From Sulfuriflexus mobilis (GTDB lineage: Bacteria > Pseudomonadota > Gammaproteobacteria > AKS1): DNA of 64,000 bases. The position numbers and the translations under genes were made by a program. Of the stretch, positions 1-64,000 are shown one piece after another; position 1 is the first letter of the stretch; the number at the start of each line of letters is the position of its first letter. The notes beneath the pieces were generated by a model. It searched no databases. It was not told the DNA's origin and worked only from the letters and a program-made list of their open reading frames with translations. Location of the stretch: contig NZ_AP018725.1 in the NCBI RefSeq assembly GCF_003967195.1, positions 1,550,001-1,614,000 of the forward strand, in the 5' to 3' direction.

Positions 1-558
1 GGCCACATCATCGGGGAAATCCACCTTCACCGTCACCATTTCCGCTAATTCGCCACTGTTGGAATTAACCACCGCCTGCTTCAGCAATTCGGCATTAGGC
101 ACCATGATGGTATTATCGTCGAAGCTGCGTAGCCAGGTTACGCTGAGGTCGATGCGCTCTACTTCACCATAATGGTCGCCCAGTTGCACCATGTCACCGA
201 CTCGAAATGGTGGGTTATAGATCATCATGAAGCCCGCCAACACATTACGAATGCCATCCTGGGCCGCCAGACCTACGGCTAAGCCGACTGCACCGAGGGC
301 CGCGAACATAATCTCTGCCGGGGGCTTGATGATGCCGAACACGACATAGATCAGCACCATGCCCCAAACCACGATACGGGATACCGGGAAGGTCTGGCCA
401 ATCTGCAATCGGTAACGGGGAAAGTGTTCCGCCAGATGTTGCAGGCTGAAACGGATAGCCAGCAGCAGCAGCCAACCCACCAGAATTGCCAATGCAGCAC
501 TGAGGATACTCGACAGTGATAGCAGCTCAATAAGTTCCTTCAGGGTATTCACTTCCAT
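1..558 (-). CDS. MscS-family mechanosensitive channel, 3' part beyond window
   Basis: An uninterrupted frame from an ATG at 558 runs to the window edge (186 codons visible, no stop). The N-terminus has two hydrophobic segments. They are followed by the MscS pore-helix signature GAVGLAVGLAAQDGIRN and the start of the cytoplasmic beta domain (PPFRVGDMVQLG, then TIMVPNAEL). This is the family of stretch-gated channels in the inner membrane that release solutes on hypo-osmotic shock. The start lies 9 nt after the stop of the ATPase gene, so the two are very likely co-transcribed, and the ATPase may regulate or assemble the channel (inference). The family assignment is firm; substrate and gating details are not visible. 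Confidence 0.88.
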   Translation of the reverse strand, partial: MEVNTLKELIELLSLSSILSAALAILVGWLLLLAIRFSLQHLAEHFPRYRLQIGQTFPVSRIVVWGMVLIYVVFGIIKPPAEIMFAALGAVGLAVGLAAQDGIRNVLAGFMMIYNPPFRVGDMVQLGDHYGEVERIDLSVTWLRSFDDNTIMVPNAELLKQAVVNSNSGELAEMVTVKVDFPDDVA

Positions 559-567
559 AAGCGGCAC

Positions 568-1746
568 CTAGTAGAGATAGTTGCTTTTATAGAGATGCTC
601 ATATAAATGAGCGGTTACCATGGGTAGGATCCGGTAATACACACTAGAGCCGGTAGTCGCATGGCCGCGTTCCGCCAGCCCCATGTTACAAAGCTGATTC
701 AGCCGCAATTGACTGTCTTCCGGCGACAGGCGAAAAATATGCTGATGCTCGACGACAGTCAGACTGCCATGCACTGCCAATTCCGCCAGGGTAAACTTTT
801 CCTCCATCTCCAATTGCTTGAACACCGAGGTATCCAGGGGACGCAGCGCAGCGGCATCCTGCAAGGCCCCGCTCAGCAGATAGAGTAATAACAGGTCGGG
901 TTTTCCCAGGCTCAAGGACTGCAGGCGTTGTATTATAGCGGGGGCAAGCTCGGTTTGTTCATCCCCTGCTGCACCCGTACGCGCGGCAATAAAATTAGTC
1001 AGTTCCACAGCATTGAAGTAATTCAGTGTGATGGCATGGGAGAAAAATTGATCCGCATGGTGCGTATAACCCATACGTCGCCAGGCCTGCTGGCGACAAC
1101 CCAACAGCCACAGGTGCCGGCCCTGGGTGGCCACCATAATGGCGCCCAGGCTACGCACGGCATCCCTCTCTCCATACAGCCGGGAGGCAAGATAATGGGC
1201 ATCATCAATAAAGAGGATTCTTCCAGGGAGCTCATTCAGACGTTCGCTCAGCGTCGAAGCATCGTGCGGCGGGTCTTGCAGGTCGAAAAGTCGCGCCACC
1301 AGGGCGAAGACATCCTGCTCATTGCAGAAACGCTGGCGCAGACATTCCCGCTTCAGGGTCTCCTCCGGCCGAATATGCAGCTGTAACTGGTTCACCAGGC
1401 TGGTAATACCACTCCCCTGTGGGCCACTCACTACGGCCATGGTAGGACGCCCGCTACGCCAGCCCTCCAGTGCAGCAAGCAGGTCGGACAGTTCCTTTTC
1501 ACGACCAATGAAACGTGGGTCACCGGCATCCAGGGGTAACAGGCTCAGGGCATCACTGCGCACCGAGGTGGTAACGGCCGCGGGGTTCTGTGCCAGGCGC
1601 ATAATATCATTCAATGACCAGAGGCTGCTTTCCTCGCGGCTGGAAGCGGGTTCCTGCTTAGTGCCTGCCCAGCGGCGCAAATGCCCCTGAAACTGCCCCC
1701 AAAGGGTGCGAAGGTATTGCCAGACCTGGTTTAACAATGGTGTCAT
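568..1746 (-). CDS. AAA/ORC1-type ATPase with degenerate Walker A, C-terminal winged helix
   Basis: A 392-residue protein without signal peptide. The N-terminal 70 residues are poorly conserved in appearance. Then comes an AAA/ATPase module beginning FIGREKELSDLL (about 79-90), the P-loop position GPQGSGIT (108-115) and a Walker B ILFIDDAH (177-184). The C-terminus, with its helix-turn-helix spacing, looks like a winged helix. The P-loop carries Ile where the catalytic Lys of GxxGxGK[ST] is expected, so it may bind nucleotide weakly or not hydrolyse it. It resembles the ExeA/MalT/ORC1-like ATPases. It is the first gene of a two-gene unit with the MscS channel, a combination I do not recognise as a named system. 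Function unknown. Confidence 0.72.
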   Translation of the reverse strand: MTPLLNQVWQYLRTLWGQFQGHLRRWAGTKQEPASSREESSLWSLNDIMRLAQNPAAVTTSVRSDALSLLPLDAGDPRFIGREKELSDLLAALEGWRSGRPTMAVVSGPQGSGITSLVNQLQLHIRPEETLKRECLRQRFCNEQDVFALVARLFDLQDPPHDASTLSERLNELPGRILFIDDAHYLASRLYGERDAVRSLGAIMVATQGRHLWLLGCRQQAWRRMGYTHHADQFFSHAITLNYFNAVELTNFIAARTGAAGDEQTELAPAIIQRLQSLSLGKPDLLLLYLLSGALQDAAALRPLDTSVFKQLEMEEKFTLAELAVHGSLTVVEHQHIFRLSPEDSQLRLNQLCNMGLAERGHATTGSSVYYRILPMVTAHLYEHLYKSNYLY

Positions 1747-1916
1747 GGGCGATCAGTATACATAGATGTTGGCCTCGGGATCACTATCCTACACCAGCGA
1801 TCCTGTATCGAGAAAGTATAAAAGCTCTTTCCTGTTGATGTGCATTTATTAATAGGGACTGGGAATTCACCTATCAGTTCCGTGAAATAATATAGATGAT
1901 AGATAACTCCTGACAA

Positions 1917-1939
1917 TGTAGTTATACGTGGTAACTACA
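1917..1939. repeat. Inverted repeat downstream of the DUF21 gene
   Basis: Perfect 8-bp arms TGTAGTTA / TAACTACA with a 7-nt loop lie between the ATPase start and the stop of the DUF21 gene. There is no T-run on either strand, so it is not a clear intrinsic terminator. It could be an RNA hairpin at the 3' end of the DUF21 transcript or a protein-binding site. Confidence 0.4.
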
Positions 1940-1954
1940 CTTGTATAGCAATAA

Positions 1955-1970
1955 TCAGGCACGTGCCTGA
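1955..1970 (-). terminator. 16-bp perfect palindrome over the DUF21 stop codon
   Basis: TCAGGCACGTGCCTGA reads the same on both strands and includes the stop codon of the DUF21 gene. On the minus strand it is followed by TTATTG, a weak T-rich tail, so it could act as a terminator hairpin together with the inverted repeat just downstream. Weak evidence. Confidence 0.35.
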
Positions 1971-2998
1971 CTGATATCCCGCAAGGCAATGCCGTGTAAC
2001 AGTCGGCCGAGGATATCCGCGCCGGTGATCACCCGCTTCTCACCGGACCAGATGAGAATCAGATCTTCATCGATAACATCATCCACAGCCGATTCAGGAG
2101 ATACCTTCAGCTTGGAAATCACCTTGCCAAGCAGGATTTTCGGATCCGTAACGATGATGGGGCGATGACAATAAAGATAAGGGTTGATCGGCCCTTCGCC
2201 AAATAGCGCCTCCCGCAGGAAGGCATTGGCATTTAATACCATACAGGGTTCCTGCTGTTCATCGACAATAATGACCCACTTCTTGCCAGAATGGTTGACA
2301 TCGAGCAAAAACGGATCGAGGGCGCGACGTTCAAACGCCGGAAATACCGGCCTGCCATCTTTTGTCGGCAGACTAATTATACTCCCTGGGTCCATAAGTT
2401 CGCCTTCCTGGCTAACGGCAATATCATCCAGCGCCAGGAAATTCATGGCACCTATCCCCTCCATGCGACTCACATCTGATTCATCCGCCTCGATATGCTT
2501 GCGGATCACCGTGTGCAGATCACTTTCCCTGAAATAACTGATCCCCTCTTCACCTAACCATCGGTCCAGGACCATGGCACTGGGTTTGGCGACCGGGTAT
2601 AGAAGCCATTGATAAAAACGTAGTAATGGCGCCAGCATCGAGCCCATGCGCATGGCATGTCGGGAGAAATAGGCCTGGGGGGCGATTTCACCCGCAAAGG
2701 TAATAAGGACGGTTGAGAAAAAGAAGGCGGTCAGCCCGGTCATTACAGAATTTGACAACAGGGTTAATAAAACATTGATGCCCACATTGCCCCAGAGGAT
2801 TGTGGTAAGCAGAAAATTAACATCCTTGCGCAGGGTCAGGATCTTTATTGCATCGGGATTGCCCGAGGTGGCCTCCACCTCCAAACGCAGGCGGCTGATA
2901 CCCAACAGCGCCAGATTCAGGCCAGAGAACATGGCCGACTGGCTGATACAAAACAGGATACCGACCCAGACAAGGGTACTTACTGACAGTGCTTCCAT
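1955..2998 (-). CDS. DUF21/CNNM-type membrane protein with divergent CBS region
   Basis: A 347-residue inner-membrane protein. Residues 1-150 form a DUF21 (CNNM) membrane domain with the usual start (SQSAMFSGLNLALL) and hydrophobic segments, including an AGEIAPQA motif where other CNNM proteins have GEVxPK. The cytoplasmic part is where a CBS pair would sit but is divergent, and there is no C-terminal CorC/HlyC transporter-associated domain. The family is linked to Mg2+/Co2+ resistance and efflux. It is transcribed divergently from the MarC-family gene, with 83 nt between the starts. The shortened C-terminus sets it apart from the three full CNNM proteins further along. Confidence 0.75.
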   Translation of the reverse strand: MEALSVSTLVWVGILFCISQSAMFSGLNLALLGISRLRLEVEATSGNPDAIKILTLRKDVNFLLTTILWGNVGINVLLTLLSNSVMTGLTAFFFSTVLITFAGEIAPQAYFSRHAMRMGSMLAPLLRFYQWLLYPVAKPSAMVLDRWLGEEGISYFRESDLHTVIRKHIEADESDVSRMEGIGAMNFLALDDIAVSQEGELMDPGSIISLPTKDGRPVFPAFERRALDPFLLDVNHSGKKWVIIVDEQQEPCMVLNANAFLREALFGEGPINPYLYCHRPIIVTDPKILLGKVISKLKVSPESAVDDVIDEDLILIWSGEKRVITGADILGRLLHGIALRDISQARA

Positions 2999-3081
2999 TT
3001 AGTGAACCCCGATTAATCGTCTTGAATAGCGTATACTTTATCCTGAATTGAAGGCCATTGATATTATCGGAAACTTGCCTA

Positions 3082-3717
3082 ATGGAACACTGGACTGAAT
3101 ACACACGGTTTTTTACCGCCCTATTCGTTATCCTTGACCCTTTTGCTGCAGTGCCAATATTCCTTGTGCTGACCAAAAACTATACCGCTGGTGAACGCGG
3201 ACGGATTGCCAATATTGCCGCCATCACCGTGCTGCTGGTACTGGTCGTTGCTGCATTGACGGGAGAGGCCCTGCTAAATGGTATGGGCACCAGCCTCGCG
3301 TCGTTCCGGGTCGGCGGAGGTATCGTGTTGCTGCTCATGGCGTTGTCCATGTTGCAGGGGCAGACCGACGCGGTGAGGACCTCCCCCGCCGAGGAGGCCG
3401 AGGCAGAAGACCGACATTCCATTGCCGTTGTACCACTGGCCATCCCCTTGCTGGCCGGGCCGGGTTCCATCAGTAATGTCATTATCGAGATGCATCGATC
3501 GAGTTCAGAATATCATGGCCTGTTGGTCATTCTCAGTATTGCACTGGTTTGCCTGTTTCTGTGGATCGTGCTGCGCATGGCAACAACCCTTGGCAGGATG
3601 CTGGGGCAGATTGGACTGAATATCATCAACCGTCTGTTTGGCCTCATCCTGGCGGCCATTGCTGTGGAGATTATGGCCAACGGCCTTAAACAGCTATTCC
3701 CGGCACTCACCGGTTAA
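3082..3717 (+). CDS. MarC-family integral membrane protein
   Basis: A 211-residue protein with about six transmembrane segments and the family signatures FVILDPFAAVPIF (near the N-terminus), FRVGGGIVLLLMAL and VPLAIPLLAGPGSI. Known members (MarC, YchE/YhgN type) are inner-membrane proteins of uncertain transport function; the old link to multiple antibiotic resistance has not held up. An upstream in-frame ATG at 3058 is possible, but the second one, followed by EHWTEYTRFF, fits family length and has a GGAA-like sequence about 9 nt upstream. Its divergent neighbour is the DUF21 gene. Confidence 0.85.
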   Translation: MEHWTEYTRFFTALFVILDPFAAVPIFLVLTKNYTAGERGRIANIAAITVLLVLVVAALTGEALLNGMGTSLASFRVGGGIVLLLMALSMLQGQTDAVRTSPAEEAEAEDRHSIAVVPLAIPLLAGPGSISNVIIEMHRSSSEYHGLLVILSIALVCLFLWIVLRMATTLGRMLGQIGLNIINRLFGLILAAIAVEIMANGLKQLFPALTG

Positions 3718-3775
3718 TCGGTATAATAAACAGTGGGCCATAGCAAGCTTATCTATAAGTAATGAAGTAACTTTT

Positions 3776-4633
3776 TTAGTTTTGGTCAGGCCATGCAAGG
3801 TGACGAATAGCGTTCTTACCTGACCTTTTTACTTCATACATCAAGTCATCCACTTTTTTAATCATGTCACGACTTGAATCCATTGCCTCGGAGAAAGTCA
3901 CCGCACCGATACTAAATGTGACCGGCCATTTTTTTCCCTGCATGATAGACAATAATTCAGTCGATAACTTTTCAAGTACAGGCAGTGCAGATTCTTTTTC
4001 CAACACCGGAAACAACACCGCAAATTCATCTCCCCCCAGGCGAGCGGCAAAATCCGATGCCCTGATACTTGTCGACAAGGTCTTTGCCACGACCTTCAAC
4101 AACTCATCGCCAACGGCGTGCCCCATCGAATCGTTTACGTGTTTGAAGTTATCCAGGTCTAAATAGGCGATGGTGAATGGCTGGGGATAACGATGAATCC
4201 GGTTCGATTCGCGTTCGAGTTGCTCCTGAAAAAAACGGCGGTTGGCCAGGCCTGTCAAGGGGTCCGTATCAGCCAGGCTTTCTTCAAAGGCCAATTTGGC
4301 GCGCACAATCAACAATAACCACAGGATGATGAGAAAAAAGATCAACCTGGTCAGGGTATTCCATACAGGCACCAGCAAACCTGAATATTGGCTACCGAGG
4401 GCCAGCTCCACCAGTAACCATAATCCGACAGAAACAATGGCTACAGTAAGCCCCATCCCCCTGCCCCGGTACCATGCCGCCAACAGAAGCGGAAGTGTAT
4501 AAAACACAGAAAACGAGAGTTCCGGACCACTAAGATAATCCAAAACAGCAATGAGTAAACTGGCGGCCAGAAAAGTAATCAGGAACCTGCGCGCACTCAA
4601 ACCAGCAAAATAGTTATTGATATATGTCAGCAC
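3776..4633 (-). CDS. Membrane-anchored diguanylate cyclase (GGDEF)
   Basis: A 285-residue enzyme making cyclic di-GMP from two GTP. Residues 15-110 form an N-terminal membrane module of about four helices with no recognisable sensor fold. The GGDEF domain starts at DTDPLTGLANRR (123-133). The active-site motif GGDEF is intact (200-204), and the inhibitory site RASD (191-194) has exactly the PleD spacing, so product inhibition is expected. No EAL domain is present. The start codon is GTG with a weak ribosome site. It lies alone between MarC and the Na/Pi gene; the target process is not evident. Confidence 0.9.
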   Translation of the reverse strand: MLTYINNYFAGLSARRFLITFLAASLLIAVLDYLSGPELSFSVFYTLPLLLAAWYRGRGMGLTVAIVSVGLWLLVELALGSQYSGLLVPVWNTLTRLIFFLIILWLLLIVRAKLAFEESLADTDPLTGLANRRFFQEQLERESNRIHRYPQPFTIAYLDLDNFKHVNDSMGHAVGDELLKVVAKTLSTSIRASDFAARLGGDEFAVLFPVLEKESALPVLEKLSTELLSIMQGKKWPVTFSIGAVTFSEAMDSSRDMIKKVDDLMYEVKRSGKNAIRHLAWPDQN

Positions 4634-4720
4634 GCGTCCAGTCTTTTGTGGTTGGCTTTTCTATTTAACAGGGCTTGCCTCATGGCTGACATAAATAACA
4701 GGCCCCGTATACATTTGTCA

Positions 4721-6391
4721 TTAAATCCTGTCTTCTCGCACTTCCACCTCAGCCACTTCCTTTGTCCGCATTTCAGCCACGGTATAGACCTCACTAAGAT
4801 AATGCATTGCCTTGACCATCTGGCGTGCCATACGTCGAATCCGGCTGTTCTGATCGAGGATCTCGATCATCCCCGGAATAGGTATGCGTAACTCCGCGCC
4901 GGCAAAAAGTAACGCCGCTTTCACATCATCATAGGCAACCTGTACCTGCTGCAGTTGCATTTCACAGTCGGTAAAGGAAAACCCTTCTGCCTGAGGGTCG
5001 GCCAAATTCATCAGGCTGACCACTTCTGCACGGTAGCGGGTAATACCTTCCATTATTTTTGCATCATCGACAAATTCCAGCTTGGCCTGTTCCCTTGTAA
5101 CCAATAGTGTCTGTTCCGCGCAGGCCAGCAGGTGTTGTTCGGCTCGCAATAACTTTGCCAACTGATCTGCAACTTCACTACTGAGTGAGGCCCGTCCCAG
5201 GCGGGTAATAAAATCGGCCACTGCTGTGGTTAATTTTTTTACCACCAGGTGATCACTTGTAATACGCCTTCCCGGGGCCGATTCGACGCTTAATGCCGCC
5301 AGGGACATGCGTCTTACTACAGCAGCGATGCGCGATAATTCCAGTACCAGGGCGTTCAGTGCCAGCATTGGTGATACGGCCACCGTCTTGTCGAGAAACC
5401 GGGGGCGGCCTTCAATCTCTTCCTGGGTGACAAAGCGCTTCTCCAGAAAACGGGTCAAGCGACCACTCACTGGCCACATTAAGAGCACACCAAGGATATT
5501 GAAGGTAGTGTGAAATAATGCCAGCGTCACCGCCGGGATATCCTGCAAGCCCAGGAGTTCCCCCGTGATTTTTACTATCCAGAATAGCAACGGTAGAATC
5601 AGTAGCGCCACAACCCCGGTGGCCAGATTGAAGATGATATGTGCGCCCGCTACCCGTTTGGCGTTTGGGGTGGCACCGATAACGGCGAGCGCCGCTGTCG
5701 AGGTCGTGCCCACATTAGCACCGATCACCATGGCCGCGGCGGCATGCAGCCCCAGCATGCCGCCCGTGGCTGCCGTCAGGGTAATGGCGATGGCGGCACT
5801 GGATGACTGGGTGAGCACCGTCATGAGAAAACCGATACCGACATACATAACTACGCCTGCAATGCCGTCAACAGTAAACTTCTGTAGTTCAATGGCGGCT
5901 GCCAAACCCTCAAAAGCATCCTTGAGCACATCGATACCGATAAAAAACAGACCAAATCCCGCCAGGGCCATGCCCAGCGGTACACGTCGACTATCATTGC
6001 CGGTAAGCCGCAATAGCATGCCGATGCCTATCATTGGCAGGGCAAAGATTTCCACCTTGATCTTGAAACCGACAATCGCCACCAGCCAGCCGGTCATGGT
6101 CGTGCCGATATTGGCGCCATAAACGACACCCAGCGCCTGATACATGGTGATCAGACCCGCATTGACAAAACCGATGGTGGCAACCGTAACGGCACTGGAA
6201 GACTGGACGATGGCGGTGATGGATAAGCCGCTGACAATGCCGCGGGCCGGCGTGCGGGTCCATTTACCCAGCATGTCACGCAAGGCATGGCCGGCGGCCA
6301 ACCTGAGGCCATCGGTGATCATGTTCACCGCCAGCAGGAACAGTCCCAGTCCACCAGCCAGCATGCCTATAGTAATGAAACCCTGATTCAT
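4721..6391 (-). CDS. Na/Pi-cotransporter family protein with PhoU-like C-terminus
   Basis: A 556-residue protein. The N-terminal ~330 residues hold two inverted Na/Pi-cotransporter II repeats, each with the QSSSA signature (IVQSSSAVT and LTQSSSAAIA), in multiple transmembrane helices. The C-terminal ~200 residues are helical and PhoU-like. The family (NptA/YjbB type) exports or imports phosphate coupled to Na+, with the PhoU part regulating. It is the last gene of the mscS-mgtE operon, starting 4 nt after the mgtE stop. This suggests coordinated Mg2+ and phosphate handling, which makes sense because the two ions precipitate or chelate each other (inference). Confidence 0.88.
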   Translation of the reverse strand: MNQGFITIGMLAGGLGLFLLAVNMITDGLRLAAGHALRDMLGKWTRTPARGIVSGLSITAIVQSSSAVTVATIGFVNAGLITMYQALGVVYGANIGTTMTGWLVAIVGFKIKVEIFALPMIGIGMLLRLTGNDSRRVPLGMALAGFGLFFIGIDVLKDAFEGLAAAIELQKFTVDGIAGVVMYVGIGFLMTVLTQSSSAAIAITLTAATGGMLGLHAAAAMVIGANVGTTSTAALAVIGATPNAKRVAGAHIIFNLATGVVALLILPLLFWIVKITGELLGLQDIPAVTLALFHTTFNILGVLLMWPVSGRLTRFLEKRFVTQEEIEGRPRFLDKTVAVSPMLALNALVLELSRIAAVVRRMSLAALSVESAPGRRITSDHLVVKKLTTAVADFITRLGRASLSSEVADQLAKLLRAEQHLLACAEQTLLVTREQAKLEFVDDAKIMEGITRYRAEVVSLMNLADPQAEGFSFTDCEMQLQQVQVAYDDVKAALLFAGAELRIPIPGMIEILDQNSRIRRMARQMVKAMHYLSEVYTVAEMRTKEVAEVEVREDRI

Positions 6392-6395
6392 ATCG

Positions 6396-7703
6396 CTACA
6401 GCATACTGGACAGCAACGTCGCTATGCCGAGAAAGGCAAAAAAGCCTACCACATCCGTCACGGTCGTCAGGATAATGGAGGATGACTGCGCCGGGTCCTG
6501 CCCCATCGCCGACAGTATTACCGGAATAATGGCACCTGAGAAGGCTGCGGCGACCATGGCAATGACCATGGATGAGCCGATCACCAGCGCCAGTCCTACG
6601 GACGCACTCCAGACCAACACCCCCAGTGAAGTGAGCAGGGCAATGGCAATGCCATTGATGAATGCCGCACCGACCTCCTTTCTGGCGACGCGCAGCCATT
6701 GGCTGGTACCAATTTCCCGCAGTGCCAGGCCGCGCATGGTAACCGCGAGGGCCTGGGCACCGGTGTTGCCGGACTGCCCGGCTACAACCGGCAGCAGTAC
6801 TGCCAGCGCCGTAAATTGTGCAATAGTGCCCTCGAATAAACCCACTACCGAGGCCGCCAGGAATGCCGTCAGCAGATTGATAGACAACCAGGGCAGACGT
6901 TTGCTGACAACGAAACCGATATGTGACAGGGCGCGTTCATCCCGGCTCGCACCTACCATGGTAAGAATATCCACACTGCTTTCCTCACGCACCGCTTCCA
7001 TCAGGGCATCATAATGAATAATGCCAATAAGGCGACCGGCAATATCCACTACCGGCAGGTCAGTGATGCGGTTTGTTTGCAACTGCTCCACCACCTCTTC
7101 CCGTGTTGCCGTTGCCGTCACCAAACCCGGGACAGGCCGCGCCAAGGTGTTCAACATATCCCCTGCTTCGGCAAGGGCCAGCCGGTTGATCTCGACCATG
7201 CCCTGCAGCCGCCCTTGACTATCTGTAATATACAGCTGTCGGGTAAACCGGGGTTTGAATTTACGGATACTGTGCAACACCTCTCTGACTGTGTGTGTCT
7301 CATCCAGGCTAAGAAAACGCGGATCCATCAGCGAACCGGCGCTGTCTTCAGGGTACTGCACCAGCGAATCCAGCTCACGCTGCCGAGTGCTGTCGACAAG
7401 CGTCATCATCTGCCGACGTTCCTCAGCAGTCAGTCTCACCAGCGCACGGGCCGTGCGCACCGGATCGCCACGCTGCAGGACCTGCCTGGCAGTTGCCTCG
7501 GGCAATCGTTGCAGTACCGCTGCGGCCCTATCCAGCATTAAACCGTCCCACAATGTGACCATATCGGCGGTAGGCTGCGTCTGCAGCAGTTCTACCAGGT
7601 CGTCCACAGACAATTGGTTGACAACCTGCTGTGCCGGTAACGGGTGGTGGTGTAGAAAGGCCTGGTTCAGGGCATGCACAGCATGCATGGCATCAGCGCT
7701 CAT
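6396..7703 (-). CDS. mgtE: MgtE magnesium channel
   Basis: A 435-residue protein with the complete MgtE layout. An N-terminal helical superhelix domain (about 20-125) is followed by a CBS pair (about 130-250, with YPEDSAGSLMDPRFLSL) and a plug helix. The five-helix membrane domain carries the conserved PVVAGQSGNTGAQALAV stretch that lines the ion pore. MgtE dimers admit Mg2+ and are gated by Mg2+ bound to the N and CBS domains. The start overlaps the stop of the upstream MgtE-like regulatory-domain gene in an ATGA arrangement, so translation is probably coupled. No M-box-like leader is seen; the gene sits inside the operon. Confidence 0.93.
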   Translation of the reverse strand: MSADAMHAVHALNQAFLHHHPLPAQQVVNQLSVDDLVELLQTQPTADMVTLWDGLMLDRAAAVLQRLPEATARQVLQRGDPVRTARALVRLTAEERRQMMTLVDSTRQRELDSLVQYPEDSAGSLMDPRFLSLDETHTVREVLHSIRKFKPRFTRQLYITDSQGRLQGMVEINRLALAEAGDMLNTLARPVPGLVTATATREEVVEQLQTNRITDLPVVDIAGRLIGIIHYDALMEAVREESSVDILTMVGASRDERALSHIGFVVSKRLPWLSINLLTAFLAASVVGLFEGTIAQFTALAVLLPVVAGQSGNTGAQALAVTMRGLALREIGTSQWLRVARKEVGAAFINGIAIALLTSLGVLVWSASVGLALVIGSSMVIAMVAAAFSGAIIPVILSAMGQDPAQSSSIILTTVTDVVGFFAFLGIATLLSSML

Positions 7704-8545
7704 GGTCTCTCTCCTTTGTCAGGACGGGCAATACTTAATAGACTGTCCAGAAGTTGTGCCACACTGAGCCAGTAAAGGCTCGCCAGAGACAAAAGGTTTT
7801 CCAGTGGATCACGCGAACTGAAGCTTCCCGTTTCAAGCACTGAATCCTGCAAGTAGCTGTAGTGCAATACACCCACTAGTGTATTGTCCCGCTCCACTAC
7901 GGGCAACCTGCGGTGTGTCGCCCAGCCCGGGTGCGAGAGCAGTGTTTCCGCAGAGGCGTGCGCAGATAACGGTTGTGTCTTGTGGCTCATGATATCTTTT
8001 AACTTGCTATGATGATCCGATATCAATAACTTGCCTAGATCGAGCATGCCTATCAGGTGATGCGCATCGTCGATGACATAGACCTCACAACTGGCGGCAC
8101 GATCAAGACGTTCTATGCGCCGGATGGCCTCAGCCACGGTCACATTGCCTGGCAACATATCAATCCTGGGGTCCAGCAAGGCACCCGCCGACATCGGCGG
8201 ATACCCCATGTGATGATGAACTCGACGCAGGGTCTTATCCGCTAAATGCACAGACACTGCATCCTGCGTTGCCGGTGCCAACAGACGATAAATGCGGGTT
8301 GCTGAAGAGACATGCAGTTCACTCACCAGTTTTGCTGCCGATGATGCCATCATGGTCTGCAGACAAGCCGCCGCCTTTTCAGGCAACATCGAGGCCATCA
8401 CCGGTGCCCCTGTCTGCGTGGGCAGTTCGCTGAACAGCGCCGCCACATCTTCAACTGATACCTGCTCCAGAATCCGCGCCGCCTCAACAGGGTAGCGCAT
8501 GAGAAATTCCCGCGACAGCGGATTATCCACTTTCACCTCAGGCAC
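7700..8545 (-). CDS. Stand-alone MgtE N-domain plus CBS protein, no channel domain
   Basis: A 281-residue soluble protein resembling the cytoplasmic half of MgtE. It has a helical MgtE_N domain (about 10-120) and a CBS pair (about 125-250, with YPPMSAGALLDPRIDML matching the MgtE CBS entry), but no transmembrane segment. It is a paralogue of the N-terminal half of the next gene rather than a truncated copy, because the sequence is well diverged and the frame is clean. It may modulate MgtE gating or sense Mg2+ (inference). The start is GTG, overlapping the end of the MscS-like gene by 8 nt; a second in-frame GTG at 8536 has a better-placed AGGG. Confidence 0.8.
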   Translation of the reverse strand: MPEVKVDNPLSREFLMRYPVEAARILEQVSVEDVAALFSELPTQTGAPVMASMLPEKAAACLQTMMASSAAKLVSELHVSSATRIYRLLAPATQDAVSVHLADKTLRRVHHHMGYPPMSAGALLDPRIDMLPGNVTVAEAIRRIERLDRAASCEVYVIDDAHHLIGMLDLGKLLISDHHSKLKDIMSHKTQPLSAHASAETLLSHPGWATHRRLPVVERDNTLVGVLHYSYLQDSVLETGSFSSRDPLENLLSLASLYWLSVAQLLDSLLSIARPDKGERP

Positions 8546-9368
8546 CCTTCTCGGTAATGTAGGTCACCTGTTCGTCAAATAACTTGGCCGGGATGTCGAC
8601 AGTACCCGCCTCGGTTTCGATAATCACCCTTGACACCCTGATATCCGTTACCAACCCCTCGACATCACCAATACGCACTTTGTCACCGACCTGATAGATC
8701 TGTCGTAGCTGATTGGCGGCAATGATATTACTGACATGGGTACGTGCCCCCAGACCAAATGCCAGGGCAATGCCCCCAAGCATGCTGGCGAGGATAATCC
8801 CCAGGACCACAGACAAAAACATGATATCGATGCCGATTTGATCGATACCGAGGATAATGGCGGTAAACAGGATAATGACCTGGGCCGTACGCGCCAGCAG
8901 ATCTCCCTGAGAAAGTTCTGCAGAGGCCGCCGCAGAGGCCACCAGGTCACGTACCAGGGAACTGACGACGAAACCGACCAGCACGATTAGCAGGCCGGCC
9001 GCCGCCAACGGTAGGTAAGTAATAATTTCTTTTAACCAGGTACCGAAGATGCTCAGCCCCAGGATCTCGGTTGCCAGGGTGACGAAAATAAGCATTAACA
9101 GCCAGAATACCAATTCCCCTACAATACGGGTTGGTGGATGACGTGGCTGTATGTGCCCCAGGCCCCGTTTCGAGATCAACCGCTGCCACAACTGGTCCAG
9201 GCTGCCAATAGCACGGACGACCAGCAGACGCAGCAAGCGGGCCAGCAACCAGCCGAGCACCAGTACCAGCACGGCGGCCGCAACCTTGGGCAGATAGGTC
9301 AGTACCTCGGCGACTATAGCCTGAAGTCCTGCGGTCAAGCCTTCAATAATAGAAGTCGACTCATTCAT
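8538..9368 (-). CDS. Small mechanosensitive-channel-like membrane protein
   Basis: A 276-residue protein with about five transmembrane helices. It has a TM-helix-repeat N-terminus (VAAAVLVLVLGWLLARLL) typical of the YnaI/CmpX-like branch. A glycine/alanine-rich pore helix (GIALAFGLGARTHVSN) and a short MscS-type beta domain (YQVGDKVRIGDVEGLVTDI) follow. It lacks the large C-terminal cage of MscS. The start at 9368 was preferred over an in-frame codon 60 nt upstream because GGAG lies 8 nt before it. It is the first gene of the four-gene unit with two MgtE-type proteins and Na/Pi-PhoU. The conducted solute is unknown. Confidence 0.8.
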   Translation of the reverse strand: MNESTSIIEGLTAGLQAIVAEVLTYLPKVAAAVLVLVLGWLLARLLRLLVVRAIGSLDQLWQRLISKRGLGHIQPRHPPTRIVGELVFWLLMLIFVTLATEILGLSIFGTWLKEIITYLPLAAAGLLIVLVGFVVSSLVRDLVASAAASAELSQGDLLARTAQVIILFTAIILGIDQIGIDIMFLSVVLGIILASMLGGIALAFGLGARTHVSNIIAANQLRQIYQVGDKVRIGDVEGLVTDIRVSRVIIETEAGTVDIPAKLFDEQVTYITEKGA

Positions 9369-9638
9369 GATTTTTCTCCGCCATTTTGCAATCAACCGAG
9401 CTTGTATAGCAGTCCGGCCACCCACCACACCTTACTGAAACAGGCAACCTGACTGTAAGTAACTGTGGGCTGTTTTTCAATTAATATAATAATAGTACAA
9501 TTTTAGGGTAAGCAATCGTTACACCAACCTGACTATTCGCCAGCATACTAACCGCATACAACCGGCTTCCCAGGCCCGACAGATGAATGTCTTTACGCTT
9601 CTTTTTTACGTAAATCATTTAAATTCCAAAGGATTCAA
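9369..9638. promoter_or_regulatory. Divergent intergenic region upstream of the mscS-mgtE operon
   Basis: This AT-rich stretch separates the minus-strand operon from the plus-strand symporter gene and must hold both promoters. On the minus strand, TTACCC and TATATT spaced by 17 nt (around 9480-9510) could form a sigma-70-like promoter, but the -35 box is poor. No riboswitch fold, operator palindrome or RNA gene was recognised. Confidence 0.35.
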
Positions 9639-9667
9639 TAGACATTGTTTTTTAAACCGTTTTAAAT
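9639..9667 (+). promoter_or_regulatory. Possible promoter of the dicarboxylate symporter gene
   Basis: TAGACA (9639-9644) and TTAAAT (9662-9667) are separated by 17 nt on the plus strand, about 44 nt before the start codon. The boxes fit a sigma-70 promoter only loosely, and the surrounding DNA is AT-rich, so chance matches are likely. Confidence 0.3.
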
Positions 9668-9680
9668 ACCCCAAGCCTAA

Positions 9681-9710
9681 AATATAGGCAATGCTAATAT
9701 AGGCAATGCT
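9681..9710. repeat. Two perfect tandem 15-bp repeats touching the start codon
   Basis: The unit AATATAGGCAATGCT occurs twice without interruption (9681-9695 and 9696-9710), ending exactly at the ATG of the symporter gene. No Shine-Dalgarno-like sequence lies between the repeats and the ATG. Copy-number change by slippage would shift the leader by multiples of 15 nt and could alter translation. Confidence 0.9.
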
Positions 9711-11072
9711 ATGATTATAAAATACTTATCAGCCAATAATCCGTTCAACTATCTTAGCAGTCACCTGACCCGACTGGTAAAGGGGCGATTATGGTTAAAG
9801 GTCCTGATTGGTATGGTCCTGGGGATTGGCGTCGGCATGTTAATTGGTCCTACCACAGGTTGGCTCCCTGCTGACACCGCGACGACTGTAGGAAACTGGC
9901 TGGCCTTACCTGGTCAGCTGTTCCTGACCTTGATTCAAATGATTGTCATACCCTTAATCTTTGCCTCCGTGGTGCGTGGCTTAACAGCGAGTGGGAGCTT
10001 TGAGCAACTACGCAAGATGGGCGTTGGTGTCGTCGTTTATTTTGTTATTACCACGACCATTGCGATTATTATTGGTTTAGGTGTTGCACAGTTGATCAAC
10101 CCCGGGAGTTTTGTTGAGGCCAACAGCCTGAAGGTTGTAGCGCAAACAGGTGCCATATCAGACGCTATCACACAAGCGGAGGTCCCCAGCATGTCTGACC
10201 TTCCGCAAAAACTGATGACTATATTACCCACCAACCCTCTAACCTCTATGGTTGAAGGGCAAATGTTACAGGTTGTAATCTTTGCGGTCATCATGGGCGC
10301 TGCGCTGGTTATAATGAATGCCGCGCAATCAAAACCGCTGCTTGACCTGATGGCCTCTCTTCAGGAAGTGTGTATGACCGTAGTGGGCTGGGCAATGCGA
10401 CTCGCCCCACTTGCCGTGTTCGGGCTAATGGCCCAGTTAACAACCAAGATAGGGCTTAATGCAATTTTAGGCATGGGGGTATATGTAGGCACGGTATTAC
10501 TGGGTCTGCTAATACTCATGTTGCTTTATTTGACGCTCATTTATTTTATCGCCAGGGAATCGCCCTTCAAGTTCATCCGCAGTATTCGGGATGTACTGTT
10601 ATTAGCCTTTTCAACGTCCAGCTCGGCAGCCGTGATGCCACTGTCTATTAAGACAGCTGAGGAAAATCTCAAGATTCATTCTTCCGTGTCACAATTTGTG
10701 ATCCCATTGGGTGCGACCATCAACATGAATGGCACGGCTTTATATCAGGGCGTCGCGACCCTGTTTTTAGCACAAGTCTTTGGTGTGGACCTGAGTATGG
10801 GGGCATTAATCCTGGTGATCGTTACTGCGGTAGGTGCATCGATAGGTTCCCCGGGAACACCGGGTGTTGGGATTATCATCCTTGCCATAGTGCTGGAAAC
10901 GGCAGGCATACCCCCTGCAGGGATAGTTCTGATTATGGGTGTCGATCGTATCCTGGATATGAGCCGCACGGCCGTCAACGTCTGCGGTGATCTGGTTGCA
11001 GCCAAACTAATGAACCGGTGGATGATGAAGACTGAAATGCTGGATATGCCCGCGCCTGAAGCGGCAAGTTAA
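9711..11072 (+). CDS. Dicarboxylate/amino acid:cation symporter (DAACS family)
   Basis: A 453-residue inner-membrane transporter of the GltP/DctA type that takes up dicarboxylates or acidic amino acids with Na+ or H+. Eight hydrophobic helices and the family hairpins are visible. They include the serine-rich STSSSAAVMP tip of the first re-entrant loop, the unwound-helix motif NMNGTALY, and the C-terminal substrate site DRILDMSRTAVNVCGD. The middle residue of the usual NMDGT is Asn here, which may affect the cation site. The start abuts the tandem repeat and has no clear ribosome site. The gene is divergent from the mscS-mgtE operon. The exact substrate cannot be read. Confidence 0.88.
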   Translation: MIIKYLSANNPFNYLSSHLTRLVKGRLWLKVLIGMVLGIGVGMLIGPTTGWLPADTATTVGNWLALPGQLFLTLIQMIVIPLIFASVVRGLTASGSFEQLRKMGVGVVVYFVITTTIAIIIGLGVAQLINPGSFVEANSLKVVAQTGAISDAITQAEVPSMSDLPQKLMTILPTNPLTSMVEGQMLQVVIFAVIMGAALVIMNAAQSKPLLDLMASLQEVCMTVVGWAMRLAPLAVFGLMAQLTTKIGLNAILGMGVYVGTVLLGLLILMLLYLTLIYFIARESPFKFIRSIRDVLLLAFSTSSSAAVMPLSIKTAEENLKIHSSVSQFVIPLGATINMNGTALYQGVATLFLAQVFGVDLSMGALILVIVTAVGASIGSPGTPGVGIIILAIVLETAGIPPAGIVLIMGVDRILDMSRTAVNVCGDLVAAKLMNRWMMKTEMLDMPAPEAAS

Positions 11073-11178
11073 TATTAATTTAGAATCATGCTGCATGAAA
11101 AAAGTCATCTATAACTTAATGCCAAACGGCATAGTCTTGTATGATATTGATCAGTGGCTAATTTAAACAGGAACAAGC

Positions 11179-12534
11179 ATGGAAAATATTTCGCTGAGCC
11201 TGGTGGCAATTGTTGTATTACTTGCTGCCAACGGATTTTTTGTCGCCGCCGAGTTTGCCCTGGTCAAGGCGCGGGGATTTCGTATCGAAGCCATGGCCAG
11301 TGAGGGCCGTTCAGCTGCTAAACTCACCTTACGTATGCAGCACAATCTCGAGGCCTATCTGGCCGCCTGTCAGCTTGGCATTACCATGGCATCACTGGGA
11401 CTGGGCTGGGTCGGTGAACCGGCGGTTGCTGCGCTGCTGGAACCACTGTTTCATGATCTGGGTGTGCCTGATGCGATACTGCACACATCGGCCTTCATTG
11501 TCGGCTTTTTGATTTTTTCTTCACTGCATATTGTGGTCGGTGAGCAGGTGCCAAAAACCCTGGCCATACGCAAGGCCGAGCCGGTTTCATTATGGGTGGC
11601 CTACCCGCTACACATGACCTACTTAGCGGTATTCCCCCTCAACTGGCTACTGAATGCCTCGACCAGCAGGATTCTGTCGCTGTTTAATGTCGCCGAGGCG
11701 ACGCACGCCGACGTCTATAGTAATGACGAACTCAAGGGAATGGTTGCGACGTCCGAAGAGCATGGTGAGCTGGGGGCAGACAAGGCCGAAATGCTGCGAA
11801 ACCTGTTCGAGTTTGATCAGCGTCATGTCGGTCGTGTCATGATCCCACGCACCGCCCTCAAATTACTCGATGTCAATGGTAATGCTGACGACAATCTCGC
11901 CATTATCCGCGATAGCGGTCATTCTCGCTTTCCTTTGATTGACAGCGAAAATAATGAAGAAATTGTCGGTATCGTATTGGCCAAGGACCTGTATGCAGCC
12001 ATGCTCAATGATGACAAGGAGCCCTGGACCCATCTGCGCAGTTTTTGCCGTGAACCATTTATTGTTCCGGAGTCACAGAAGGTCTCCAGATTGTTCGATG
12101 CCATGCGTGCCAAACGCGCGCACCTCGCATTAGTTGCCGACGAATACGGTGATCTAGTTGGCATCATCACGCTCGAGGACCTGCTGGAGGAGATTGTCGG
12201 TGATATCGAGGATGAAACGGACACATTCACCACCTCCTACAGCATCATCCTCCTCGATGATGAACGCTGGGAAGCCGATGGTCTGGCATCACTGTCCGAT
12301 GCCGAACGCAGCATCGGCCTAATCGTACCCGATGGACTGGATGCCAACACCCTCTCCGGCCTGTGTATGGCCGCCTTGGGGGAAATGCCTGAGGTGGGTG
12401 ATGAAGTGCTTGAGTACGGTTATCGCTTTACGGTACAGAGCGTGGAAAATCATCGGGTGGGCAAACTGCTCATCGAAAAACTAAACAGCATAGATAAAGA
12501 AGGCCAGGATGCTAAAACACCTTCACATGAATGA
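11179..12534 (+). CDS. CNNM/CorC-HlyC family ion transporter
   Basis: A 451-residue protein with the full architecture. A DUF21 membrane domain (about 1-190; AANGFFVAAEFALV, then GEQVPKTLAI) is followed by a CBS pair (about 215-345; MIPRTALKLLDV, then DEYGDLVGIITLEDLLEEIVGDIEDE) and a C-terminal CorC/HlyC transporter-associated domain (about 360-440). Members are Na+/Mg2+ exchangers or Mg2+/Co2+ efflux accessory proteins in the inner membrane. It precedes psiE and the P-type ATPase on the same strand, with gaps of 83 and 37 nt, so an operon is plausible. It is a separate lineage from the tandem CNNM pair after ackA. Confidence 0.9.
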   Translation: MENISLSLVAIVVLLAANGFFVAAEFALVKARGFRIEAMASEGRSAAKLTLRMQHNLEAYLAACQLGITMASLGLGWVGEPAVAALLEPLFHDLGVPDAILHTSAFIVGFLIFSSLHIVVGEQVPKTLAIRKAEPVSLWVAYPLHMTYLAVFPLNWLLNASTSRILSLFNVAEATHADVYSNDELKGMVATSEEHGELGADKAEMLRNLFEFDQRHVGRVMIPRTALKLLDVNGNADDNLAIIRDSGHSRFPLIDSENNEEIVGIVLAKDLYAAMLNDDKEPWTHLRSFCREPFIVPESQKVSRLFDAMRAKRAHLALVADEYGDLVGIITLEDLLEEIVGDIEDETDTFTTSYSIILLDDERWEADGLASLSDAERSIGLIVPDGLDANTLSGLCMAALGEMPEVGDEVLEYGYRFTVQSVENHRVGKLLIEKLNSIDKEGQDAKTPSHE

Positions 12535-12617
12535 CGATACCCATCAGGGTTAAACAAAACGTATACTACTTTGACCGGCACTTAATGCCGCAATGGTTAA
12601 TATAAGGTATCCAGAAC

Positions 12618-13100
12618 ATGGCAAAGTCAGATACATTGCTAACATCCACCAATATCAAAAATCTCTATACCAAGACCCTGAACCTGGTATTCGCTGTCAT
12701 CCTGTTGTTCATCACCCTGACGATGATCATCGGCGTCGTGCGCCTGTTTTACCGGATCGGCGAACTGTTCCAGGAAGGCGGTATTACCGGCAATTACCTG
12801 TATATTTTTGCCGATGTACTCACCCTCTTCATCCTTATTGAGCTATCCCGCTCACTGTTCGAATATTTCACCTCACACCGGCTGCGCCTGACCCCCATCA
12901 TCGATGCCGGCATTGTTTTTGTCCTCAGGCATATTATGATTGACCTGTTTAATCACAAACTGGAAACCGATAATATCTATGCCCTCAGTGTATTGCTGCT
13001 GGCCCTTGGCGCAATCCGCGTTAGCGCCTCCATCAACTTCCAACGTAATGAAAATGCATCACCTCACAGTGAGCTGGGGGAATCTGATACACACCGCTGA
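12618..13100 (+). CDS. psiE: PsiE-like phosphate-starvation-inducible membrane protein
   Basis: A 160-residue protein with four hydrophobic segments: FAVILLFITLTMIIGVV, YIFADVLTLFILIEL, PIIDAGIVFVLRHIMIDL and YALSVLLLALGAI. Their order and spacing match the PsiE family. E. coli psiE is regulated by phosphate starvation and cAMP-CRP, but its molecular function is unknown. No Pho box was recognised upstream here. Its position between a CNNM transporter and a P-type ATPase suggests a role in cation or phosphate stress (inference). Confidence 0.8.
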   Translation: MAKSDTLLTSTNIKNLYTKTLNLVFAVILLFITLTMIIGVVRLFYRIGELFQEGGITGNYLYIFADVLTLFILIELSRSLFEYFTSHRLRLTPIIDAGIVFVLRHIMIDLFNHKLETDNIYALSVLLLALGAIRVSASINFQRNENASPHSELGESDTHR

Positions 13101-13137
13101 TGTCTCAGGATGGCAGGCTATTACAGAGGAGTTTTAA

Positions 13138-15843
13138 ATGCTTGACCCGCTAAATCTAGAAAATATGTCATGGCATACACAAGACAGTGCAGCGACATTC
13201 CTGAAAGTATCTTCGTCTGCGGATGGCCTTTCGCAACAGGATGCCCAACAGCGGCTTGAGAAATTTGGCCCCAATCGCCTGCGCCCGGCGAAGAAAAAAG
13301 GCCCACTGGCACGCTTACTCATGCAGTTCCATAACGTCCTCATCTATGTGTTGCTGGGGGCTGGCGTCGTCACCGCTCTTCTGGGTCACTGGGTAGATAG
13401 TGGTGTCATTTTTGGTGTGGTGGTCATCAATGCCATTATCGGTTTCATTCAGGAGGGCAAGGCGGAAAAGGCCCTGGATGCCATTCGTAATATGCTCTCC
13501 CAGCAGGCGATGGTTAAACGTAATGGCAAGTTTATTAACCTCCCGGCCGAACTACTGACCCCCGGCGATATTGTCTTTCTCCAGTCCGGTGACAAAGTCC
13601 CGGCAGACCTGCGCCTGTTCAAGACCCGCGAACTGCGCATCGAAGAGGCTATGCTCACTGGCGAATCGGTGCCAGTGGAAAAGGTGACCCAGCCGGTGGC
13701 AGAACAGGCGACCATTGGTGATCGGAAATGTATCGCCTACTCTGGCACCCTGGTCACCTACGGCCAGGGTCAGGGTGTCGTGGTAGCGACCGGCGACCAC
13801 ACCGAGATCGGCCGCATCAGCGGTCTGTTACGCGAGGTACAGACTCTCACCACGCCGTTACTACGGCAGATGGCCACCTTCGCCAAGTGGCTCACTATTG
13901 CCATTGGCATCATCGCCGCGGCAACCTTTACCTATGGCGTGCTGCTACAGGATTATTCAGCCGGTGACATGTTCCTCACCGCCGTGGGGCTGGCGGTGGC
14001 CGGTATTCCGGAGGGTCTGCCCGCCATCATGACCATAACCCTCGCTATCGGTGTGCAGCGTATGGCCAGGAAACACGCCATTATCCGCCGCCTGCCGGCA
14101 GTAGAAACCCTGGGGTCGGTTACTGTCATTTGCTCGGACAAGACCGGTACCCTCACACGCAATGAGATGACTGTCTTGACCGTGGCCACCGGTGCCGGCG
14201 TCTGCGAAGTCAGCGGCGCAGGCTATGACCCCCACGGCACTTTCAGCCTCAACGGCGAGGATGTCACCCCGGAAGCCTTTCCATTGCTGCGCGAAGTCGC
14301 ACAGGCGGCATTGTTGTGCAACGATGCCTCGTTGTCAGAGGTGGGCGGCCAGTGGCTGATGCAGGGTGACCCGACCGAAGGTGCCCTAGTGACACTTGCA
14401 CATAAGGCCGGCCTTGAGCATAACTACTGTCAGCACCAATTCCCACGCACCGATGCCATCCCCTTCGAATCGCAACACCGCTTCATGGCCACCCTGCATC
14501 ACGACCATGCCGGGCATGGCTTTATCTACCTGAAGGGCGCGCCGGAACGGGTACTGGAAATGTGCCACCAGCAGCGCATGCGCGGTGAGGATGTCCCCAT
14601 CGAGAAGGCCTACTGGGAGACCTGCATGCACACCATGGCCAGCCGCGGCCAGCGCTTGCTGGCCATCGCCTTCAAACCGGTCGCTGCCGGGCAGCAAAGC
14701 CTTAGCTTCAGTGATGTTGAAGTCGGGCTGACCCTGCTCGGTGTGGTAGGTATCATAGACCCACCACGTGAAGAGGCCATCCAGGCGGTGCGCGACTGCC
14801 AGTCGGCCGGCATCCGTGTAAAGATGATCACCGGTGACCATGCCATCACCGCCCGGGCTATCGGCACACAAATGGGCATCGGTGATGGGATCACGGTGGT
14901 TAACGGTACCGATCTGGAAACCTATAACGCCCAGCAGTTAGAGGATGCCGTACAGCGATCAGATATTTTTGCGCGGGTTTCCCCTGAACAGAAACTGCAA
15001 CTGGTGACCGCACTCCAGGCCGCTGGAGAAGTCGTTTCCATGACCGGTGACGGCGTCAATGATGCACCGGCGCTAAAACGCGCCGACGTTGGGGTGGCCA
15101 TGGGGCATAAAGGCACCGAGGTTGCCAAGGAGTCGGCGGAGATGGTGCTGACCGATGACAACTTTGCCTCCATCGCCCATGCCGTGGAGGAAGGCCGTAC
15201 GGTCTACGACAACCTGAAGAAATCCATCCTCTTCATACTGCCGACCAATGGCGGTGAAGCGCTCATCATCATCGCGGCTATCGCCATGGGCCGCCTGTTG
15301 CCCATCACCGCGGCGCAGATCCTGTGGATCAACATGATCACGGCGGTGACCCTCGCCCTGACCCTGGCCTTCGAGCCCCCGGAACGTAACGTCATGCAAC
15401 GCCCGCCGCGAAACCCCAAAGAGCCCATCCTCTCCGGCTTCCTCATCTGGCGCATTATCTTTGTCTCGCTGATCATCGTCACCGGTACCTTCGGGCTATT
15501 CCTCTGGGAACGGCAACAGGGTGCCCCCATCGAACTGGCGCGCACCGTCGCCGTCAACACCCTGGTCATGTTCGAAATATTCTACCTCTTCAGTGCCCGC
15601 TATCTGCTCGCACCATCATTGACGTTTGAGGGACTGTTCGGAAACCGTTATGTATTATATGCCATCGGCCTGCTGCTAGTGTTCCAGCTTGGCTTTACCT
15701 ACCTTGGCCCTATGCAGACGCTGTTCGCCACGACGGCCATGAGTGCCGAGGCCTGGCTACGCGTTATCGTGGTAGCGTCATCGGTGCTGTTCCTGGTGGA
15801 GATAGAAAAGCTGCTGCTGCGAAAATATTCTAAAGCAGAATAA
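13138..15843 (+). CDS. P-type cation-transporting ATPase, CtpF-like type II
   Basis: A 901-residue ATP-driven ion pump of the inner membrane. It has the cation-ATPase N domain (about 11-80), the actuator with TGES (174-177), an M4 motif [10 protein letters not shown], and the phosphorylation site [11 protein letters not shown] with Asp334. The [14 protein letters not shown]-type hinge and a C-terminal membrane domain complete it. In M6 the sequence [16 protein letters not shown] replaces the NLVTDGLPA of calcium pumps, as in the mycobacterial CtpF group as I remember it, so the transported ion cannot be assigned with confidence. A GAGGAG-like site precedes the ATG. The ackA gene follows within 20 nt and is likely co-transcribed. 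Confidence 0.9.
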
Positions 15844-15861
15844 GGAACATTGATTAATTCA

Positions 15862-17091
15862 ATGCGCGTACTCGTTATTAACTCAGGCAGTTCGTCCATA
15901 AAATTCCGTCTCTATGACATGGGGCAGGAAGTGTTATTGATGTCGGGCACCCTGGAACGCATCGGTGAAACCAGGGGTAAGAGTGTTTATCGTGAGTATG
16001 CTGGCCATGGCAAGGTAAAAGAATACAAACAGAATTCGTCTGTCATTGATCACGCGGCCGGCCTGAAACAAATCTTTGCCTTTCTGCAAAGCCACGGTGC
16101 TATAGATTCTATAAAGTCAGATTCAATAAAATCCTTGCACGCCATTGGCCATCGCGTTGTTCATGGTGGTGAGGCCTTCCAGGCTCCAATGCGCATCGAT
16201 GCAGACGTTATTGACGGCATACGCAATATGATACCGCTTGCACCGTTACACAACCCGGCTAACCTGGCCGGCATTGAGGCCGCGCAGCGGCTGTGCCCTC
16301 AGGTACCACAGGTTGCCGTATTCGATACGGCCTTCTTTAGGGATCTGCCGCCACAGGCCTACCGTTATGCCCTGCCCGATAAACTATACCGACAGCATCA
16401 TGTGCGTCGTTACGGGTTTCACGGTACCTCACACCAATATGTCGCCAGACAGGCGGCCGAGTATATGCAGCAGCCGCTGGAGTCATTGCGGCTCATCACG
16501 CTGCACCTCGGCAATGGTGCCAGTGCTGCGGCGATCCGCGATGGCATCTGCATCGACACCTCCATGGGCATGACGCCACTGGAGGGCCTCATTATGGGAA
16601 CGCGGTGTGGGGATCTTGATCCATCTATACATTTTTACCTCACCAGGACACTGGGTATGGGTCTTGATGAAATCGAAACCCTGTTAAACCATGATAGCGG
16701 CATGCAGGGTCTATGCGGCGTCAGTGATATGCGAGAAGTACACCGCCTGGTGAATGAGGGTAATGAACAGGCACGACTTGCCATTGATATGTATTGTTAC
16801 CGGATAAGCAAATATATCGGCGCCTACTCTGTTGCTCTTGGGGGATTGGATGCGCTGGTATTCACTGGCGGGGTCGGTGAAAACGATGGGGTTATTCGTC
16901 AGACTGTCTGCAATAGGCTGTCGCTATTCGGCATCTCACTCGATCACCAACAAAACCAAGCCGGGGCAAGAGGCATATTTGACATCAGTGGGGAAGACAG
17001 CAAGGTCAAGGTGCTGGTTGTCCACACCAATGAGGAACTCGAAATCGCCCGCCAGACGGTATCGTTCATCGACAAAAGCAACGTTCCCTGA
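15862..17091 (+). CDS. ackA: Acetate kinase
   Basis: A 409-residue cytoplasmic enzyme that interconverts acetyl-phosphate + ADP and acetate + ATP. The ASKHA-fold signatures are intact: VINSGSSSIKF at the N-terminus, HRVVHGGE, the catalytic-His stretch RRYGFHGTSH, LHLGNGAS and FTGGVGEND. The length is normal for the family. A TTG at 15850 lies 3 nt after AAGGA and is an alternative start; ATG at 15862 was chosen because it gives the standard family N-terminus. It follows the P-type ATPase gene directly. A decayed copy of its 3' end is found 3 kb downstream, next to phosphoketolase, the enzyme whose product it uses. Confidence 0.95.
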   Translation: MRVLVINSGSSSIKFRLYDMGQEVLLMSGTLERIGETRGKSVYREYAGHGKVKEYKQNSSVIDHAAGLKQIFAFLQSHGAIDSIKSDSIKSLHAIGHRVVHGGEAFQAPMRIDADVIDGIRNMIPLAPLHNPANLAGIEAAQRLCPQVPQVAVFDTAFFRDLPPQAYRYALPDKLYRQHHVRRYGFHGTSHQYVARQAAEYMQQPLESLRLITLHLGNGASAAAIRDGICIDTSMGMTPLEGLIMGTRCGDLDPSIHFYLTRTLGMGLDEIETLLNHDSGMQGLCGVSDMREVHRLVNEGNEQARLAIDMYCYRISKYIGAYSVALGGLDALVFTGGVGENDGVIRQTVCNRLSLFGISLDHQQNQAGARGIFDISGEDSKVKVLVVHTNEELEIARQTVSFIDKSNVP

Positions 17092-17248
17092 TGGCCGTGC
17101 GTTGGCTGTTTTTCAGGCAAAGCCTGGGAAAAACCGGCGGAAGTGTGGCTGCAAAATATATGTTGCTTATATATCCTCAACAACTATAAAAAGCGGAAAA
17201 GCGCCTTGATGATAAAACAGAACAGACGCTGTACAGGCAAACCAAACT

Positions 17249-18514
17249 CTAACCACTTTTTTCGACGCGGAGTTTCCCAATACCGCGCTCGGTCGTCTGC
17301 TCCACCGTAAAGCGGTAGCCGGACTGGAGCACGCACTCGCCTTCTGTCGGAATATGACGAAGATGTGAAATCACCATGCCGCCGATGGTGTGGGCTTCAA
17401 GCGATGGCAATACTACATCAAGCACGGCACTCGCTTCCGTAATGGGTACACGACCTTCCATCAAGTAAACATCTTCCTCCAGTTCCTCAATGCTGTATTT
17501 GTGTCGCGGCAGATGGCCTTCAAAAGTATAGCCGACGTTCATCACCTCGCCGACGATCTCCTCCAGGATGTCCTCCAGGGTGATCATGCCAATGGCAGAG
17601 CCGAACTCGTCAACCACCACCGCCATATGATCATGCCGCTGCTGCAATACCGGTAACAACTCATCCAGCAATTGATGTGCCGTCACATAGTATGCGGGCT
17701 TGATGAGTTCAGACAGTGGTTGTTCTATCAGTTTCGGATCCATCAGGTCCCATAGGGTAAAACCCACGACGCCGATGATTTGGTTATGCTCGCCTTCATA
17801 GACGGGCAGACGGAAGTGGGCCCGCTGTCGTGCCAGCCGAACGGCATCCCGGCTGGTCTTGTCGTTGCTGATCGTCGTCATCTCGGCAATGGGGATCATC
17901 GCCTGGCCTACAGTGGTAACCGCAAAACTTGTGACCCGCATGATACGGTCACGGTCAAATACGTCTATGTCTGCGCCCTGCTCCGCCATTTCAATCACAG
18001 TACGTATCTGCTCGCGATTGGTGAAAAGTTCCCGGTGGGCTATTTCAACGCCTGCCAGGTGTGCCACCCTGCGCGCTACCCATGAGAATACGAACACCAG
18101 CGGGTAAAACAACCATGAGAAAAATTGCAAGGGGTAGACGATGATAGGCGCCAGCAGATCGGCCTTTTGCTGGTACACACTCTTGGGTACCACTTCACCA
18201 AAGATAAGGAATAGCGGTGTATAAACCAGAAAGGCGTAAACATCGCCATATTCACCGAAGAACCTGATCATCAGTATCGTGCCTAACGTGGTAAGCACCA
18301 CCAGCGAAATATTGGTTCCCACCAGGGTGGTCCCCAGTAGCACCTCGGGCTTGTAAAACAGCTTCAACACCAGGGCGGCACCCCGATGCCCCTGATTGGC
18401 AAGATGCTGCAACTTCAGGCGGTCGGCATGCACCAGTGCAATCTCCGAGCCGGAAAAAAATCCCTGCAGCAGGAGCAGCGCCAGCATGGCCAGAATAGTC
18501 AGTACTATATCCAT
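17249..18514 (-). CDS. CNNM/CorC-HlyC family protein, second of tandem pair
   Basis: A 421-residue inner-membrane protein: DUF21 membrane domain (LQGFFSGSEIALVHADRLKL at the start, then FGEVVPKSVY), CBS pair (about 200-330; DEFGSAIGMITLEDILEEIVGEV) and C-terminal CorC/HlyC domain ending near VEKSG. It is predicted to take part in Mg2+/Na+ or divalent metal export. It starts 17 nt after the stop of the upstream paralogue, giving a two-gene operon. The pair lies on the opposite strand to ackA and xfp and separates them, which fits an insertion between two functionally linked genes. Confidence 0.88.
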   Translation of the reverse strand: MDIVLTILAMLALLLLQGFFSGSEIALVHADRLKLQHLANQGHRGAALVLKLFYKPEVLLGTTLVGTNISLVVLTTLGTILMIRFFGEYGDVYAFLVYTPLFLIFGEVVPKSVYQQKADLLAPIIVYPLQFFSWLFYPLVFVFSWVARRVAHLAGVEIAHRELFTNREQIRTVIEMAEQGADIDVFDRDRIMRVTSFAVTTVGQAMIPIAEMTTISNDKTSRDAVRLARQRAHFRLPVYEGEHNQIIGVVGFTLWDLMDPKLIEQPLSELIKPAYYVTAHQLLDELLPVLQQRHDHMAVVVDEFGSAIGMITLEDILEEIVGEVMNVGYTFEGHLPRHKYSIEELEEDVYLMEGRVPITEASAVLDVVLPSLEAHTIGGMVISHLRHIPTEGECVLQSGYRFTVEQTTERGIGKLRVEKSG

Positions 18515-18531
18515 TGATTGCTCACCGGTAA

Positions 18532-19911
18532 TCAGTTGTTGTCTGTGTCTTCATTAATGGCCGCCTCCTGATACCCTGTTGTCTCCGCTGCCCCGTCACC
18601 CTTACTGGCGCGTAATCTTGCGATCCGATGCCCTTTCATTTCCAGTACCGACAACACCACACCCTCGACGGTAATTTCATCACCCTCCTGGGGCAGTCGG
18701 TCCAGCGCCCGCAGCATAATGCCGCCAATGGTGGTCATCCGTGGGTCGGTAATGCCGAAATTCGTCAGGTCCTCAAAGTCTGTCAGCTTCATATCCCCTG
18801 CCACCTCAAACACATTCTCCGCTAACTGGGCGTAGAGCAGGTGCGGTGCGGTCTCTGGTGTGACCTTGCCGAACACGAAGCTGAGCACACTCTTCAGTGT
18901 CACCAGACCGTCGACACCACCGAATTCGTTCAATATTGCCGCCGCCTGGACCTTGTGATCCCGGAAAAAATCAAACATCTCATCCACTTTCTTCGTGGGT
19001 GGCACAATGACAGGTGGATGCAGGATGTCCTCGATTTTCAGGGTGTTGAAATCGGTATCAACCAGCACCCGCTGCAGGATATCCTCGGCATGGATAAATC
19101 CCACCAGGTTGTCGCGACTGCCACGGAAAACCGGCAGACGGGTATAGCGCCGGGTTCTAACCTGTTCGACAATTTCCGCAACCGGTGTCTCTACATCAAT
19201 AAATGCGGTTTGCGTGCGGGGGATCATTATTTCGATGACCTCGGTGGTACCCGCCTCAAGCAGATTGTAAATAAGGGAGCGCTCTCTTGCGCTGAGTTCA
19301 CCCTCCTTGACCACCTCGTCCACCAGTGTGCGGAACTCATCCACCTGGAGGATATTTTCAGCCGCCGTCTCTTCCCCGACCAGCCAGGTGGTAAGCCGAT
19401 CGGCAACCAGACGAATAACCCAGCGGAAAGGTGTTATGACTCTGACCCAGATGCTCAGCGGTAGCGCAATAATCCGGGTACTGATCTTCACCGGGTCGGA
19501 AACCGCAATGGTCTTCGGTGTGACTTCGCCGAACAGCAAAAGCAACGGTACCATCACCAGGATGCTCAGTACTCCACCCCGTTCCGCGCCATAGAGTGCC
19601 ACCAGGATGCCAGTCATATTGGCCGTTGCCGCTATATTGATGATCTCGTTACCGCAGAGAATCGAGATGATCAACTGGCGCGGCCGTTCCAGTAGCGTCT
19701 GCAGGGTATCGAATCGCGGGTTACGCTCGCGCCGCAGCTGTTGCAGGTCGAGACGTGATAACGAAAACAGTGCGGTCTCCGAGCCGGAGAAAAATGCCGA
19801 GGCAGCCATCAGCAACATCTGCAAACCAATACGGAAGATCATATCCGCCTGCAGAAGCTGTTGCGGGTCAACAGCCAGTAAAGCGCTCAAATCTGCCCAA
19901 ATCCCATCCAT
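18532..19911 (-). CDS. CNNM/CorC-HlyC family protein, first of tandem pair
   Basis: A 459-residue paralogue of the next gene. It has a hydrophobic N-terminus, then a DUF21 domain with SAFFSGSETALFSLSRLDL and LLLFGEVTPKTIAV. A CBS pair (about 215-345; MIPRTQTAFIDV, NEFGGVDGLVTL) and a C-terminal transporter-associated domain follow. The last ~25 residues are polar and acidic. Two linked, diverged CNNM genes in one operon often form heteromeric or specialised metal-efflux units, but this is inference. The 5' flank (19912-19979) shows no recognised promoter and runs into a decayed acetate kinase fragment on the other strand. Confidence 0.88.
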   Translation of the reverse strand: MDGIWADLSALLAVDPQQLLQADMIFRIGLQMLLMAASAFFSGSETALFSLSRLDLQQLRRERNPRFDTLQTLLERPRQLIISILCGNEIINIAATANMTGILVALYGAERGGVLSILVMVPLLLLFGEVTPKTIAVSDPVKISTRIIALPLSIWVRVITPFRWVIRLVADRLTTWLVGEETAAENILQVDEFRTLVDEVVKEGELSARERSLIYNLLEAGTTEVIEIMIPRTQTAFIDVETPVAEIVEQVRTRRYTRLPVFRGSRDNLVGFIHAEDILQRVLVDTDFNTLKIEDILHPPVIVPPTKKVDEMFDFFRDHKVQAAAILNEFGGVDGLVTLKSVLSFVFGKVTPETAPHLLYAQLAENVFEVAGDMKLTDFEDLTNFGITDPRMTTIGGIMLRALDRLPQEGDEITVEGVVLSVLEMKGHRIARLRASKGDGAAETTGYQEAAINEDTDNN

Positions 19912-19979
19912 ACCACACGTCAGCCATATTCACATAGTGTCAATGTAGCGCGTTCCCGTCTTGCTTGCCACTAACCACC

Positions 19980-20201
19980 CTTGGCGAACAGGATACATTG
20001 GTTTTCATTGCCGGTATGGGCGAAAATAATTCGTTTATTCGCCTGTCAGGCTGGCATAGACTGCCGGTAGGCGTCACAAGCGGGCACCTTTGACATCAGT
20101 TGGGAAAACAGTAAGGTAAAGATAGGATCGTCACTGCCAACGAGGAACTCGAGATAGCCCGCCAGACGGTATCGATCACCAACAGAAAGACAAGCACTTG
20201 A
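19980..20201 (+). pseudogene. ackA: Decayed 3' fragment of acetate kinase
   Basis: The stretch reads as the last part of ackA (16837-17091) after mutation. The first frame gives LGEQDTLVF, then GMGEN, against LGGLDALVF and GVGEN in the intact gene. There is then a deletion of roughly 30 nt. After it DISWENSKVK matches DISGEDSKVK, and after a frameshift NEELEIARQTVSITNRK matches NEELEIARQTVSFIDKS, ending in TGA. Similarity continues beyond the stop (GATAGCCGTGC against GATGGCCGTGC) to about 20240. It cannot encode a working protein. It lies directly upstream of phosphoketolase, as a functional ackA would in an ackA-xfp pair. Confidence 0.88.
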
Positions 20202-20282
20202 TAGCCGTGCATTAAGGTTTTTTGGCAACACCAGGAAAGCTACGTATATAAGGAGTACTCTGATTCAGTGAGGAGAACCATC

Positions 20283-22667
20283 ATGACAGAACCGGTGACA
20301 AGCACGAGCGATACCCTGGATGCGGAACAGTTACGCAAGATTGACGCCTATTGGCGCGCCGCCAACTACCTTTCCGTCGGCCAGATCTACCTGCTCGATA
20401 ATCCTTTGTTACAGCAACCACTAAAAAAAGAACATGTGAAACCCCGGCTGCTGGGCCACTGGGGCACGACACCGGGCCTGAACTTCATCTATGCCCACTG
20501 TAACCGCATCATCAAAAGCCATGACCTGAACATGATCTATATCGCCGGCCCAGGGCATGGCGGTCCGGGTCTGGTGGCTAATACCTGGCTGGAGGGGAGC
20601 TATAGTGAGTTCTACTCCAACATTTCCACCGATGCCGAAGGTATGAAGAAACTGTTCAAGCAGTTTTCCTTTCCCGGTGGCATCGGCAGCCATGTTACCG
20701 CAGAAACCCCGGGCTCCATTCATGAAGGCGGTGAACTCGGCTATGCCCTGTCCCACGCCTACGGTGCGGCCTTCGACAACCCTGACCTGTTGGTCTGCTG
20801 TGTGGTCGGTGACGGTGAGGCGGAAACTGGACCCCTGGCGACGTCCTGGCATTCCAACAAATTCCTCAATCCGGCACAGGATGGCGCGGTACTGCCCATT
20901 CTGCATCTGAATGGCTACAAGATCGCCAACCCCGCCCTGCTGGCCCGCCTTGGACACGATGAGCTCGAGAAGCTGTTTATCGGCTATGGCTACAAGCCCT
21001 ACTTTGTCGAGGGTTCGGACCCGCAGGCGATGCACCAGAAGATGGCCGCCACGCTCGATACAATCATCGGTGAGATCAAGGCCATCCAGCATGGGGCACG
21101 TGTCACCGGAAATCGGCAACGGCCACACTGGCCCATGATCATATTACGCAGCCCGAAGGGCTGGACAGGACCGAAGGAGGTGGACGGCAAGCAGACCGAG
21201 GGCTACTGGCGCTCCCATCAGGTGCCGTTTTCCGACATGGTCGACAATCCAAAACACCTGAAGCTGCTGGAGACCTGGTTAAAAAGTTACCGGGCCGAAG
21301 AACTGTTTGATGCCTCAGGCTATCTCATACAAGAGCTTCGAGAGCTCGTGCCCGAGGGGCAGCGGCGCATGGGCGCCAACCCCCACGCCAATGGCGGCCA
21401 GCTACTCCGGGACCTAAAGCTGCCTGACTTTCGTGACTACGCCGTAATGGTCAGTAGCCCTGGGCACAGCGTCGCCGAGTCGACACGGGTGATGGGGCAG
21501 TTTCTGCGTGACGTAATGAAGCGCAACCTGGACAGCCGCAATTTCCGTGTTATGGGTCCGGATGAAACTGCCTCCAACCGCCTGGGCGCACTGTTTGAAG
21601 TGACCGATCGTGCCTGGATGGCAGAGACCCTGCCGGAGGATGATCACCTGTCACCTGACGGACGTGTTATGGAGATCCTTTCCGAGCATACCTGCCAGGG
21701 CTGGCTGGAGGGCTACTTGTTGACGGGCAGGCATGGCCTGTTTTCATGTTACGAGGCCTTCATCCATATTGTCGATTCCATGTTCAATCAGCATGCAAAA
21801 TGGACCAAGGTCAGCAAGGAGATCCCCTGGCGGCGCCCGATCGCCTCGTTGAACTATCTGTTGACCTCCCACGTATGGCGTCAGGACCATAACGGCTTTT
21901 CACATCAGGACCCCGGCTTCATTGATCTGGTCATTAACAAAAAAGCCGATATCATCAGAGTCTTTCTGGCACCGGATGCGAATACCCTGCTGTATATTAC
22001 CAATGTGTGTCTGCGTAGCCGCGACTTCATCAACGTCATCATCGCCGGCAAACAGAACCAGCCGCAATGGCTGGATATGGATGCCGCCATCAAGCACTGC
22101 AGCGCCGGAATCGGTATCTGGGAATGGGCGAGTAACGATCAGGATGGCGAACCCGACGTGGTCATGGCCTGTGCCGGCGACGTGCCAACACTGGAAACCC
22201 TGGCCGCGGTCGACCTGCTACGCCAGCACGTACCGGAACTGAAGATACGTGTTATCAATATTGTCGATCTTATGACACTGCAACCCAGGGAAGAACATCC
22301 GCATGGGCTGTGCGATAAGGACTTCGACAGCCTGTTCACCACCGATAAACCGATCATCTTTGCCTTCCATGGTTACCCTTACCTTATTCACCGCCTCTGC
22401 TACCGTCGCACCAATCATAAAAATCTGCATGTACGCGGTTATAAAGAGGAAGGCACCACCACGACACCCTTTGATATGGCAGTACTCAATGACCTGGACA
22501 GGTTCCACCTGGTCGGTGATGTCATCGATCGAGTCCCCAAGCTGGGTTACAAGGCGGCCTACCTGAAACAGTTCGTGCGCGACAAGCTCATCGACCACAA
22601 ACAATACATCGCCCGCCACGGACAGGACATGCCCGAGATCCGCGATTGGAAATGGCCATATGCATAA
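20283..22667 (+). CDS. xfp: Xylulose-5-phosphate/fructose-6-phosphate phosphoketolase
   Basis: A 794-residue thiamine-diphosphate enzyme that splits xylulose 5-phosphate (and often fructose 6-phosphate) with phosphate into acetyl-phosphate plus glyceraldehyde 3-phosphate or erythrose 4-phosphate. Family signatures are present: [17 protein letters not shown], the TPP/Mg motif [11 protein letters not shown], and a C-terminal domain beginning near the conserved PGHSVAEST and GPDETASN stretches. The length is typical. The ATG at 20283 is preceded by AGGAGA at 6-7 nt; a GTG 15 nt upstream is less likely. It feeds acetyl-phosphate to acetate kinase. A broken 3' copy of this gene lies at 29599-29734. 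Confidence 0.96.
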
Positions 22668-22799
22668 TATTACGTAGCGGCTCAGTAAAGCATCTACACA
22701 ATTGAATGCAGAAGAGATAGTGGGTCTTTAAGCAGTGGACCTTTAAGCGCTGACACACTGATGACGTACGAATCCAGTAGCGCGCTGGTGAGCTCTCGT

Positions 22800-23717
22800 T
22801 TAAGGCACCCCGAATTGCGCCCTGACAGGGCGCACCGCCAACACATCGCACTCCGCCTCTCGCAGCACATGCGCTGCCACACTACCTAACAACACATAAA
22901 GCAGACCAGAAAGACCATGGGTTCCGATCGCAATCAGATCCGCGCCGAGCCTGGTGGCCTCAGCGGCGATGGTCGGTCCGGGGTAACCCTGTTTAATGAG
23001 CAGTTTGACCTTGCTGCGGTCAATCTTGCAGCTGGCGAGGAATTTATTCAGCTCATCCAAGTGTTCTCGGGTTTCCTCACTATGCAGCTCGGCGATATCC
23101 TGTTCCGATATGCCCTGCGCACGCAACCGCTCTTCATACCACAGGTCATAGACATGCAGCACATGAAACTCCGCATCCGGTGCCAACCGCATCGCCCATT
23201 CCAAGGCATGCTGCCCATGGGTGGAGAAGTCCACTGCCACCAATACTCGGCGGTAAACACCCGTAGGCTTCTTTTTGACCACCAGCACCGGTCGGTCGCC
23301 CTTGCGTACCACCCTCTCCAAGGTGGTACCCAAAATCCAGTCACGTATATAGAACCGGCCATGTGCGCCGAGCACGATCAAGTCGTCACCCTTGTCACGC
23401 GCCCAGCGAATAATTTCAACAAAGTCCTTTCCGCGTTGAACGTGAACATCGATTTTAATGTCGTGTTGATCGACCAGCGCTGCTGCTTTCGCCTCCAGGG
23501 CTGCTTTCGCCTCCTCTAAGAGCACTCTCATAAACCCTTGTCGCGTTTTCTCCAAGCGGTCGATATGGCGCACCTTGAGCAGTTCGGCGTGATCCAACAC
23601 GTACAACAATGAGAGACTCGCGCTATGTTGCCCTGCCAGTAACGCCGCGCGCTGTAGCGCCAGGTCCGCCCACTCTGACAAATCGCTGCCTGCCAGTATC
23701 TTCGTCAGCCTGCTCAT
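22800..23717 (-). CDS. Tandem-domain universal stress protein
   Basis: A 305-residue soluble protein made of two UspA domains (about 1-150 and 155-300). Both carry the ATP-binding pattern G-x2-G-x9-G-[ST]: GAHGRFYIRDWILGT in the first and GTHGLSGLLYVLLGS in the second. ATP-binding Usp proteins are induced by starvation, stress or low oxygen and bind nucleotide rather than catalyse a known reaction. The gene follows the lipid operon by 106 nt on the same strand and is convergent with xfp. Location near phosphoketolase, acetate kinase and a CtpF-like pump recalls hypoxia-stress gene sets (inference). Confidence 0.9.
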   Translation of the reverse strand: MSRLTKILAGSDLSEWADLALQRAALLAGQHSASLSLLYVLDHAELLKVRHIDRLEKTRQGFMRVLLEEAKAALEAKAAALVDQHDIKIDVHVQRGKDFVEIIRWARDKGDDLIVLGAHGRFYIRDWILGTTLERVVRKGDRPVLVVKKKPTGVYRRVLVAVDFSTHGQHALEWAMRLAPDAEFHVLHVYDLWYEERLRAQGISEQDIAELHSEETREHLDELNKFLASCKIDRSKVKLLIKQGYPGPTIAAEATRLGADLIAIGTHGLSGLLYVLLGSVAAHVLREAECDVLAVRPVRAQFGVP

Positions 23718-23792
23718 ATCGCCATACCCATTTACTTCTCTTATTTTACTGGCTTGTTAGCACTACCGTAACGTATTCTATAAATCGCTACA

Positions 23793-23807
23793 ACGCCGCG
23801 GCGGCGT
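23793..23807 (-). terminator. GC-rich hairpin after the acyl-CoA ligase gene
   Basis: The arms ACGCCGC / GCGGCGT form a palindrome around a single central base, 17 nt past the stop of the acyl-CoA ligase on the minus strand. No T-run follows (TGTAGCGATTT), so if it terminates transcription it does so weakly or with Rho. Confidence 0.3.
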
Positions 23808-23823
23808 AATCAATAGATGCTAT

Positions 23824-25677
23824 TTACATCGTCGTATGACCGGCATACATCTCCTGGATCTCATTGACGAACCTTTTCTCGATGTGCGCCCGTTTAAGCT
23901 TCATGGTCGGCGTGATCAGTCCGTTTTCGATCGTCCAGGATTCCTGTGTCAGACAGACTGCGTGCACCTGAGCATGATGAGGGAAACCGAGCAAGCAGCG
24001 CTCGGCAAGCCGGGCCAGTACGGCCTCATGCACTACACTGGCCTGGAGCGAGGCCGGATCCTCGGAACGCAGTCCACATTGCACCGCGAGCTGGCGCCAG
24101 GCATCCGGATTCAGCACCAGCAAGGCGCCCAGGTAAGGCCGACCCTCGCCCACTACCATCGCCTGTTCAAACAACGGATCGAGGGTAATGGCGAGCTCCA
24201 GGTCTGCCGGCGGTGTCTTCTCGCCGGTCGACATGACAATAATTTCCTTGAGGCGTCCCCGAATACAAATGTGACCGTCTACAAGCTCAGCGACATCTCC
24301 CGTATGCAGCCAGCCATCCTTATCAATGGTTGCCTGGGTCGCTTCCGATCGTTGCCAATAACCCAGCATCAGCCCCGGCGAGCGCAGCAAAAGTTCATTC
24401 TCGGCCCCCAGCATGATCTCCACACCCGGCAGGGGTGGGCCGACGCAGGACGGCATGTTGTCGTCCAGGCGATTGCCGCTTACCACCGGTGCCGCCTCCG
24501 TCAGGCCATAACCCTGTAGCAGTGGCAGGCCAAGACCGATAAAGAACCGGGCAATGGGCTCCGTCAACGGCGCACCACCGCTCACCGCGATCCGAATCCG
24601 GCCACCCAGGCGCGCCATGATTTTGTCTGCGACAAGATGACGCAGCAGTGGCCACAACAACCGCTGGATCAGCGTCGCTGTCGACCCGCGGCCTTGCGCG
24701 GCCTCAAAATGTCGCCAACCGAGCGTGATTGCCTGCCGAAACAGTGCCTGCGCAAAACGTCCCTTACCTGCCAGTTTCTCCTGGATCTTTGCATACACAC
24801 GTTCGTAGATGCGCGGCACCGAGACCAGCACCGTGGGGCGGATCGTCACCAGGTCCTCGGCAAGTGCCTGCACCGAGCGGGCATAGGCCACACTACTACC
24901 TGCCATCATCGGCAAGTAGTAACCAACGGTGCGCTCGAAGGCATGCGAAAGGGGCAGAAACGACAGGAACACGTCATCTCGGTAAGCCGGCGTCGCCTCC
25001 AGCACGGCATGGGTGTTCCAGAGGATATTGCGATGGGACAACATCACCCCCTTCGGGCGCCCGGTGGTACCCGAGGTGTAGATGATCGTGGCCAATTCAT
25101 CAGGGGCGGCAACATATCTGATCGTTTCCCCGGGAGACTTCTCCAGCAATGCAGGTACGTTACGCAGGATGGGATCGGACGCGTCACTACCCTCGGCAAC
25201 ACTCAGGCACAGGACGCGTCGCAACGCGGGTAAGGGGGTCCGGCTTGTCGCCAACGGCAGCCACTGCATCGGTGTAGCCAACAGCAGCAGGCGGGTTCCG
25301 GCATCCGCGAGAATGTAGGCGATATTATCAGGGGTATCGGTGGTATACAGAGGCACCACCACCAATCCCAAGGCAAGTGCAGCCTGGTCGAAACACACCC
25401 ACTCCACACTGTTGGGGAGCAGGATCGCGACCCGGTCGCCAACAGCCAATTCCTCGTTGGCCAGTAGCTGTTGCCACTGCGCCACCAAGTCGGCCACCTG
25501 TTTCCAGGTATAGGCTTTCCACACCCCATCGTCCGCATCGTACTGACGGTAGGCGACGCTATCCGGAGTCCGTGCCACGCGCTGCTGGAACAGGCCGGGT
25601 AAAGTCCCCGCCTCATCCAAGCCAATGACGTCCAGCTGCAGGTCATGCGTATTATATTCTGGTATTTTGCCCATCAT
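23824..25677 (-). CDS. Long-chain acyl-CoA synthetase (AMP-forming)
   Basis: A 617-residue member of the adenylate-forming family, closest in layout to the FadD15/long-chain fatty acid-CoA ligases. Visible motifs are the P-loop-like TIIYTSGTTGRPKGVMLSH, the A5 motif GYGLTEAAPVVS, DGWLHTGDVAEL and the hinge GRLKEIIVMSTGEKTPP. It activates fatty acids to acyl-AMP and then acyl-CoA. Two adjacent ATGs (25677, 25674) follow GGAGG; the second has the better spacing. It is the last of three genes with the ACP-ligase-acyltransferase fusion and an amidohydrolase, so it probably supplies or consumes activated acyl chains for that fusion enzyme. Confidence 0.9.
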   Translation of the reverse strand: MMGKIPEYNTHDLQLDVIGLDEAGTLPGLFQQRVARTPDSVAYRQYDADDGVWKAYTWKQVADLVAQWQQLLANEELAVGDRVAILLPNSVEWVCFDQAALALGLVVVPLYTTDTPDNIAYILADAGTRLLLLATPMQWLPLATSRTPLPALRRVLCLSVAEGSDASDPILRNVPALLEKSPGETIRYVAAPDELATIIYTSGTTGRPKGVMLSHRNILWNTHAVLEATPAYRDDVFLSFLPLSHAFERTVGYYLPMMAGSSVAYARSVQALAEDLVTIRPTVLVSVPRIYERVYAKIQEKLAGKGRFAQALFRQAITLGWRHFEAAQGRGSTATLIQRLLWPLLRHLVADKIMARLGGRIRIAVSGGAPLTEPIARFFIGLGLPLLQGYGLTEAAPVVSGNRLDDNMPSCVGPPLPGVEIMLGAENELLLRSPGLMLGYWQRSEATQATIDKDGWLHTGDVAELVDGHICIRGRLKEIIVMSTGEKTPPADLELAITLDPLFEQAMVVGEGRPYLGALLVLNPDAWRQLAVQCGLRSEDPASLQASVVHEAVLARLAERCLLGFPHHAQVHAVCLTQESWTIENGLITPTMKLKRAHIEKRFVNEIQEMYAGHTTM

Positions 25678-25731
25678 TTAGCCTCCGTCGTGCCGACGCA
25701 TACCCCGCCATCCTGCTCCTCGTTACGCCCT

Positions 25732-28578
25732 TCATGTACCCGGTGTCTCTCGCGCCAGATCCGGTTCTCCCAAATCGGCCAACAACGCGGCACGGCTGGC
25801 GTCGCGTAGCCTCACTGCTGCATCCCAATCCGAACCGGCTGGCAGGATCGGCGTGCCAACCCTGACGCGCACCGCACCGCGGCGCGGAAACCGGGAGTCG
25901 TCACGCAACAGCGAGCGTGTGCCGCGAATTGTTATCGGTACCACCGGTACACCGGCCTCGGCGGCGGCGACAAAGGCACCCATGTAAAACGGCAACAGGC
26001 CGGGCATGCGTCTGAAGGTGCCCTCAGGGAAAAACATCAATGACCGACCGTGCTGAGCCGCCTGCACGGTATTTCGGGCATCGGCCAGCCCGCGCTGCTT
26101 GTCGAACCGCTCTACAAACACGGCACCGATGCGCCGCAAAAATCGGTGCGGAATAAACTTATGGCTCAATTCCACCTTAGCCACAAAGCTGAATTCGCTG
26201 GGCAGGCTTGCCACCAACACCACCCCATCCAGATAGCTGGCATGATTGGCGACAATCACACAGGCCTGATCTCGTGGCCACTGCTCCAGGCCTTCTATCC
26301 GTAAAGGCACCCCGGTCAGCCAAAACAACAGTCGCGCACTGCGGCGCATCACTGCCCAGCGCCAGCGGGCCCCCGGTAAGATAGCAACCAGCAACCATGT
26401 TGGGGGCGCCAGCAACCAGAAAATACTATGCGCATAAACGGCGTAACCCATATCGGCGGATCGCCGCCAGACACTGCGCAGGCGCGGCCGCACTGAGGCC
26501 AGAACAAGACGCACAAGCTGCCACCACACCGCACGTGGCCGCTGGCCGATTCGGCCCCTTTCATAGATCTCACGCACGGCGGCGCGACGGATCTTGCCGC
26601 TGGAGGTTTTCAACACTGTATGCGGCGGCGCCAATACTACTTCATCAGGCGACATACCTAACAGGTCGGTCGCGACCCGCTGAACCTGAGCCTGCAACGC
26701 CTCGAGTGCTGTGGCCTGTGTCTCACGGGTCTCAGCGACTACGATCACGCGCTCGGTACCTGATTCGGGTTCCGGGCTACCGAACACCGCCACACAACCT
26801 TTGCGGATGCCGGGGATATCCCCTACCGCCTCTTCCACCTCATAGGGATAAATGTTGCGCCCGGCGCGAATGATGACGTCCTTGACCCGGCTGGTCAGAT
26901 AAATCTCACCCTCGGCGACATAGGCGAGATCACCAGAATCCAGCCACGCCCCATCGAACAGTTGCCGACTTGCCTCTATGTTACGAAAATAACCACTGGT
27001 GGTGGATGGCCCCATGAATTCCAGGCGTCCCTCCTGGCGTTCAGGTAGCTCACGCCCGGCGGCATCCACAATGCGGATCTGGTAACCGGGCAGCGGTTGG
27101 CCGCAGGCGACGAACTCCAGGGTGTGTGGCGTCGATGCCTTTGCCGGTAACGCCTTGCCCAGGGAGGTAAGCGGCTCGCGCTGGATGCAATCGATGTGCG
27201 CGCCTCGAGCGAGGGGCGGAAAGGCCAGGCCCACTGCAGCCTCGGCCAGACCATACACGGGTGCCATGGTCTGGGGCCGGAAACCATAGGAGGCGAAACG
27301 CGTAGTAAAGTGTCGCACCGTGTTAGGACTGACCGGCTCGGCGCCGTTGAAGGCCAGTCGCAGGCTGCTCAAATCGAGTCCTTCAAGGTCGCGCTCGTCC
27401 ACTTTGTGCAGGCACAGCTCATAGGCAAAATTGGGCGCCGCCGTGAGGGTGCCACGATGTTTGTGGATCACCCACAGCCAATGCGACGGCCGGGTCAGAA
27501 ACGCCAATGGCGACATCAGCACCAACGGCATACCGTAATACAGACTGCCTAACCAGGCGCCGATCAACCCCATGTCATGGTACAGGGGCAGCCAGCTGAC
27601 GAAGACATCGCTGGAGTCGGCCTGCACTGCTTCACCCATGGCGCGGATATTGGCCAGCAGATTGGCATGCGTAAGGACCACACCCTTCGGCGCACCGGTG
27701 CTGCCCGAAGTGTATTGCAGGAAGGCAACATCCTCTGGCTCCAGCAATGGTTCACTGAATGTCTCGGGGGAGGATGTCAGCTCTTGCGGGGTAAGCACTG
27801 CGTGCAATGTGTCGACTTGCGCCTTGAGTAAACGTGCTACCCGTTGAGCCTCCACCACTGTGATCAGCAAGACCGCTTGGGCATTGACCAGAATGCCCGC
27901 ATGCCGGCGCAGATGATCCTCGATCTGAGAGGGGCGTAGCGGTGGATAAATGGGAACAGGAATGCCACCGGCCAAGAGAATAGCAAAAAAACTGAACAGG
28001 TAGTCGCGACTGGTAGGCAACATGATGGCCACGGTCTGGCCGGGCAGCAGGCCTCGCGCCTGCAGGCCAGCGGCCAGCGCGCGCGCACCATCGGCCAGTG
28101 CCGCGTAGGTGATGACCTCCGGTTCTTCGCCATCACCATACAGATAGACATGCGGGCGTTGCGGATGACTGTGTACATGCCAGTCGAGCATCTCCGGCAA
28201 GGTCCCGGCCGCGTGCGGTACCCCCTCCACGTGCTCCAGCACCACCGCACGCATAGACTGGTCTGATGGTTCCCAGCGCCGCGTAGCACCGGCCGAAAGT
28301 AGCGCCTGCCACAGATCGCGCGGGCTCTCGGCGTTCGCCAGCAACTGTGCCGGCAGTCTGATCCCGAAGGCGCGTTCGAGACGCAGTAATAACTCCACCC
28401 GGGATAAGCTGTCAAAACCCAGGTCGTGGTCCAGCATGCTGTCCAGTGTCACGCGCAGGGAATGTGCGCGCTGTGGGTGCAGTTCCAGTGCCAGTTGGCG
28501 CACCTGTGCCAGCAGGGCTTCGGCACTCACCCCGTCAGTCCGATCCGTACGTTGTTCAGTCTCCCCCGCCACGCTCAC
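25732..28578 (-). CDS. ACP - fatty acyl-AMP ligase - PlsC acyltransferase fusion
   Basis: A 948-residue three-part enzyme. An acyl carrier domain (about 20-95) has DLGFDSLS, with Ser57 as the phosphopantetheine site. An adenylate-forming domain (about 120-690) resembles fatty acyl-AMP ligases: LQYTSGSTGAPKGVVLTH, WLPLYHDMGLIG, then LKTSSGKIRRAAVRE. A C-terminal membrane-associated PlsC acyltransferase (about 740-930) has the catalytic NHASYLD and the substrate motif FPEGTFRR. It could activate a fatty acid, load it on its own ACP and transfer it to a glycerophosphate or other acceptor (inference from domains). The first GTG at 28578 overlaps the amidohydrolase stop; the third codon, also GTG, has a better-spaced GAGG. 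The region is visibly richer in G+C than its surroundings. Confidence 0.88.
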   Translation of the reverse strand: MSVAGETEQRTDRTDGVSAEALLAQVRQLALELHPQRAHSLRVTLDSMLDHDLGFDSLSRVELLLRLERAFGIRLPAQLLANAESPRDLWQALLSAGATRRWEPSDQSMRAVVLEHVEGVPHAAGTLPEMLDWHVHSHPQRPHVYLYGDGEEPEVITYAALADGARALAAGLQARGLLPGQTVAIMLPTSRDYLFSFFAILLAGGIPVPIYPPLRPSQIEDHLRRHAGILVNAQAVLLITVVEAQRVARLLKAQVDTLHAVLTPQELTSSPETFSEPLLEPEDVAFLQYTSGSTGAPKGVVLTHANLLANIRAMGEAVQADSSDVFVSWLPLYHDMGLIGAWLGSLYYGMPLVLMSPLAFLTRPSHWLWVIHKHRGTLTAAPNFAYELCLHKVDERDLEGLDLSSLRLAFNGAEPVSPNTVRHFTTRFASYGFRPQTMAPVYGLAEAAVGLAFPPLARGAHIDCIQREPLTSLGKALPAKASTPHTLEFVACGQPLPGYQIRIVDAAGRELPERQEGRLEFMGPSTTSGYFRNIEASRQLFDGAWLDSGDLAYVAEGEIYLTSRVKDVIIRAGRNIYPYEVEEAVGDIPGIRKGCVAVFGSPEPESGTERVIVVAETRETQATALEALQAQVQRVATDLLGMSPDEVVLAPPHTVLKTSSGKIRRAAVREIYERGRIGQRPRAVWWQLVRLVLASVRPRLRSVWRRSADMGYAVYAHSIFWLLAPPTWLLVAILPGARWRWAVMRRSARLLFWLTGVPLRIEGLEQWPRDQACVIVANHASYLDGVVLVASLPSEFSFVAKVELSHKFIPHRFLRRIGAVFVERFDKQRGLADARNTVQAAQHGRSLMFFPEGTFRRMPGLLPFYMGAFVAAAEAGVPVVPITIRGTRSLLRDDSRFPRRGAVRVRVGTPILPAGSDWDAAVRLRDASRAALLADLGEPDLARETPGT

Positions 28579-29540
28579 TCCTCTGGCACTCGCCTTGATA
28601 ATAACAGCGACTCAAACCCGTGTATCGGTGGATGAATACCCAACCCCTGCAGCAGCACCGCCATGCGATCGAAAGGATTCGTTTCACCACGTAGCCGTCG
28701 ATAGTCCGCCGCTTCAAGCCAGGGTCGCCAGGCAGCAACGCTCACCGGCACGGGATAATCGCTGCCAAACAAGAGTTGGCCGACACTGTCGACATGCCTT
28801 TGCCACCATAACAAGACCCCCATGCGGTTGACCAGCCCCAGTGCCGCCGTATCGCCATACAGGTTCGGATAACTCGCCAGCAAGGCGGCGTAATGGCGCA
28901 GAGTATGCTGATTGTAGAACCAGCCGCTCGAGCCACCGTGAGCGGCGATCACCGTCACCCCCGCGTCCAGTGCCGGGCGCAGTCGCGCCAGATCACCCCA
29001 GGCCTGGCGCTGTGCTGGCAGCACAAACTCGGCGCCTGTATGACACAGCAACGGCAGGCCCAGTTCCGTGAGCTTGCGGAAATACGGCTGGTGGCGACAG
29101 TTCGCGAGATCGATACCCTGGCTGTTGGGGATCAGCTTGACTAGCACCGCCCCCTGCGCCGCGGCCCGCTCCAGGGCATCGAGCGCGTCCGCGCGGTGAG
29201 GGTGGACCGAGGCACCATACAGGAACAGCTCCGGGGCCTCCGCACACCAGGCGCGTACGTCAGCATTGGATACCGTGAAACCCTGCATAGAGTTGGTGGG
29301 GGTGCCGCGGACATCATGGGCGCTGTCCAGCGCCAGCAGCACCGCACGGCGCACATGGCTGGCGGTCCGCAGCCGCGCAGCCAGCCGCTCCATATACATA
29401 CGGGCCGCTAGCGGGCCGCTGCCGTGTGTGGCCGCGCTGCGGGCAAGAACCGCTGCCAGCAGGCGCCGCCAGCCACGGAAGCTCACCGCGCCATCCCGTG
29501 GTACGCAATGCACATGTATGTCGGTGTAACCGTCGCACAT
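28575..29540 (-). CDS. Amidohydrolase-2 family metal-dependent hydrolase
   Basis: A 321-residue TIM-barrel hydrolase. Expected metal and catalytic positions are visible: DIHVH at the N-terminus, LLCHTG, VIAAHGG and the C-terminal LLFGSDYPVP aspartate. The family includes decarboxylases and hydrolases of varied cyclic or acyl substrates, so the reaction is not predictable. The start at 29540 (followed by CDGYTDIHVH) was chosen over an upstream codon because GAGG lies 7 nt before it. It is the first gene of the lipid operon and overlaps the fusion gene by 4 nt. A role in releasing or trimming the acylated product is possible but speculative. Confidence 0.82.
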   Translation of the reverse strand: MCDGYTDIHVHCVPRDGAVSFRGWRRLLAAVLARSAATHGSGPLAARMYMERLAARLRTASHVRRAVLLALDSAHDVRGTPTNSMQGFTVSNADVRAWCAEAPELFLYGASVHPHRADALDALERAAAQGAVLVKLIPNSQGIDLANCRHQPYFRKLTELGLPLLCHTGAEFVLPAQRQAWGDLARLRPALDAGVTVIAAHGGSSGWFYNQHTLRHYAALLASYPNLYGDTAALGLVNRMGVLLWWQRHVDSVGQLLFGSDYPVPVSVAAWRPWLEAADYRRLRGETNPFDRMAVLLQGLGIHPPIHGFESLLLSRRVPEE

Positions 29541-29598
29541 TTTCCGGCCTCGCAGGGTCTTTCCGTTGGGGGCGTACCACTTGTTTGTGTGACATGAA

Positions 29599-29734
29599 CC
29601 TGGCACAGATTCTTACAAGACAGTCTATCTGAAACAACTCATACGCGATAAACTCATTAAACATAAAAAACACATCACACGGGATGAATAAAATATGTCT
29701 AAGGTCCTCGAACTGAAAATGGCCAGGCGCATAA
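29599..29734 (+). pseudogene. xfp: Decayed 3' end of phosphoketolase
   Basis: Reading from 29599 gives PGTDSYKTVYLKQLIRDKL and then IKHKKHIT, aligned to [14 protein letters not shown] and IDHKQYIA near the xfp C-terminus. A stop codon then interrupts, and a frame change restores KWP before a TAA that sits where the xfp stop lies. The few bases after the stop (TAATATTA) are also shared with the intact gene. No upstream part of xfp is present; it is replaced by the amidohydrolase gene. The remnant is immediately upstream of the glucan phosphorylase. Confidence 0.88.
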
Positions 29735-29762
29735 TATTATTAGCTGTCGAGCATGAGTGACT

Positions 29763-31463
29763 ATGAATAACGATATCTCAATTGCCTATTTTTCCATGGA
29801 AATTGCCCTTGAATCGGCCATCCCGACCTATTCAGGGGGGCTTGGTGTATTGGCGGGTGATACCCTGCGCTCCGCTGCAGATGCGGGCATCGCCATGGCG
29901 GGCATTACCCTGTTATCCCGAAAAGGCTATTTTCGGCAGCACTTAGATGAACAAGGCTGGCAATCCGAAGAAGCGGTACATTGGCCTGTCAGTGATTACC
30001 TTCTGCCCGTGAATGTGCAAGCCACAGTGGAACTTGAAGATCGGCAGGTCACCGTGCGTGTCTGGCGCTATGACGTCAGGGGAAGTAACGAACATGTCGT
30101 GCCGGTCTATCTTCTCGATACCGATGTGGAAGGCAATTCAGACTATGACCGTACCCTGACTGACCAGCTCTACGGTGGTGATGATTATTATCGACTTTGC
30201 CAGGAAGCCATACTTGGTATCGGTGGCATTCGGATATTGCGCGCCCTCGGCTGTACAAGTATAGAGCGTTATCATATGAATGAGGGGCACTCCAGTCTGC
30301 TGGTCTTTGAACTCATGGCGGAACTGACGCAACAACTCGGGGACAGCAAGGCAACGACTAAACATATTGAGAAGGTAAGGCGACAATGTGTTTTTACCAC
30401 GCACACCCCGGTTGCCGCCGGGCATGATCGTTTTCCCGCATCGCTGGCCTATCGAGTCCTAAAACAATGCAACCCTTTCAAGGACTGTGCTGATGAGGTG
30501 TGCTGCGATAACGAACTTAATCTTACCTACCTGGCACTTTCTGCAAGTTATTATGTTAATGGTGTTGCCAAGAAACACCGCGAGACATCGAGAAAAATGT
30601 TTGGCAACACTCATATAGATTCCATCACTAATGGCGTGCATGCATACACCTGGGCCTCAGACGCCATGCGCGAGTTGTTTAGCAGAAAAATTCCGGATTG
30701 GCGAAACGATAACATGAGTCTTCGTTATGCCATGAGTATTGCCTATGAAGATATCTGGCAAGCACATCAACTGGCCAAGCGGCAGCTAGTCGAATATGTA
30801 AACAAGACCTGTAATGCCGGCATGGATCAAGGGATCATGACACTGGGATTTGCGCGACGTGCGACGCAGTACAAACGTACTACACTGCTTTTCACTGACA
30901 CCGATCGCCTGAAGTTAATTGCCAGCCACTGCGGGCCATTACAGATCGTTTTTGCGGGCAAGGCGCACCCAAAAGACATACAAGGCAAGGAATTAATCCG
31001 TGAAATCTTCAGGATAAAGAATGTTCTGAATAATGATATCCATATTGCCTATCTGCCTGACTATGACATGGAAATTGGCAGGCTAATGACCTCTGGGGTG
31101 GATCTTTGGCTGAATACACCCTTGCCACCCATGGAGGCCTCCGGCACCAGTGGTATGAAAGCGGCAATCAATGGTGTGCCATCATTGAGCATCCTTGATG
31201 GCTGGTGGATAGAAGGCTGTATAGAAGGTGTAACAGGATGGGCGATAAGCAATTCAGAACAACAAGCAAAAACTTCTCCAGCAACAACAAACAGTGAGGC
31301 CGATATCCTTTACTCCAAGCTTGAAAACATCATCATCCCCATATACTACCATAACCGCGATGCCTATATAGCAATCATGAGAAATGCCATTGCCATTAAT
31401 GGATCATTTTTCAATACCGAGCGCATGATTAATCAGTATGTCACCAAGGCCTATTTCAGGTAA
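29763..31463 (+). CDS. glgP: Alpha-glucan (glycogen) phosphorylase, short form
   Basis: A 566-residue GT35 family enzyme that releases glucose 1-phosphate from storage glucan using pyridoxal phosphate. Motifs include the N-terminal PTYSGGLGVLAGD, MNEGHSSLL, GFARRATQYKRTTLL, and the cofactor-lysine region EASGTSGMKAAINGVPSLSILDGWW. It is much shorter than the ~800-residue E. coli-type enzymes and belongs to the compact form found in many proteobacteria and archaea. ATG at 29763 was preferred to a GTG 6 nt earlier; both have weak ribosome sites. Its product feeds GalU in the convergent sucrose operon. The xfp remnant upstream suggests it once followed phosphoketolase. Confidence 0.9.
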   Translation: MNNDISIAYFSMEIALESAIPTYSGGLGVLAGDTLRSAADAGIAMAGITLLSRKGYFRQHLDEQGWQSEEAVHWPVSDYLLPVNVQATVELEDRQVTVRVWRYDVRGSNEHVVPVYLLDTDVEGNSDYDRTLTDQLYGGDDYYRLCQEAILGIGGIRILRALGCTSIERYHMNEGHSSLLVFELMAELTQQLGDSKATTKHIEKVRRQCVFTTHTPVAAGHDRFPASLAYRVLKQCNPFKDCADEVCCDNELNLTYLALSASYYVNGVAKKHRETSRKMFGNTHIDSITNGVHAYTWASDAMRELFSRKIPDWRNDNMSLRYAMSIAYEDIWQAHQLAKRQLVEYVNKTCNAGMDQGIMTLGFARRATQYKRTTLLFTDTDRLKLIASHCGPLQIVFAGKAHPKDIQGKELIREIFRIKNVLNNDIHIAYLPDYDMEIGRLMTSGVDLWLNTPLPPMEASGTSGMKAAINGVPSLSILDGWWIEGCIEGVTGWAISNSEQQAKTSPATTNSEADILYSKLENIIIPIYYHNRDAYIAIMRNAIAINGSFFNTERMINQYVTKAYFR

Positions 31464-31523
31464 TATTTCAGACCACAAATAACAATGGTAAAATGGCACC
31501 CGCGAAGACAGGTTTCACCCGCA

Positions 31524-33482
31524 TCAGCCTGTTTCACCTAACCAGTAAAAACCGAAGCCTGGCACAACCAGCGTACCCTTGAAAATATCGGGAGACTGCC
31601 CCGAGTACAGGTCGGTCATCTGGCCATACTGGCTACCTGCCCAATTGCCTACGTCACTTAGATTAAGGTTCTGAGGTCGACCATCAAAATTTCCCACCAC
31701 CAGTACCTGCTCGGCTTGTTTATTAAGGTTGTAACGTCCGAAGACAAACAAATGCGGGTTCTCCACCTCGATGAGTTCGCGGTTGTTAAAATCGGCAAAC
31801 ACCTCGATCTCTTTGCGCACTGCAATCATTCTTTTTAGCGCACTAAAAATTTTATACTCTACGGTTCCAGGAATATTTCTGTTCTCAGCCTTTTCCCAAT
31901 CAATAACGGGGCGGTGCACCCAGCGCGAATCGCCGGCCTTATGCGGATCATCAAGGTATGAGGTGTCATTTAATTTCCCCAGTTCATCGCCATAATACAG
32001 CAACGGCATACCACCAAATGACATAATCATGCTGTGTAACAATAAAATGGTTTCAATAGCCTCATCGGTCGCCCTCGGATCATTCTCTTCAAGTGCGTAC
32101 TGCAGGCCTGCGAGGGAAGCCAATGACCCGGAGATTCTGGCATCGCCAGTCTTTTCGTTGTGACCGAAAACCAGACCCCGCGCATGGGAGCTGGTAAAAC
32201 TTCCGGTATAATAATCGATGAGGAACTTACGATGGCTGTTAGATTCATAACCCGCCAATTGAATATCATTGTCATCAAAACCAAGGCCAATATCATCGTG
32301 ACAACGCACATAATTGAGCCAGGTGGCGCGCTCGAGTTTAACCGGCAGGTTTTTTATTCCCTGGTTGAGAAGATTGGCATTTTTGGTGGCCACAGCATCC
32401 CATAAAAGCGCCATGAAAGTAGCGTTGTATGCCATTTCACACTCTTTGGCGATGACCGCATCCTCACCAAAATATTTAGTCACCTCGACCGGCGCGACAA
32501 TCGCCTCGGCAATAAACAGCACACCCGGCGCCGTGACCTGACAACAGTCTTTCATCAGCTGCAGGATTAAATGTGCCTCGCGTTCATTCTGACAGGTACT
32601 ACCAATCTTCTTCCATAAAAAGGCCACCGCATCCAGGCGCAGGATATCCGCCCCTTTGTTGGCCCAGTACAATATGATATCCAGCATCTCAATAAACACT
32701 GTCGGGTTGCTGTAGTTCAGATCCCACTGGTAGTTGTTAAACACCGTCATTACCCAGCGCCCCATCTCATCATCCCAGGTAAAGTTTCCGGGCGATGTTT
32801 CAGGGAATATCTCCGGCATGTTCTGCTCAAACATGTCAGGCACATTGCGGGTTTCAAACGTATAGTAGTAATCTTGGTAGACGGCTTCACCGGCACGGGC
32901 ACGCTGCGCCCAGTCATGTTCATTTGAGGTATGGTTTACCACCACGTCCAACACCAGCAGGATTTCACGCGCCCGCATATCATTCGCCAACGCGGTCAGA
33001 TCCTCCATGCTACCGACACGAGGGTCTATCTCCCTGAAATCGCTGACTGCGTAGCCACCATCGCTATGCCCTTCCGGACAACGCATGATCGGCATAATAT
33101 GCGCAAGGTTAATACCTAACTCCTGAAAATAGCCTAAATGCTCTCGCACCCCTTTGAGGTTGCCAGCAAAGCCATTACTGTAGAGCGCCATGCCCACCCA
33201 CTTCTGACTGAGAAACCAGTTGTGGTCCTTTTCGCGCTCTATATCCAGTTGCTGCAACTGATCGGGACGATTGATATACTGACGTGCCATGGTCTCGACA
33301 AGGCGCAAGGCCTGCGCTTCAAAATCATCTCTATGGCCATAGAGTCGATCAAAAAGCGAGTGAATGGCATAAAAATTAGAGCCCAGGCGTGTATAGAAAT
33401 GACGCAGGTCCTGCTTGCTAATGTCTGTCCTTAAGTTATTAAGAATGTCATTGAGTAGTGAATGGGAAACCTGTTCGTACAT
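31524..33482 (-). CDS. ams: Amylosucrase
   Basis: A 652-residue GH13 (subfamily 4) enzyme. Amylosucrase uses sucrose as glucosyl donor to extend alpha-1,4-glucan and releases fructose; hydrolysis is a side reaction. Catalytic residues are visible: nucleophile Asp in LRLDAVAF, acid/base Glu in FIAEAI and the stabilising Asp pair in VRCHDDIG. There is no signal peptide, so the enzyme is cytoplasmic. It is the last gene of the sps-spp-fruK-galU-ams operon and links sucrose back to glycogen, opposite to the glucan phosphorylase with which it is convergent. The fructose produced is the substrate of the operon's fructokinase. Confidence 0.9.
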   Translation of the reverse strand: MYEQVSHSLLNDILNNLRTDISKQDLRHFYTRLGSNFYAIHSLFDRLYGHRDDFEAQALRLVETMARQYINRPDQLQQLDIEREKDHNWFLSQKWVGMALYSNGFAGNLKGVREHLGYFQELGINLAHIMPIMRCPEGHSDGGYAVSDFREIDPRVGSMEDLTALANDMRAREILLVLDVVVNHTSNEHDWAQRARAGEAVYQDYYYTFETRNVPDMFEQNMPEIFPETSPGNFTWDDEMGRWVMTVFNNYQWDLNYSNPTVFIEMLDIILYWANKGADILRLDAVAFLWKKIGSTCQNEREAHLILQLMKDCCQVTAPGVLFIAEAIVAPVEVTKYFGEDAVIAKECEMAYNATFMALLWDAVATKNANLLNQGIKNLPVKLERATWLNYVRCHDDIGLGFDDNDIQLAGYESNSHRKFLIDYYTGSFTSSHARGLVFGHNEKTGDARISGSLASLAGLQYALEENDPRATDEAIETILLLHSMIMSFGGMPLLYYGDELGKLNDTSYLDDPHKAGDSRWVHRPVIDWEKAENRNIPGTVEYKIFSALKRMIAVRKEIEVFADFNNRELIEVENPHLFVFGRYNLNKQAEQVLVVGNFDGRPQNLNLSDVGNWAGSQYGQMTDLYSGQSPDIFKGTLVVPGFGFYWLGETG

Positions 33483-33559
33483 AGCATACCTTTATAGTCC
33501 GAGATAAATATTCAACAGCAATACAGCCAGTCCTTGCGCGCTGATTAACCACCCGCCTG

Positions 33560-34375
33560 TTACATCTTATTATAGAAGTAATTGGTTGCTGCAACAAAAC
33601 CATCGACATTGCCACAGTCGAAACGTTGACCGTTGAATTTACAGGCGATCACCTTGCCCTGCTTCGCTTGTTCCAACAATGCATCAGTAATCTGAACCTC
33701 GCCACCCTTGCCAGGGGCGGTATTACGAAGAATATCGAAGATATCCGGGGTTAAGACATAACGCCCGATAATGGCCAAATTGGTAGGCGCGTCTTTCTTA
33801 TTCGGTTTTTCAACCATATTATTAACAAATATCAAACCGTCATCACCCACATCACCGGCAATAACGCCATAATTGTGCACTTCAGACATCGGCACTTCCT
33901 CAACCGCAACGACACTACAACGATATTTTTCATAAACATCAAGTAGCTGTGCCATTACACCTTTATCGTCACTTTCACATAAATCATCTGCGAGAATGAC
34001 GCCAAAGGGTGAATCACCGATCAGGGTCTCACCCGTAAGGATGGCATCTCCGAGACCCTTCATGCTTACCTGGCGGGTATAGGAAAAAGTACATTGATCA
34101 ATGAGTGCACGAATAGAGATGAGATAATCCTCCTTGGAGGTGCCGCTGATTTGATCTTCGAGTTCATAGGTAATATCAAAATGGTCTTCAATCGCACGCT
34201 TGTTCCTGCCAGTGACAAAGGCAATATTATTCATACCGGCACGTGCCGCCTCTTCAACGCCATATTGCACCAGCGGCTTATTGACGATAGGCATCATTTC
34301 TTTTGGCATGGCTTTTGTCGCGGGTAAAAATCGAGTTCCATAACCCGCAACAGGGAAAAGACATTTTTTAATCAT
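33560..34375 (-). CDS. galU: UTP-glucose-1-phosphate uridylyltransferase
   Basis: A 271-residue nucleotidyltransferase making UDP-glucose from glucose 1-phosphate and UTP. The UTP-binding N-terminus FPVAGYGTRFLPATKAMPKE, the metal/sugar motif LADDLCES, MVEKPNKKDAPTN and GKGGEVQITDAL are present. It is slightly shorter than E. coli GalU, mainly at the C-terminus. It sits between fruK (45 nt) and ams (77 nt) in the sucrose operon, where it provides the donor substrate for sucrose-phosphate synthase. Confidence 0.95.
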   Translation of the reverse strand: MIKKCLFPVAGYGTRFLPATKAMPKEMMPIVNKPLVQYGVEEAARAGMNNIAFVTGRNKRAIEDHFDITYELEDQISGTSKEDYLISIRALIDQCTFSYTRQVSMKGLGDAILTGETLIGDSPFGVILADDLCESDDKGVMAQLLDVYEKYRCSVVAVEEVPMSEVHNYGVIAGDVGDDGLIFVNNMVEKPNKKDAPTNLAIIGRYVLTPDIFDILRNTAPGKGGEVQITDALLEQAKQGKVIACKFNGQRFDCGNVDGFVAATNYFYNKM

Positions 34376-34420
34376 GTATTACTCCGGCATATATTCTTAA
34401 ATCTGGTTCAAAGACATCTG

Positions 34421-35299
34421 TTAGTGATTAAAGGCGTTTTTATATATGCCCGGGTCAGTAGATGTTGCACCACGCAAGCCTACTACAGCACTGGCAAAAT
34501 TTTGGGCAGCAGTGAGTATATCGGTTAACGGCCATCCGCAAATCAATCCATGAAGAAAAACTGCCGTGAAGGCATCACCTGCACCGACGGTATCAACAAA
34601 CTGCTGTGTCCCTGCTGGTCTCACGCTATGTAACACACCGTCGTGACTGCGAACCACTGCTCCTTCTGCGCCGAGGGTGACTATGAGTAACTCCAGGGCA
34701 TATTTTTTCTGAAACCTGGCCATATCCAGTTGTATATCACCGCTTGCAGGACCCAGCTGATGTAACTCATCCTGGTTAAGTTTTACCCAGCGGGCCTGCT
34801 TGAGCCAGCCTGAAACCTCATCTTCCTGCCACCAGGGTGGGCGTAAATTCACATCTAAAAATATAGACAGCTGCGGATGACTTGCCAACGCCTCAAAGGC
34901 CTGACGGGCGACTCTATTCCGTAACCCCAAGGTACCATGATAGAGAATTCCCTCTGCTTCTGGATAACTAATATTCGTAATATCGATAAAATCATAAGCG
35001 CAATTCGGAGTGATCGAGTAGTGTGGCTCATCATTAATCAACGCCACATCGACGCGCCCGGTCTGGTGTTGGGGGTCGCGCTGCACAGCAGTGATGTCCA
35101 TGCCCCATTCCTCCATGGCCTTAATAATCCTTTTGCCAAGTGCATCCTCACCTACCCTGGAAACAAGGCGAGGTTTGTCACCAAAAGCCTGCAGATTCCA
35201 TGCAACATTAAACGGTGCACCACCCAGCACCTGCTCACCGTCTGGAAAGCAATCGAACAGCACCTCACCAAAAATAATTGGCTGGAGTTTATTGCTCAT
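34421..35299 (-). CDS. fruK: PfkB-family fructokinase
   Basis: A 292-residue ribokinase-fold sugar kinase with the PfkB signatures: GGAPFNVAWNLQAFG in the substrate site and the catalytic-aspartate motif TVGAGDAFTAVF near the C-terminus. Its place between sucrose-phosphate phosphatase and galU/ams indicates that it phosphorylates fructose to fructose 6-phosphate, which is both a glycolytic intermediate and the acceptor for sucrose-phosphate synthase. The start overlaps the upstream gene by 11 nt (ATG inside TTATGAGC), implying translational coupling. The symbol follows the methanotroph sucrose operon and is not the fructose-1-phosphate kinase of enteric bacteria. Confidence 0.9.
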   Translation of the reverse strand: MSNKLQPIIFGEVLFDCFPDGEQVLGGAPFNVAWNLQAFGDKPRLVSRVGEDALGKRIIKAMEEWGMDITAVQRDPQHQTGRVDVALINDEPHYSITPNCAYDFIDITNISYPEAEGILYHGTLGLRNRVARQAFEALASHPQLSIFLDVNLRPPWWQEDEVSGWLKQARWVKLNQDELHQLGPASGDIQLDMARFQKKYALELLIVTLGAEGAVVRSHDGVLHSVRPAGTQQFVDTVGAGDAFTAVFLHGLICGWPLTDILTAAQNFASAVVGLRGATSTDPGIYKNAFNH

Positions 35300-36155
35300 A
35301 ACAAAAGCCTATCTGTTTTAGTTGTTGGCGAAAAGCGGGGATAAAATGGCACACCCCTTCGAGTACGCCCGCTGCATAGTTGCCATTCATATTGGTATTT
35401 TTACCCGTCGCAAGATAGAGAGCCTGGCCGTAGCCATTGTCCTCTGCCAACTGCGAGACGGCCTCTTTCACCTCTTTTGTGGCATTCGCCACCAGTACTG
35501 AAGGAATAGGACTCACTAGTACAGGCAAGTCATTACCACTATCGCCTGCAAAGACCACTTCATTGAGGGAATAATCCAATTGACGACGCAAAAAGTCGAT
35601 GGCATGCAACTTGGTGGCATTACGTGGCAGCACGTCCAGCAGACCAATGTCCTTGGCTTCATCAATACTCCATACCAGGCTGGCATCCACCCCATAATCC
35701 TCCAGACGCTTAGCCATCTGCGATAACAAGCGCTCCTGATTTGTATCAACTGCGACGTAATAACTGAGTTTGTGGGTATTTTGTTTGCTGGGTTCCTGCA
35801 GTTGCAGACCAGGCAAGTCAATAAATAACGCCTTTAATTGTTCGTGGCCTTTACCCTGCCAGTCTTTATCAATCTCGTCCTCCCATTCTTGCGATACGTG
35901 CCATTGCTGTTCAGTAATACGATAGATTTTAGTGCCCACATCGGTAATAGCATAGTCTGGAACAGGCAGACAATACTGTTTTATCGCCTGCTTCGCCAAT
36001 ACCTGATCACGGCCGGTAACATAGACAAGCAGTACCTGCGACTGCTTACAAAACTCGGCGAATAGTTGCCGCACATGCTGGTGCTCTGTTTGCACGCCGT
36101 TAGGGATAACGGTTCTGTCCATATCAGTACACAACAACAGTCTTGACTCACTCAT
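35289..36155 (-). CDS. spp: Sucrose-6-phosphate phosphatase
   Basis: A 288-residue HAD phosphatase of the sucrose-phosphatase group. Motif I is CTDMDRTVIPNG (nucleophile and general-acid Asp), motif II VTGRD, and motif III/IV AGDSGNDLPVL with the metal-binding aspartates. It removes phosphate from sucrose 6-phosphate made by the upstream enzyme. The frame extends further upstream into sps, but the ATG at 36155 places motif I near the N-terminus and overlaps the sps stop by 8 nt (ATGAGTGA), a typical coupled arrangement. Confidence 0.93.
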   Translation of the reverse strand: MSESRLLLCTDMDRTVIPNGVQTEHQHVRQLFAEFCKQSQVLLVYVTGRDQVLAKQAIKQYCLPVPDYAITDVGTKIYRITEQQWHVSQEWEDEIDKDWQGKGHEQLKALFIDLPGLQLQEPSKQNTHKLSYYVAVDTNQERLLSQMAKRLEDYGVDASLVWSIDEAKDIGLLDVLPRNATKLHAIDFLRRQLDYSLNEVVFAGDSGNDLPVLVSPIPSVLVANATKEVKEAVSQLAEDNGYGQALYLATGKNTNMNGNYAAGVLEGVCHFIPAFRQQLKQIGFCYEQ

Positions 36156-38316
36156 GAACGTGGTTTTTTTCTTTCGGGTCTTCGCAACGATTAAAAAAAT
36201 CGTAGTACTCAAAGGCCTCGAGTATTCCCGCTGCAAAGGGGTGCTTGGCGAAATAGATTCGTCCCACGTCGACAAGCTGTGAAAGCTCTTCATGGTGACG
36301 GTTGGCGACCACTACCGCCAGGGTATTGCCACGCATCATATCTTCATCGGCACCCGAGCCACCGGCAACGATGATGCGCTTCAAAGGGATCTGCCAGCGC
36401 TCCGCGACATAGCGTAAGGCCAGGCCTTTTGAGGCCCTGATAGGCACCACATCAAGAAACTGACCAAAGGCCATATTCAAATGTACGGACTGCTCATCTT
36501 TATGCAAAAGACTGTTAATTGTCTCGATGTCAGGCGCAATCTCGGGATCGATGTAGTAACTTATCTTAAAGCGACTCTGCTCGGATTTAGGCTGGAGCTT
36601 TAGACCGGGCAATTCAGCCAGTATCGGTTTTACCTTATGCGGGGACCAATGATAATCAAGGTGTTTGCTCCAGGAAATATCTGTACTAAATTTCGGTGCA
36701 TAATAAATTTCTGTACCGCTACTGGTGATCAGAATATCCGGCTCCGGGATATTGTATTTCCTCATTACCCTCAAGGCCGAATCAAAACGGCGACCGGTAG
36801 CGACAATAAATTTTGTGGTCTTGCGATGCTGGCGTAAAACTTCAACCAACTGCCGTAGAGATTTCTCATCACCTATCAGATTTTGATCCAGGTCACTGAC
36901 GATTGCCCGATCACGATAAAGCCCCTGACGGCGCTGAATGGGTTTCCGCTCCAGGACCTCAGATCGTTCGATAATGGGGCGCACTAATGATAGATAACTC
37001 TCTGCATGGGACTCCCATGAATAATGCTCACGCACGCCTTTTAATCCCTGCTCGACGCACTGTTGCCATAGATTTCTGTCTTCCAACAACTTTAACAGCG
37101 CATCGCTAATGCTGCTTGTTTCCAGTGGGTCGATTAAGAAACCATTCTTACAGTTGCCAATAATATCCCGCGGCCCACCATCCTCCGTCGCCACAATCGG
37201 CAGACCCGATGCTGCAGCTTCGATCAAGGTAAGTCCAAACGGTTCGGTAAGCGCCGGGTTAACAAACACACCGCCTGATGCGGCGGCAATGCAATAAAAC
37301 AGCGGGACTTGTTCGCGCCGATGACATTTCGGCATCGATACTTTGCTATAAACGTCATAGCGATCGATGGCTACCAGTAATTCATGAAATACCTCCTGGG
37401 CACCCTCTTCCAGATCATCGATATCATCACGATTGCCGGCGACAATGACGAGATTGGCAATCTCCTGCAATCGGGGCGACTGACCATAGGCCTCGACCAG
37501 GGCAACAATGTTTTTTCGTCTGTCCGGCCGTGATAGCGCCAAAATAATTGGCCGGGTGGGCTGCTTTAAATGCCGGCTAATATCAGCGAAGAGTGCTGTA
37601 TTCAGTTCCTTACCTGTGGGTGGCATGAACTGTTTGAGATTCGTGCCCGGGGGCAGCACGCGCATTTGCTCTGGCTGATAATGGTCGTAAAGCTCGTATT
37701 GCTCTTTAATTTCCTGATGGGTGCTGGTGATCACGCGCTCTGCGCTAGCCAGTGTTGTTTCTTCAGCCTCAATACGACGCGCCATGTTATAGCGTTCTTC
37801 CACTTCTTGACTTGAAAGACCGCTGGCCAAAAGACGATGACGTTTTACCCGACCCAGGGAATGACCAGTATGAATTAAAGGTACCCCCAACTGATTGGTC
37901 AGACTCGCCCCGACATAACCCGCATCGGCATAGTGACTGTGAATGATATCCGGTAATACAGCATTATTTCTAAAATGGCAGAGAACATTATCGGCGAAAG
38001 CATCCAGGTGATCCCAGAGTTGCTCCTTGGGGATATATTCATCAGGTCCGGCGTTTACTCGTACAATCCGCAAATTATCCGTAAGCATTTCCAGCGGCTG
38101 GGCATAGTCTTCCGCAACAGCAGTATCCACCACACGACGAGTAATGAGATCCACCTGACCCACATCCGGATGTCGTGCCAGCGCTTGTGCCAACTCAAGC
38201 ACATAAAGGATTTGACCACCGGTATCGGCATCACGCCCCAGTTCAAGGTTCTTGCCCCGGATCAAACCATGGATACTGAGCAAAACGATATACAGCTTCC
38301 CTGTTTGCCCATGCAT
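36148..38316 (-). CDS. sps: Sucrose-phosphate synthase with C-terminal HAD-like domain
   Basis: A 722-residue protein. Residues 1-455 are a GT4 retaining glycosyltransferase (GADKGGQ-like loop seen as GRDADTGGQILYVLELA; HSHYADAGYVG; donor site TEPFGLTLIEAAASGLPIVAT) that joins UDP-glucose to fructose 6-phosphate. Residues about 465-710 form a HAD phosphatase-like domain with SDLDQNLIGD where DxDx[TV] is expected, so the second catalytic segment is altered and the domain may be structural, with Spp doing the hydrolysis. It is the first gene of the operon. GGGGGA lies about 10 nt before the ATG and an inverted repeat lies about 70-90 nt upstream. Confidence 0.93.
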   Translation of the reverse strand: MHGQTGKLYIVLLSIHGLIRGKNLELGRDADTGGQILYVLELAQALARHPDVGQVDLITRRVVDTAVAEDYAQPLEMLTDNLRIVRVNAGPDEYIPKEQLWDHLDAFADNVLCHFRNNAVLPDIIHSHYADAGYVGASLTNQLGVPLIHTGHSLGRVKRHRLLASGLSSQEVEERYNMARRIEAEETTLASAERVITSTHQEIKEQYELYDHYQPEQMRVLPPGTNLKQFMPPTGKELNTALFADISRHLKQPTRPIILALSRPDRRKNIVALVEAYGQSPRLQEIANLVIVAGNRDDIDDLEEGAQEVFHELLVAIDRYDVYSKVSMPKCHRREQVPLFYCIAAASGGVFVNPALTEPFGLTLIEAAASGLPIVATEDGGPRDIIGNCKNGFLIDPLETSSISDALLKLLEDRNLWQQCVEQGLKGVREHYSWESHAESYLSLVRPIIERSEVLERKPIQRRQGLYRDRAIVSDLDQNLIGDEKSLRQLVEVLRQHRKTTKFIVATGRRFDSALRVMRKYNIPEPDILITSSGTEIYYAPKFSTDISWSKHLDYHWSPHKVKPILAELPGLKLQPKSEQSRFKISYYIDPEIAPDIETINSLLHKDEQSVHLNMAFGQFLDVVPIRASKGLALRYVAERWQIPLKRIIVAGGSGADEDMMRGNTLAVVVANRHHEELSQLVDVGRIYFAKHPFAAGILEAFEYYDFFNRCEDPKEKNHVHE

Positions 38317-38383
38317 AACCGAATATTCCCCCTTAGCCGCTAGATTTCCGCTTAAGTAAACAATAACATAATTTTCAGCAGGC

Positions 38384-38407
38384 TTCTTAGTCTGCCATTG
38401 CTAAGAA
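38384..38407. promoter_or_regulatory. Inverted repeat upstream of the sucrose operon, possible operator
   Basis: The arms TTCTTAG / CTAAGAA (7 bp, perfect) are separated by 10 nt and lie 68-91 nt before the sps start codon. The region between sps and tamB (38317-38541) must hold the sps promoter. A repressor or an osmotic regulator could bind here; no known consensus was recognised. Confidence 0.35.
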
Positions 38408-38541
38408 TGCCGGGGATGCAAGTGATAAGAAAATACCCGTGCCGCATAAACTATAGCAATTGAATACATTATTTTGTTCTGTATCAGAGAATTAGATCCG
38501 GCCACCGAAGCAACTCGCCTATTGAATACGGCATGGAAGGA

Positions 38542-41500
38542 TCACTCCTTCTCAATTTCATAAAGCAGGTCTATGGATTGTTGCGTACCTGCCCCGCCTT
38601 CCAGGCGCAGATGCTCATTCAACTTGTAGCGCAATTGTACCGTCGCTGCCCCTTCAAACAAACCATAGAGGTAACGCACATACAAGTCGGGACTGAGTTG
38701 TTTGCCAATGGCTATGGCGCTGCCTTCCAGCCCCTGCTTCCCCTGGGCAAGGCCCAATTCATCAAGACCGAGTGAGCCTGCCAGTTGTGCCGTGATGGGT
38801 GTGCTTTTATCCAGGCCAAGACTGACCGCCGCCTGGGTGAGCATCGCGGCATCGAGTTCCTTTCCCGCAGACAGCGGGCCGCCGGTCAACAGATAGGACA
38901 GGACTTCCGCCTCATCCATGGGGGGTTCCGAAAAGAGCTGCGTGGTCGGCGCGACCAGTGGCCCGGTCAGCAAGATACCCGCCCTGATACGCTCCAACTT
39001 GCGAATGGCACGCACATTGACGTCTGCAGAAGATAATGGACCGGCAAACAACAGGCGCCCCTGTTCTATGGTCAGGTCCTGACCATAGGCCTGGTAACGC
39101 CCCTCGCGCAGATGCAACTGGCCGACGGCCTCGGCCACGGCCGCCGGCGCCTGCTGTAACGCCAACTCGCCGGCAAGGCGGGTATCCAGTCCATAGGCCT
39201 TTAGACGGACATCGTCGCCGAGGATCAGCTGCAATTGTGCTCGGGTGAGCGGACCCTTGTGACGGCTTTGCGCATCAGACGTCTCTTGCTTGCCGAGAAT
39301 GACCTCGTCAGATGATGCCCGCACCACGCCACGTGGCAGGTCGGCAATGACCATACGGGCGTAGGGTACCGTGAGCTGCCCAGCCAGACTGATCTCCTGC
39401 TGGCTCGCCACAATATCCAGACGCGGTGACACGGTAAGCTCCAAGTCAGAACGACGTGCCGCCTCAAAATTCTCACCGTCAATGTGAAGGCGTACTGGCC
39501 AACCGGCTGCGCGGTCGAGCTCGGCCTCACCCTGGAACTGTACCCGGCCCTTACCGGAGGCCGCCTGCCCCTGCAGATTCAGTCGATCACCGTTGCCCGT
39601 CACACCCAGCTGGATGGCGGATAAGGTGATGCCAAGATCGGCCACATGTACCTGGCCATCCCGCCAGCTACCGTCTAGTTGAACCGTTGGCCGCTGCAGG
39701 GTGCCGGCAAAGCGGCTACGTAGTTGCATCGCCCCGGACCAATCGCTGAATTGCGGTAGCAGCGCACCCAGTGGACCGGGGTCAGCCAGCGTGAGGTCCA
39801 GCTCAGCCTGCAAGGCTCTCGGTCCGGCGACCCCGGGACCAAGACTGCCCTTGCCCTGCAGGCGTCCCTCATCACCCAGCCCCAGGCCGAACTGGGCCTC
39901 GAGACTATCGTCGCGAAAGCGAAGTTTGACATGGCCATCGTGGTGTTCGGCGATGAGTTCCGGCCCGGTTACAGGTTTGTAATGCAGGTTTCCGGGTGTC
40001 ACCTGCAGCATCGCCTCGGCCTGCACCTGCGAGGGCTTCCCCTCGGTCAGGAAGCTGCCACTCACGATGCCGTCTATCTCGGTATCCGCAGCCAACCAGG
40101 GCTTGAGCAGGTTCAGTGGCAGGCCGCTCAGTTCACCGGCACTATGCAACATGCCATCCCCCTGGCGCCAGCCACTGGCACAGAACCGTGCCTGACTCTG
40201 CGTTAGGCAGAAAGGCTCCATGCGGACTTCCATCCTGCCGGCCTGTAGCGCGACGGGGTTTTCCAGCTGCCAAGGCCCCAGTGGGCTATTAGCCAGGCTC
40301 AGGTCGGACAATTCTCCCTTCCATTGTTGCCCGGCATAACCACCGACAGCACGTATCGCTACTTCAATATCACTGCCATCGGCCATTGCGTGGATTTGGT
40401 GTTGACCGGCATTGCCCGTACCAGAGATAGAGAGGGTATCGAGGCGCAGCTCCTGATGTTCAAGCCCCCTGGACTGCAGGCTCCAGTGCGATCGTTGGGC
40501 ATTGGCGGGGTCAATATCCACCGCCAGTGTCAGTTCGTCGGCAAGCAGTCCATCGAGATTCAAGCGACGACCGTGCAGATTCAGCTGTATGCCGGGGTCT
40601 TCCAGGTTCCCCCGCAAACTACCCTTGCCCTGCAAGCTACCTGCCAGTCCGGGAGCCAACTGCCGCAGGTCTTTGGCATCGAGATCAAAAGACGCCTCTA
40701 GCCTGGGGCGCAGGGCCCCATCCAATCGTGCCTGATTGTTGCCGCTGCGCAGCTTCAAGCCGCGGACTACTAATCTGTCGTCACGCAGTGACACTTGCCC
40801 ATGTCCGTCTACCGGGTAGCCACGCAGCGTGCCGTGTAATTGCTGTACATCCATGTCGAGTTGTAATGCCTTGGCTGCGGTCAGGCTACCGAGGAGCGTG
40901 GCATCCAGTGTCAGTGCGCCGGGCCATTCCGGCCATCGCCTGCCGGGATCGATAGCCGAAGCCTGCAGGCTCAGTTTCCAGGAAAGCGTCGGGGTCCAAC
41001 CGAGCCGACCGCTAAACAGACTCTCCCCATTCAGGGCCCGCAGTTCTCCCCGCTCTATAAGCAGCTGCTCCAGATTGCCGCGTCCGGTAATGAGCAGGTT
41101 AAAAGGATCGATGACGAGCGGGTGCTGTGCGCGCGTTGTCATTTCCAGGGTATAAGCATCTGGTTCACCTTTCAGGGCAAGCCGGCCTTGCCTGCTGTGC
41201 AGGATTTCTGTCCCAACCGGTATGGCCAGTTCCGCCCACTCACTTGTTAGTTCAAAACGGTGTCGCCCGGCCGTCAGGTCCGGCGTCAAGCTGCCCGTAA
41301 TAACAACTTCATCGGGGAGGTGCAGTGTTTGCTCGATGTCGAGCCGCTCGATATCACCTGACACCTCCCCTTGACCGACTACATCGGGCAAGTCCGGCCA
41401 GCTGATCTGCCAGTCGCTATGCATGGAAAGGCGGTGGGGGTATTGCCCGGCGACCCGGCCACTGGCTGCCAACTGCACACCCTCACCTTCGAGTCGCAGT

Positions 41501-41997
41501 CCATCGAGTTGCAGGCCGTCCCGATCGAGACGAGCAGAGAATGCCAGTTGCTCAAGCTGCCATTGATCTTCCCCCTGCCTGACAATCAGCCCTGCCAGCG
41601 ACAGGTCATCAAGCTGTAGCGCCAGTGGTGCCGCAATAATATGTTGTGGCAAACGAATGGGATACTGATCATCTGTCTGTGGCAGTTCTACCAGTAGTCC
41701 CTCGGCCTGTATGGCACGCAACTGCAGTTGGCCACGCAACAGCCCCGTCGGTAACCAGCGTATGTCCAGGGTGTCGAGATGTGCCTGCAGCCCCGCCTCG
41801 TCCTGATAACGGATGTCGCTGAACCGCATGCCGGTCAAGAGGGTACCCTGCACGCCGGTCACGGCAAGGCCCGGTAGCAGACGACTACCGACCTGCACGG
41901 TCCAGCGACTGCCTGACTCCGTGGCCGCAAAGGTCAGCAACAGCAATGGCGGCAATAACAGCAGCCCGAGGACGGTTCCAATCAGCATACGACGCAT
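38542..41997 (-). CDS. tamB: Translocation and assembly module inner-membrane component TamB
   Basis: A 1151-residue protein with one N-terminal membrane anchor (about 5-25) followed by a very long periplasmic beta-rich region of repeated short strands. The C-terminal DUF490/TamB domain ends with the usual SPDLYVRYLYGLFEGAATVQ stretch. TamB spans the periplasm and works with TamA in outer-membrane biogenesis, inserting some outer-membrane proteins and moving phospholipids. The start lies 2 nt after the tamA stop, so the two are one transcription unit. It is somewhat shorter than E. coli TamB (about 1260 residues). Confidence 0.92.
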   Translation of the reverse strand: MRRMLIGTVLGLLLLPPLLLLTFAATESGSRWTVQVGSRLLPGLAVTGVQGTLLTGMRFSDIRYQDEAGLQAHLDTLDIRWLPTGLLRGQLQLRAIQAEGLLVELPQTDDQYPIRLPQHIIAAPLALQLDDLSLAGLIVRQGEDQWQLEQLAFSARLDRDGLQLDGLRLEGEGVQLAASGRVAGQYPHRLSMHSDWQISWPDLPDVVGQGEVSGDIERLDIEQTLHLPDEVVITGSLTPDLTAGRHRFELTSEWAELAIPVGTEILHSRQGRLALKGEPDAYTLEMTTRAQHPLVIDPFNLLITGRGNLEQLLIERGELRALNGESLFSGRLGWTPTLSWKLSLQASAIDPGRRWPEWPGALTLDATLLGSLTAAKALQLDMDVQQLHGTLRGYPVDGHGQVSLRDDRLVVRGLKLRSGNNQARLDGALRPRLEASFDLDAKDLRQLAPGLAGSLQGKGSLRGNLEDPGIQLNLHGRRLNLDGLLADELTLAVDIDPANAQRSHWSLQSRGLEHQELRLDTLSISGTGNAGQHQIHAMADGSDIEVAIRAVGGYAGQQWKGELSDLSLANSPLGPWQLENPVALQAGRMEVRMEPFCLTQSQARFCASGWRQGDGMLHSAGELSGLPLNLLKPWLAADTEIDGIVSGSFLTEGKPSQVQAEAMLQVTPGNLHYKPVTGPELIAEHHDGHVKLRFRDDSLEAQFGLGLGDEGRLQGKGSLGPGVAGPRALQAELDLTLADPGPLGALLPQFSDWSGAMQLRSRFAGTLQRPTVQLDGSWRDGQVHVADLGITLSAIQLGVTGNGDRLNLQGQAASGKGRVQFQGEAELDRAAGWPVRLHIDGENFEAARRSDLELTVSPRLDIVASQQEISLAGQLTVPYARMVIADLPRGVVRASSDEVILGKQETSDAQSRHKGPLTRAQLQLILGDDVRLKAYGLDTRLAGELALQQAPAAVAEAVGQLHLREGRYQAYGQDLTIEQGRLLFAGPLSSADVNVRAIRKLERIRAGILLTGPLVAPTTQLFSEPPMDEAEVLSYLLTGGPLSAGKELDAAMLTQAAVSLGLDKSTPITAQLAGSLGLDELGLAQGKQGLEGSAIAIGKQLSPDLYVRYLYGLFEGAATVQLRYKLNEHLRLEGGAGTQQSIDLLYEIEKE

Positions 41998-41999
41998 GA

Positions 42000-43790
42000 C
42001 TACAGGTCCGGTCCCAGACTAAAATGAAGCCTGATTGTGCCCTGGTCTTCATCGAGGGGGTGTGCGAGGTCAAGGCGTATGGGCCCGACCGGGGAACGCC
42101 AGCGCACCCCCACGCCAATGGCGTGATGGAGCTGGATGCCCGTATTATCAAAGGCATCACCGGTATCGGCAAAAACCGCCAGACTCCATTTTTCTGCGAT
42201 CGGCTGGTCGTATTCAATGCTCGCGGTCAGCAGGTGGCGGCCGCCCACCACGTTATCATTCGCATCACGCGGGGCAAGCTCACGATAGCCATAGCCGCGA
42301 ACACTGTTATCCCCCCCGGCAAAGAAACGCTGAGAGGGAGGTAATTCATTGAAGTCATCGATTAGACTGTAACCCAGTTCACCACGGCCGATCAGGCGAC
42401 CATCGAAGAAAGGGATAATGCGTTTCATGCGCAAATAACCACGCAGAAAGTCCACATCAGACAACAAGGCCTTGCTGCCACCCTTCACTTCCAGCCCCAG
42501 GCGCCAACCACGTTTTGGATAGATCAGGTCGTCGCCGCTGCTCCAGTCCCAGGAGACGCCGGGCATGAGCAGCGTACTATTACCCTTGTCATCGCCTGCC
42601 GTGAATCGTTCTTCGTTAATTTCCAGAAACACCGTCTGCACCAGGCCAGCTGAACGATGGCGGATATGACGCACACTGGCCTTATACAACTCGCTGTCAG
42701 TATCCTCGACGTGCTCTTCCTGATAACCCGCCTGCAGACTGAGGCGTTCGGTTTGCGGGTTACGCAAGGGAATATTGTAGGAAAAATCCAGATTGCTACG
42801 CACAGACGATGCACGCAGGGCCGCCTCACCGCTATGGCCACGCGAGTTGAATCGCCGGTTCTCATAACCCAGTCGTAATCTCGGTCCCTCGTCAGTGGTC
42901 AGGCCAATACCCGCCAGATAGGCGTGCCGTTTCCGGGGCACCAGGCGCACGTTCACGGGGACCTGTTTCTCTGGATTGGGGCCAAAATCCGGCTTGACGT
43001 CAACAGTGCTGAACAGGCCGCTATCCATCAAACTCCGTTGCAGGCGGCCGACGGCGGCGGCCTCATAGAATTCCCCGGAGAGGGACTGGCTGAAACGTTG
43101 TACGAACGCCGGGTCAAAGGCATCCTGATCAAAGTGGACCTCACCAAAGCGATAACGTGGTCCACTATCATAGTAGAGAATGGCTTCGGCTGTTTCCGCC
43201 TGCGGGTCGAGCCGCAACGCATGCGTGGTAAAGTGCCCGTCCCGATAACCACGCTTTGCCGCGACGAGCAGGATCTCGGCCTTGATGGCCTCGTAATCAG
43301 CGTGGTTGATCGGCTCACCAACCTTGGGTTGCAGCTCGCTTAACAGTTTTGTGAACACCAGGTCGCTGGCGGCCTCGCCATGTAGCTGGATATCAATACG
43401 GCTCCAGTGCAGGCGTGGGCCAGGATCGATGGTGAAATGGGCCGACCAGCAAGGCTCGCCTGCAGAAAACCCTTTGACCGCACGCGGGGCATAATAACCA
43501 AATGGCCACAGGGCCTCTTTTATATCGCCATCTGCGGCCTGAAATAAACGACGAAGCCGCCAACTGGGGGCATCACAAGGTTCGGCTGCCAGCCTGAGGA
43601 TGGCGCGCACATTTTCGGCAGCTTTATCTTCCAGGCCGTCAATGACCACTTTTGGCACACCGCCCTGTGTAGCCTCCGCCGCGAGTAATGGCGCAATGCC
43701 GCCAAAGACTGCAAGCACGCCAGCGACCAGGAAGCCCTGCAAAAATCTGCTTGCGATGCCAGTAGGAGATGTCATAAAGGTGTGTTGCAT
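42000..43790 (-). CDS. tamA: Translocation and assembly module outer-membrane component TamA
   Basis: A roughly 596-residue Omp85-family protein. It has a hydrophobic N-terminal signal region (FLQGFLVAGVLAVFGG, cleavage near LLAAEA), POTRA domains over about 30-260, and a 16-strand beta-barrel. The barrel carries the conserved FFAGGDNSVRGY near 520 and ends SPVGPIRLDLAHPLD ... LHFSLGPDL, the pattern recognised by the Bam complex. Several ATGs lie near the N-terminus (43868, 43802, 43790, 43775) and none has a good ribosome site; 43790 gives a reasonable signal peptide. It is the first gene of the tamAB operon. Confidence 0.9.
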   Translation of the reverse strand: MQHTFMTSPTGIASRFLQGFLVAGVLAVFGGIAPLLAAEATQGGVPKVVIDGLEDKAAENVRAILRLAAEPCDAPSWRLRRLFQAADGDIKEALWPFGYYAPRAVKGFSAGEPCWSAHFTIDPGPRLHWSRIDIQLHGEAASDLVFTKLLSELQPKVGEPINHADYEAIKAEILLVAAKRGYRDGHFTTHALRLDPQAETAEAILYYDSGPRYRFGEVHFDQDAFDPAFVQRFSQSLSGEFYEAAAVGRLQRSLMDSGLFSTVDVKPDFGPNPEKQVPVNVRLVPRKRHAYLAGIGLTTDEGPRLRLGYENRRFNSRGHSGEAALRASSVRSNLDFSYNIPLRNPQTERLSLQAGYQEEHVEDTDSELYKASVRHIRHRSAGLVQTVFLEINEERFTAGDDKGNSTLLMPGVSWDWSSGDDLIYPKRGWRLGLEVKGGSKALLSDVDFLRGYLRMKRIIPFFDGRLIGRGELGYSLIDDFNELPPSQRFFAGGDNSVRGYGYRELAPRDANDNVVGGRHLLTASIEYDQPIAEKWSLAVFADTGDAFDNTGIQLHHAIGVGVRWRSPVGPIRLDLAHPLDEDQGTIRLHFSLGPDL

Positions 43791-43911
43791 AGTTCTGAAC
43801 ATGGCTGGGAAGGCTTGTGATGATCTTGCTAGATATACACAGCTTCGATATTCGCTATCTATGTGCATACACTAGCATATTTCCTGATAGTCTTAACCCA
43901 ATCAGGTATGC

Positions 43912-44811
43912 CTAGGCTATTTCATTATGCAATTGAAACGCCTGGATAACATCCCAGGCTTCTTTTGCCGTCTCGACATACTGGAACAGATCCAGGTCGA
44001 GCTGATCGATCGTTCCCTCATCCACCAGTGCCTCGAAGTTAATAATGTGCTGCCAATACTCCCTGCCGAACAATAGTACCGGTACCGGTTTGACCTTTTT
44101 TGTCTGGATTAATGTCAGGGTTTCGAAGAGTTCATCAAGGGTACCAAAACCGCCGGGGAAGGCTACCAGCGCCCGGGCACGCATCAAAAAATGCATCTTG
44201 CGGATGGCAAAATAATGAAACTGGAAACTCAGTTCCGGGGTAATGTAGGGGTTGGGACATTGCTCCATGGGCAGGACGATATTCAGGCCGATGCTCTTGC
44301 CACCGGCGTCGTGGGCACCACGGTTGGCGGCTTCCATAATGCCGGGGCCACCACCGGTTATGACCACCAGTTCACACGCCCCACCACACTGCGAATCTTT
44401 TGTGATCATGTGTGCCAGTTCCTGCGCCTCATCATAATAGCGTGTCTTGGCGAGAATACGCTTGGCAATTTCCACCTTACGTGCCAAAACGGGATCCGCC
44501 GGACTGGCCATTGCCAGCGACTCGGCCTTCTGCAGACGTTCGGCAGCCGTCTCGGCATCGGGAATACGGGTGCTGCCAAAGATGACAATAGTGGAATGAA
44601 TACCATTATCCTGCTGCAACAATTCCGGTTTCAGCAGTTCCAGCTGTAGCCGCACCGGACGCACTTCATCCCGGAGGAGAAAGTCCGTGTCAGCATAGGC
44701 CAGGCTATAGGAATGCGAACGCGTCTGCGGTGTGTCTGGCGCCAGCCTCGCGGCACCTTCATCCTCACCGGCCGTAGGAAAGACTTTTTTCGGGATGTCG
44801 GATCTTGCCAT
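43912..44811 (-). CDS. LOG-family (TIGR00730) nucleotide-binding protein
   Basis: A 299-residue Rossmann-fold protein of the lysine decarboxylase-like/LOG family. Key motifs are GGGPGIMEAANRGAHDAGG and PGGFGTLDELFETLTL, the latter containing the catalytic arginine-free PGGxGTxxE signature with Asp in place of the first Glu neighbour. LOG members cleave nucleoside 5'-monophosphates such as AMP or cytokinin ribotides at the N-glycosidic bond. Here an N-terminal extension of about 90 residues precedes the core. It starts 32 nt after the metallo-hydrolase gene, so the two are probably co-transcribed. The physiological substrate is unknown. Confidence 0.85.
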   Translation of the reverse strand: MARSDIPKKVFPTAGEDEGAARLAPDTPQTRSHSYSLAYADTDFLLRDEVRPVRLQLELLKPELLQQDNGIHSTIVIFGSTRIPDAETAAERLQKAESLAMASPADPVLARKVEIAKRILAKTRYYDEAQELAHMITKDSQCGGACELVVITGGGPGIMEAANRGAHDAGGKSIGLNIVLPMEQCPNPYITPELSFQFHYFAIRKMHFLMRARALVAFPGGFGTLDELFETLTLIQTKKVKPVPVLLFGREYWQHIINFEALVDEGTIDQLDLDLFQYVETAKEAWDVIQAFQLHNEIA

Positions 44812-44843
44812 AAGATGTCAGCCTATTTTCCGGGGTGTAAGGT

Positions 44844-46244
44844 TCAAAATGTAATGCTCTCGCCAAGATGTGGAATGTCTGCAGACCAGCCCTCCTCAGA
44901 GAGGCGCCCACGTAAGGCATCCTTTGCTTCAGGTTCACCATGTATAAGGAATAATCTGGGGCGTGACTTGCTGAAGTTTTTCACCCAAGCGATAAGCTGT
45001 GACTGACTGGCATGGGCCGAGAATCCACCCAGGGTATGAATCGTCGCATTAACGGCAATTTCATCTCCAGCAATGCGGAAGGTCTTGGCACCATCAACCA
45101 GTGCGCGGCCAGGGGTACCCCTGGCCTGAAAGCCGACGATAATAACATGGGCATTGCGCCGCCACAGGTTATGCTTCAGGTGGTGGCGAATACGACCACC
45201 GGTGCACATGCCGCTGCCGGCGATAATGATGGCACCTTCGGCAATCATATTGAGGGCCATGGACTCCTCCGTGGAGCGTGAATAACGCAGCACCGGCAAG
45301 AAGGTATGCAGGCTGCTGGATTTCCCCTTATGTAATGCGGCGACGTCCTCGCTATTGAAAACATTCTGGTAACGGTGATAGACCTCAGTGGTGGCAATGG
45401 CCATCGGGCTGTCGAGGTAAACGACCTGATGCCTGAGTTTGCCTTGCTGGTACAACTGCCCAAGATGAAAGATGACCTCCTGGGTGCGCCCCACGGCAAA
45501 CGACGGGATCAGAATATTACCGCCATTCTTCGAGGCCTCCGCGATAATGGCCTCGAATTCTTCCAAAGTCTCGTCCATGGGGCGATGGTCACGATCACCA
45601 TAGGTTGACTCTAGCAGCAATACATCGGCCGTTTCCACGACTTCAGGGTCCCGCAACAACGCAGCGCAGCTATTGCCCAGGTCTCCGGAAAACACCAGTT
45701 TCTTCTCAGTGCCAGCCTCGGTAATAAATAATTCGACAATAGCGGAGCCCAGGATATGACCGGCATCGCGATAGCAGACTTCAATGCCCTCGGCCACCCG
45801 CTGACGACGGCCGTAGGCAAGCCCCTCACAGAGGGCCAGAGCAGCTTCGACGTCTTCAATGGTATACAACGGCTCAATTTCTTTTTTACCTGCCCGTCGC
45901 AGACGTTTATTCTCCCATTCCGCATCGCGTTGCAGCAGAAACGCGGCATCTTTATGCATGATCTCCAGCAACTCGCTGGTCGGATTGGTCATATAGACCG
46001 GGCCGTTGTAGCCTTCCGCTACCAGCTTGGGCAAGCGACCGGTATGATCCAGGTGGGCGTGCGACAACACCACCGCATCCAGCTTGCCGATATTGAAGGG
46101 AAAAGGTTCTTCATTTGCCTTAACCTCTTCGCGACTCCCCTGCAACAGACCACATTCGAGCAATATCGTTGCCTGGTTGGTTTCAAGAAGGTAAGCCGAG
46201 CCGGTTACACCCTCTGTTGCACCATAAAAAGTCAACTTTGCCAT
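44844..46244 (-). CDS. Beta-CASP metallo-beta-lactamase-fold hydrolase (RNase-like)
   Basis: A 466-residue enzyme. The metallo-beta-lactamase motifs are HAHLDHTGR (HxHxDH), GDLGNS and LLESTYGDRDH. The inserted beta-CASP domain is marked by PSFAVGRTQEVI and SPMAIATTEVY. The C-terminal zinc-dependent RNA-metabolism part ends HTLGGFSAHASQSQL. This arrangement is that of exo- or endonucleolytic RNases of the archaeal CPSF/YsgB type, without a KH domain. It is cytoplasmic. It lies upstream of the LOG-family gene; a CTCTGGAGTATGTA leader provides a strong GGAG ribosome site. Confidence 0.9.
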   Translation of the reverse strand: MAKLTFYGATEGVTGSAYLLETNQATILLECGLLQGSREEVKANEEPFPFNIGKLDAVVLSHAHLDHTGRLPKLVAEGYNGPVYMTNPTSELLEIMHKDAAFLLQRDAEWENKRLRRAGKKEIEPLYTIEDVEAALALCEGLAYGRRQRVAEGIEVCYRDAGHILGSAIVELFITEAGTEKKLVFSGDLGNSCAALLRDPEVVETADVLLLESTYGDRDHRPMDETLEEFEAIIAEASKNGGNILIPSFAVGRTQEVIFHLGQLYQQGKLRHQVVYLDSPMAIATTEVYHRYQNVFNSEDVAALHKGKSSSLHTFLPVLRYSRSTEESMALNMIAEGAIIIAGSGMCTGGRIRHHLKHNLWRRNAHVIIVGFQARGTPGRALVDGAKTFRIAGDEIAVNATIHTLGGFSAHASQSQLIAWVKNFSKSRPRLFLIHGEPEAKDALRGRLSEEGWSADIPHLGESITF

Positions 46245-46340
46245 TACATACTCCAGAGATTCACGCTAATCCAAGTATAACAACACATCTATCATTAGTG
46301 CCCTATTATCCATTATCACAGTAAAACTACAAAGATGTAC

Positions 46341-46368
46341 TTGCCAATAATTGTATTGGGTATACTAT
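46341..46368 (+). promoter_or_regulatory. Likely sigma-70 promoter of the lapA-corA-zntB unit
   Basis: TTGCCA (46341-46346) and TACTAT (46363-46368) are separated by 16 nt and lie 34 nt before the start codon of the small LapA-domain gene. The region is the divergent spacer with the beta-CASP hydrolase. Confidence 0.5.
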
Positions 46369-46401
46369 AAATAAATAATACTTCCTCATGGTGCGTAAAT
46401 A

Positions 46402-46602
46402 ATGAATATCAAGGCATACATCGGCTTGGTACTGCTGCTTCTGGTCGTGGTTTTTACCGTACAGAATGCCAGCGTGATAGATATCCAGTTACTCTTCTGG
46501 AAAATAAGTATGTCCAGATCGCTAATGATCTTTTTTGTACTGGCCATCGGCATCATCATCGGCTGGATCACTGCAGGGCATTTTCATAAAAAACGTAATT
46601 AG
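46402..46602 (+). CDS. LapA-domain (DUF1049) small membrane protein
   Basis: A 66-residue protein with two membrane helices (GLVLLLLVVVFTVQNA and SLMIFFVLAIGIIIGWI) around the family signature FTVQNASVIDIQLLFWKISMS. LapA/YciS proteins work with LapB in regulating lipopolysaccharide synthesis in enterobacteria. There is no LapB neighbour here, so the link is only by family. The gene starts the plus-strand unit with corA and zntB, 20 nt before corA. Confidence 0.85.
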   Translation: MNIKAYIGLVLLLLVVVFTVQNASVIDIQLLFWKISMSRSLMIFFVLAIGIIIGWITAGHFHKKRN

Positions 46603-46622
46603 CTCAGAAAAAAGAGCATGCC

Positions 46623-47699
46623 ATGACCTATTTTACAAAGTTATACCACCCCCCCGGCACCTCGCCGGGCACCCTGACTGAGAGAGTTTTGCCAACGACT
46701 GGTGAAGTCAGGATCAACCTGATTGATTACTCTGATAGCAACTTTATAGAAAAACAACTGGCCACTGCAGAGGATTGCCTGCCGTTCCTGAAACAGCCCA
46801 CGATTAGCTGGATCCATATCCAGGGCCAAGCCACCCCAAAAACCCTGCAGGAATTTGCGGACATATTTTCACTCCACTCGCTGGCACTGGAGGATATTCT
46901 CAACACCGGTCAGCGGCCAAAAGTCGAAACCTATGATACTCAGATATTTGCCATAACCAGCCTGCCGGTTATGCTAGATGGCGTCACCATCAGCGAACAG
47001 GTCAGTATCTTTACCGGTAAAGATTACATAATCAGTTTCTACACGGGTACCAGCGACCCCTTTGAGCCTGTACGCAAACGACTGCGTAATCACAGCGGAA
47101 AGATCCGATCACGTAAGGCCGACTATCTGTTGTATTGTCTATTGGATATCATCATCGACGAAGGCTTTCCTGTACTGGAGAGTTTCGGTGAACAAGTCGA
47201 AGTCCTAGAGGAAGAATTGCTGGAGAAACCTGGCAGAAACACCCTGAGAAAGCTGCATGCAATCAAGCGCGAACTATTATTACTGCGCCGTATGTTGTGG
47301 CCCCAGCGCGAACTACTCAACAAACTCATCCGTGATGAAAATGAGCTTTTGCATGAAGACACCAAAGTCTATCTGCGTGATTGCTATGACCATACCGTGC
47401 AAATAATGGACCTGCTTGAGACTTACCGTGACATGACGGCAAGTATGCTGGATGTTTACCTTTCCAGCATTAGTTACCGATTGAACGATGTCATGCGTGT
47501 ATTAACAATCATTGCCACTATTTTTATCCCACTGACCTTCATCGTCGGTGTCTACGGCATGAATTTTACTGTTAACACCAATAGTCCCTGGGCAATGCCG
47601 GAACTAAACTGGTATTACGGGTACCCGGCGCTATGGGGTCTGATGATCTGCATTGCAGCTGGCATGATTATTTATTTCAAACGCAAAGGCTGGTTTTAA
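46623..47699 (+). CDS. corA: CorA magnesium/cobalt transporter
   Basis: A 358-residue protein with the CorA architecture: a cytoplasmic N-terminal funnel (about 1-290) of alpha/beta and long helices, then two C-terminal membrane helices. The selectivity signature YGMN is present in FIVGVYGMNFTV at the end of the first helix. Pentameric CorA lets Mg2+ enter along its gradient. The second CorA-type gene follows within 32 nt, suggesting an operon of two related channels. Confidence 0.92.
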   Translation: MTYFTKLYHPPGTSPGTLTERVLPTTGEVRINLIDYSDSNFIEKQLATAEDCLPFLKQPTISWIHIQGQATPKTLQEFADIFSLHSLALEDILNTGQRPKVETYDTQIFAITSLPVMLDGVTISEQVSIFTGKDYIISFYTGTSDPFEPVRKRLRNHSGKIRSRKADYLLYCLLDIIIDEGFPVLESFGEQVEVLEEELLEKPGRNTLRKLHAIKRELLLLRRMLWPQRELLNKLIRDENELLHEDTKVYLRDCYDHTVQIMDLLETYRDMTASMLDVYLSSISYRLNDVMRVLTIIATIFIPLTFIVGVYGMNFTVNTNSPWAMPELNWYYGYPALWGLMICIAAGMIIYFKRKGWF

Positions 47700-47731
47700 G
47701 ATTTTCAATTGGCCCTATACAGGTAATATCT

Positions 47732-48712
47732 ATGAGCAATAATAATACTCAAGGGCTTATATCCTCCTATCTCCTCGACGGCAAAGGTGGAGGGAAATCA
47801 TTAAGCTGGGATGATATTTATAAGGATACTTCAGCATCCGGGGTCACCTGGCTGCACCTCGACTACACTCACCCGAAATCACAGGATTGGCTTAAAAACA
47901 AAAGCGGCCTCGACCCCATAATCATTGAGGCACTGCAGGCCGAGGAAACCAGGCCCCGCGGGGTTTTGATGCAAGATGGTTTATTGGTCACTCTGCGTAG
48001 TGTCAACATGAATCCTGGCGCCGAACCTGAAGACATGGTGTCTATCAGAGTCTGGATTGATAAAAATCGCATTATCAGTACGCGACATCGCCGTCTGCTG
48101 TTTATGGACGACATTCGAGAAAGTATAGAACTTGGTCTGGGGCCAAAAATGCCTGGTGAATTTCTAGTGCATTTGGCTGACCGCCTGAGTGAACGCATGG
48201 CTTATGTCATCGATAATGTCGATGAAACAGTAGACAAACTGGAAGAAGAAGTATTAACGGCAGAGAGTTACCAGCTGCGCGCAAAGATTGCTAATGTCCG
48301 CCGCGAGACAATTGAGTTGCGGCGTTATCTAGCCCCTCAACGTGAAGCCATGTCACGGCTGTATAATGAACGCGTTGAGTGGCTGACAGATGTAGATCGT
48401 ATGCACCTACGTGAGACTGCCGACAGGACCATGCGTTACATTGAGGACCTTGATTCCGCCCGTGACCGGGCCACGGTTACCCATGAGGAATTACTCAGTC
48501 GTTTGTCTGAACAGATGGATCGCAGAATGTATGTGCTTTCAATTGTTGCCGCAGTATTTTTACCGCTCGGATTTCTGACCGGACTGTTGGGTATCAATGT
48601 TGGCGGTATCCCTGGTGCCGAAGACAAAAATGCCTTCCTGGAATTTATTATTATACTTGGCGTGGTAGTGGTATTTCAGATAACACTATTCAAATGGAAA
48701 AAATGGATGTAG
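47732..48712 (+). CDS. zntB: ZntB-like CorA-family transporter
   Basis: A 326-residue CorA-superfamily protein. After a cytoplasmic domain and a long helix (about 180-270), two membrane helices follow. The loop reads GINVGGIPG, the signature that separates ZntB (zinc transport) from true CorA (GMN). In Salmonella, ZntB was first described as a zinc exporter and later as a proton-coupled importer, so the direction cannot be assumed. The start at 47732 was chosen because the frame upstream overlaps corA and lacks a family match. Confidence 0.9.
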   Translation: MSNNNTQGLISSYLLDGKGGGKSLSWDDIYKDTSASGVTWLHLDYTHPKSQDWLKNKSGLDPIIIEALQAEETRPRGVLMQDGLLVTLRSVNMNPGAEPEDMVSIRVWIDKNRIISTRHRRLLFMDDIRESIELGLGPKMPGEFLVHLADRLSERMAYVIDNVDETVDKLEEEVLTAESYQLRAKIANVRRETIELRRYLAPQREAMSRLYNERVEWLTDVDRMHLRETADRTMRYIEDLDSARDRATVTHEELLSRLSEQMDRRMYVLSIVAAVFLPLGFLTGLLGINVGGIPGAEDKNAFLEFIIILGVVVVFQITLFKWKKWM

Positions 48713-48751
48713 CCAGCCTGTCATATAGTGATTGCCTGCCGGGACCAAATG

Positions 48752-49255
48752 CTATTTTGCTAAGCCCGCCTCGCTGCACAGCGGTTTTTTTGTGAAGGTC
48801 TTTGCCGGGTCAATGATAAAGTGTTGCTCGAGGAAAGAACGACCAATTAAAAGCTGGTAATTCATGCCTTTACGATCGACAAGATTGACTTCAGTTTGCC
48901 GGTAAGTGCCAGACAGACATATCCCCAGTTTAATCACAGGCCTTTTCTGTGATTCGCCGAAATGGCGCTTAATCGTTCCCATGCGTTCGATTTTGCGCTC
49001 AAGCGTAAGGGCCGTGCCAATGCCATCTTTAATTGTAAAGCGGATCCATTTTTTTCCATTACGCTCTATAAAATTAAAGCATTCACAACCCAGCGAGGTC
49101 GTCTTGGCCCCCGTATCAAGCTTGGCCTTTAATTCAATACCGCCCGGATATATACGGGCATTCTCTACCCACCCCAGCACTTCCTTCGCCGCAATTGTCT
49201 GGTTGAGGCAAAGGAGTGTGATTAATGCCAAAAGAAAATAATAGATTTTACGCAT
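48752..49255 (-). CDS. Exported retropepsin-like 'ATP-dependent zinc protease' family protein
   Basis: A 167-residue protein with a clear signal peptide (YYFLLALITLLCLNQTIAA) and an aspartic-protease-like motif LDTGAKTTSLG in the family annotated as putative ATP-dependent zinc protease (RimB-like). It should act in the periplasm. Family members accompany RimK-type ATP-grasp ligases and the 7TM transglutaminase-like protein; here the divergent neighbour is that 7TM protein. A role in cleaving or trimming ligase-modified peptides is the usual hypothesis, not established for this protein. Confidence 0.8.
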   Translation of the reverse strand: MRKIYYFLLALITLLCLNQTIAAKEVLGWVENARIYPGGIELKAKLDTGAKTTSLGCECFNFIERNGKKWIRFTIKDGIGTALTLERKIERMGTIKRHFGESQKRPVIKLGICLSGTYRQTEVNLVDRKGMNYQLLIGRSFLEQHFIIDPAKTFTKKPLCSEAGLAK

Positions 49256-49399
49256 ACGCGTACACCTTGTGCTTAAGACTTACCCCGACCCGGATGCTTT
49301 CCGTTTGTTTTCGAGTTTCCCAGAGTAAAATAACTATACACCATGACACTAATAATTTATATTGGCCAGCATACTAAACCACCATTTTCCTTAATAAAA

Positions 49400-49411
49400 A
49401 CAGTATACTGT
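49400..49411. promoter_or_regulatory. 12-bp palindrome in the divergent protease/7TM spacer
   Basis: ACAGTATACTGT is a perfect palindrome 34 nt before the start of the 7TM gene and within the shared promoter region of the two divergent genes (49256-49445). It contains TATACT, which could be a -10 box for the 7TM gene, so the palindrome could equally be a chance feature of a promoter. Confidence 0.35.
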
Positions 49412-49445
49412 AGGCCATAAGACAAACCCAAAAACAACGATAACC

Positions 49446-51071
49446 ATGCGAAAATTGATTGCACAGAAAAAAGCAGCGGCTGGATATACCCTATGGGTCA
49501 TTATTGTGCTTACTATCATTGGAATAGCAGCGATTTCGGCTCGTCTCATGCTATCCGAGCAATTCAAGGTTCCTGGTGGCGATACCATTTGGACGGTGAA
49601 TATTGCTATCCAGATCCCGCCCGCATCCAGGAATGCGCGTATACAAATCTCTCCCCCCTGGGATACAAAACACAGTCGCGTCATTGCACAGAAGCTCAAT
49701 CATCCTGGTCTGCGATTTGTACGCGGGCGATCGGATGACAAACAAAAAAGGGTTATTGATCTAAAGGTTATCTCAGAAGAAATCTCCTACCTGAACGCTG
49801 AATTTACTACGCATCTGAGCGTTATACCTTTATTAAGAGTGAAACAGCCATCGCTGCCTTTATCGCTCGAGAAACGAATGGAGTATCTTGGTTCAAGTGA
49901 CGACATTCACGTAGAAAGTCCTGCTGTCATCAATACACTGAAAAAGATTAGCGTCAGCACCGAGGATAAAACAAAGTTAGCAGAGGATATATTTGAATAT
50001 GTAAATTCCAGAATCATCAAGGATACCAGGCCTGGAAAGAATAACCTAGATAAAGCCCTGAAATCAGGACATGCCTCTACTTTGGTTCGTGCCAAAATAA
50101 TGGTCGCATTAAGCCGTGCGGCTGGAATCCCCGCTCGTATCGTCAGCGGCTTCATCCTTGAAGAAACATTCGATGCCATGCTGTATTACTGGGTTGAACT
50201 GTATCAGGATGAGGGCTGGGTGGCCTATGATCCCGAGAAAGGATATAAAAACACGCTGCCAAATAACTTCTTACCTTTTAACAAAGGTAACGCTGCGATC
50301 GTTATTTCAGAAAAGCCTGTTTCAATTTCCTATGATATAGAACAGCGTTTTGACCCGGAGGGCTTTAATCTATCTACGGAAAAGAGGGTCCGGGATATAT
50401 TTGATCTGGAGAGGTTTCAGATCAGCACCCGCAACACACTCGCTGTAATCCTTCTGCTTCCATTTGGTGCCTTGATTACCACATTGATAAGAACTTTTTT
50501 AGGCATCCGGAGCTATGGCACCTTCACCCCAACACTTATTGCCTTAGCAGCGGTCTATGCCGACTGGGTGATTGCAGTCGTATTGTTAACCATTGTAATT
50601 GCCTTGGGAATGACCGGCAGAACAATTATCCCCGGGAAATTATTGCGTGTACCGCGCCTATCCATAGTTTTTACGATTGTTGCCATGAGTATGGCTATGG
50701 GCGTGTCGCTCATGGATTATTTCGATTATAGTCAGGGGGCACATGTGGTCTTACTGCCGATCGTTATTTTAACGACATTGATTGACCGATTTTACAGTGC
50801 CGCAGATGAGGATGGTATAAAACTGGCCATCAGACGTCTTATCTGGACCATAATTATAGCCATGGCTTGTTATTCGGTATTAAGGCTTGATGACCTTGGA
50901 CACTCACTTTTAGCGTTTCCGGAAATACACTTCTTTACCCTGGCGCTTGTCTTGCTGGTATCCCTATATAAAGGTAAAAAAGTCAGCGATGTCCCATACT
51001 TTTACTGGTTGGCTGAACCGAAAAAGAAGAAAAAGAAGGGCTCTGATGAGACAGTCGAGAATAATTTATGA
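49446..51071 (+). CDS. Inactive transglutaminase-like protein fused to 7 membrane helices
   Basis: A 541-residue membrane protein. An N-terminal helix (about 15-35) leads to a periplasmic domain, then a transglutaminase-like core around AGIPARIVSGF and WVELYQDEGWVAYDPEKG. The catalytic Cys and His are not present: the segment before AGIPAR has GHASTLV, and the His position before WVEL is Tyr. A membrane domain of about seven helices follows (from about 340 to 515), and the tail is Lys-rich. It matches the family of inactive transglutaminases joined to 7TM that is found beside RimK-like ligases. The customary ligase gene is not next to it here; a calcium pump follows convergently. Confidence 0.82.
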   Translation: MRKLIAQKKAAAGYTLWVIIVLTIIGIAAISARLMLSEQFKVPGGDTIWTVNIAIQIPPASRNARIQISPPWDTKHSRVIAQKLNHPGLRFVRGRSDDKQKRVIDLKVISEEISYLNAEFTTHLSVIPLLRVKQPSLPLSLEKRMEYLGSSDDIHVESPAVINTLKKISVSTEDKTKLAEDIFEYVNSRIIKDTRPGKNNLDKALKSGHASTLVRAKIMVALSRAAGIPARIVSGFILEETFDAMLYYWVELYQDEGWVAYDPEKGYKNTLPNNFLPFNKGNAAIVISEKPVSISYDIEQRFDPEGFNLSTEKRVRDIFDLERFQISTRNTLAVILLLPFGALITTLIRTFLGIRSYGTFTPTLIALAAVYADWVIAVVLLTIVIALGMTGRTIIPGKLLRVPRLSIVFTIVAMSMAMGVSLMDYFDYSQGAHVVLLPIVILTTLIDRFYSAADEDGIKLAIRRLIWTIIIAMACYSVLRLDDLGHSLLAFPEIHFFTLALVLLVSLYKGKKVSDVPYFYWLAEPKKKKKKGSDETVENNL

Positions 51072-51185
51072 ACCATGATTGGTAGCATGAATTAGCCAGA
51101 CTGACCCATGATGGCCACTTTACACTCGGGTAGCCTTTCCGCCCTGCCCCTGTAGCTTTTTTGCAAAGTAACGTTAATAATTATA

Positions 51186-53810
51186 TTAGTTACTGTTGTA
51201 AAGAATACCACGACGCACCAGCCACTTTTCAATTTCCACCGCCAGTAAAACCAGTGAGGACAATGCCAGGCAAACGGCAAGGTCGAACATCGGCAGGGCC
51301 TGGGTATGAAATATGCTATTCAGCGCAGGCACATAAATCACCGCCATCTGTAACAGCAGTGTTAGCAATACTGCAGCCAGCATCGGCAGGTTACTGAGCA
51401 AGCCTATGCGAAACAGTGAGGCTCTTTCGCTACGTACAGCCAGTGAGTGAAACAGCTGCGACACGGTAAGTACCGTAAATACCACCGTCTGCCAGTACTC
51501 CACCTCACGGGAAATCGCCCAGGCCATGGCAGCAATGGAAATGCCACCAATAAACAGCCCCACCCAGACGATATGCTGCCACATGCCATGAGCAAAGATA
51601 TTTTCCTCCGGCGGCCGCGGCCGGCGACGCATTATACCCGGCTCGGCAGGCTCGGCAGTCAAGGCCAACCCCGGCAGTCCGTCAGTAACCAGGTTGATCC
51701 AGAGGATATGAATGGGCAACAAGGGTATCGGCAAGCCGAGAAACGGTGCGAGGAACAATGCCCATATCTCGCCTGAATTGGAACTCATCGTATACTTGAT
51801 AAACTTGCGAATGTTATCAAAGATCCGACGGCCGGCCCGCACCGCACGAACGATGGAGGCAAAGTCATCATCCAGCAACACCATATCCGATGCCTCACGC
51901 GCCACATCAGTGCCCTTCTGCCCCATCGCGATGCCGATACCTGCGCGTTTCAGGGCCGGTGCATCGTTCACACCATCACCGGTCATGGCAACAAATTCGC
52001 CGTTTATCTGTAAGGCCTTGACGATGCGGAGTTTCTGTTCGGGCGTAACGCGCGCATACACCCGGACTGATTCAACAACACGGGCAAATTTTTCATCCGT
52101 CAGTTTCGCCAGCTCGTCACCGGTGAGCATGGCCTGCTTATCATCCGTGATACCGAGGCGATGGGCGATGGCCATGGCGGTACCCGGATGGTCGCCGGTG
52201 ATCATGACCGGGGTGATCCCCGCCGTCAGGCAATCCGCCACCGCCTGCGGTACTTCAGGCCGCGGTGGATCGATCAGGGCCACCAGGCCCAGAAACGTCA
52301 AATCCTGTTCGGTCGTCTCCGCGTCCAATGGCTGCGGCAGCGCAGTAAATTCACGCTTGGCGAATGCCAGTACCCGGTAACCCTCGTTGGCCAGTTGCTG
52401 TGCTTCGGCCAATACGGCAGCTGGCTCAAATACCGTAGGCCCATCTTTACCCACAGTCATGTTACATTGCGCCAGTAGCCGTTCCGGGGCACCTTTGATA
52501 TAGGCGATCACACCATCAGGTGACTGATGCAGCGTGGTCATCTGCTTGCGTTTACTATCAAACGGGATGGCGGCCAGCCGCGGTCTCACCTGTTCCAGTG
52601 TAGCCTTGTCGAAACCGGCCTTACCTGCTGCCTCAAACAGAGCCAGTTCCGTCGGCTCACCGGCAGGTTTACCATCCCTCTCCGCCACATCATTGTTCAT
52701 GGCCATGGCCTGTCCCAGCTCTGCCCAAGGGTCACTTGCCTGTGGGTCAGGCAATGACGTATGCCGCTCACCTGTGGCATAGAACAACTCAACGGTCATG
52801 TGGTTCTGTGTTAGCGTACCGGTCTTATCGGCACAGATATAGGTCACTGAGCCGAGCGTCTCCACCGCTGGCAGATTACGCACCAGGGCATTGTGCCGAA
52901 TCAGCTTGTGCGCACCAAGGGCAAGCGAGATCGTCACCACGGCCGGCAGTGCCTCCGGTATCGCGGCAACGGCCAGACTCACGGCAGTCAAAAACATCAA
53001 CAATACCGGCTGGCCTTGTAACAATCCGGCCGTAAACACTATCGCACAAATGGCCAGAACAGCCAGGGCAAGGTAACGACCGAAGCGGGTCAAACGTATT
53101 TGTAACGGTGTCTTTACACCGGCCTCTCCACGCAGTAGTTCGGCGATACGGCCAATCTCTGTGTCCAGACCGGTAGCAACCACAACACCCAGGCCACGTC
53201 CACGGGTGATCAGGCTACTCTTGAAGGCAAGATTCTGACGGTCGCCCAGTGGCAGGTCGGTTTCGCCTAATCGCTCATGCTGCTTTTCGGCGGGATGAGA
53301 TTCTCCGGTCAGGGCTGATTCATCGGCCAGCATTTCTTCCACTTCCAGCAGACGCAAATCGGCAGGTACAATATTGCCCGCTTCCAGCAATACTATATCC
53401 CCTGGCACCAGTTCCAGCGCCGCCAGGGTAACCGTTTGACCATCGCGCAACACTCGTGCCTCTGGCGCAGCCATTTCCCGCAAGGCCGCTACGGCGCGCT
53501 CGGCCCTGAATTCCTGCACCGCACCGATTATGGCATTGAGCAACACGATCACCAGAATGGCAATCGTATCCTGGGGTTCACCGATAAAACCGGAAATCAA
53601 TGCTGCCACCAACAACACGACGATCATGAAATCGGTAAACTGCCCAACAAGTATGCCCAACAAGGAACGACGTCGTTTTTCGGGAATGGAATTCAGACCG
53701 TGTTCAGCCAGACGTTTTTGAGCATCTTCTGTGCTCAGACCGGCTACAGAAGACGCCAGGTGCAGCAATGCTTCGTCAGCCTCAATACTGTACCACTTAA
53801 TTGGTGACAT
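51186..53810 (-). CDS. Calcium-type P-type ATPase (PacL/PMR1-like)
   Basis: An 874-residue type IIA pump. Motifs: TGES in the actuator (near residue 168), M4 VAAIPEALPA, phosphorylation site CADKTGTLTQN with Asp328, [13 protein letters not shown] and the M6 ion site NLVTDGLPGLALTAEPAE. The M4 and M6 residues match Ca2+ (or Mn2+) pumps, unlike the other P-type ATPase in the window. The ATG at 53810 lies one base after the stop of the upstream VIT-like gene and has AGGG at 7 nt. The upstream in-frame ATG at 53825 lies inside that gene. Confidence 0.9.
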   Translation of the reverse strand: MSPIKWYSIEADEALLHLASSVAGLSTEDAQKRLAEHGLNSIPEKRRRSLLGILVGQFTDFMIVVLLVAALISGFIGEPQDTIAILVIVLLNAIIGAVQEFRAERAVAALREMAAPEARVLRDGQTVTLAALELVPGDIVLLEAGNIVPADLRLLEVEEMLADESALTGESHPAEKQHERLGETDLPLGDRQNLAFKSSLITRGRGLGVVVATGLDTEIGRIAELLRGEAGVKTPLQIRLTRFGRYLALAVLAICAIVFTAGLLQGQPVLLMFLTAVSLAVAAIPEALPAVVTISLALGAHKLIRHNALVRNLPAVETLGSVTYICADKTGTLTQNHMTVELFYATGERHTSLPDPQASDPWAELGQAMAMNNDVAERDGKPAGEPTELALFEAAGKAGFDKATLEQVRPRLAAIPFDSKRKQMTTLHQSPDGVIAYIKGAPERLLAQCNMTVGKDGPTVFEPAAVLAEAQQLANEGYRVLAFAKREFTALPQPLDAETTEQDLTFLGLVALIDPPRPEVPQAVADCLTAGITPVMITGDHPGTAMAIAHRLGITDDKQAMLTGDELAKLTDEKFARVVESVRVYARVTPEQKLRIVKALQINGEFVAMTGDGVNDAPALKRAGIGIAMGQKGTDVAREASDMVLLDDDFASIVRAVRAGRRIFDNIRKFIKYTMSSNSGEIWALFLAPFLGLPIPLLPIHILWINLVTDGLPGLALTAEPAEPGIMRRRPRPPEENIFAHGMWQHIVWVGLFIGGISIAAMAWAISREVEYWQTVVFTVLTVSQLFHSLAVRSERASLFRIGLLSNLPMLAAVLLTLLLQMAVIYVPALNSIFHTQALPMFDLAVCLALSSLVLLAVEIEKWLVRRGILYNSN

Positions 53811-53811
53811 C

Positions 53812-54396
53812 TTAATGCCCTGCAAACAGATAGATAAGTGCGGCAGTCATTACGGCAACCAACAAGGTCTGCAGACCGCTGCGTAGCCATGATATGTCTG
53901 CGATGCGGCCAAGAAAAACGCCAAGCAGAAAGATAAGCAGCAGCGCGATAATAATGGCGGCATAAAGCGGTGATAAAGGCAGGGGAATACCCGCGCTCGA
54001 TAACCATAACGGTATCAGGATCAGAAGTGAAATAATGAGAGGCGCTGCACCGTTAACCAGGGCGATTAATAATGGTACCAGGCGCGCCGCCTCACCATGC
54101 GCACTTTCCTGAAGATCGGTGACCATCGCGCCTTCGAGCTTTCCCAGGGCACGTTTTCGTTCTGCCGCCTCACTAACATAGGCGCTACTCAATCCACTCA
54201 TTCCCAGTGCAATCGCTGCACCCAGGCAGGCATTAATAATGACCGATAAATCAGCAGATGTACTCAGGAGAAACCCGATAATAAGACCCAGCATGGTGAG
54301 TGCGCCATCAAAGCCGTTGACCACAAAATAGCGCCGCACAATGTCGTGGGTACGGGTGATGCGCAACAGAAATCTTACCTGGTGTAACAGACTCAC
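53812..54396 (-). CDS. VIT1/CCC1-like membrane transporter
   Basis: A 194-residue protein with about five membrane helices. The start of helix 1 reads FVVNGFDGALTMLGLIIGF, close to the conserved GxxDGLxT pattern of vacuolar iron transporter/CCC1 proteins, and a cytoplasmic helical segment (VSEAAERKRALGKLEG) follows helix 2. Family members move Fe2+ or Mn2+. It is the middle gene of DUF211 - VIT - calcium pump, with gaps of 6 and 1 nt. The iron-binding cytoplasmic domain of plant VIT1 is reduced here, so the ion is uncertain. Confidence 0.78.
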   Translation of the reverse strand: MSLLHQVRFLLRITRTHDIVRRYFVVNGFDGALTMLGLIIGFLLSTSADLSVIINACLGAAIALGMSGLSSAYVSEAAERKRALGKLEGAMVTDLQESAHGEAARLVPLLIALVNGAAPLIISLLILIPLWLSSAGIPLPLSPLYAAIIIALLLIFLLGVFLGRIADISWLRSGLQTLLVAVMTAALIYLFAGH

Positions 54397-54402
54397 GACA
54401 GG

Positions 54403-54666
54403 TTAATCAGCTTCACTTTGTACCTCCACTTCGTCTATGCTGTGAAGCGACCCGCCGATACTGGTTATAGTAGACTCGATCATCTCAAAATCGATAGCAC
54501 TTCCTTGCACCTCAACCTGAATCGTTTCAGTATCCTCATCCACCTCAAGAACGGTCAAACGTACCCGATAATCGACTCCTATCTCGGCAATGGCCCGGGA
54601 AAACTCCAGGGCATTCGGTTGATGCGGTTTAAGAATATCCAGAACGACCCTTCTGACGGAAACCAT
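54403..54666 (-). CDS. DUF211 family small protein
   Basis: An 87-residue ferredoxin-like fold protein. The family pattern VRRVVLDILKPHQPNALEF, followed by alternating strands and the C-terminal GGSLHSIDEV, is characteristic of DUF211, best known from archaea. The ATG at 54666 has AGGAG 7 nt upstream. It leads the operon with a VIT-like transporter and a calcium pump; a metal-sensing or chaperone role is inferred only from that context. Confidence 0.82.
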   Translation of the reverse strand: MVSVRRVVLDILKPHQPNALEFSRAIAEIGVDYRVRLTVLEVDEDTETIQVEVQGSAIDFEMIESTITSIGGSLHSIDEVEVQSEAD

Positions 54667-55016
54667 AGCGTTTCTCCTCGTCTGCTTTTCTTCATGCTGT
54701 CGCATGCTCTAAGTATCTCAATAAAGATACGATGCTGCTACAGCAAGCTGATTATATTTCCAATATTGACGCGACCTTTTCTGCTACTCAGACCGGGATA
54801 ATTATTTGTATCCGGGCGGGTCCTGATCCGGGATTATGTGCAGAGTAAATTCAAAGTCACTGTCAAAATAGCAGATTATCCTCCAGCCTGATAGTAGCTG
54901 TATCACTATAGGAAATGGGAGGCCATGAAGACATCGCCCTATTCTTCAGTCAAAAAATGTCTAAAATAACCCTGAAAAACATGCGAACCTCTTAACATCG
55001 CAATCAGGCTGATGAC
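54667..55016. other. Intergenic region without recognised gene
   Basis: About 350 nt between the DUF211 gene and the RimK-like gene, both on the minus strand. It holds the DUF211 promoter and the 3' end of the ligase transcript. No coding frame with a family match, RNA gene, strong hairpin or operator was seen. Confidence 0.6.
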
Positions 55017-56489
55017 TTATATCATCTTACGCTTATCCAAACGCCGTATGAATTCCTGCATGATACAGCGATACAACTCTTCCTTGAGGATCTTGTCCTC
55101 GACCCCGGCCTCGATACTGGGGTTATCGTTCACCTCGATGACATATACGCCATTGTCCGTCTGTTTAAGGTCGACACCGTAAAAACCATCGCCGATGAGA
55201 TTAGCCGCCTTCAGGGCTGTAGCCATCACTTCCCCGGGGGCATCCGCCACCGCCCAGGTTTTCCAGCCACCGGTGCTCACCTCGCCGCCATCACCATAGC
55301 GTACGATCTGCCAGTGTTTTTTCGACATAAAATACTGTGATGCATAGATGGGCTCACAATTAAGTACACCAATGCGCCAGTCAAACTCGGTGTATAGATA
55401 TTCCTGCGCCAGGATCAACTCCGAGGTTTTGAACAGGCGAGCGGTATATTCCTGTAACTGTTCCGGGGTCTCTGCCTTGTAGACGCCAAGGGAGAACGAG
55501 CCATCCGGCACCTTTAGCACCATCGGATAGCCAATAGCCACCTCTGCAGCATTGATATCGCCCTTGCCGACAATCACCGTTCGGGGGGTCGGTACACGAT
55601 TGGCGCGCAGTAGTTCGGCAAGAAATACCTTATTTGTGCAACGCAATATCGATTGGGGGTCGTCAATCACCACCATGCCCTCGCTTTCTGCCTTCTTAGC
55701 GAAGCGGTAGGTATAATGGTTGATGCGCGTCGTATCACGTATAAACAGTGCATCATATTCCGCCAGGCGCGCATAATCGCTACGCTCGATCAGTTCCACA
55801 TCGATACCCAGTGCGCGACCGGCCTTGATAAACTGGTTTAGTGCACGCGTGTCTGAGGGCGGCATGGGGTCATCGGGGTTATGCAGAACCGCCAGGTCGT
55901 AACGTGCCACACTGCGCGTTCGTGGTGATCGCCAGCGTCGTTGCAGGTAGCCAGCAAGTGCCCCGGCGAAGAACTCACGGTTATCGCTGTCAAGCTTGTC
56001 GACGCGAACAGGTTTGATAGCGACTAAATGCCATTCTTTATGTCGTCGGAAAGTGACCTGCAACAGGGGGTACGGAAACGTCTCAAATATCTGCCGCGCC
56101 AGTTCTGATAACTCAGGATAACGACATTGTCCGAAAAACACCTCCATCTCGAACAGCGATTCTATGCTGTCCTTACGGTGTCTGCGGAAACTCTTCTGAA
56201 CGACCTCATCAAGGTTGACGGCCTCCAGGCTGTACATGGCCTTGCTGCTTAAGTCCATCATGGTTTTGACGGAAGGTATGATGCGATGCCGGCGTGCCTC
56301 GGCCAGCAACGAGGTGTAATAGCCAACACTCTGGTAACGACTACTACGGCACAGGTTGATGACCTGTGTACCCTTGAGGTTAAAGTATTCCTGGCCGGTA
56401 AGATAATCATCTACGTGTACCAGTGGGCAGCCTACCTCAAGAAAATCCAGGTCAGCGGTGTTTTCTACAACAATGAGTTGCTGGGTCAT
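55017..56489 (-). CDS. RimK-like ATP-grasp ligase with RLAN N-terminal domain
   Basis: A 490-residue protein. The first ~200 residues form the RimK-like N-terminal (RLAN) domain. The C-terminal half is an ATP-grasp fold: PMVLKVPDGSFSLGVYKA (ATP lysine), LAQEYLYTEFDWRIGVL, and the metal-binding end YVIEVNDNPSIEAG. Such enzymes form amide bonds, adding glutamate or other amino acids to a protein or small molecule with ATP. Its start overlaps the stop of the GNAT-C39 gene (ATGA), so the pair is translationally coupled. The acceptor is unknown. Confidence 0.88.
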   Translation of the reverse strand: MTQQLIVVENTADLDFLEVGCPLVHVDDYLTGQEYFNLKGTQVINLCRSSRYQSVGYYTSLLAEARRHRIIPSVKTMMDLSSKAMYSLEAVNLDEVVQKSFRRHRKDSIESLFEMEVFFGQCRYPELSELARQIFETFPYPLLQVTFRRHKEWHLVAIKPVRVDKLDSDNREFFAGALAGYLQRRWRSPRTRSVARYDLAVLHNPDDPMPPSDTRALNQFIKAGRALGIDVELIERSDYARLAEYDALFIRDTTRINHYTYRFAKKAESEGMVVIDDPQSILRCTNKVFLAELLRANRVPTPRTVIVGKGDINAAEVAIGYPMVLKVPDGSFSLGVYKAETPEQLQEYTARLFKTSELILAQEYLYTEFDWRIGVLNCEPIYASQYFMSKKHWQIVRYGDGGEVSTGGWKTWAVADAPGEVMATALKAANLIGDGFYGVDLKQTDNGVYVIEVNDNPSIEAGVEDKILKEELYRCIMQEFIRRLDKRKMI

Positions 56490-57601
56490 GCCTGTTTAGC
56501 CTTTTTGCCTTTGTGTTTACGAATAATCAGTGCCGCGCGTTGTCCCGTCTTGCCGTAGCGTGCCATGCGTTCGAAATCCTTTTGCAGGATAGGCATGTTC
56601 ATACTGTCGATAACAGACTTACCCTTGTGTGTGTCGACATAGGGGTCATGCACATAAATGAAGCGGTCATCAAACCCCGTTACGACCACCCAGTGAGGAA
56701 ATTTCTCTTTATAAATACGATAGGAGCTGATCAGCACGACTGGAACGGCACCACTGTCGAATTCAGCATGGATTTCCCCTACGCTCAGGGGCCGGTAATG
56801 TATAGGCAACGGCAAGCGTTTTATCTCCTCGACAAAATCCTCTTCCACCAGTCGAATCACTTCCTTCTTTACTTCGCTACGTACCGAGTCAATGAACATG
56901 GTGCCGTCTTCATTCACGTAGATTTCCACATCAAAGCCGCGGTGATAAGCGGCCAGGGCGAGACCGTAGACACCACAGCCGCCATGACCGGAGGTCATGA
57001 AAACCGTAGTGGATTCACGCCATATACGGATCTCATGGCGACGTTCCAGTTCCATGTCCCCATCCAGGGCCTTCATTGCCATCATCAGTGCCGCCGGACC
57101 ACAGGTGAATTCCAGGCTCTGTTGGAAAAAGGGTACCGGCACCATGTCGGCGCGAAGATGCGGGGCAAGGCCCTTTTCGAAGCGCAGGGCATCCATGTGA
57201 TCTTCGTAATAATCGGCAACGCTACCGAACTTCCGGTAGCCGAGTTCTTCATATAGACGGATGGTGGCAATATTATCCTGGCGTACTTCCAGTCGCATGG
57301 AGACACAATCCTGTGCCAGGGCGGCATTCTCAGCGGCCTTGACCAGCTGTTTGGCAATGCTTTGTCCACGGAACGGTGGAGCAACAGCAATGGAATACAG
57401 GCGTGCCAGCGATGTGCCGGCATGGAACAGCAGCATGATATAACCACGCAGCTGCCCGTTGTCCTCATCCACCAGTGTCAGGGCATGCCCCTTACTGAGC
57501 AGATGACGAAAACTACGTCGGGACAATCGATCCGTGTCGAAACACAGATCTTCCAATGCCACCAGTGCACTCACATCATTCAGGGTCGCGGTTCTAATCA
57601 T
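56486..57601 (-). CDS. GNAT acetyltransferase fused to C39-like peptidase
   Basis: A two-domain protein of about 371 residues. The N-terminal GNAT domain (about 1-150) has LARLYSIAVAPPFRGQSIAK, the acetyl-CoA loop. The C-terminal papain-like C39 domain has the Cys in EFTCGPAALMMAM, the His in HWVVVTGF and the Asp in VHDPY, so the catalytic triad looks intact. It is not a leader peptidase of an ABC exporter because no transporter domain is present. Frames extend upstream, with possible starts at 57736 and 57673; 57601 places the GNAT fold at the N-terminus. It forms an operon with the RimK-like ligase and is divergent from argE. Confidence 0.82.
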   Translation of the reverse strand: MIRTATLNDVSALVALEDLCFDTDRLSRRSFRHLLSKGHALTLVDEDNGQLRGYIMLLFHAGTSLARLYSIAVAPPFRGQSIAKQLVKAAENAALAQDCVSMRLEVRQDNIATIRLYEELGYRKFGSVADYYEDHMDALRFEKGLAPHLRADMVPVPFFQQSLEFTCGPAALMMAMKALDGDMELERRHEIRIWRESTTVFMTSGHGGCGVYGLALAAYHRGFDVEIYVNEDGTMFIDSVRSEVKKEVIRLVEEDFVEEIKRLPLPIHYRPLSVGEIHAEFDSGAVPVVLISSYRIYKEKFPHWVVVTGFDDRFIYVHDPYVDTHKGKSVIDSMNMPILQKDFERMARYGKTGQRAALIIRKHKGKKAKQA

Positions 57602-57763
57602 CTCAACAGGCGTTACCTCACCAGGCCACTCAGAAGTCAGCGGTCTGTCCTTCCAGAACGCGGAATCTAGCATGCCATCAGGTTTTCCACTACACCCCAG
57701 CGGCCACAGACAGTAAATATTTTTCTCTTGTGTCATGCCACGACTGTGGCAGACAATCCCCCC

Positions 57764-58927
57764 ATGACACAGCCTGCTCCAACACTCTTGCAAATGATGC
57801 GCCAGCTGATCGGCACAGCCTCGATCAGCAGTGTCAGCCCGGAATTTGACCAGAGCAACCGCGATGTTATCGACCTCATGGCCAACTGGCTAAATACTCT
57901 GGGTTTTACCGTTGAGGTCCTGCCACTGGCAAGCCAGCCGCACAAGGCCAATCTTATTGCCACACTGGGCAAGGGGCCGGGTGGTCTGGTGCTTTCCGGG
58001 CATACCGACACGGTGCCCTATGACGAGGGCCAATGGAATAACGACCCTTTCAAGCTGACCGAGGCCGACAACCGCCTGTACGGCCTTGGCACCTCCGATA
58101 TGAAGGGCTTTTTTGCCCTTGCCATCGAAGCGGCACGCCATTATCAGGCGACCGACATGCGACAGCCATTGATCATTCTCGCTACTGCCGACGAGGAAAG
58201 CTCCATGGACGGGGCCAAGGAACTGGTACGCCTTGGCCGCCCCAAGGCACGTTATGCGGTCATCGGCGAGCCGACAGGGCTGCGCCCGATACATATGCAC
58301 AAGGGCATTATAATGGAGGCCGTTCACGTACACGGTCACTCGGGGCATTCCAGTAACCCCGCGCTCGGTGCCAACGCACTCGAAGGGATGCACAAGGTGC
58401 TCGGCGATCTGCTTGCCTGGCGTGATGAATTACAGGCGCAGCATATTGACCACCGTTTTGCCGTGCCGGTGCCCACCCTCAATCTTGGTCACATCCACGG
58501 TGGTGACAACCCCAATCGTATCTGTGGGCACTGTGAACTGCACTTCGACCTGCGGCCACTGCCGGGTATGGACCTTGGTGACTTGCGCCATGACCTCGAC
58601 AAACGCCTCACCGGACTGCTGGCGGGGAGTGCATTGCGGGCAGAACGCCAGTCCCTCATCGACGGTACGGACCCCATGCATACCCCCGTCGACTCGGCCA
58701 TCGTGCAGGCAGCTGAACGCCTGACCGGACACCCTGCCGAGGCCGTCGCCTTCTGCACTGAAGGCCCTTACCTGAATGCCCTCGGTATGGACAGTATCAT
58801 CCTTGGCCCCGGCGACATCGCCCAGGCCCATCAGCCGGATGAATACCTGGCCCTGGATCGTATCCAGCCGACCGTTGACCTGTTACAACAGCTAATCGAA
58901 CGCTTCTGTATCCAACCACAACGGTAA
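57764..58927 (+). CDS. argE: Acetylornithine deacetylase
   Basis: A 387-residue M20 family zinc hydrolase that removes acetate from N-acetylornithine in arginine synthesis. Metal-binding motifs are SGHTDTVPYDEGQW, YGLGTSDMKGFFAL and ATADEESSMDGA; the dimerisation domain has HSGHSSNP, and the C-terminus CTEGPYLNALG and AHQPDEYLA supplies the last ligand. The start at 57764 gives normal length; a TTG 36 nt upstream is possible. Its divergent neighbour is the GNAT-C39 protein, whose acetyltransferase domain is not evidently part of the same pathway. Confidence 0.92.
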   Translation: MTQPAPTLLQMMRQLIGTASISSVSPEFDQSNRDVIDLMANWLNTLGFTVEVLPLASQPHKANLIATLGKGPGGLVLSGHTDTVPYDEGQWNNDPFKLTEADNRLYGLGTSDMKGFFALAIEAARHYQATDMRQPLIILATADEESSMDGAKELVRLGRPKARYAVIGEPTGLRPIHMHKGIIMEAVHVHGHSGHSSNPALGANALEGMHKVLGDLLAWRDELQAQHIDHRFAVPVPTLNLGHIHGGDNPNRICGHCELHFDLRPLPGMDLGDLRHDLDKRLTGLLAGSALRAERQSLIDGTDPMHTPVDSAIVQAAERLTGHPAEAVAFCTEGPYLNALGMDSIILGPGDIAQAHQPDEYLALDRIQPTVDLLQQLIERFCIQPQR

Positions 58928-59061
58928 AGAGAGAAATCCCCCTCACCACTCAGATATAGGGGTTTACGCCGTTGTAGAAGTGTTAAATAAGCCACTAGGC
59001 AGCCTATTCTGCTATGATGCGTCTGCTTTTCCCCTATCAGCCAACAAAGATTGATTTTCAC

Positions 59062-60447
59062 GTGACTATAAACGCCTTCTCCTCACTGCCTTTAACGCCC
59101 GAGCTTTTAGCCAATATCGAGTCACTGGACTATCAGGTCATGACTCCGATCCAGGCACAAGGCCTGCCCGCCATTCTGAAAGGCAAAGATATACTGGCTC
59201 AGGCCAAGACCGGCAGTGGCAAAACGGCGGCTTTCGCCATCGGCCTGCTGCACAGCCTTGATGCACAAACCTACCAGACCCAGGCACTCGTGCTGTGTCC
59301 AACACGTGAACTGGCCGACCAGGTCAGTAATGAAATTCGTCGTCTGGCGCGGGCAATACCCAATACCAAGATCATTACCTTGTGTGGTGGCAAACCATTA
59401 GGCCCACAGCTGGCCTCACTGGAACATCAACCACATATCGTCGTCGGTACACCCGGCCGCGTATTAAAGCATTTACAAAAAGCCTCGTTAAAACTCGATG
59501 GATTAAAGACACTGGTACTCGACGAGGCCGACCGTATGCTGGACATGGGCTTTCATGAGGACATCATGCTCATCATTGATATGATGCCCAGGAAAAGACA
59601 AACCCTGTTGTTTTCGGCGACCTATCCGGATGAGATAAAAGATATCAGTGATGCTATTCAGAATGACCCTGTTGATATTCGCGTCGAGGCATCACATGAG
59701 AATAAAAAAATAAAACAAGTCTTCTATGAAGTACAAAAAGGCGAAAAAACCAAAACATTAATTTCTTTGTTACAACATTATCGCCCCGAGTCGACCGTGG
59801 TATTTTGCAATCGAAAGCAACAATGCCAGGAACTGGCTGACGAATTATGGGCACAGGGCTTTCATGCACTGGCCCTGCACGGCGATCTGGACCAGAAAGA
59901 ACGTGACCGCGTGTTGGTACAGTTTTCAGGCAAAAGTAGTTCAATCCTGATCGCCACCGATGTCGCCGCGCGCGGTCTGGATATTAAAGACTTGCAGGCG
60001 GTGATAAACTACGATTTAACACCCGACCCGGAAATACACGTTCACCGCATCGGCCGCACCGGCCGTGCCGGCAAGGAGGGTCTCGCCCTGACCTTGTTTA
60101 CGCCGAATGAACAATTCCGGCTTGAGGCCATAGAAAAATACCAAGATGCCCCGGTAAGGATTGATAAAGTCTCAACACTTAAGGCCCGCGAACATTTCAA
60201 ACTGATCCCGCCGATGGTCAGCCTGTGCATCAGTGGTGGCCGCAAAGACAAGGTTCGTGCCGGCGATATCCTGGGCGCATTAACGGCAAATGGCACCAAT
60301 GTGCAGGGCAAACAAATCGGCAAGATTAATATCGCTGACAATCTTGCCTATGTGGCCGTGGAGCGCCCTATTGCCAAACAAGCCCTGAAGATCCTGTCAG
60401 AAGGAAAAATCAAAGGCCGTATGTTCAAGGTTCGGAAACTGCGCTAA
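59062..60447 (+). CDS. dbpA: DbpA-type DEAD-box RNA helicase
   Basis: A 461-residue ATP-dependent RNA helicase. Q-motif region MTPIQAQGLPAIL, Walker A QAKTGSGKTAAF, DEAD box VLDEADRMLDMGFH, SAT (LLFSATYP) and the helicase C domain with HRIGRTGRAGKEG are intact. The C-terminal DbpA RNA-binding domain (from about 385, VSLCISGGRKDKVRAGDIL) recognises 23S rRNA helix 92 in E. coli, so a role in large-subunit assembly is expected. GTG at 59062 gives the family length; in-frame ATGs at 59014 and 59017 would add 15-16 residues and also lack a clear ribosome site. Confidence 0.92.
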   Translation: MTINAFSSLPLTPELLANIESLDYQVMTPIQAQGLPAILKGKDILAQAKTGSGKTAAFAIGLLHSLDAQTYQTQALVLCPTRELADQVSNEIRRLARAIPNTKIITLCGGKPLGPQLASLEHQPHIVVGTPGRVLKHLQKASLKLDGLKTLVLDEADRMLDMGFHEDIMLIIDMMPRKRQTLLFSATYPDEIKDISDAIQNDPVDIRVEASHENKKIKQVFYEVQKGEKTKTLISLLQHYRPESTVVFCNRKQQCQELADELWAQGFHALALHGDLDQKERDRVLVQFSGKSSSILIATDVAARGLDIKDLQAVINYDLTPDPEIHVHRIGRTGRAGKEGLALTLFTPNEQFRLEAIEKYQDAPVRIDKVSTLKAREHFKLIPPMVSLCISGGRKDKVRAGDILGALTANGTNVQGKQIGKINIADNLAYVAVERPIAKQALKILSEGKIKGRMFKVRKLR

Positions 60448-60674
60448 TAGGACGAGAAGAACAGCTTATATCAAAATAACCGTATGTTATAAGTGAGTAA
60501 TTTCTAAGCTGCTTGTTTGTTTTTCCAGAAACCTGCCAATTTGTTTAATCATTTACAACCACCTGCTTTATTCTGCTGACCATACACATGCCATATAAAA
60601 AAACTTCATAAATATTGGAATAAAGAGTTCTCATTCTCGTCTAATGTCTAGACCTTTATATAATGGAGATAAGT

Positions 60675-61445
60675 ATGTCATACAGTCGTCGAGATTTTCT
60701 GGGATTATCAGCGAAGCTTATGTTAGCAAGTACCGCCTTTACACTGCCCCAGGTTTCTGCCCTAGACAATAAGAAAATTAAGGCCATAGCATTTGATGCA
60801 TTTCCAATTTTCGATCCAAGACCAATCTTTGGCCTAGTAAAAAAACTCTACCCGGAAAAAGGACAGGAATTCAGCATAATATGGCGAACACGTATATTTG
60901 AGTACACCTGGTTGCTGACCTCCGCAGGTAAATATGAGGATTTCTGGACATGTATTGATAATGCGCTCGTTTATACAGCACGACATTTACACATCGACTT
61001 GACCCCTGCTAATCACCAGCTGTTAATGAATGCGTTTCTCTCAATCAAGGCATTCCCTGATGTAAAACCCGTATTATCTGAACTTAAGCAATCAGGCATT
61101 AAACTGGCATTCTTATCCAATATGACAGAAAAAATGCTTAACACGGGAATCAGTAATTCCGGCCTTGAAGGGTATTTTGACCATATTTTAAGCACAGATA
61201 GTGTTAAAACCTTCAAACCGGATCCAAAAGCATATCAACTGGCTGTCGACGCATTTGAATTGCAACGCGATGAGATTGCCTTTGCCGCCTTTGCCAGCTG
61301 GGATGCTGTGGGCGCAAAATGGTTTGGCTACCCGACATTCTGGGTGAACAGATTGAAATTCCCGGCTGAAAATATGGGCACTGATGCCGATGGCACAGGC
61401 ACAACCCTGGCAGAACTTGCAATGTTTGTAAAACAACGAGGTTGA
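60675..61445 (+). CDS. Tat-exported haloacid dehalogenase-like protein
   Basis: A 256-residue HAD-fold protein of the L-2-haloacid dehalogenase type. A twin-arginine signal SRRDFLGLSAK with hydrophobic region (about 2-30) directs export of the folded protein. Of the catalytic residues known from Pseudomonas L-DEX, the nucleophile Asp (AFDAF), Arg41 (IWR), Ser118 (LSN), Lys151 (FKPD), Tyr157 and Asp180 (WDA) are kept. Thr14, Ser175 and Asn177 appear replaced (DAFPI for DLYGT; AFASWDA for SSNAWDA), so dehalogenase activity is doubtful. The ATG at 60675 has GGAGA 5 nt upstream. Convergent with the DoxX-like gene. Confidence 0.82.
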   Translation: MSYSRRDFLGLSAKLMLASTAFTLPQVSALDNKKIKAIAFDAFPIFDPRPIFGLVKKLYPEKGQEFSIIWRTRIFEYTWLLTSAGKYEDFWTCIDNALVYTARHLHIDLTPANHQLLMNAFLSIKAFPDVKPVLSELKQSGIKLAFLSNMTEKMLNTGISNSGLEGYFDHILSTDSVKTFKPDPKAYQLAVDAFELQRDEIAFAAFASWDAVGAKWFGYPTFWVNRLKFPAENMGTDADGTGTTLAELAMFVKQRG

Positions 61446-61534
61446 ATGACCCTGGAGATGTGTTGAATTAAATAATGTCCAGTCAGCCAAGCAACTCATG
61501 TTTTAAAAGTAGCGCAAAGTACTCTCGGGGTAAT

Positions 61535-62635
61535 TCAGGAAGCACCTTCCGGGCTGCCCTTGCCAAGGACGACATCAATAAATTTAATACCTGTCATTTT
61601 TGGAGACCAGCATCCCGCACCATTTATAAACAGGCTAGAAAGAATTCCATACACTATAACGTGACCTATAGGATTCTCTCCGGTTATGTGGGCTATAAAA
61701 AAGAAGGCGATAAACAAAATGACTGACAGTAATCGTGTCAGGGCACCAAGGATCAATAAGATGCCTGCCAGTGTTTCAACAAGAAACATGCAAAACGTAA
61801 AGGTTGCATGCTCTAAACCGAAAGTGAACACATTCTGGAGTTCAAGAAACGCCATAGATAAGTTTGGCTGAAAGAATTTATACTCAACACCCAAATATGC
61901 CAGGTTGATGCCTGTAAGTACTCGCGTTATAAACTGGGCCCGGCCTCGGGGTTGCCTCTCTAACCAACCCACAAGTATTTCAGCTTTCTTCGGTATCCAG
62001 GACCGGATATAAAACGTACCAGCGCCCTCCATAAACAGATAGACAGCCGAAGCCGCAACTATCCCTGCATAAGCCCACATTTGATAACCAAAAACAACGA
62101 TGCCAACGATACTAACAAGTAATATAATTACTGCCGTTAGTCGAACATAGAGGCCTAATACTAATGTTACTGCAGCGAACGCCTGTATCCAACCCAACCA
62201 GAGCCAGTCTCCATCAAGCAGTCTGATTTCCAGATCGGGTGCAATGAGTGTTGGTGCCTCAAATATTGCAGTGCCATGGCGTGGATTCAGACCAAACGCC
62301 GCGATTATCAACATAAGAGCCAATGAACACCTGACAACCAACGAGGCATAGTCACCATATGATGCCAATCGCGCCTGAAGGCCAGGGTATAAAAGCCGAT
62401 TTTCTTTTTGATCCCACCATAGCCAGACACCAAAAAAAAGTGTCGAGAATATGAGCAAAGATGTGTTTACAAAGGTGAATTTCGTAAAAATTTCAGGTCG
62501 CGGTTTCATATTCCACTCAAGCATTTGCTCAGGTGTCAACAACCACGACTCGTGCGCGAGTGTGCTACCGGAGGCCATCAATAAAAAAGTCACCAGTAAC
62601 ACAAATGCGCCATAACGCGCCCTTTCCATTTTCAT
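61535..62635 (-). CDS. DoxX-like multi-helix membrane protein
   Basis: A roughly 366-residue inner-membrane protein with about eight to ten helices in two similar halves. The C-terminal half (TRVLTGINLAYLGVEYKFF, then LVETLAGILLILGALTRLL and ITGENPIGH) has the DoxX/SURF4-like pattern. An N-terminal signal-like helix ends near STLAHESW. DoxX members are linked to terminal oxidases, thiosulfate:quinone oxidation or redox stress, none of which can be assigned here. Several ATGs lie at the start (62659, 62650, 62635, 62629); 62635 has GGAG nearby. Confidence 0.72.
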   Translation of the reverse strand: MKMERARYGAFVLLVTFLLMASGSTLAHESWLLTPEQMLEWNMKPRPEIFTKFTFVNTSLLIFSTLFFGVWLWWDQKENRLLYPGLQARLASYGDYASLVVRCSLALMLIIAAFGLNPRHGTAIFEAPTLIAPDLEIRLLDGDWLWLGWIQAFAAVTLVLGLYVRLTAVIILLVSIVGIVVFGYQMWAYAGIVAASAVYLFMEGAGTFYIRSWIPKKAEILVGWLERQPRGRAQFITRVLTGINLAYLGVEYKFFQPNLSMAFLELQNVFTFGLEHATFTFCMFLVETLAGILLILGALTRLLSVILFIAFFFIAHITGENPIGHVIVYGILSSLFINGAGCWSPKMTGIKFIDVVLGKGSPEGAS

Positions 62636-62756
62636 CCTTGAAGACTCCATATTAAGCATGATTTATTCTGTAGCAAACATCTTGCCGTATTAGTATTTTA
62701 TATATTCTTGTTATAACAGACACACCTGCCACTACTATAAACATCTTTAATGACAG

Positions 62757-64000
62757 TTAGGCAACCGCACTACTGCTGTATTTTTCGAATGCCTGAAGAA
62801 CACATTTATCAGCATCACGGAACGCACGGAGACGGCTCGATGGTGAAGGAATATAATGGTTAAAATATTTCACACCTTCCGTCAATGGGCCAAGCATGTA
62901 TATACTTTCTTCCCTTTCACTGCGGTCATTAATAGGATGGAGATCTTCATCTATGTCAGCACTCCCCAAGGAAGTTTCACCAATGCAAAAGTCTCGCAAA
63001 CGTCCCTTTTTATACAGGTTTGCAATAAGTTCTGATGACGAATTATTTACGGTGGAGTGAGATATATAACCGTAGACGACCCTATCAAGTATCTCAGCAT
63101 GGTTTTCTGTTAATAAAGACGATTCAATCTTTACTTTACCAGTTTTATCATCGTCCGAAATATGTGGTGAAGGGCCAAACGGCACCTTAACTATTCCGGC
63201 ATCAATGAGCGCAAGCATTTCCTCTGATCTCTCTTTTGGCGGTCCCACTATTATGCGATTTATCATCGAGGCCGTGCGCACTTTAAACTGCACCAATGAG
63301 TCCGGGGATAAACCATCGAAATCAACTGCATAACGAATCGTTTCACGTAGAACCCTGAATAGCTCGAAGGCTGCCTTATAGGCGCTTTTCAACTCACCCT
63401 TATATGACTCGATCAAGTCGTCACGAATGAGTTTGCTAAACAGCCTTTGGTACTCATGGCTGTTCGATATATTTCTGGGTAACGGTTGTGTAAAATACTT
63501 TTCAGGGTCGAAATAACCATAGATTTCAGAGAGCTTTTCTATTTCATTATCAAATTCGCCCTTATCCCATGCATCCACAAGGCATGATGAAAGTCTATCC
63601 GCCGCACTGTCACCCTGTAGTATCTGTACACATGTTTCATAATAAACAAGCTTCATTTCGTCCCATAATAGCGGCATCAGATCAGTGACAAAATCCAACC
63701 CGGACCCTGCCTTTTTAGAGCGTAGGCTATCGATCATCTGGGTAGTGAAAAATCTCGCATTATAGCCAAAGCTCTCGACGCTTTTACTAATGGCAGGACG
63801 AGAACATGGTGGAATACCGGATCTGGAAAACATATATATATCTGGTTCATTGCCACTTGCGATATATCTTCTTTTGCCACCCGCGGTGTCACAGATATAC
63901 TTTCCACCTCGGCCTATAGTCAGCTCTGTGAGCACATCAATGGCTGCAAGGCCGAAACCCGCAATGCCAATTTTCTCACCCTGCGCAATCCCGGCCAGGT
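62757..64000 (-). CDS. FAD/NAD(P)-binding protein, 5' part beyond window
   Basis: The open frame runs from the stop at 62757 to the window end without a break (about 414 codons). At the N-terminal edge it shows a nucleotide-binding stretch KIGIAGFGLAAIDVLTELTI followed by GRGGKY and, further on, FSRSGIPPCSRPAI. That pattern is typical of the FAD-NAD(P)-binding (NAD_binding_9-like) proteins, which carry an uncharacterised oxidoreductase function. The C-terminal ~300 residues are mostly helical with no further recognised domain. A GTG at 63935 could serve as start but is inside the conserved nucleotide-binding segment, so the true start is probably upstream of the window. Confidence 0.68.
   Translation of the reverse strand, partial: LAGIAQGEKIGIAGFGLAAIDVLTELTIGRGGKYICDTAGGKRRYIASGNEPDIYMFSRSGIPPCSRPAISKSVESFGYNARFFTTQMIDSLRSKKAGSGLDFVTDLMPLLWDEMKLVYYETCVQILQGDSAADRLSSCLVDAWDKGEFDNEIEKLSEIYGYFDPEKYFTQPLPRNISNSHEYQRLFSKLIRDDLIESYKGELKSAYKAAFELFRVLRETIRYAVDFDGLSPDSLVQFKVRTASMINRIIVGPPKERSEEMLALIDAGIVKVPFGPSPHISDDDKTGKVKIESSLLTENHAEILDRVVYGYISHSTVNNSSSELIANLYKKGRLRDFCIGETSLGSADIDEDLHPINDRSEREESIYMLGPLTEGVKYFNHYIPSPSSRLRAFRDADKCVLQAFEKYSSSAVA

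Follow-up and report, generated by a model that had tools for sequence, protein, structure and literature searches.

An RLAN ATP-grasp ligase and a GNAT-C39 fusion protein form a conserved pair that may serve a small N-acylated peptide

Introduction

What does a bacterium make, or unmake, with an ATP-grasp ligase, an acetyltransferase and a papain-like peptidase encoded side by side? The question is raised by two overlapping genes of Sulfuriflexus mobilis, found in a stretch of 64,000 nucleotides of contig NZ_AP018725.1 that is called the window here. Iyer et al. 2009 are said, in an attribution made by PMC10318531, to have reported RLAN ATP-grasp proteins with GNAT-DUF3335 fusions. The pair in the window is identical to these catalogued cases in domains and in fusion, with no difference in domain content, and is a member of a known, catalogued but uncharacterised family combination in which RLAN is already a Pfam family. 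PMC10318531, citing Iyer et al. 2009, also describes DUF3335 as frequently fused to GNAT domains. The first-pass annotation had presented ATP-grasp/GNAT/protease neighbourhoods as known, and the combination is indeed recorded in Pfam and in the literature. A literature search for RLAN, DUF3335 and DUF2817 (one DUF3335 review) yielded no paper giving a function or substrate for the pair.

The two genes encode enzymes with intact active-site residues

The fusion gene lies upstream of the ligase gene, and the two share the nucleotides ATGA at 56486-56489, which agrees with the 4-nt overlap read by the first-pass annotation (Table 1).

Table 1. Features of the ligase and GNAT-C39 locus, in window coordinates
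Feature	Position	Strand	Details
GNAT - C39-like (DUF3335) fusion gene	56486..57601	(-)	371 aa, ATG at 57601
GNAT domain PF00583, about residues 2-140	57182..57598	(-)	Pfam 7e-18
C39-like papain-fold domain PF11814 DUF3335, residues 156-360	56522..57136	(-)	6e-87, 290.8 bits vs cut-off 25
C39 catalytic residues (371-aa numbering)			Q161, C167 (codon 57101-57103), H303 (56693-56695), D319 (56645-56647)
RLAN + RimK-like ATP-grasp ligase gene	55017..56489	(-)	490 aa
RLAN domain PF14401, residues 27-175	55965..56411	(-)	Pfam 3.7e-49, 166.7 bits vs cut-off 25
RimK-type ATP-grasp domain PF08443, residues 286-461	55107..55634	(-)	4.9e-10, 39.8 bits vs cut-off 21
argE-type M20 deacylase gene	57764..58927	(+)	TIGR01892 411 bits vs cut-off 297.7

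In the ligase, PF14401 and PF08443 both match above their curated cut-offs within one protein, which places it in the RLAN ATP-grasp ligase family, and K326, R372, D440, E452 and N454 of the ATP-grasp domain are invariant in 59 of 59 relatives. These matches and residues bear out the earlier call of an amide-forming ATP-grasp ligase. By sequence, the nearest solved structures are those of RimK/LysX.

We further investigated the RLAN domain through its AlphaFold2 model (pLDDT 86). The best Foldseek matches were the RimK-family ATP-grasp enzymes LysX/ArgX (5k2m, 3vpc), with a probability of 1.0 and a TM of about 0.6 on the query, and the alignments spanned 255-288 columns against a domain of 192 residues. 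Such lengths are as expected if the central ATP lid is missing, and RLAN is predicted to have a RimK-like fold without the ATP lid. An internal duplication of the ligase was rejected at sequence level: aligned with hhalign, RLAN and the ATP-grasp domain scored no better than column-shuffled profiles, with 79/150, 18/150 and 10/80 shuffles reaching the score. Because sequence profiles give no support, it is Foldseek that carries the reading of RLAN as a degenerate ATP-grasp domain.

The fusion protein belongs to the GNAT-DUF3335 family, with DUF3335 above its cut-off, placed behind the GNAT domain, and with its Cys-His-Asp residues kept; the first-pass description of an acetyltransferase joined to a papain-like peptidase with an intact triad thus holds for PF00583, PF11814 and C167/H303/D319. 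C167 and H303 are kept in 43 of 43 relatives, and the oxyanion residue Q161 in 42 of 42, while position 319 is D in 40 and E in 2 of 42. The acetyl-CoA loop of the GNAT domain reads RGQSIA, with G instead of S in 41 of 48 relatives. This domain is closest to N-terminal acetyltransferases and resembles those of the RimI type; RimI itself, the S18 N-acetyltransferase, was rejected at 72.6 bits, below the TIGR01575 cut-off of 86.4.

The model of the C39 domain (pLDDT 91) matches cyanobacterial phytochelatin synthase, a C39-like peptidase, PCAT1/ComA and CtaG with similar scores: phytochelatin synthase acyl-enzymes come first and CtaG lower, and hydrolytic C39 peptidases, leader peptidases included, score about equally. 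Phytochelatin synthase was rejected as an assignment by sequence, since a search of solved structures with the fusion protein returned GNAT structures only and the likeness is at fold level. The modelled match fits a Cys acyl-enzyme and would suit hydrolysis and transfer alike.

GNAT is the near-constant partner of the ligase

Whether the two families occur together had been proposed by the first-pass annotation as one of the observations on which its reading should stand or fall, and they do. Of 274 class genomes, sampled evenly, 62 carried RLAN and 43 gave a strong DUF3335 match; the RLAN ligase was present in 42 of these 43, at the same locus in 39, and the remaining genomes comprised three with the genes on different contigs and one without the ligase. 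In a second sample of 55 further DUF3335 genomes of the phylum, the ligase gene adjoined the DUF3335 gene in 52. This coupling exceeds chance. The paired genes are variously tandem, divergent or convergent, so their adjacency is not that of one frozen operon. Roughly one in six of the sampled class genomes has the pair, and its named relatives include many Pseudomonas species.

When the 62 RLAN genomes were sorted, 42 carried GNAT-C39, 13 carried a sister operon (some incomplete; described below), 6 had a GNAT-only or degenerate GNAT locus with DUF3335 nowhere in the genome, and one had neither. A GNAT gene adjoins the ligase gene in 75 of 80 named loci, many of them without C39 (Dyella, Rhodanobacter, Lysobacter), and GNAT-only loci arise several times on the ligase tree. 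Because several lineages free of DUF3335 combine the ligase with a GNAT-only gene, GNAT is the main co-conserved partner, and C39 is frequent but dispensable in loci of the window's type. The earlier proposal of amide formation, capping and cleavage in one module therefore stands in part: it fits the domains and the module is conserved, but the cleaving component is absent in several lineages.

The C39 domain could also be a transferase and not a hydrolase, accepting an acyl or peptidyl group on its Cys for transfer to an amine, in which case all three domains would be synthetic, as in phytochelatin synthase. The order of the fold matches and the conserved Cys, His and oxyanion Gln suit such an enzyme, but the near-equal scores of hydrolytic C39 peptidases do not, and repeated loss of C39 with GNAT and ligase kept is at least as easily explained by an optional processing step. 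We regard a transferase as rather improbable. A RiPP pathway, where a ribosomal precursor would receive lactam or amide links from the ligase and lose its leader to C39, is suggested by graspetide ligases such as PsnB, which match the RLAN model at lower rank in Foldseek, and by the leader removal known for C39 peptidases. It is very unlikely because the 600-bp flanks, compared across 48 loci, share no conserved small precursor ORF. When locus neighbourhoods were compared, neither an exporter nor a target gene was conserved beside the pair.

Two further observations concern these loci. A membrane protein gene of the DUF155 (RMND1/Sif2-like) family is a recurrent neighbour of the ligase loci, in one operon type as in the other (L088:5739-6533, L061, L079, L085, L105 and L121). 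At L072:5805-7243 of genome G151, the ligase frame is split over three ORFs and GNAT reads into the ligase, so that the locus looks frameshifted or decaying.

A sister operon and zinc hydrolases accompany the ligase family

The sister operon encodes a stand-alone C39-like peptidase, the ligase, a GCS2-type ligase (PF04107) and an N-formylglutamate amidohydrolase (FGase, PF05013). On the ligase tree, the RLAN ligases of this operon type make up one side of a single branch (support 100), and in this clade GCS2 and the amidohydrolase stand in place of GNAT. Free amino acids are the substrates of enzymes of the GCS2 family.

We then considered the hydrolases beside the pair. In the window, argE is divergent from the GNAT-C39 gene, and 162 bp separate the two start codons; of 39 class loci, 10 have ArgE next to the pair, and an M14 carboxypeptidase or DUF2817 protein neighbours others. 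The S. mobilis genome also encodes ArgJ, and genomes with ArgJ do not need ArgE for arginine. In the class sample, ArgE occurs in 32 of 43 GNAT-C39 genomes and in 81 of 231 others; among ArgJ-bearing genomes, it occurs in 30 of 40 with the module against 68 of 168 without (p=9e-5). M14 or DUF2817 neighbours were seen in 8 of 11 ArgE-less and 0 of 32 ArgE-bearing genomes of the class sample, and in 15 of 20 and 0 of 35, respectively, of the new genomes of the second sample, counts that are not independent, since one family makes up most of the second-sample cases. In gamma proteobacterium HdN1 and Methylomicrobium wino1, DUF2817 is present at the locus and the complete genome has no ArgE above cut-off. 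ArgJ was present in all 17 DUF2817/M14 genomes checked, so the neighbouring hydrolase is not needed there for arginine. At four ArgE-less loci without DUF2817 or M14, read by eye, no other obvious hydrolase was seen.

While the Fisher tests are striking, phylogenetically independent pairs gave about 3 for and 0 against (p=0.25, not significant), and we do not take the complementarity of ArgE with M14/DUF2817 as proof. The link between module and zinc hydrolases is suggestive: argE is a possible accessory of the module, and it could also be a chance or historical neighbour. In two relatives, argA adjoins argE. PMC3219624 describes the Shewanella protein SO_3749 as a non-homologous acetylornithine deacetylase and does not name its family, and the protein was set aside as support for a DUF2817 role.

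The ligase is distinct from RimK and related systems

Assignment of the ligase as RimK, the S6 glutamate ligase, was rejected on its scores (82.6 against 143.4 bits for TIGR00768, and 36.2 against 331 bits for NF007764). Another ORF, at 1.424 Mb of the genome, reaches 284 bits for TIGR00768 and lies between a gene for a RimB-like aspartic protease and an AstE-like gene, two neighbours identified by sequence. A different protein thus occupies the S6-type slot, making an S6 role less likely for the window's ligase; a protein target other than S6 may still be compatible with the separate operon.

The main rival to a small-peptide substrate is reversible protein modification, whereby the ligase would add amino acids to a protein C-terminus as RimK does on S6, GNAT would acetylate that or another end, and C39 would trim the tail. 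The nearest solved structures of the ligase and the kinship of the GNAT with N-terminal acetyltransferases speak for it, as does the ligase-protease precedent of RimK-RimB (PMC12239564). Against it stand the separate RimB-RimK operon, the use of GCS2 and N-formylglutamate amidohydrolase by the sister clade, and the lack of a conserved target gene adjoining the pair. We hold protein modification to be possible but on the unlikely side. A protein target, implied by the protein tails that the first-pass annotation proposed to look for, is not supported: the sister operon and the ArgE/DUF2817/M14 association point to a small molecule instead, and the genome has its own RimB-RimK operon.

The pair shares with RimK-RimB a branch of the ATP-grasp superfamily and the theme of a ligase with a protease, but its ligase has the extra RLAN domain and its partner is a Cys peptidase with a GNAT. 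NAGGN synthesis, by a GNAT fused to an ATP-grasp (TIGR03103), is a functional analogy in which the same logic yields an N-acetyl dipeptide; the window's pair has another domain order and no amidotransferase gene alongside, and was rejected as NAGGN synthetase (24.6 bits against a cut-off of 569). Chemistry of the glutathione/phytochelatin type resembles the sister operon, with its GCS2-type ligase, ATP-grasp and papain-fold enzyme, whereas the window's operon is without GCS2, its ligase is RimK-like and its C39 is related at fold level only.

The Rlo system, composed of the protease RloA, the inactive transglutaminase RloB and the ATP-grasp RloC (PMC12239564), shares the theme of ATP-grasp with protease, but has a secreted aspartic protease and a membrane protein and neither GNAT nor C39. 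RloA- and RloB-like genes do lie 4-8 kb from the pair: 48752-51071 holds a protease gene (PF05618, RimB/RloA-like) and, divergent from it, the gene of a 7TM protein of the inactive-transglutaminase kind, which is RloB-like (PF14402) and scores below the NF052267 cut-off; no ATP-grasp RloC gene lies beside them.

A proposed role in making and turning over a small peptide

We tentatively favour, at somewhat less than even confidence, a cytoplasmic module whose product, built and later broken down again, would be a short N-acylated peptide or amino-acid conjugate. GNAT would acetylate an amino acid or dipeptide at its amino group, and the RLAN/ATP-grasp ligase would activate a carboxylate as acyl phosphate and attach an amino acid, which in RimK relatives is glutamate or a similar one. 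C39 would then cut or transfer the amide via a Cys acyl-enzyme, and the N-acyl product would be recycled by a zinc amidohydrolase, which is ArgE in the window and DUF2817 or M14 at other loci. Conservation and intact active-site residues are observed and each domain is assigned its chemistry by family, while we infer the order of steps, the substrates and the product.

A small-molecule substrate is preferred over S6-like protein tailing because of the sister operon, with its GCS2 and N-formylglutamate amidohydrolase, and the ArgE/DUF2817/M14 association. Co-conservation in two samples and the prevalence of GNAT beside the ligase favour the small peptide, as do ArgE enrichment, the restriction of M14/DUF2817 to ArgE-less genomes, and the separate RimK; the modelled C39 match to phytochelatin synthase, which cleaves glutathione, would favour it too. 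Counted against it are the hydrolase pattern, which falls short of significance in independent pairs, the C39 fold, equally like that of leader peptidases, and the resemblance of the GNAT to RimI-type protein N-terminal acetyltransferases. If true, the small-peptide model predicts an undiscovered metabolite, a testable deacylase role for DUF2817 and an additional function for the arginine enzyme ArgE.

A broader proposal, which we consider unlikely, is that RLAN ligases mark a widespread pathway of N-capped small peptides that has gone unrecognised and exists in two versions, one N-acetyl (GNAT, with ArgE, DUF2817 or M14 as interchangeable deacylases) and one gamma-glutamyl (GCS2 with N-formylglutamate amidohydrolase), RLAN being a degenerate ATP-grasp half. 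Such a pathway would help to account for the retention of ArgE in many bacteria that have ArgJ. Neither the split into two operons nor the complementarity of the hydrolases was found described in searchable papers, and Iyer et al. 2009 may list some of the neighbourhoods.

Elsewhere in the window, two overlapping ORFs for CorA-type Mg2+ transporters stand in tandem at 46623-48712 and look like a duplication. Downstream of the ligase, a minus-strand cluster at 51186-54705 encodes a P-type cation ATPase, a VIT1-like membrane protein and a DUF211 protein, of a family described by Pfam as archaeal. At 62757-63935 lies a 392-aa ORF with no Pfam match.
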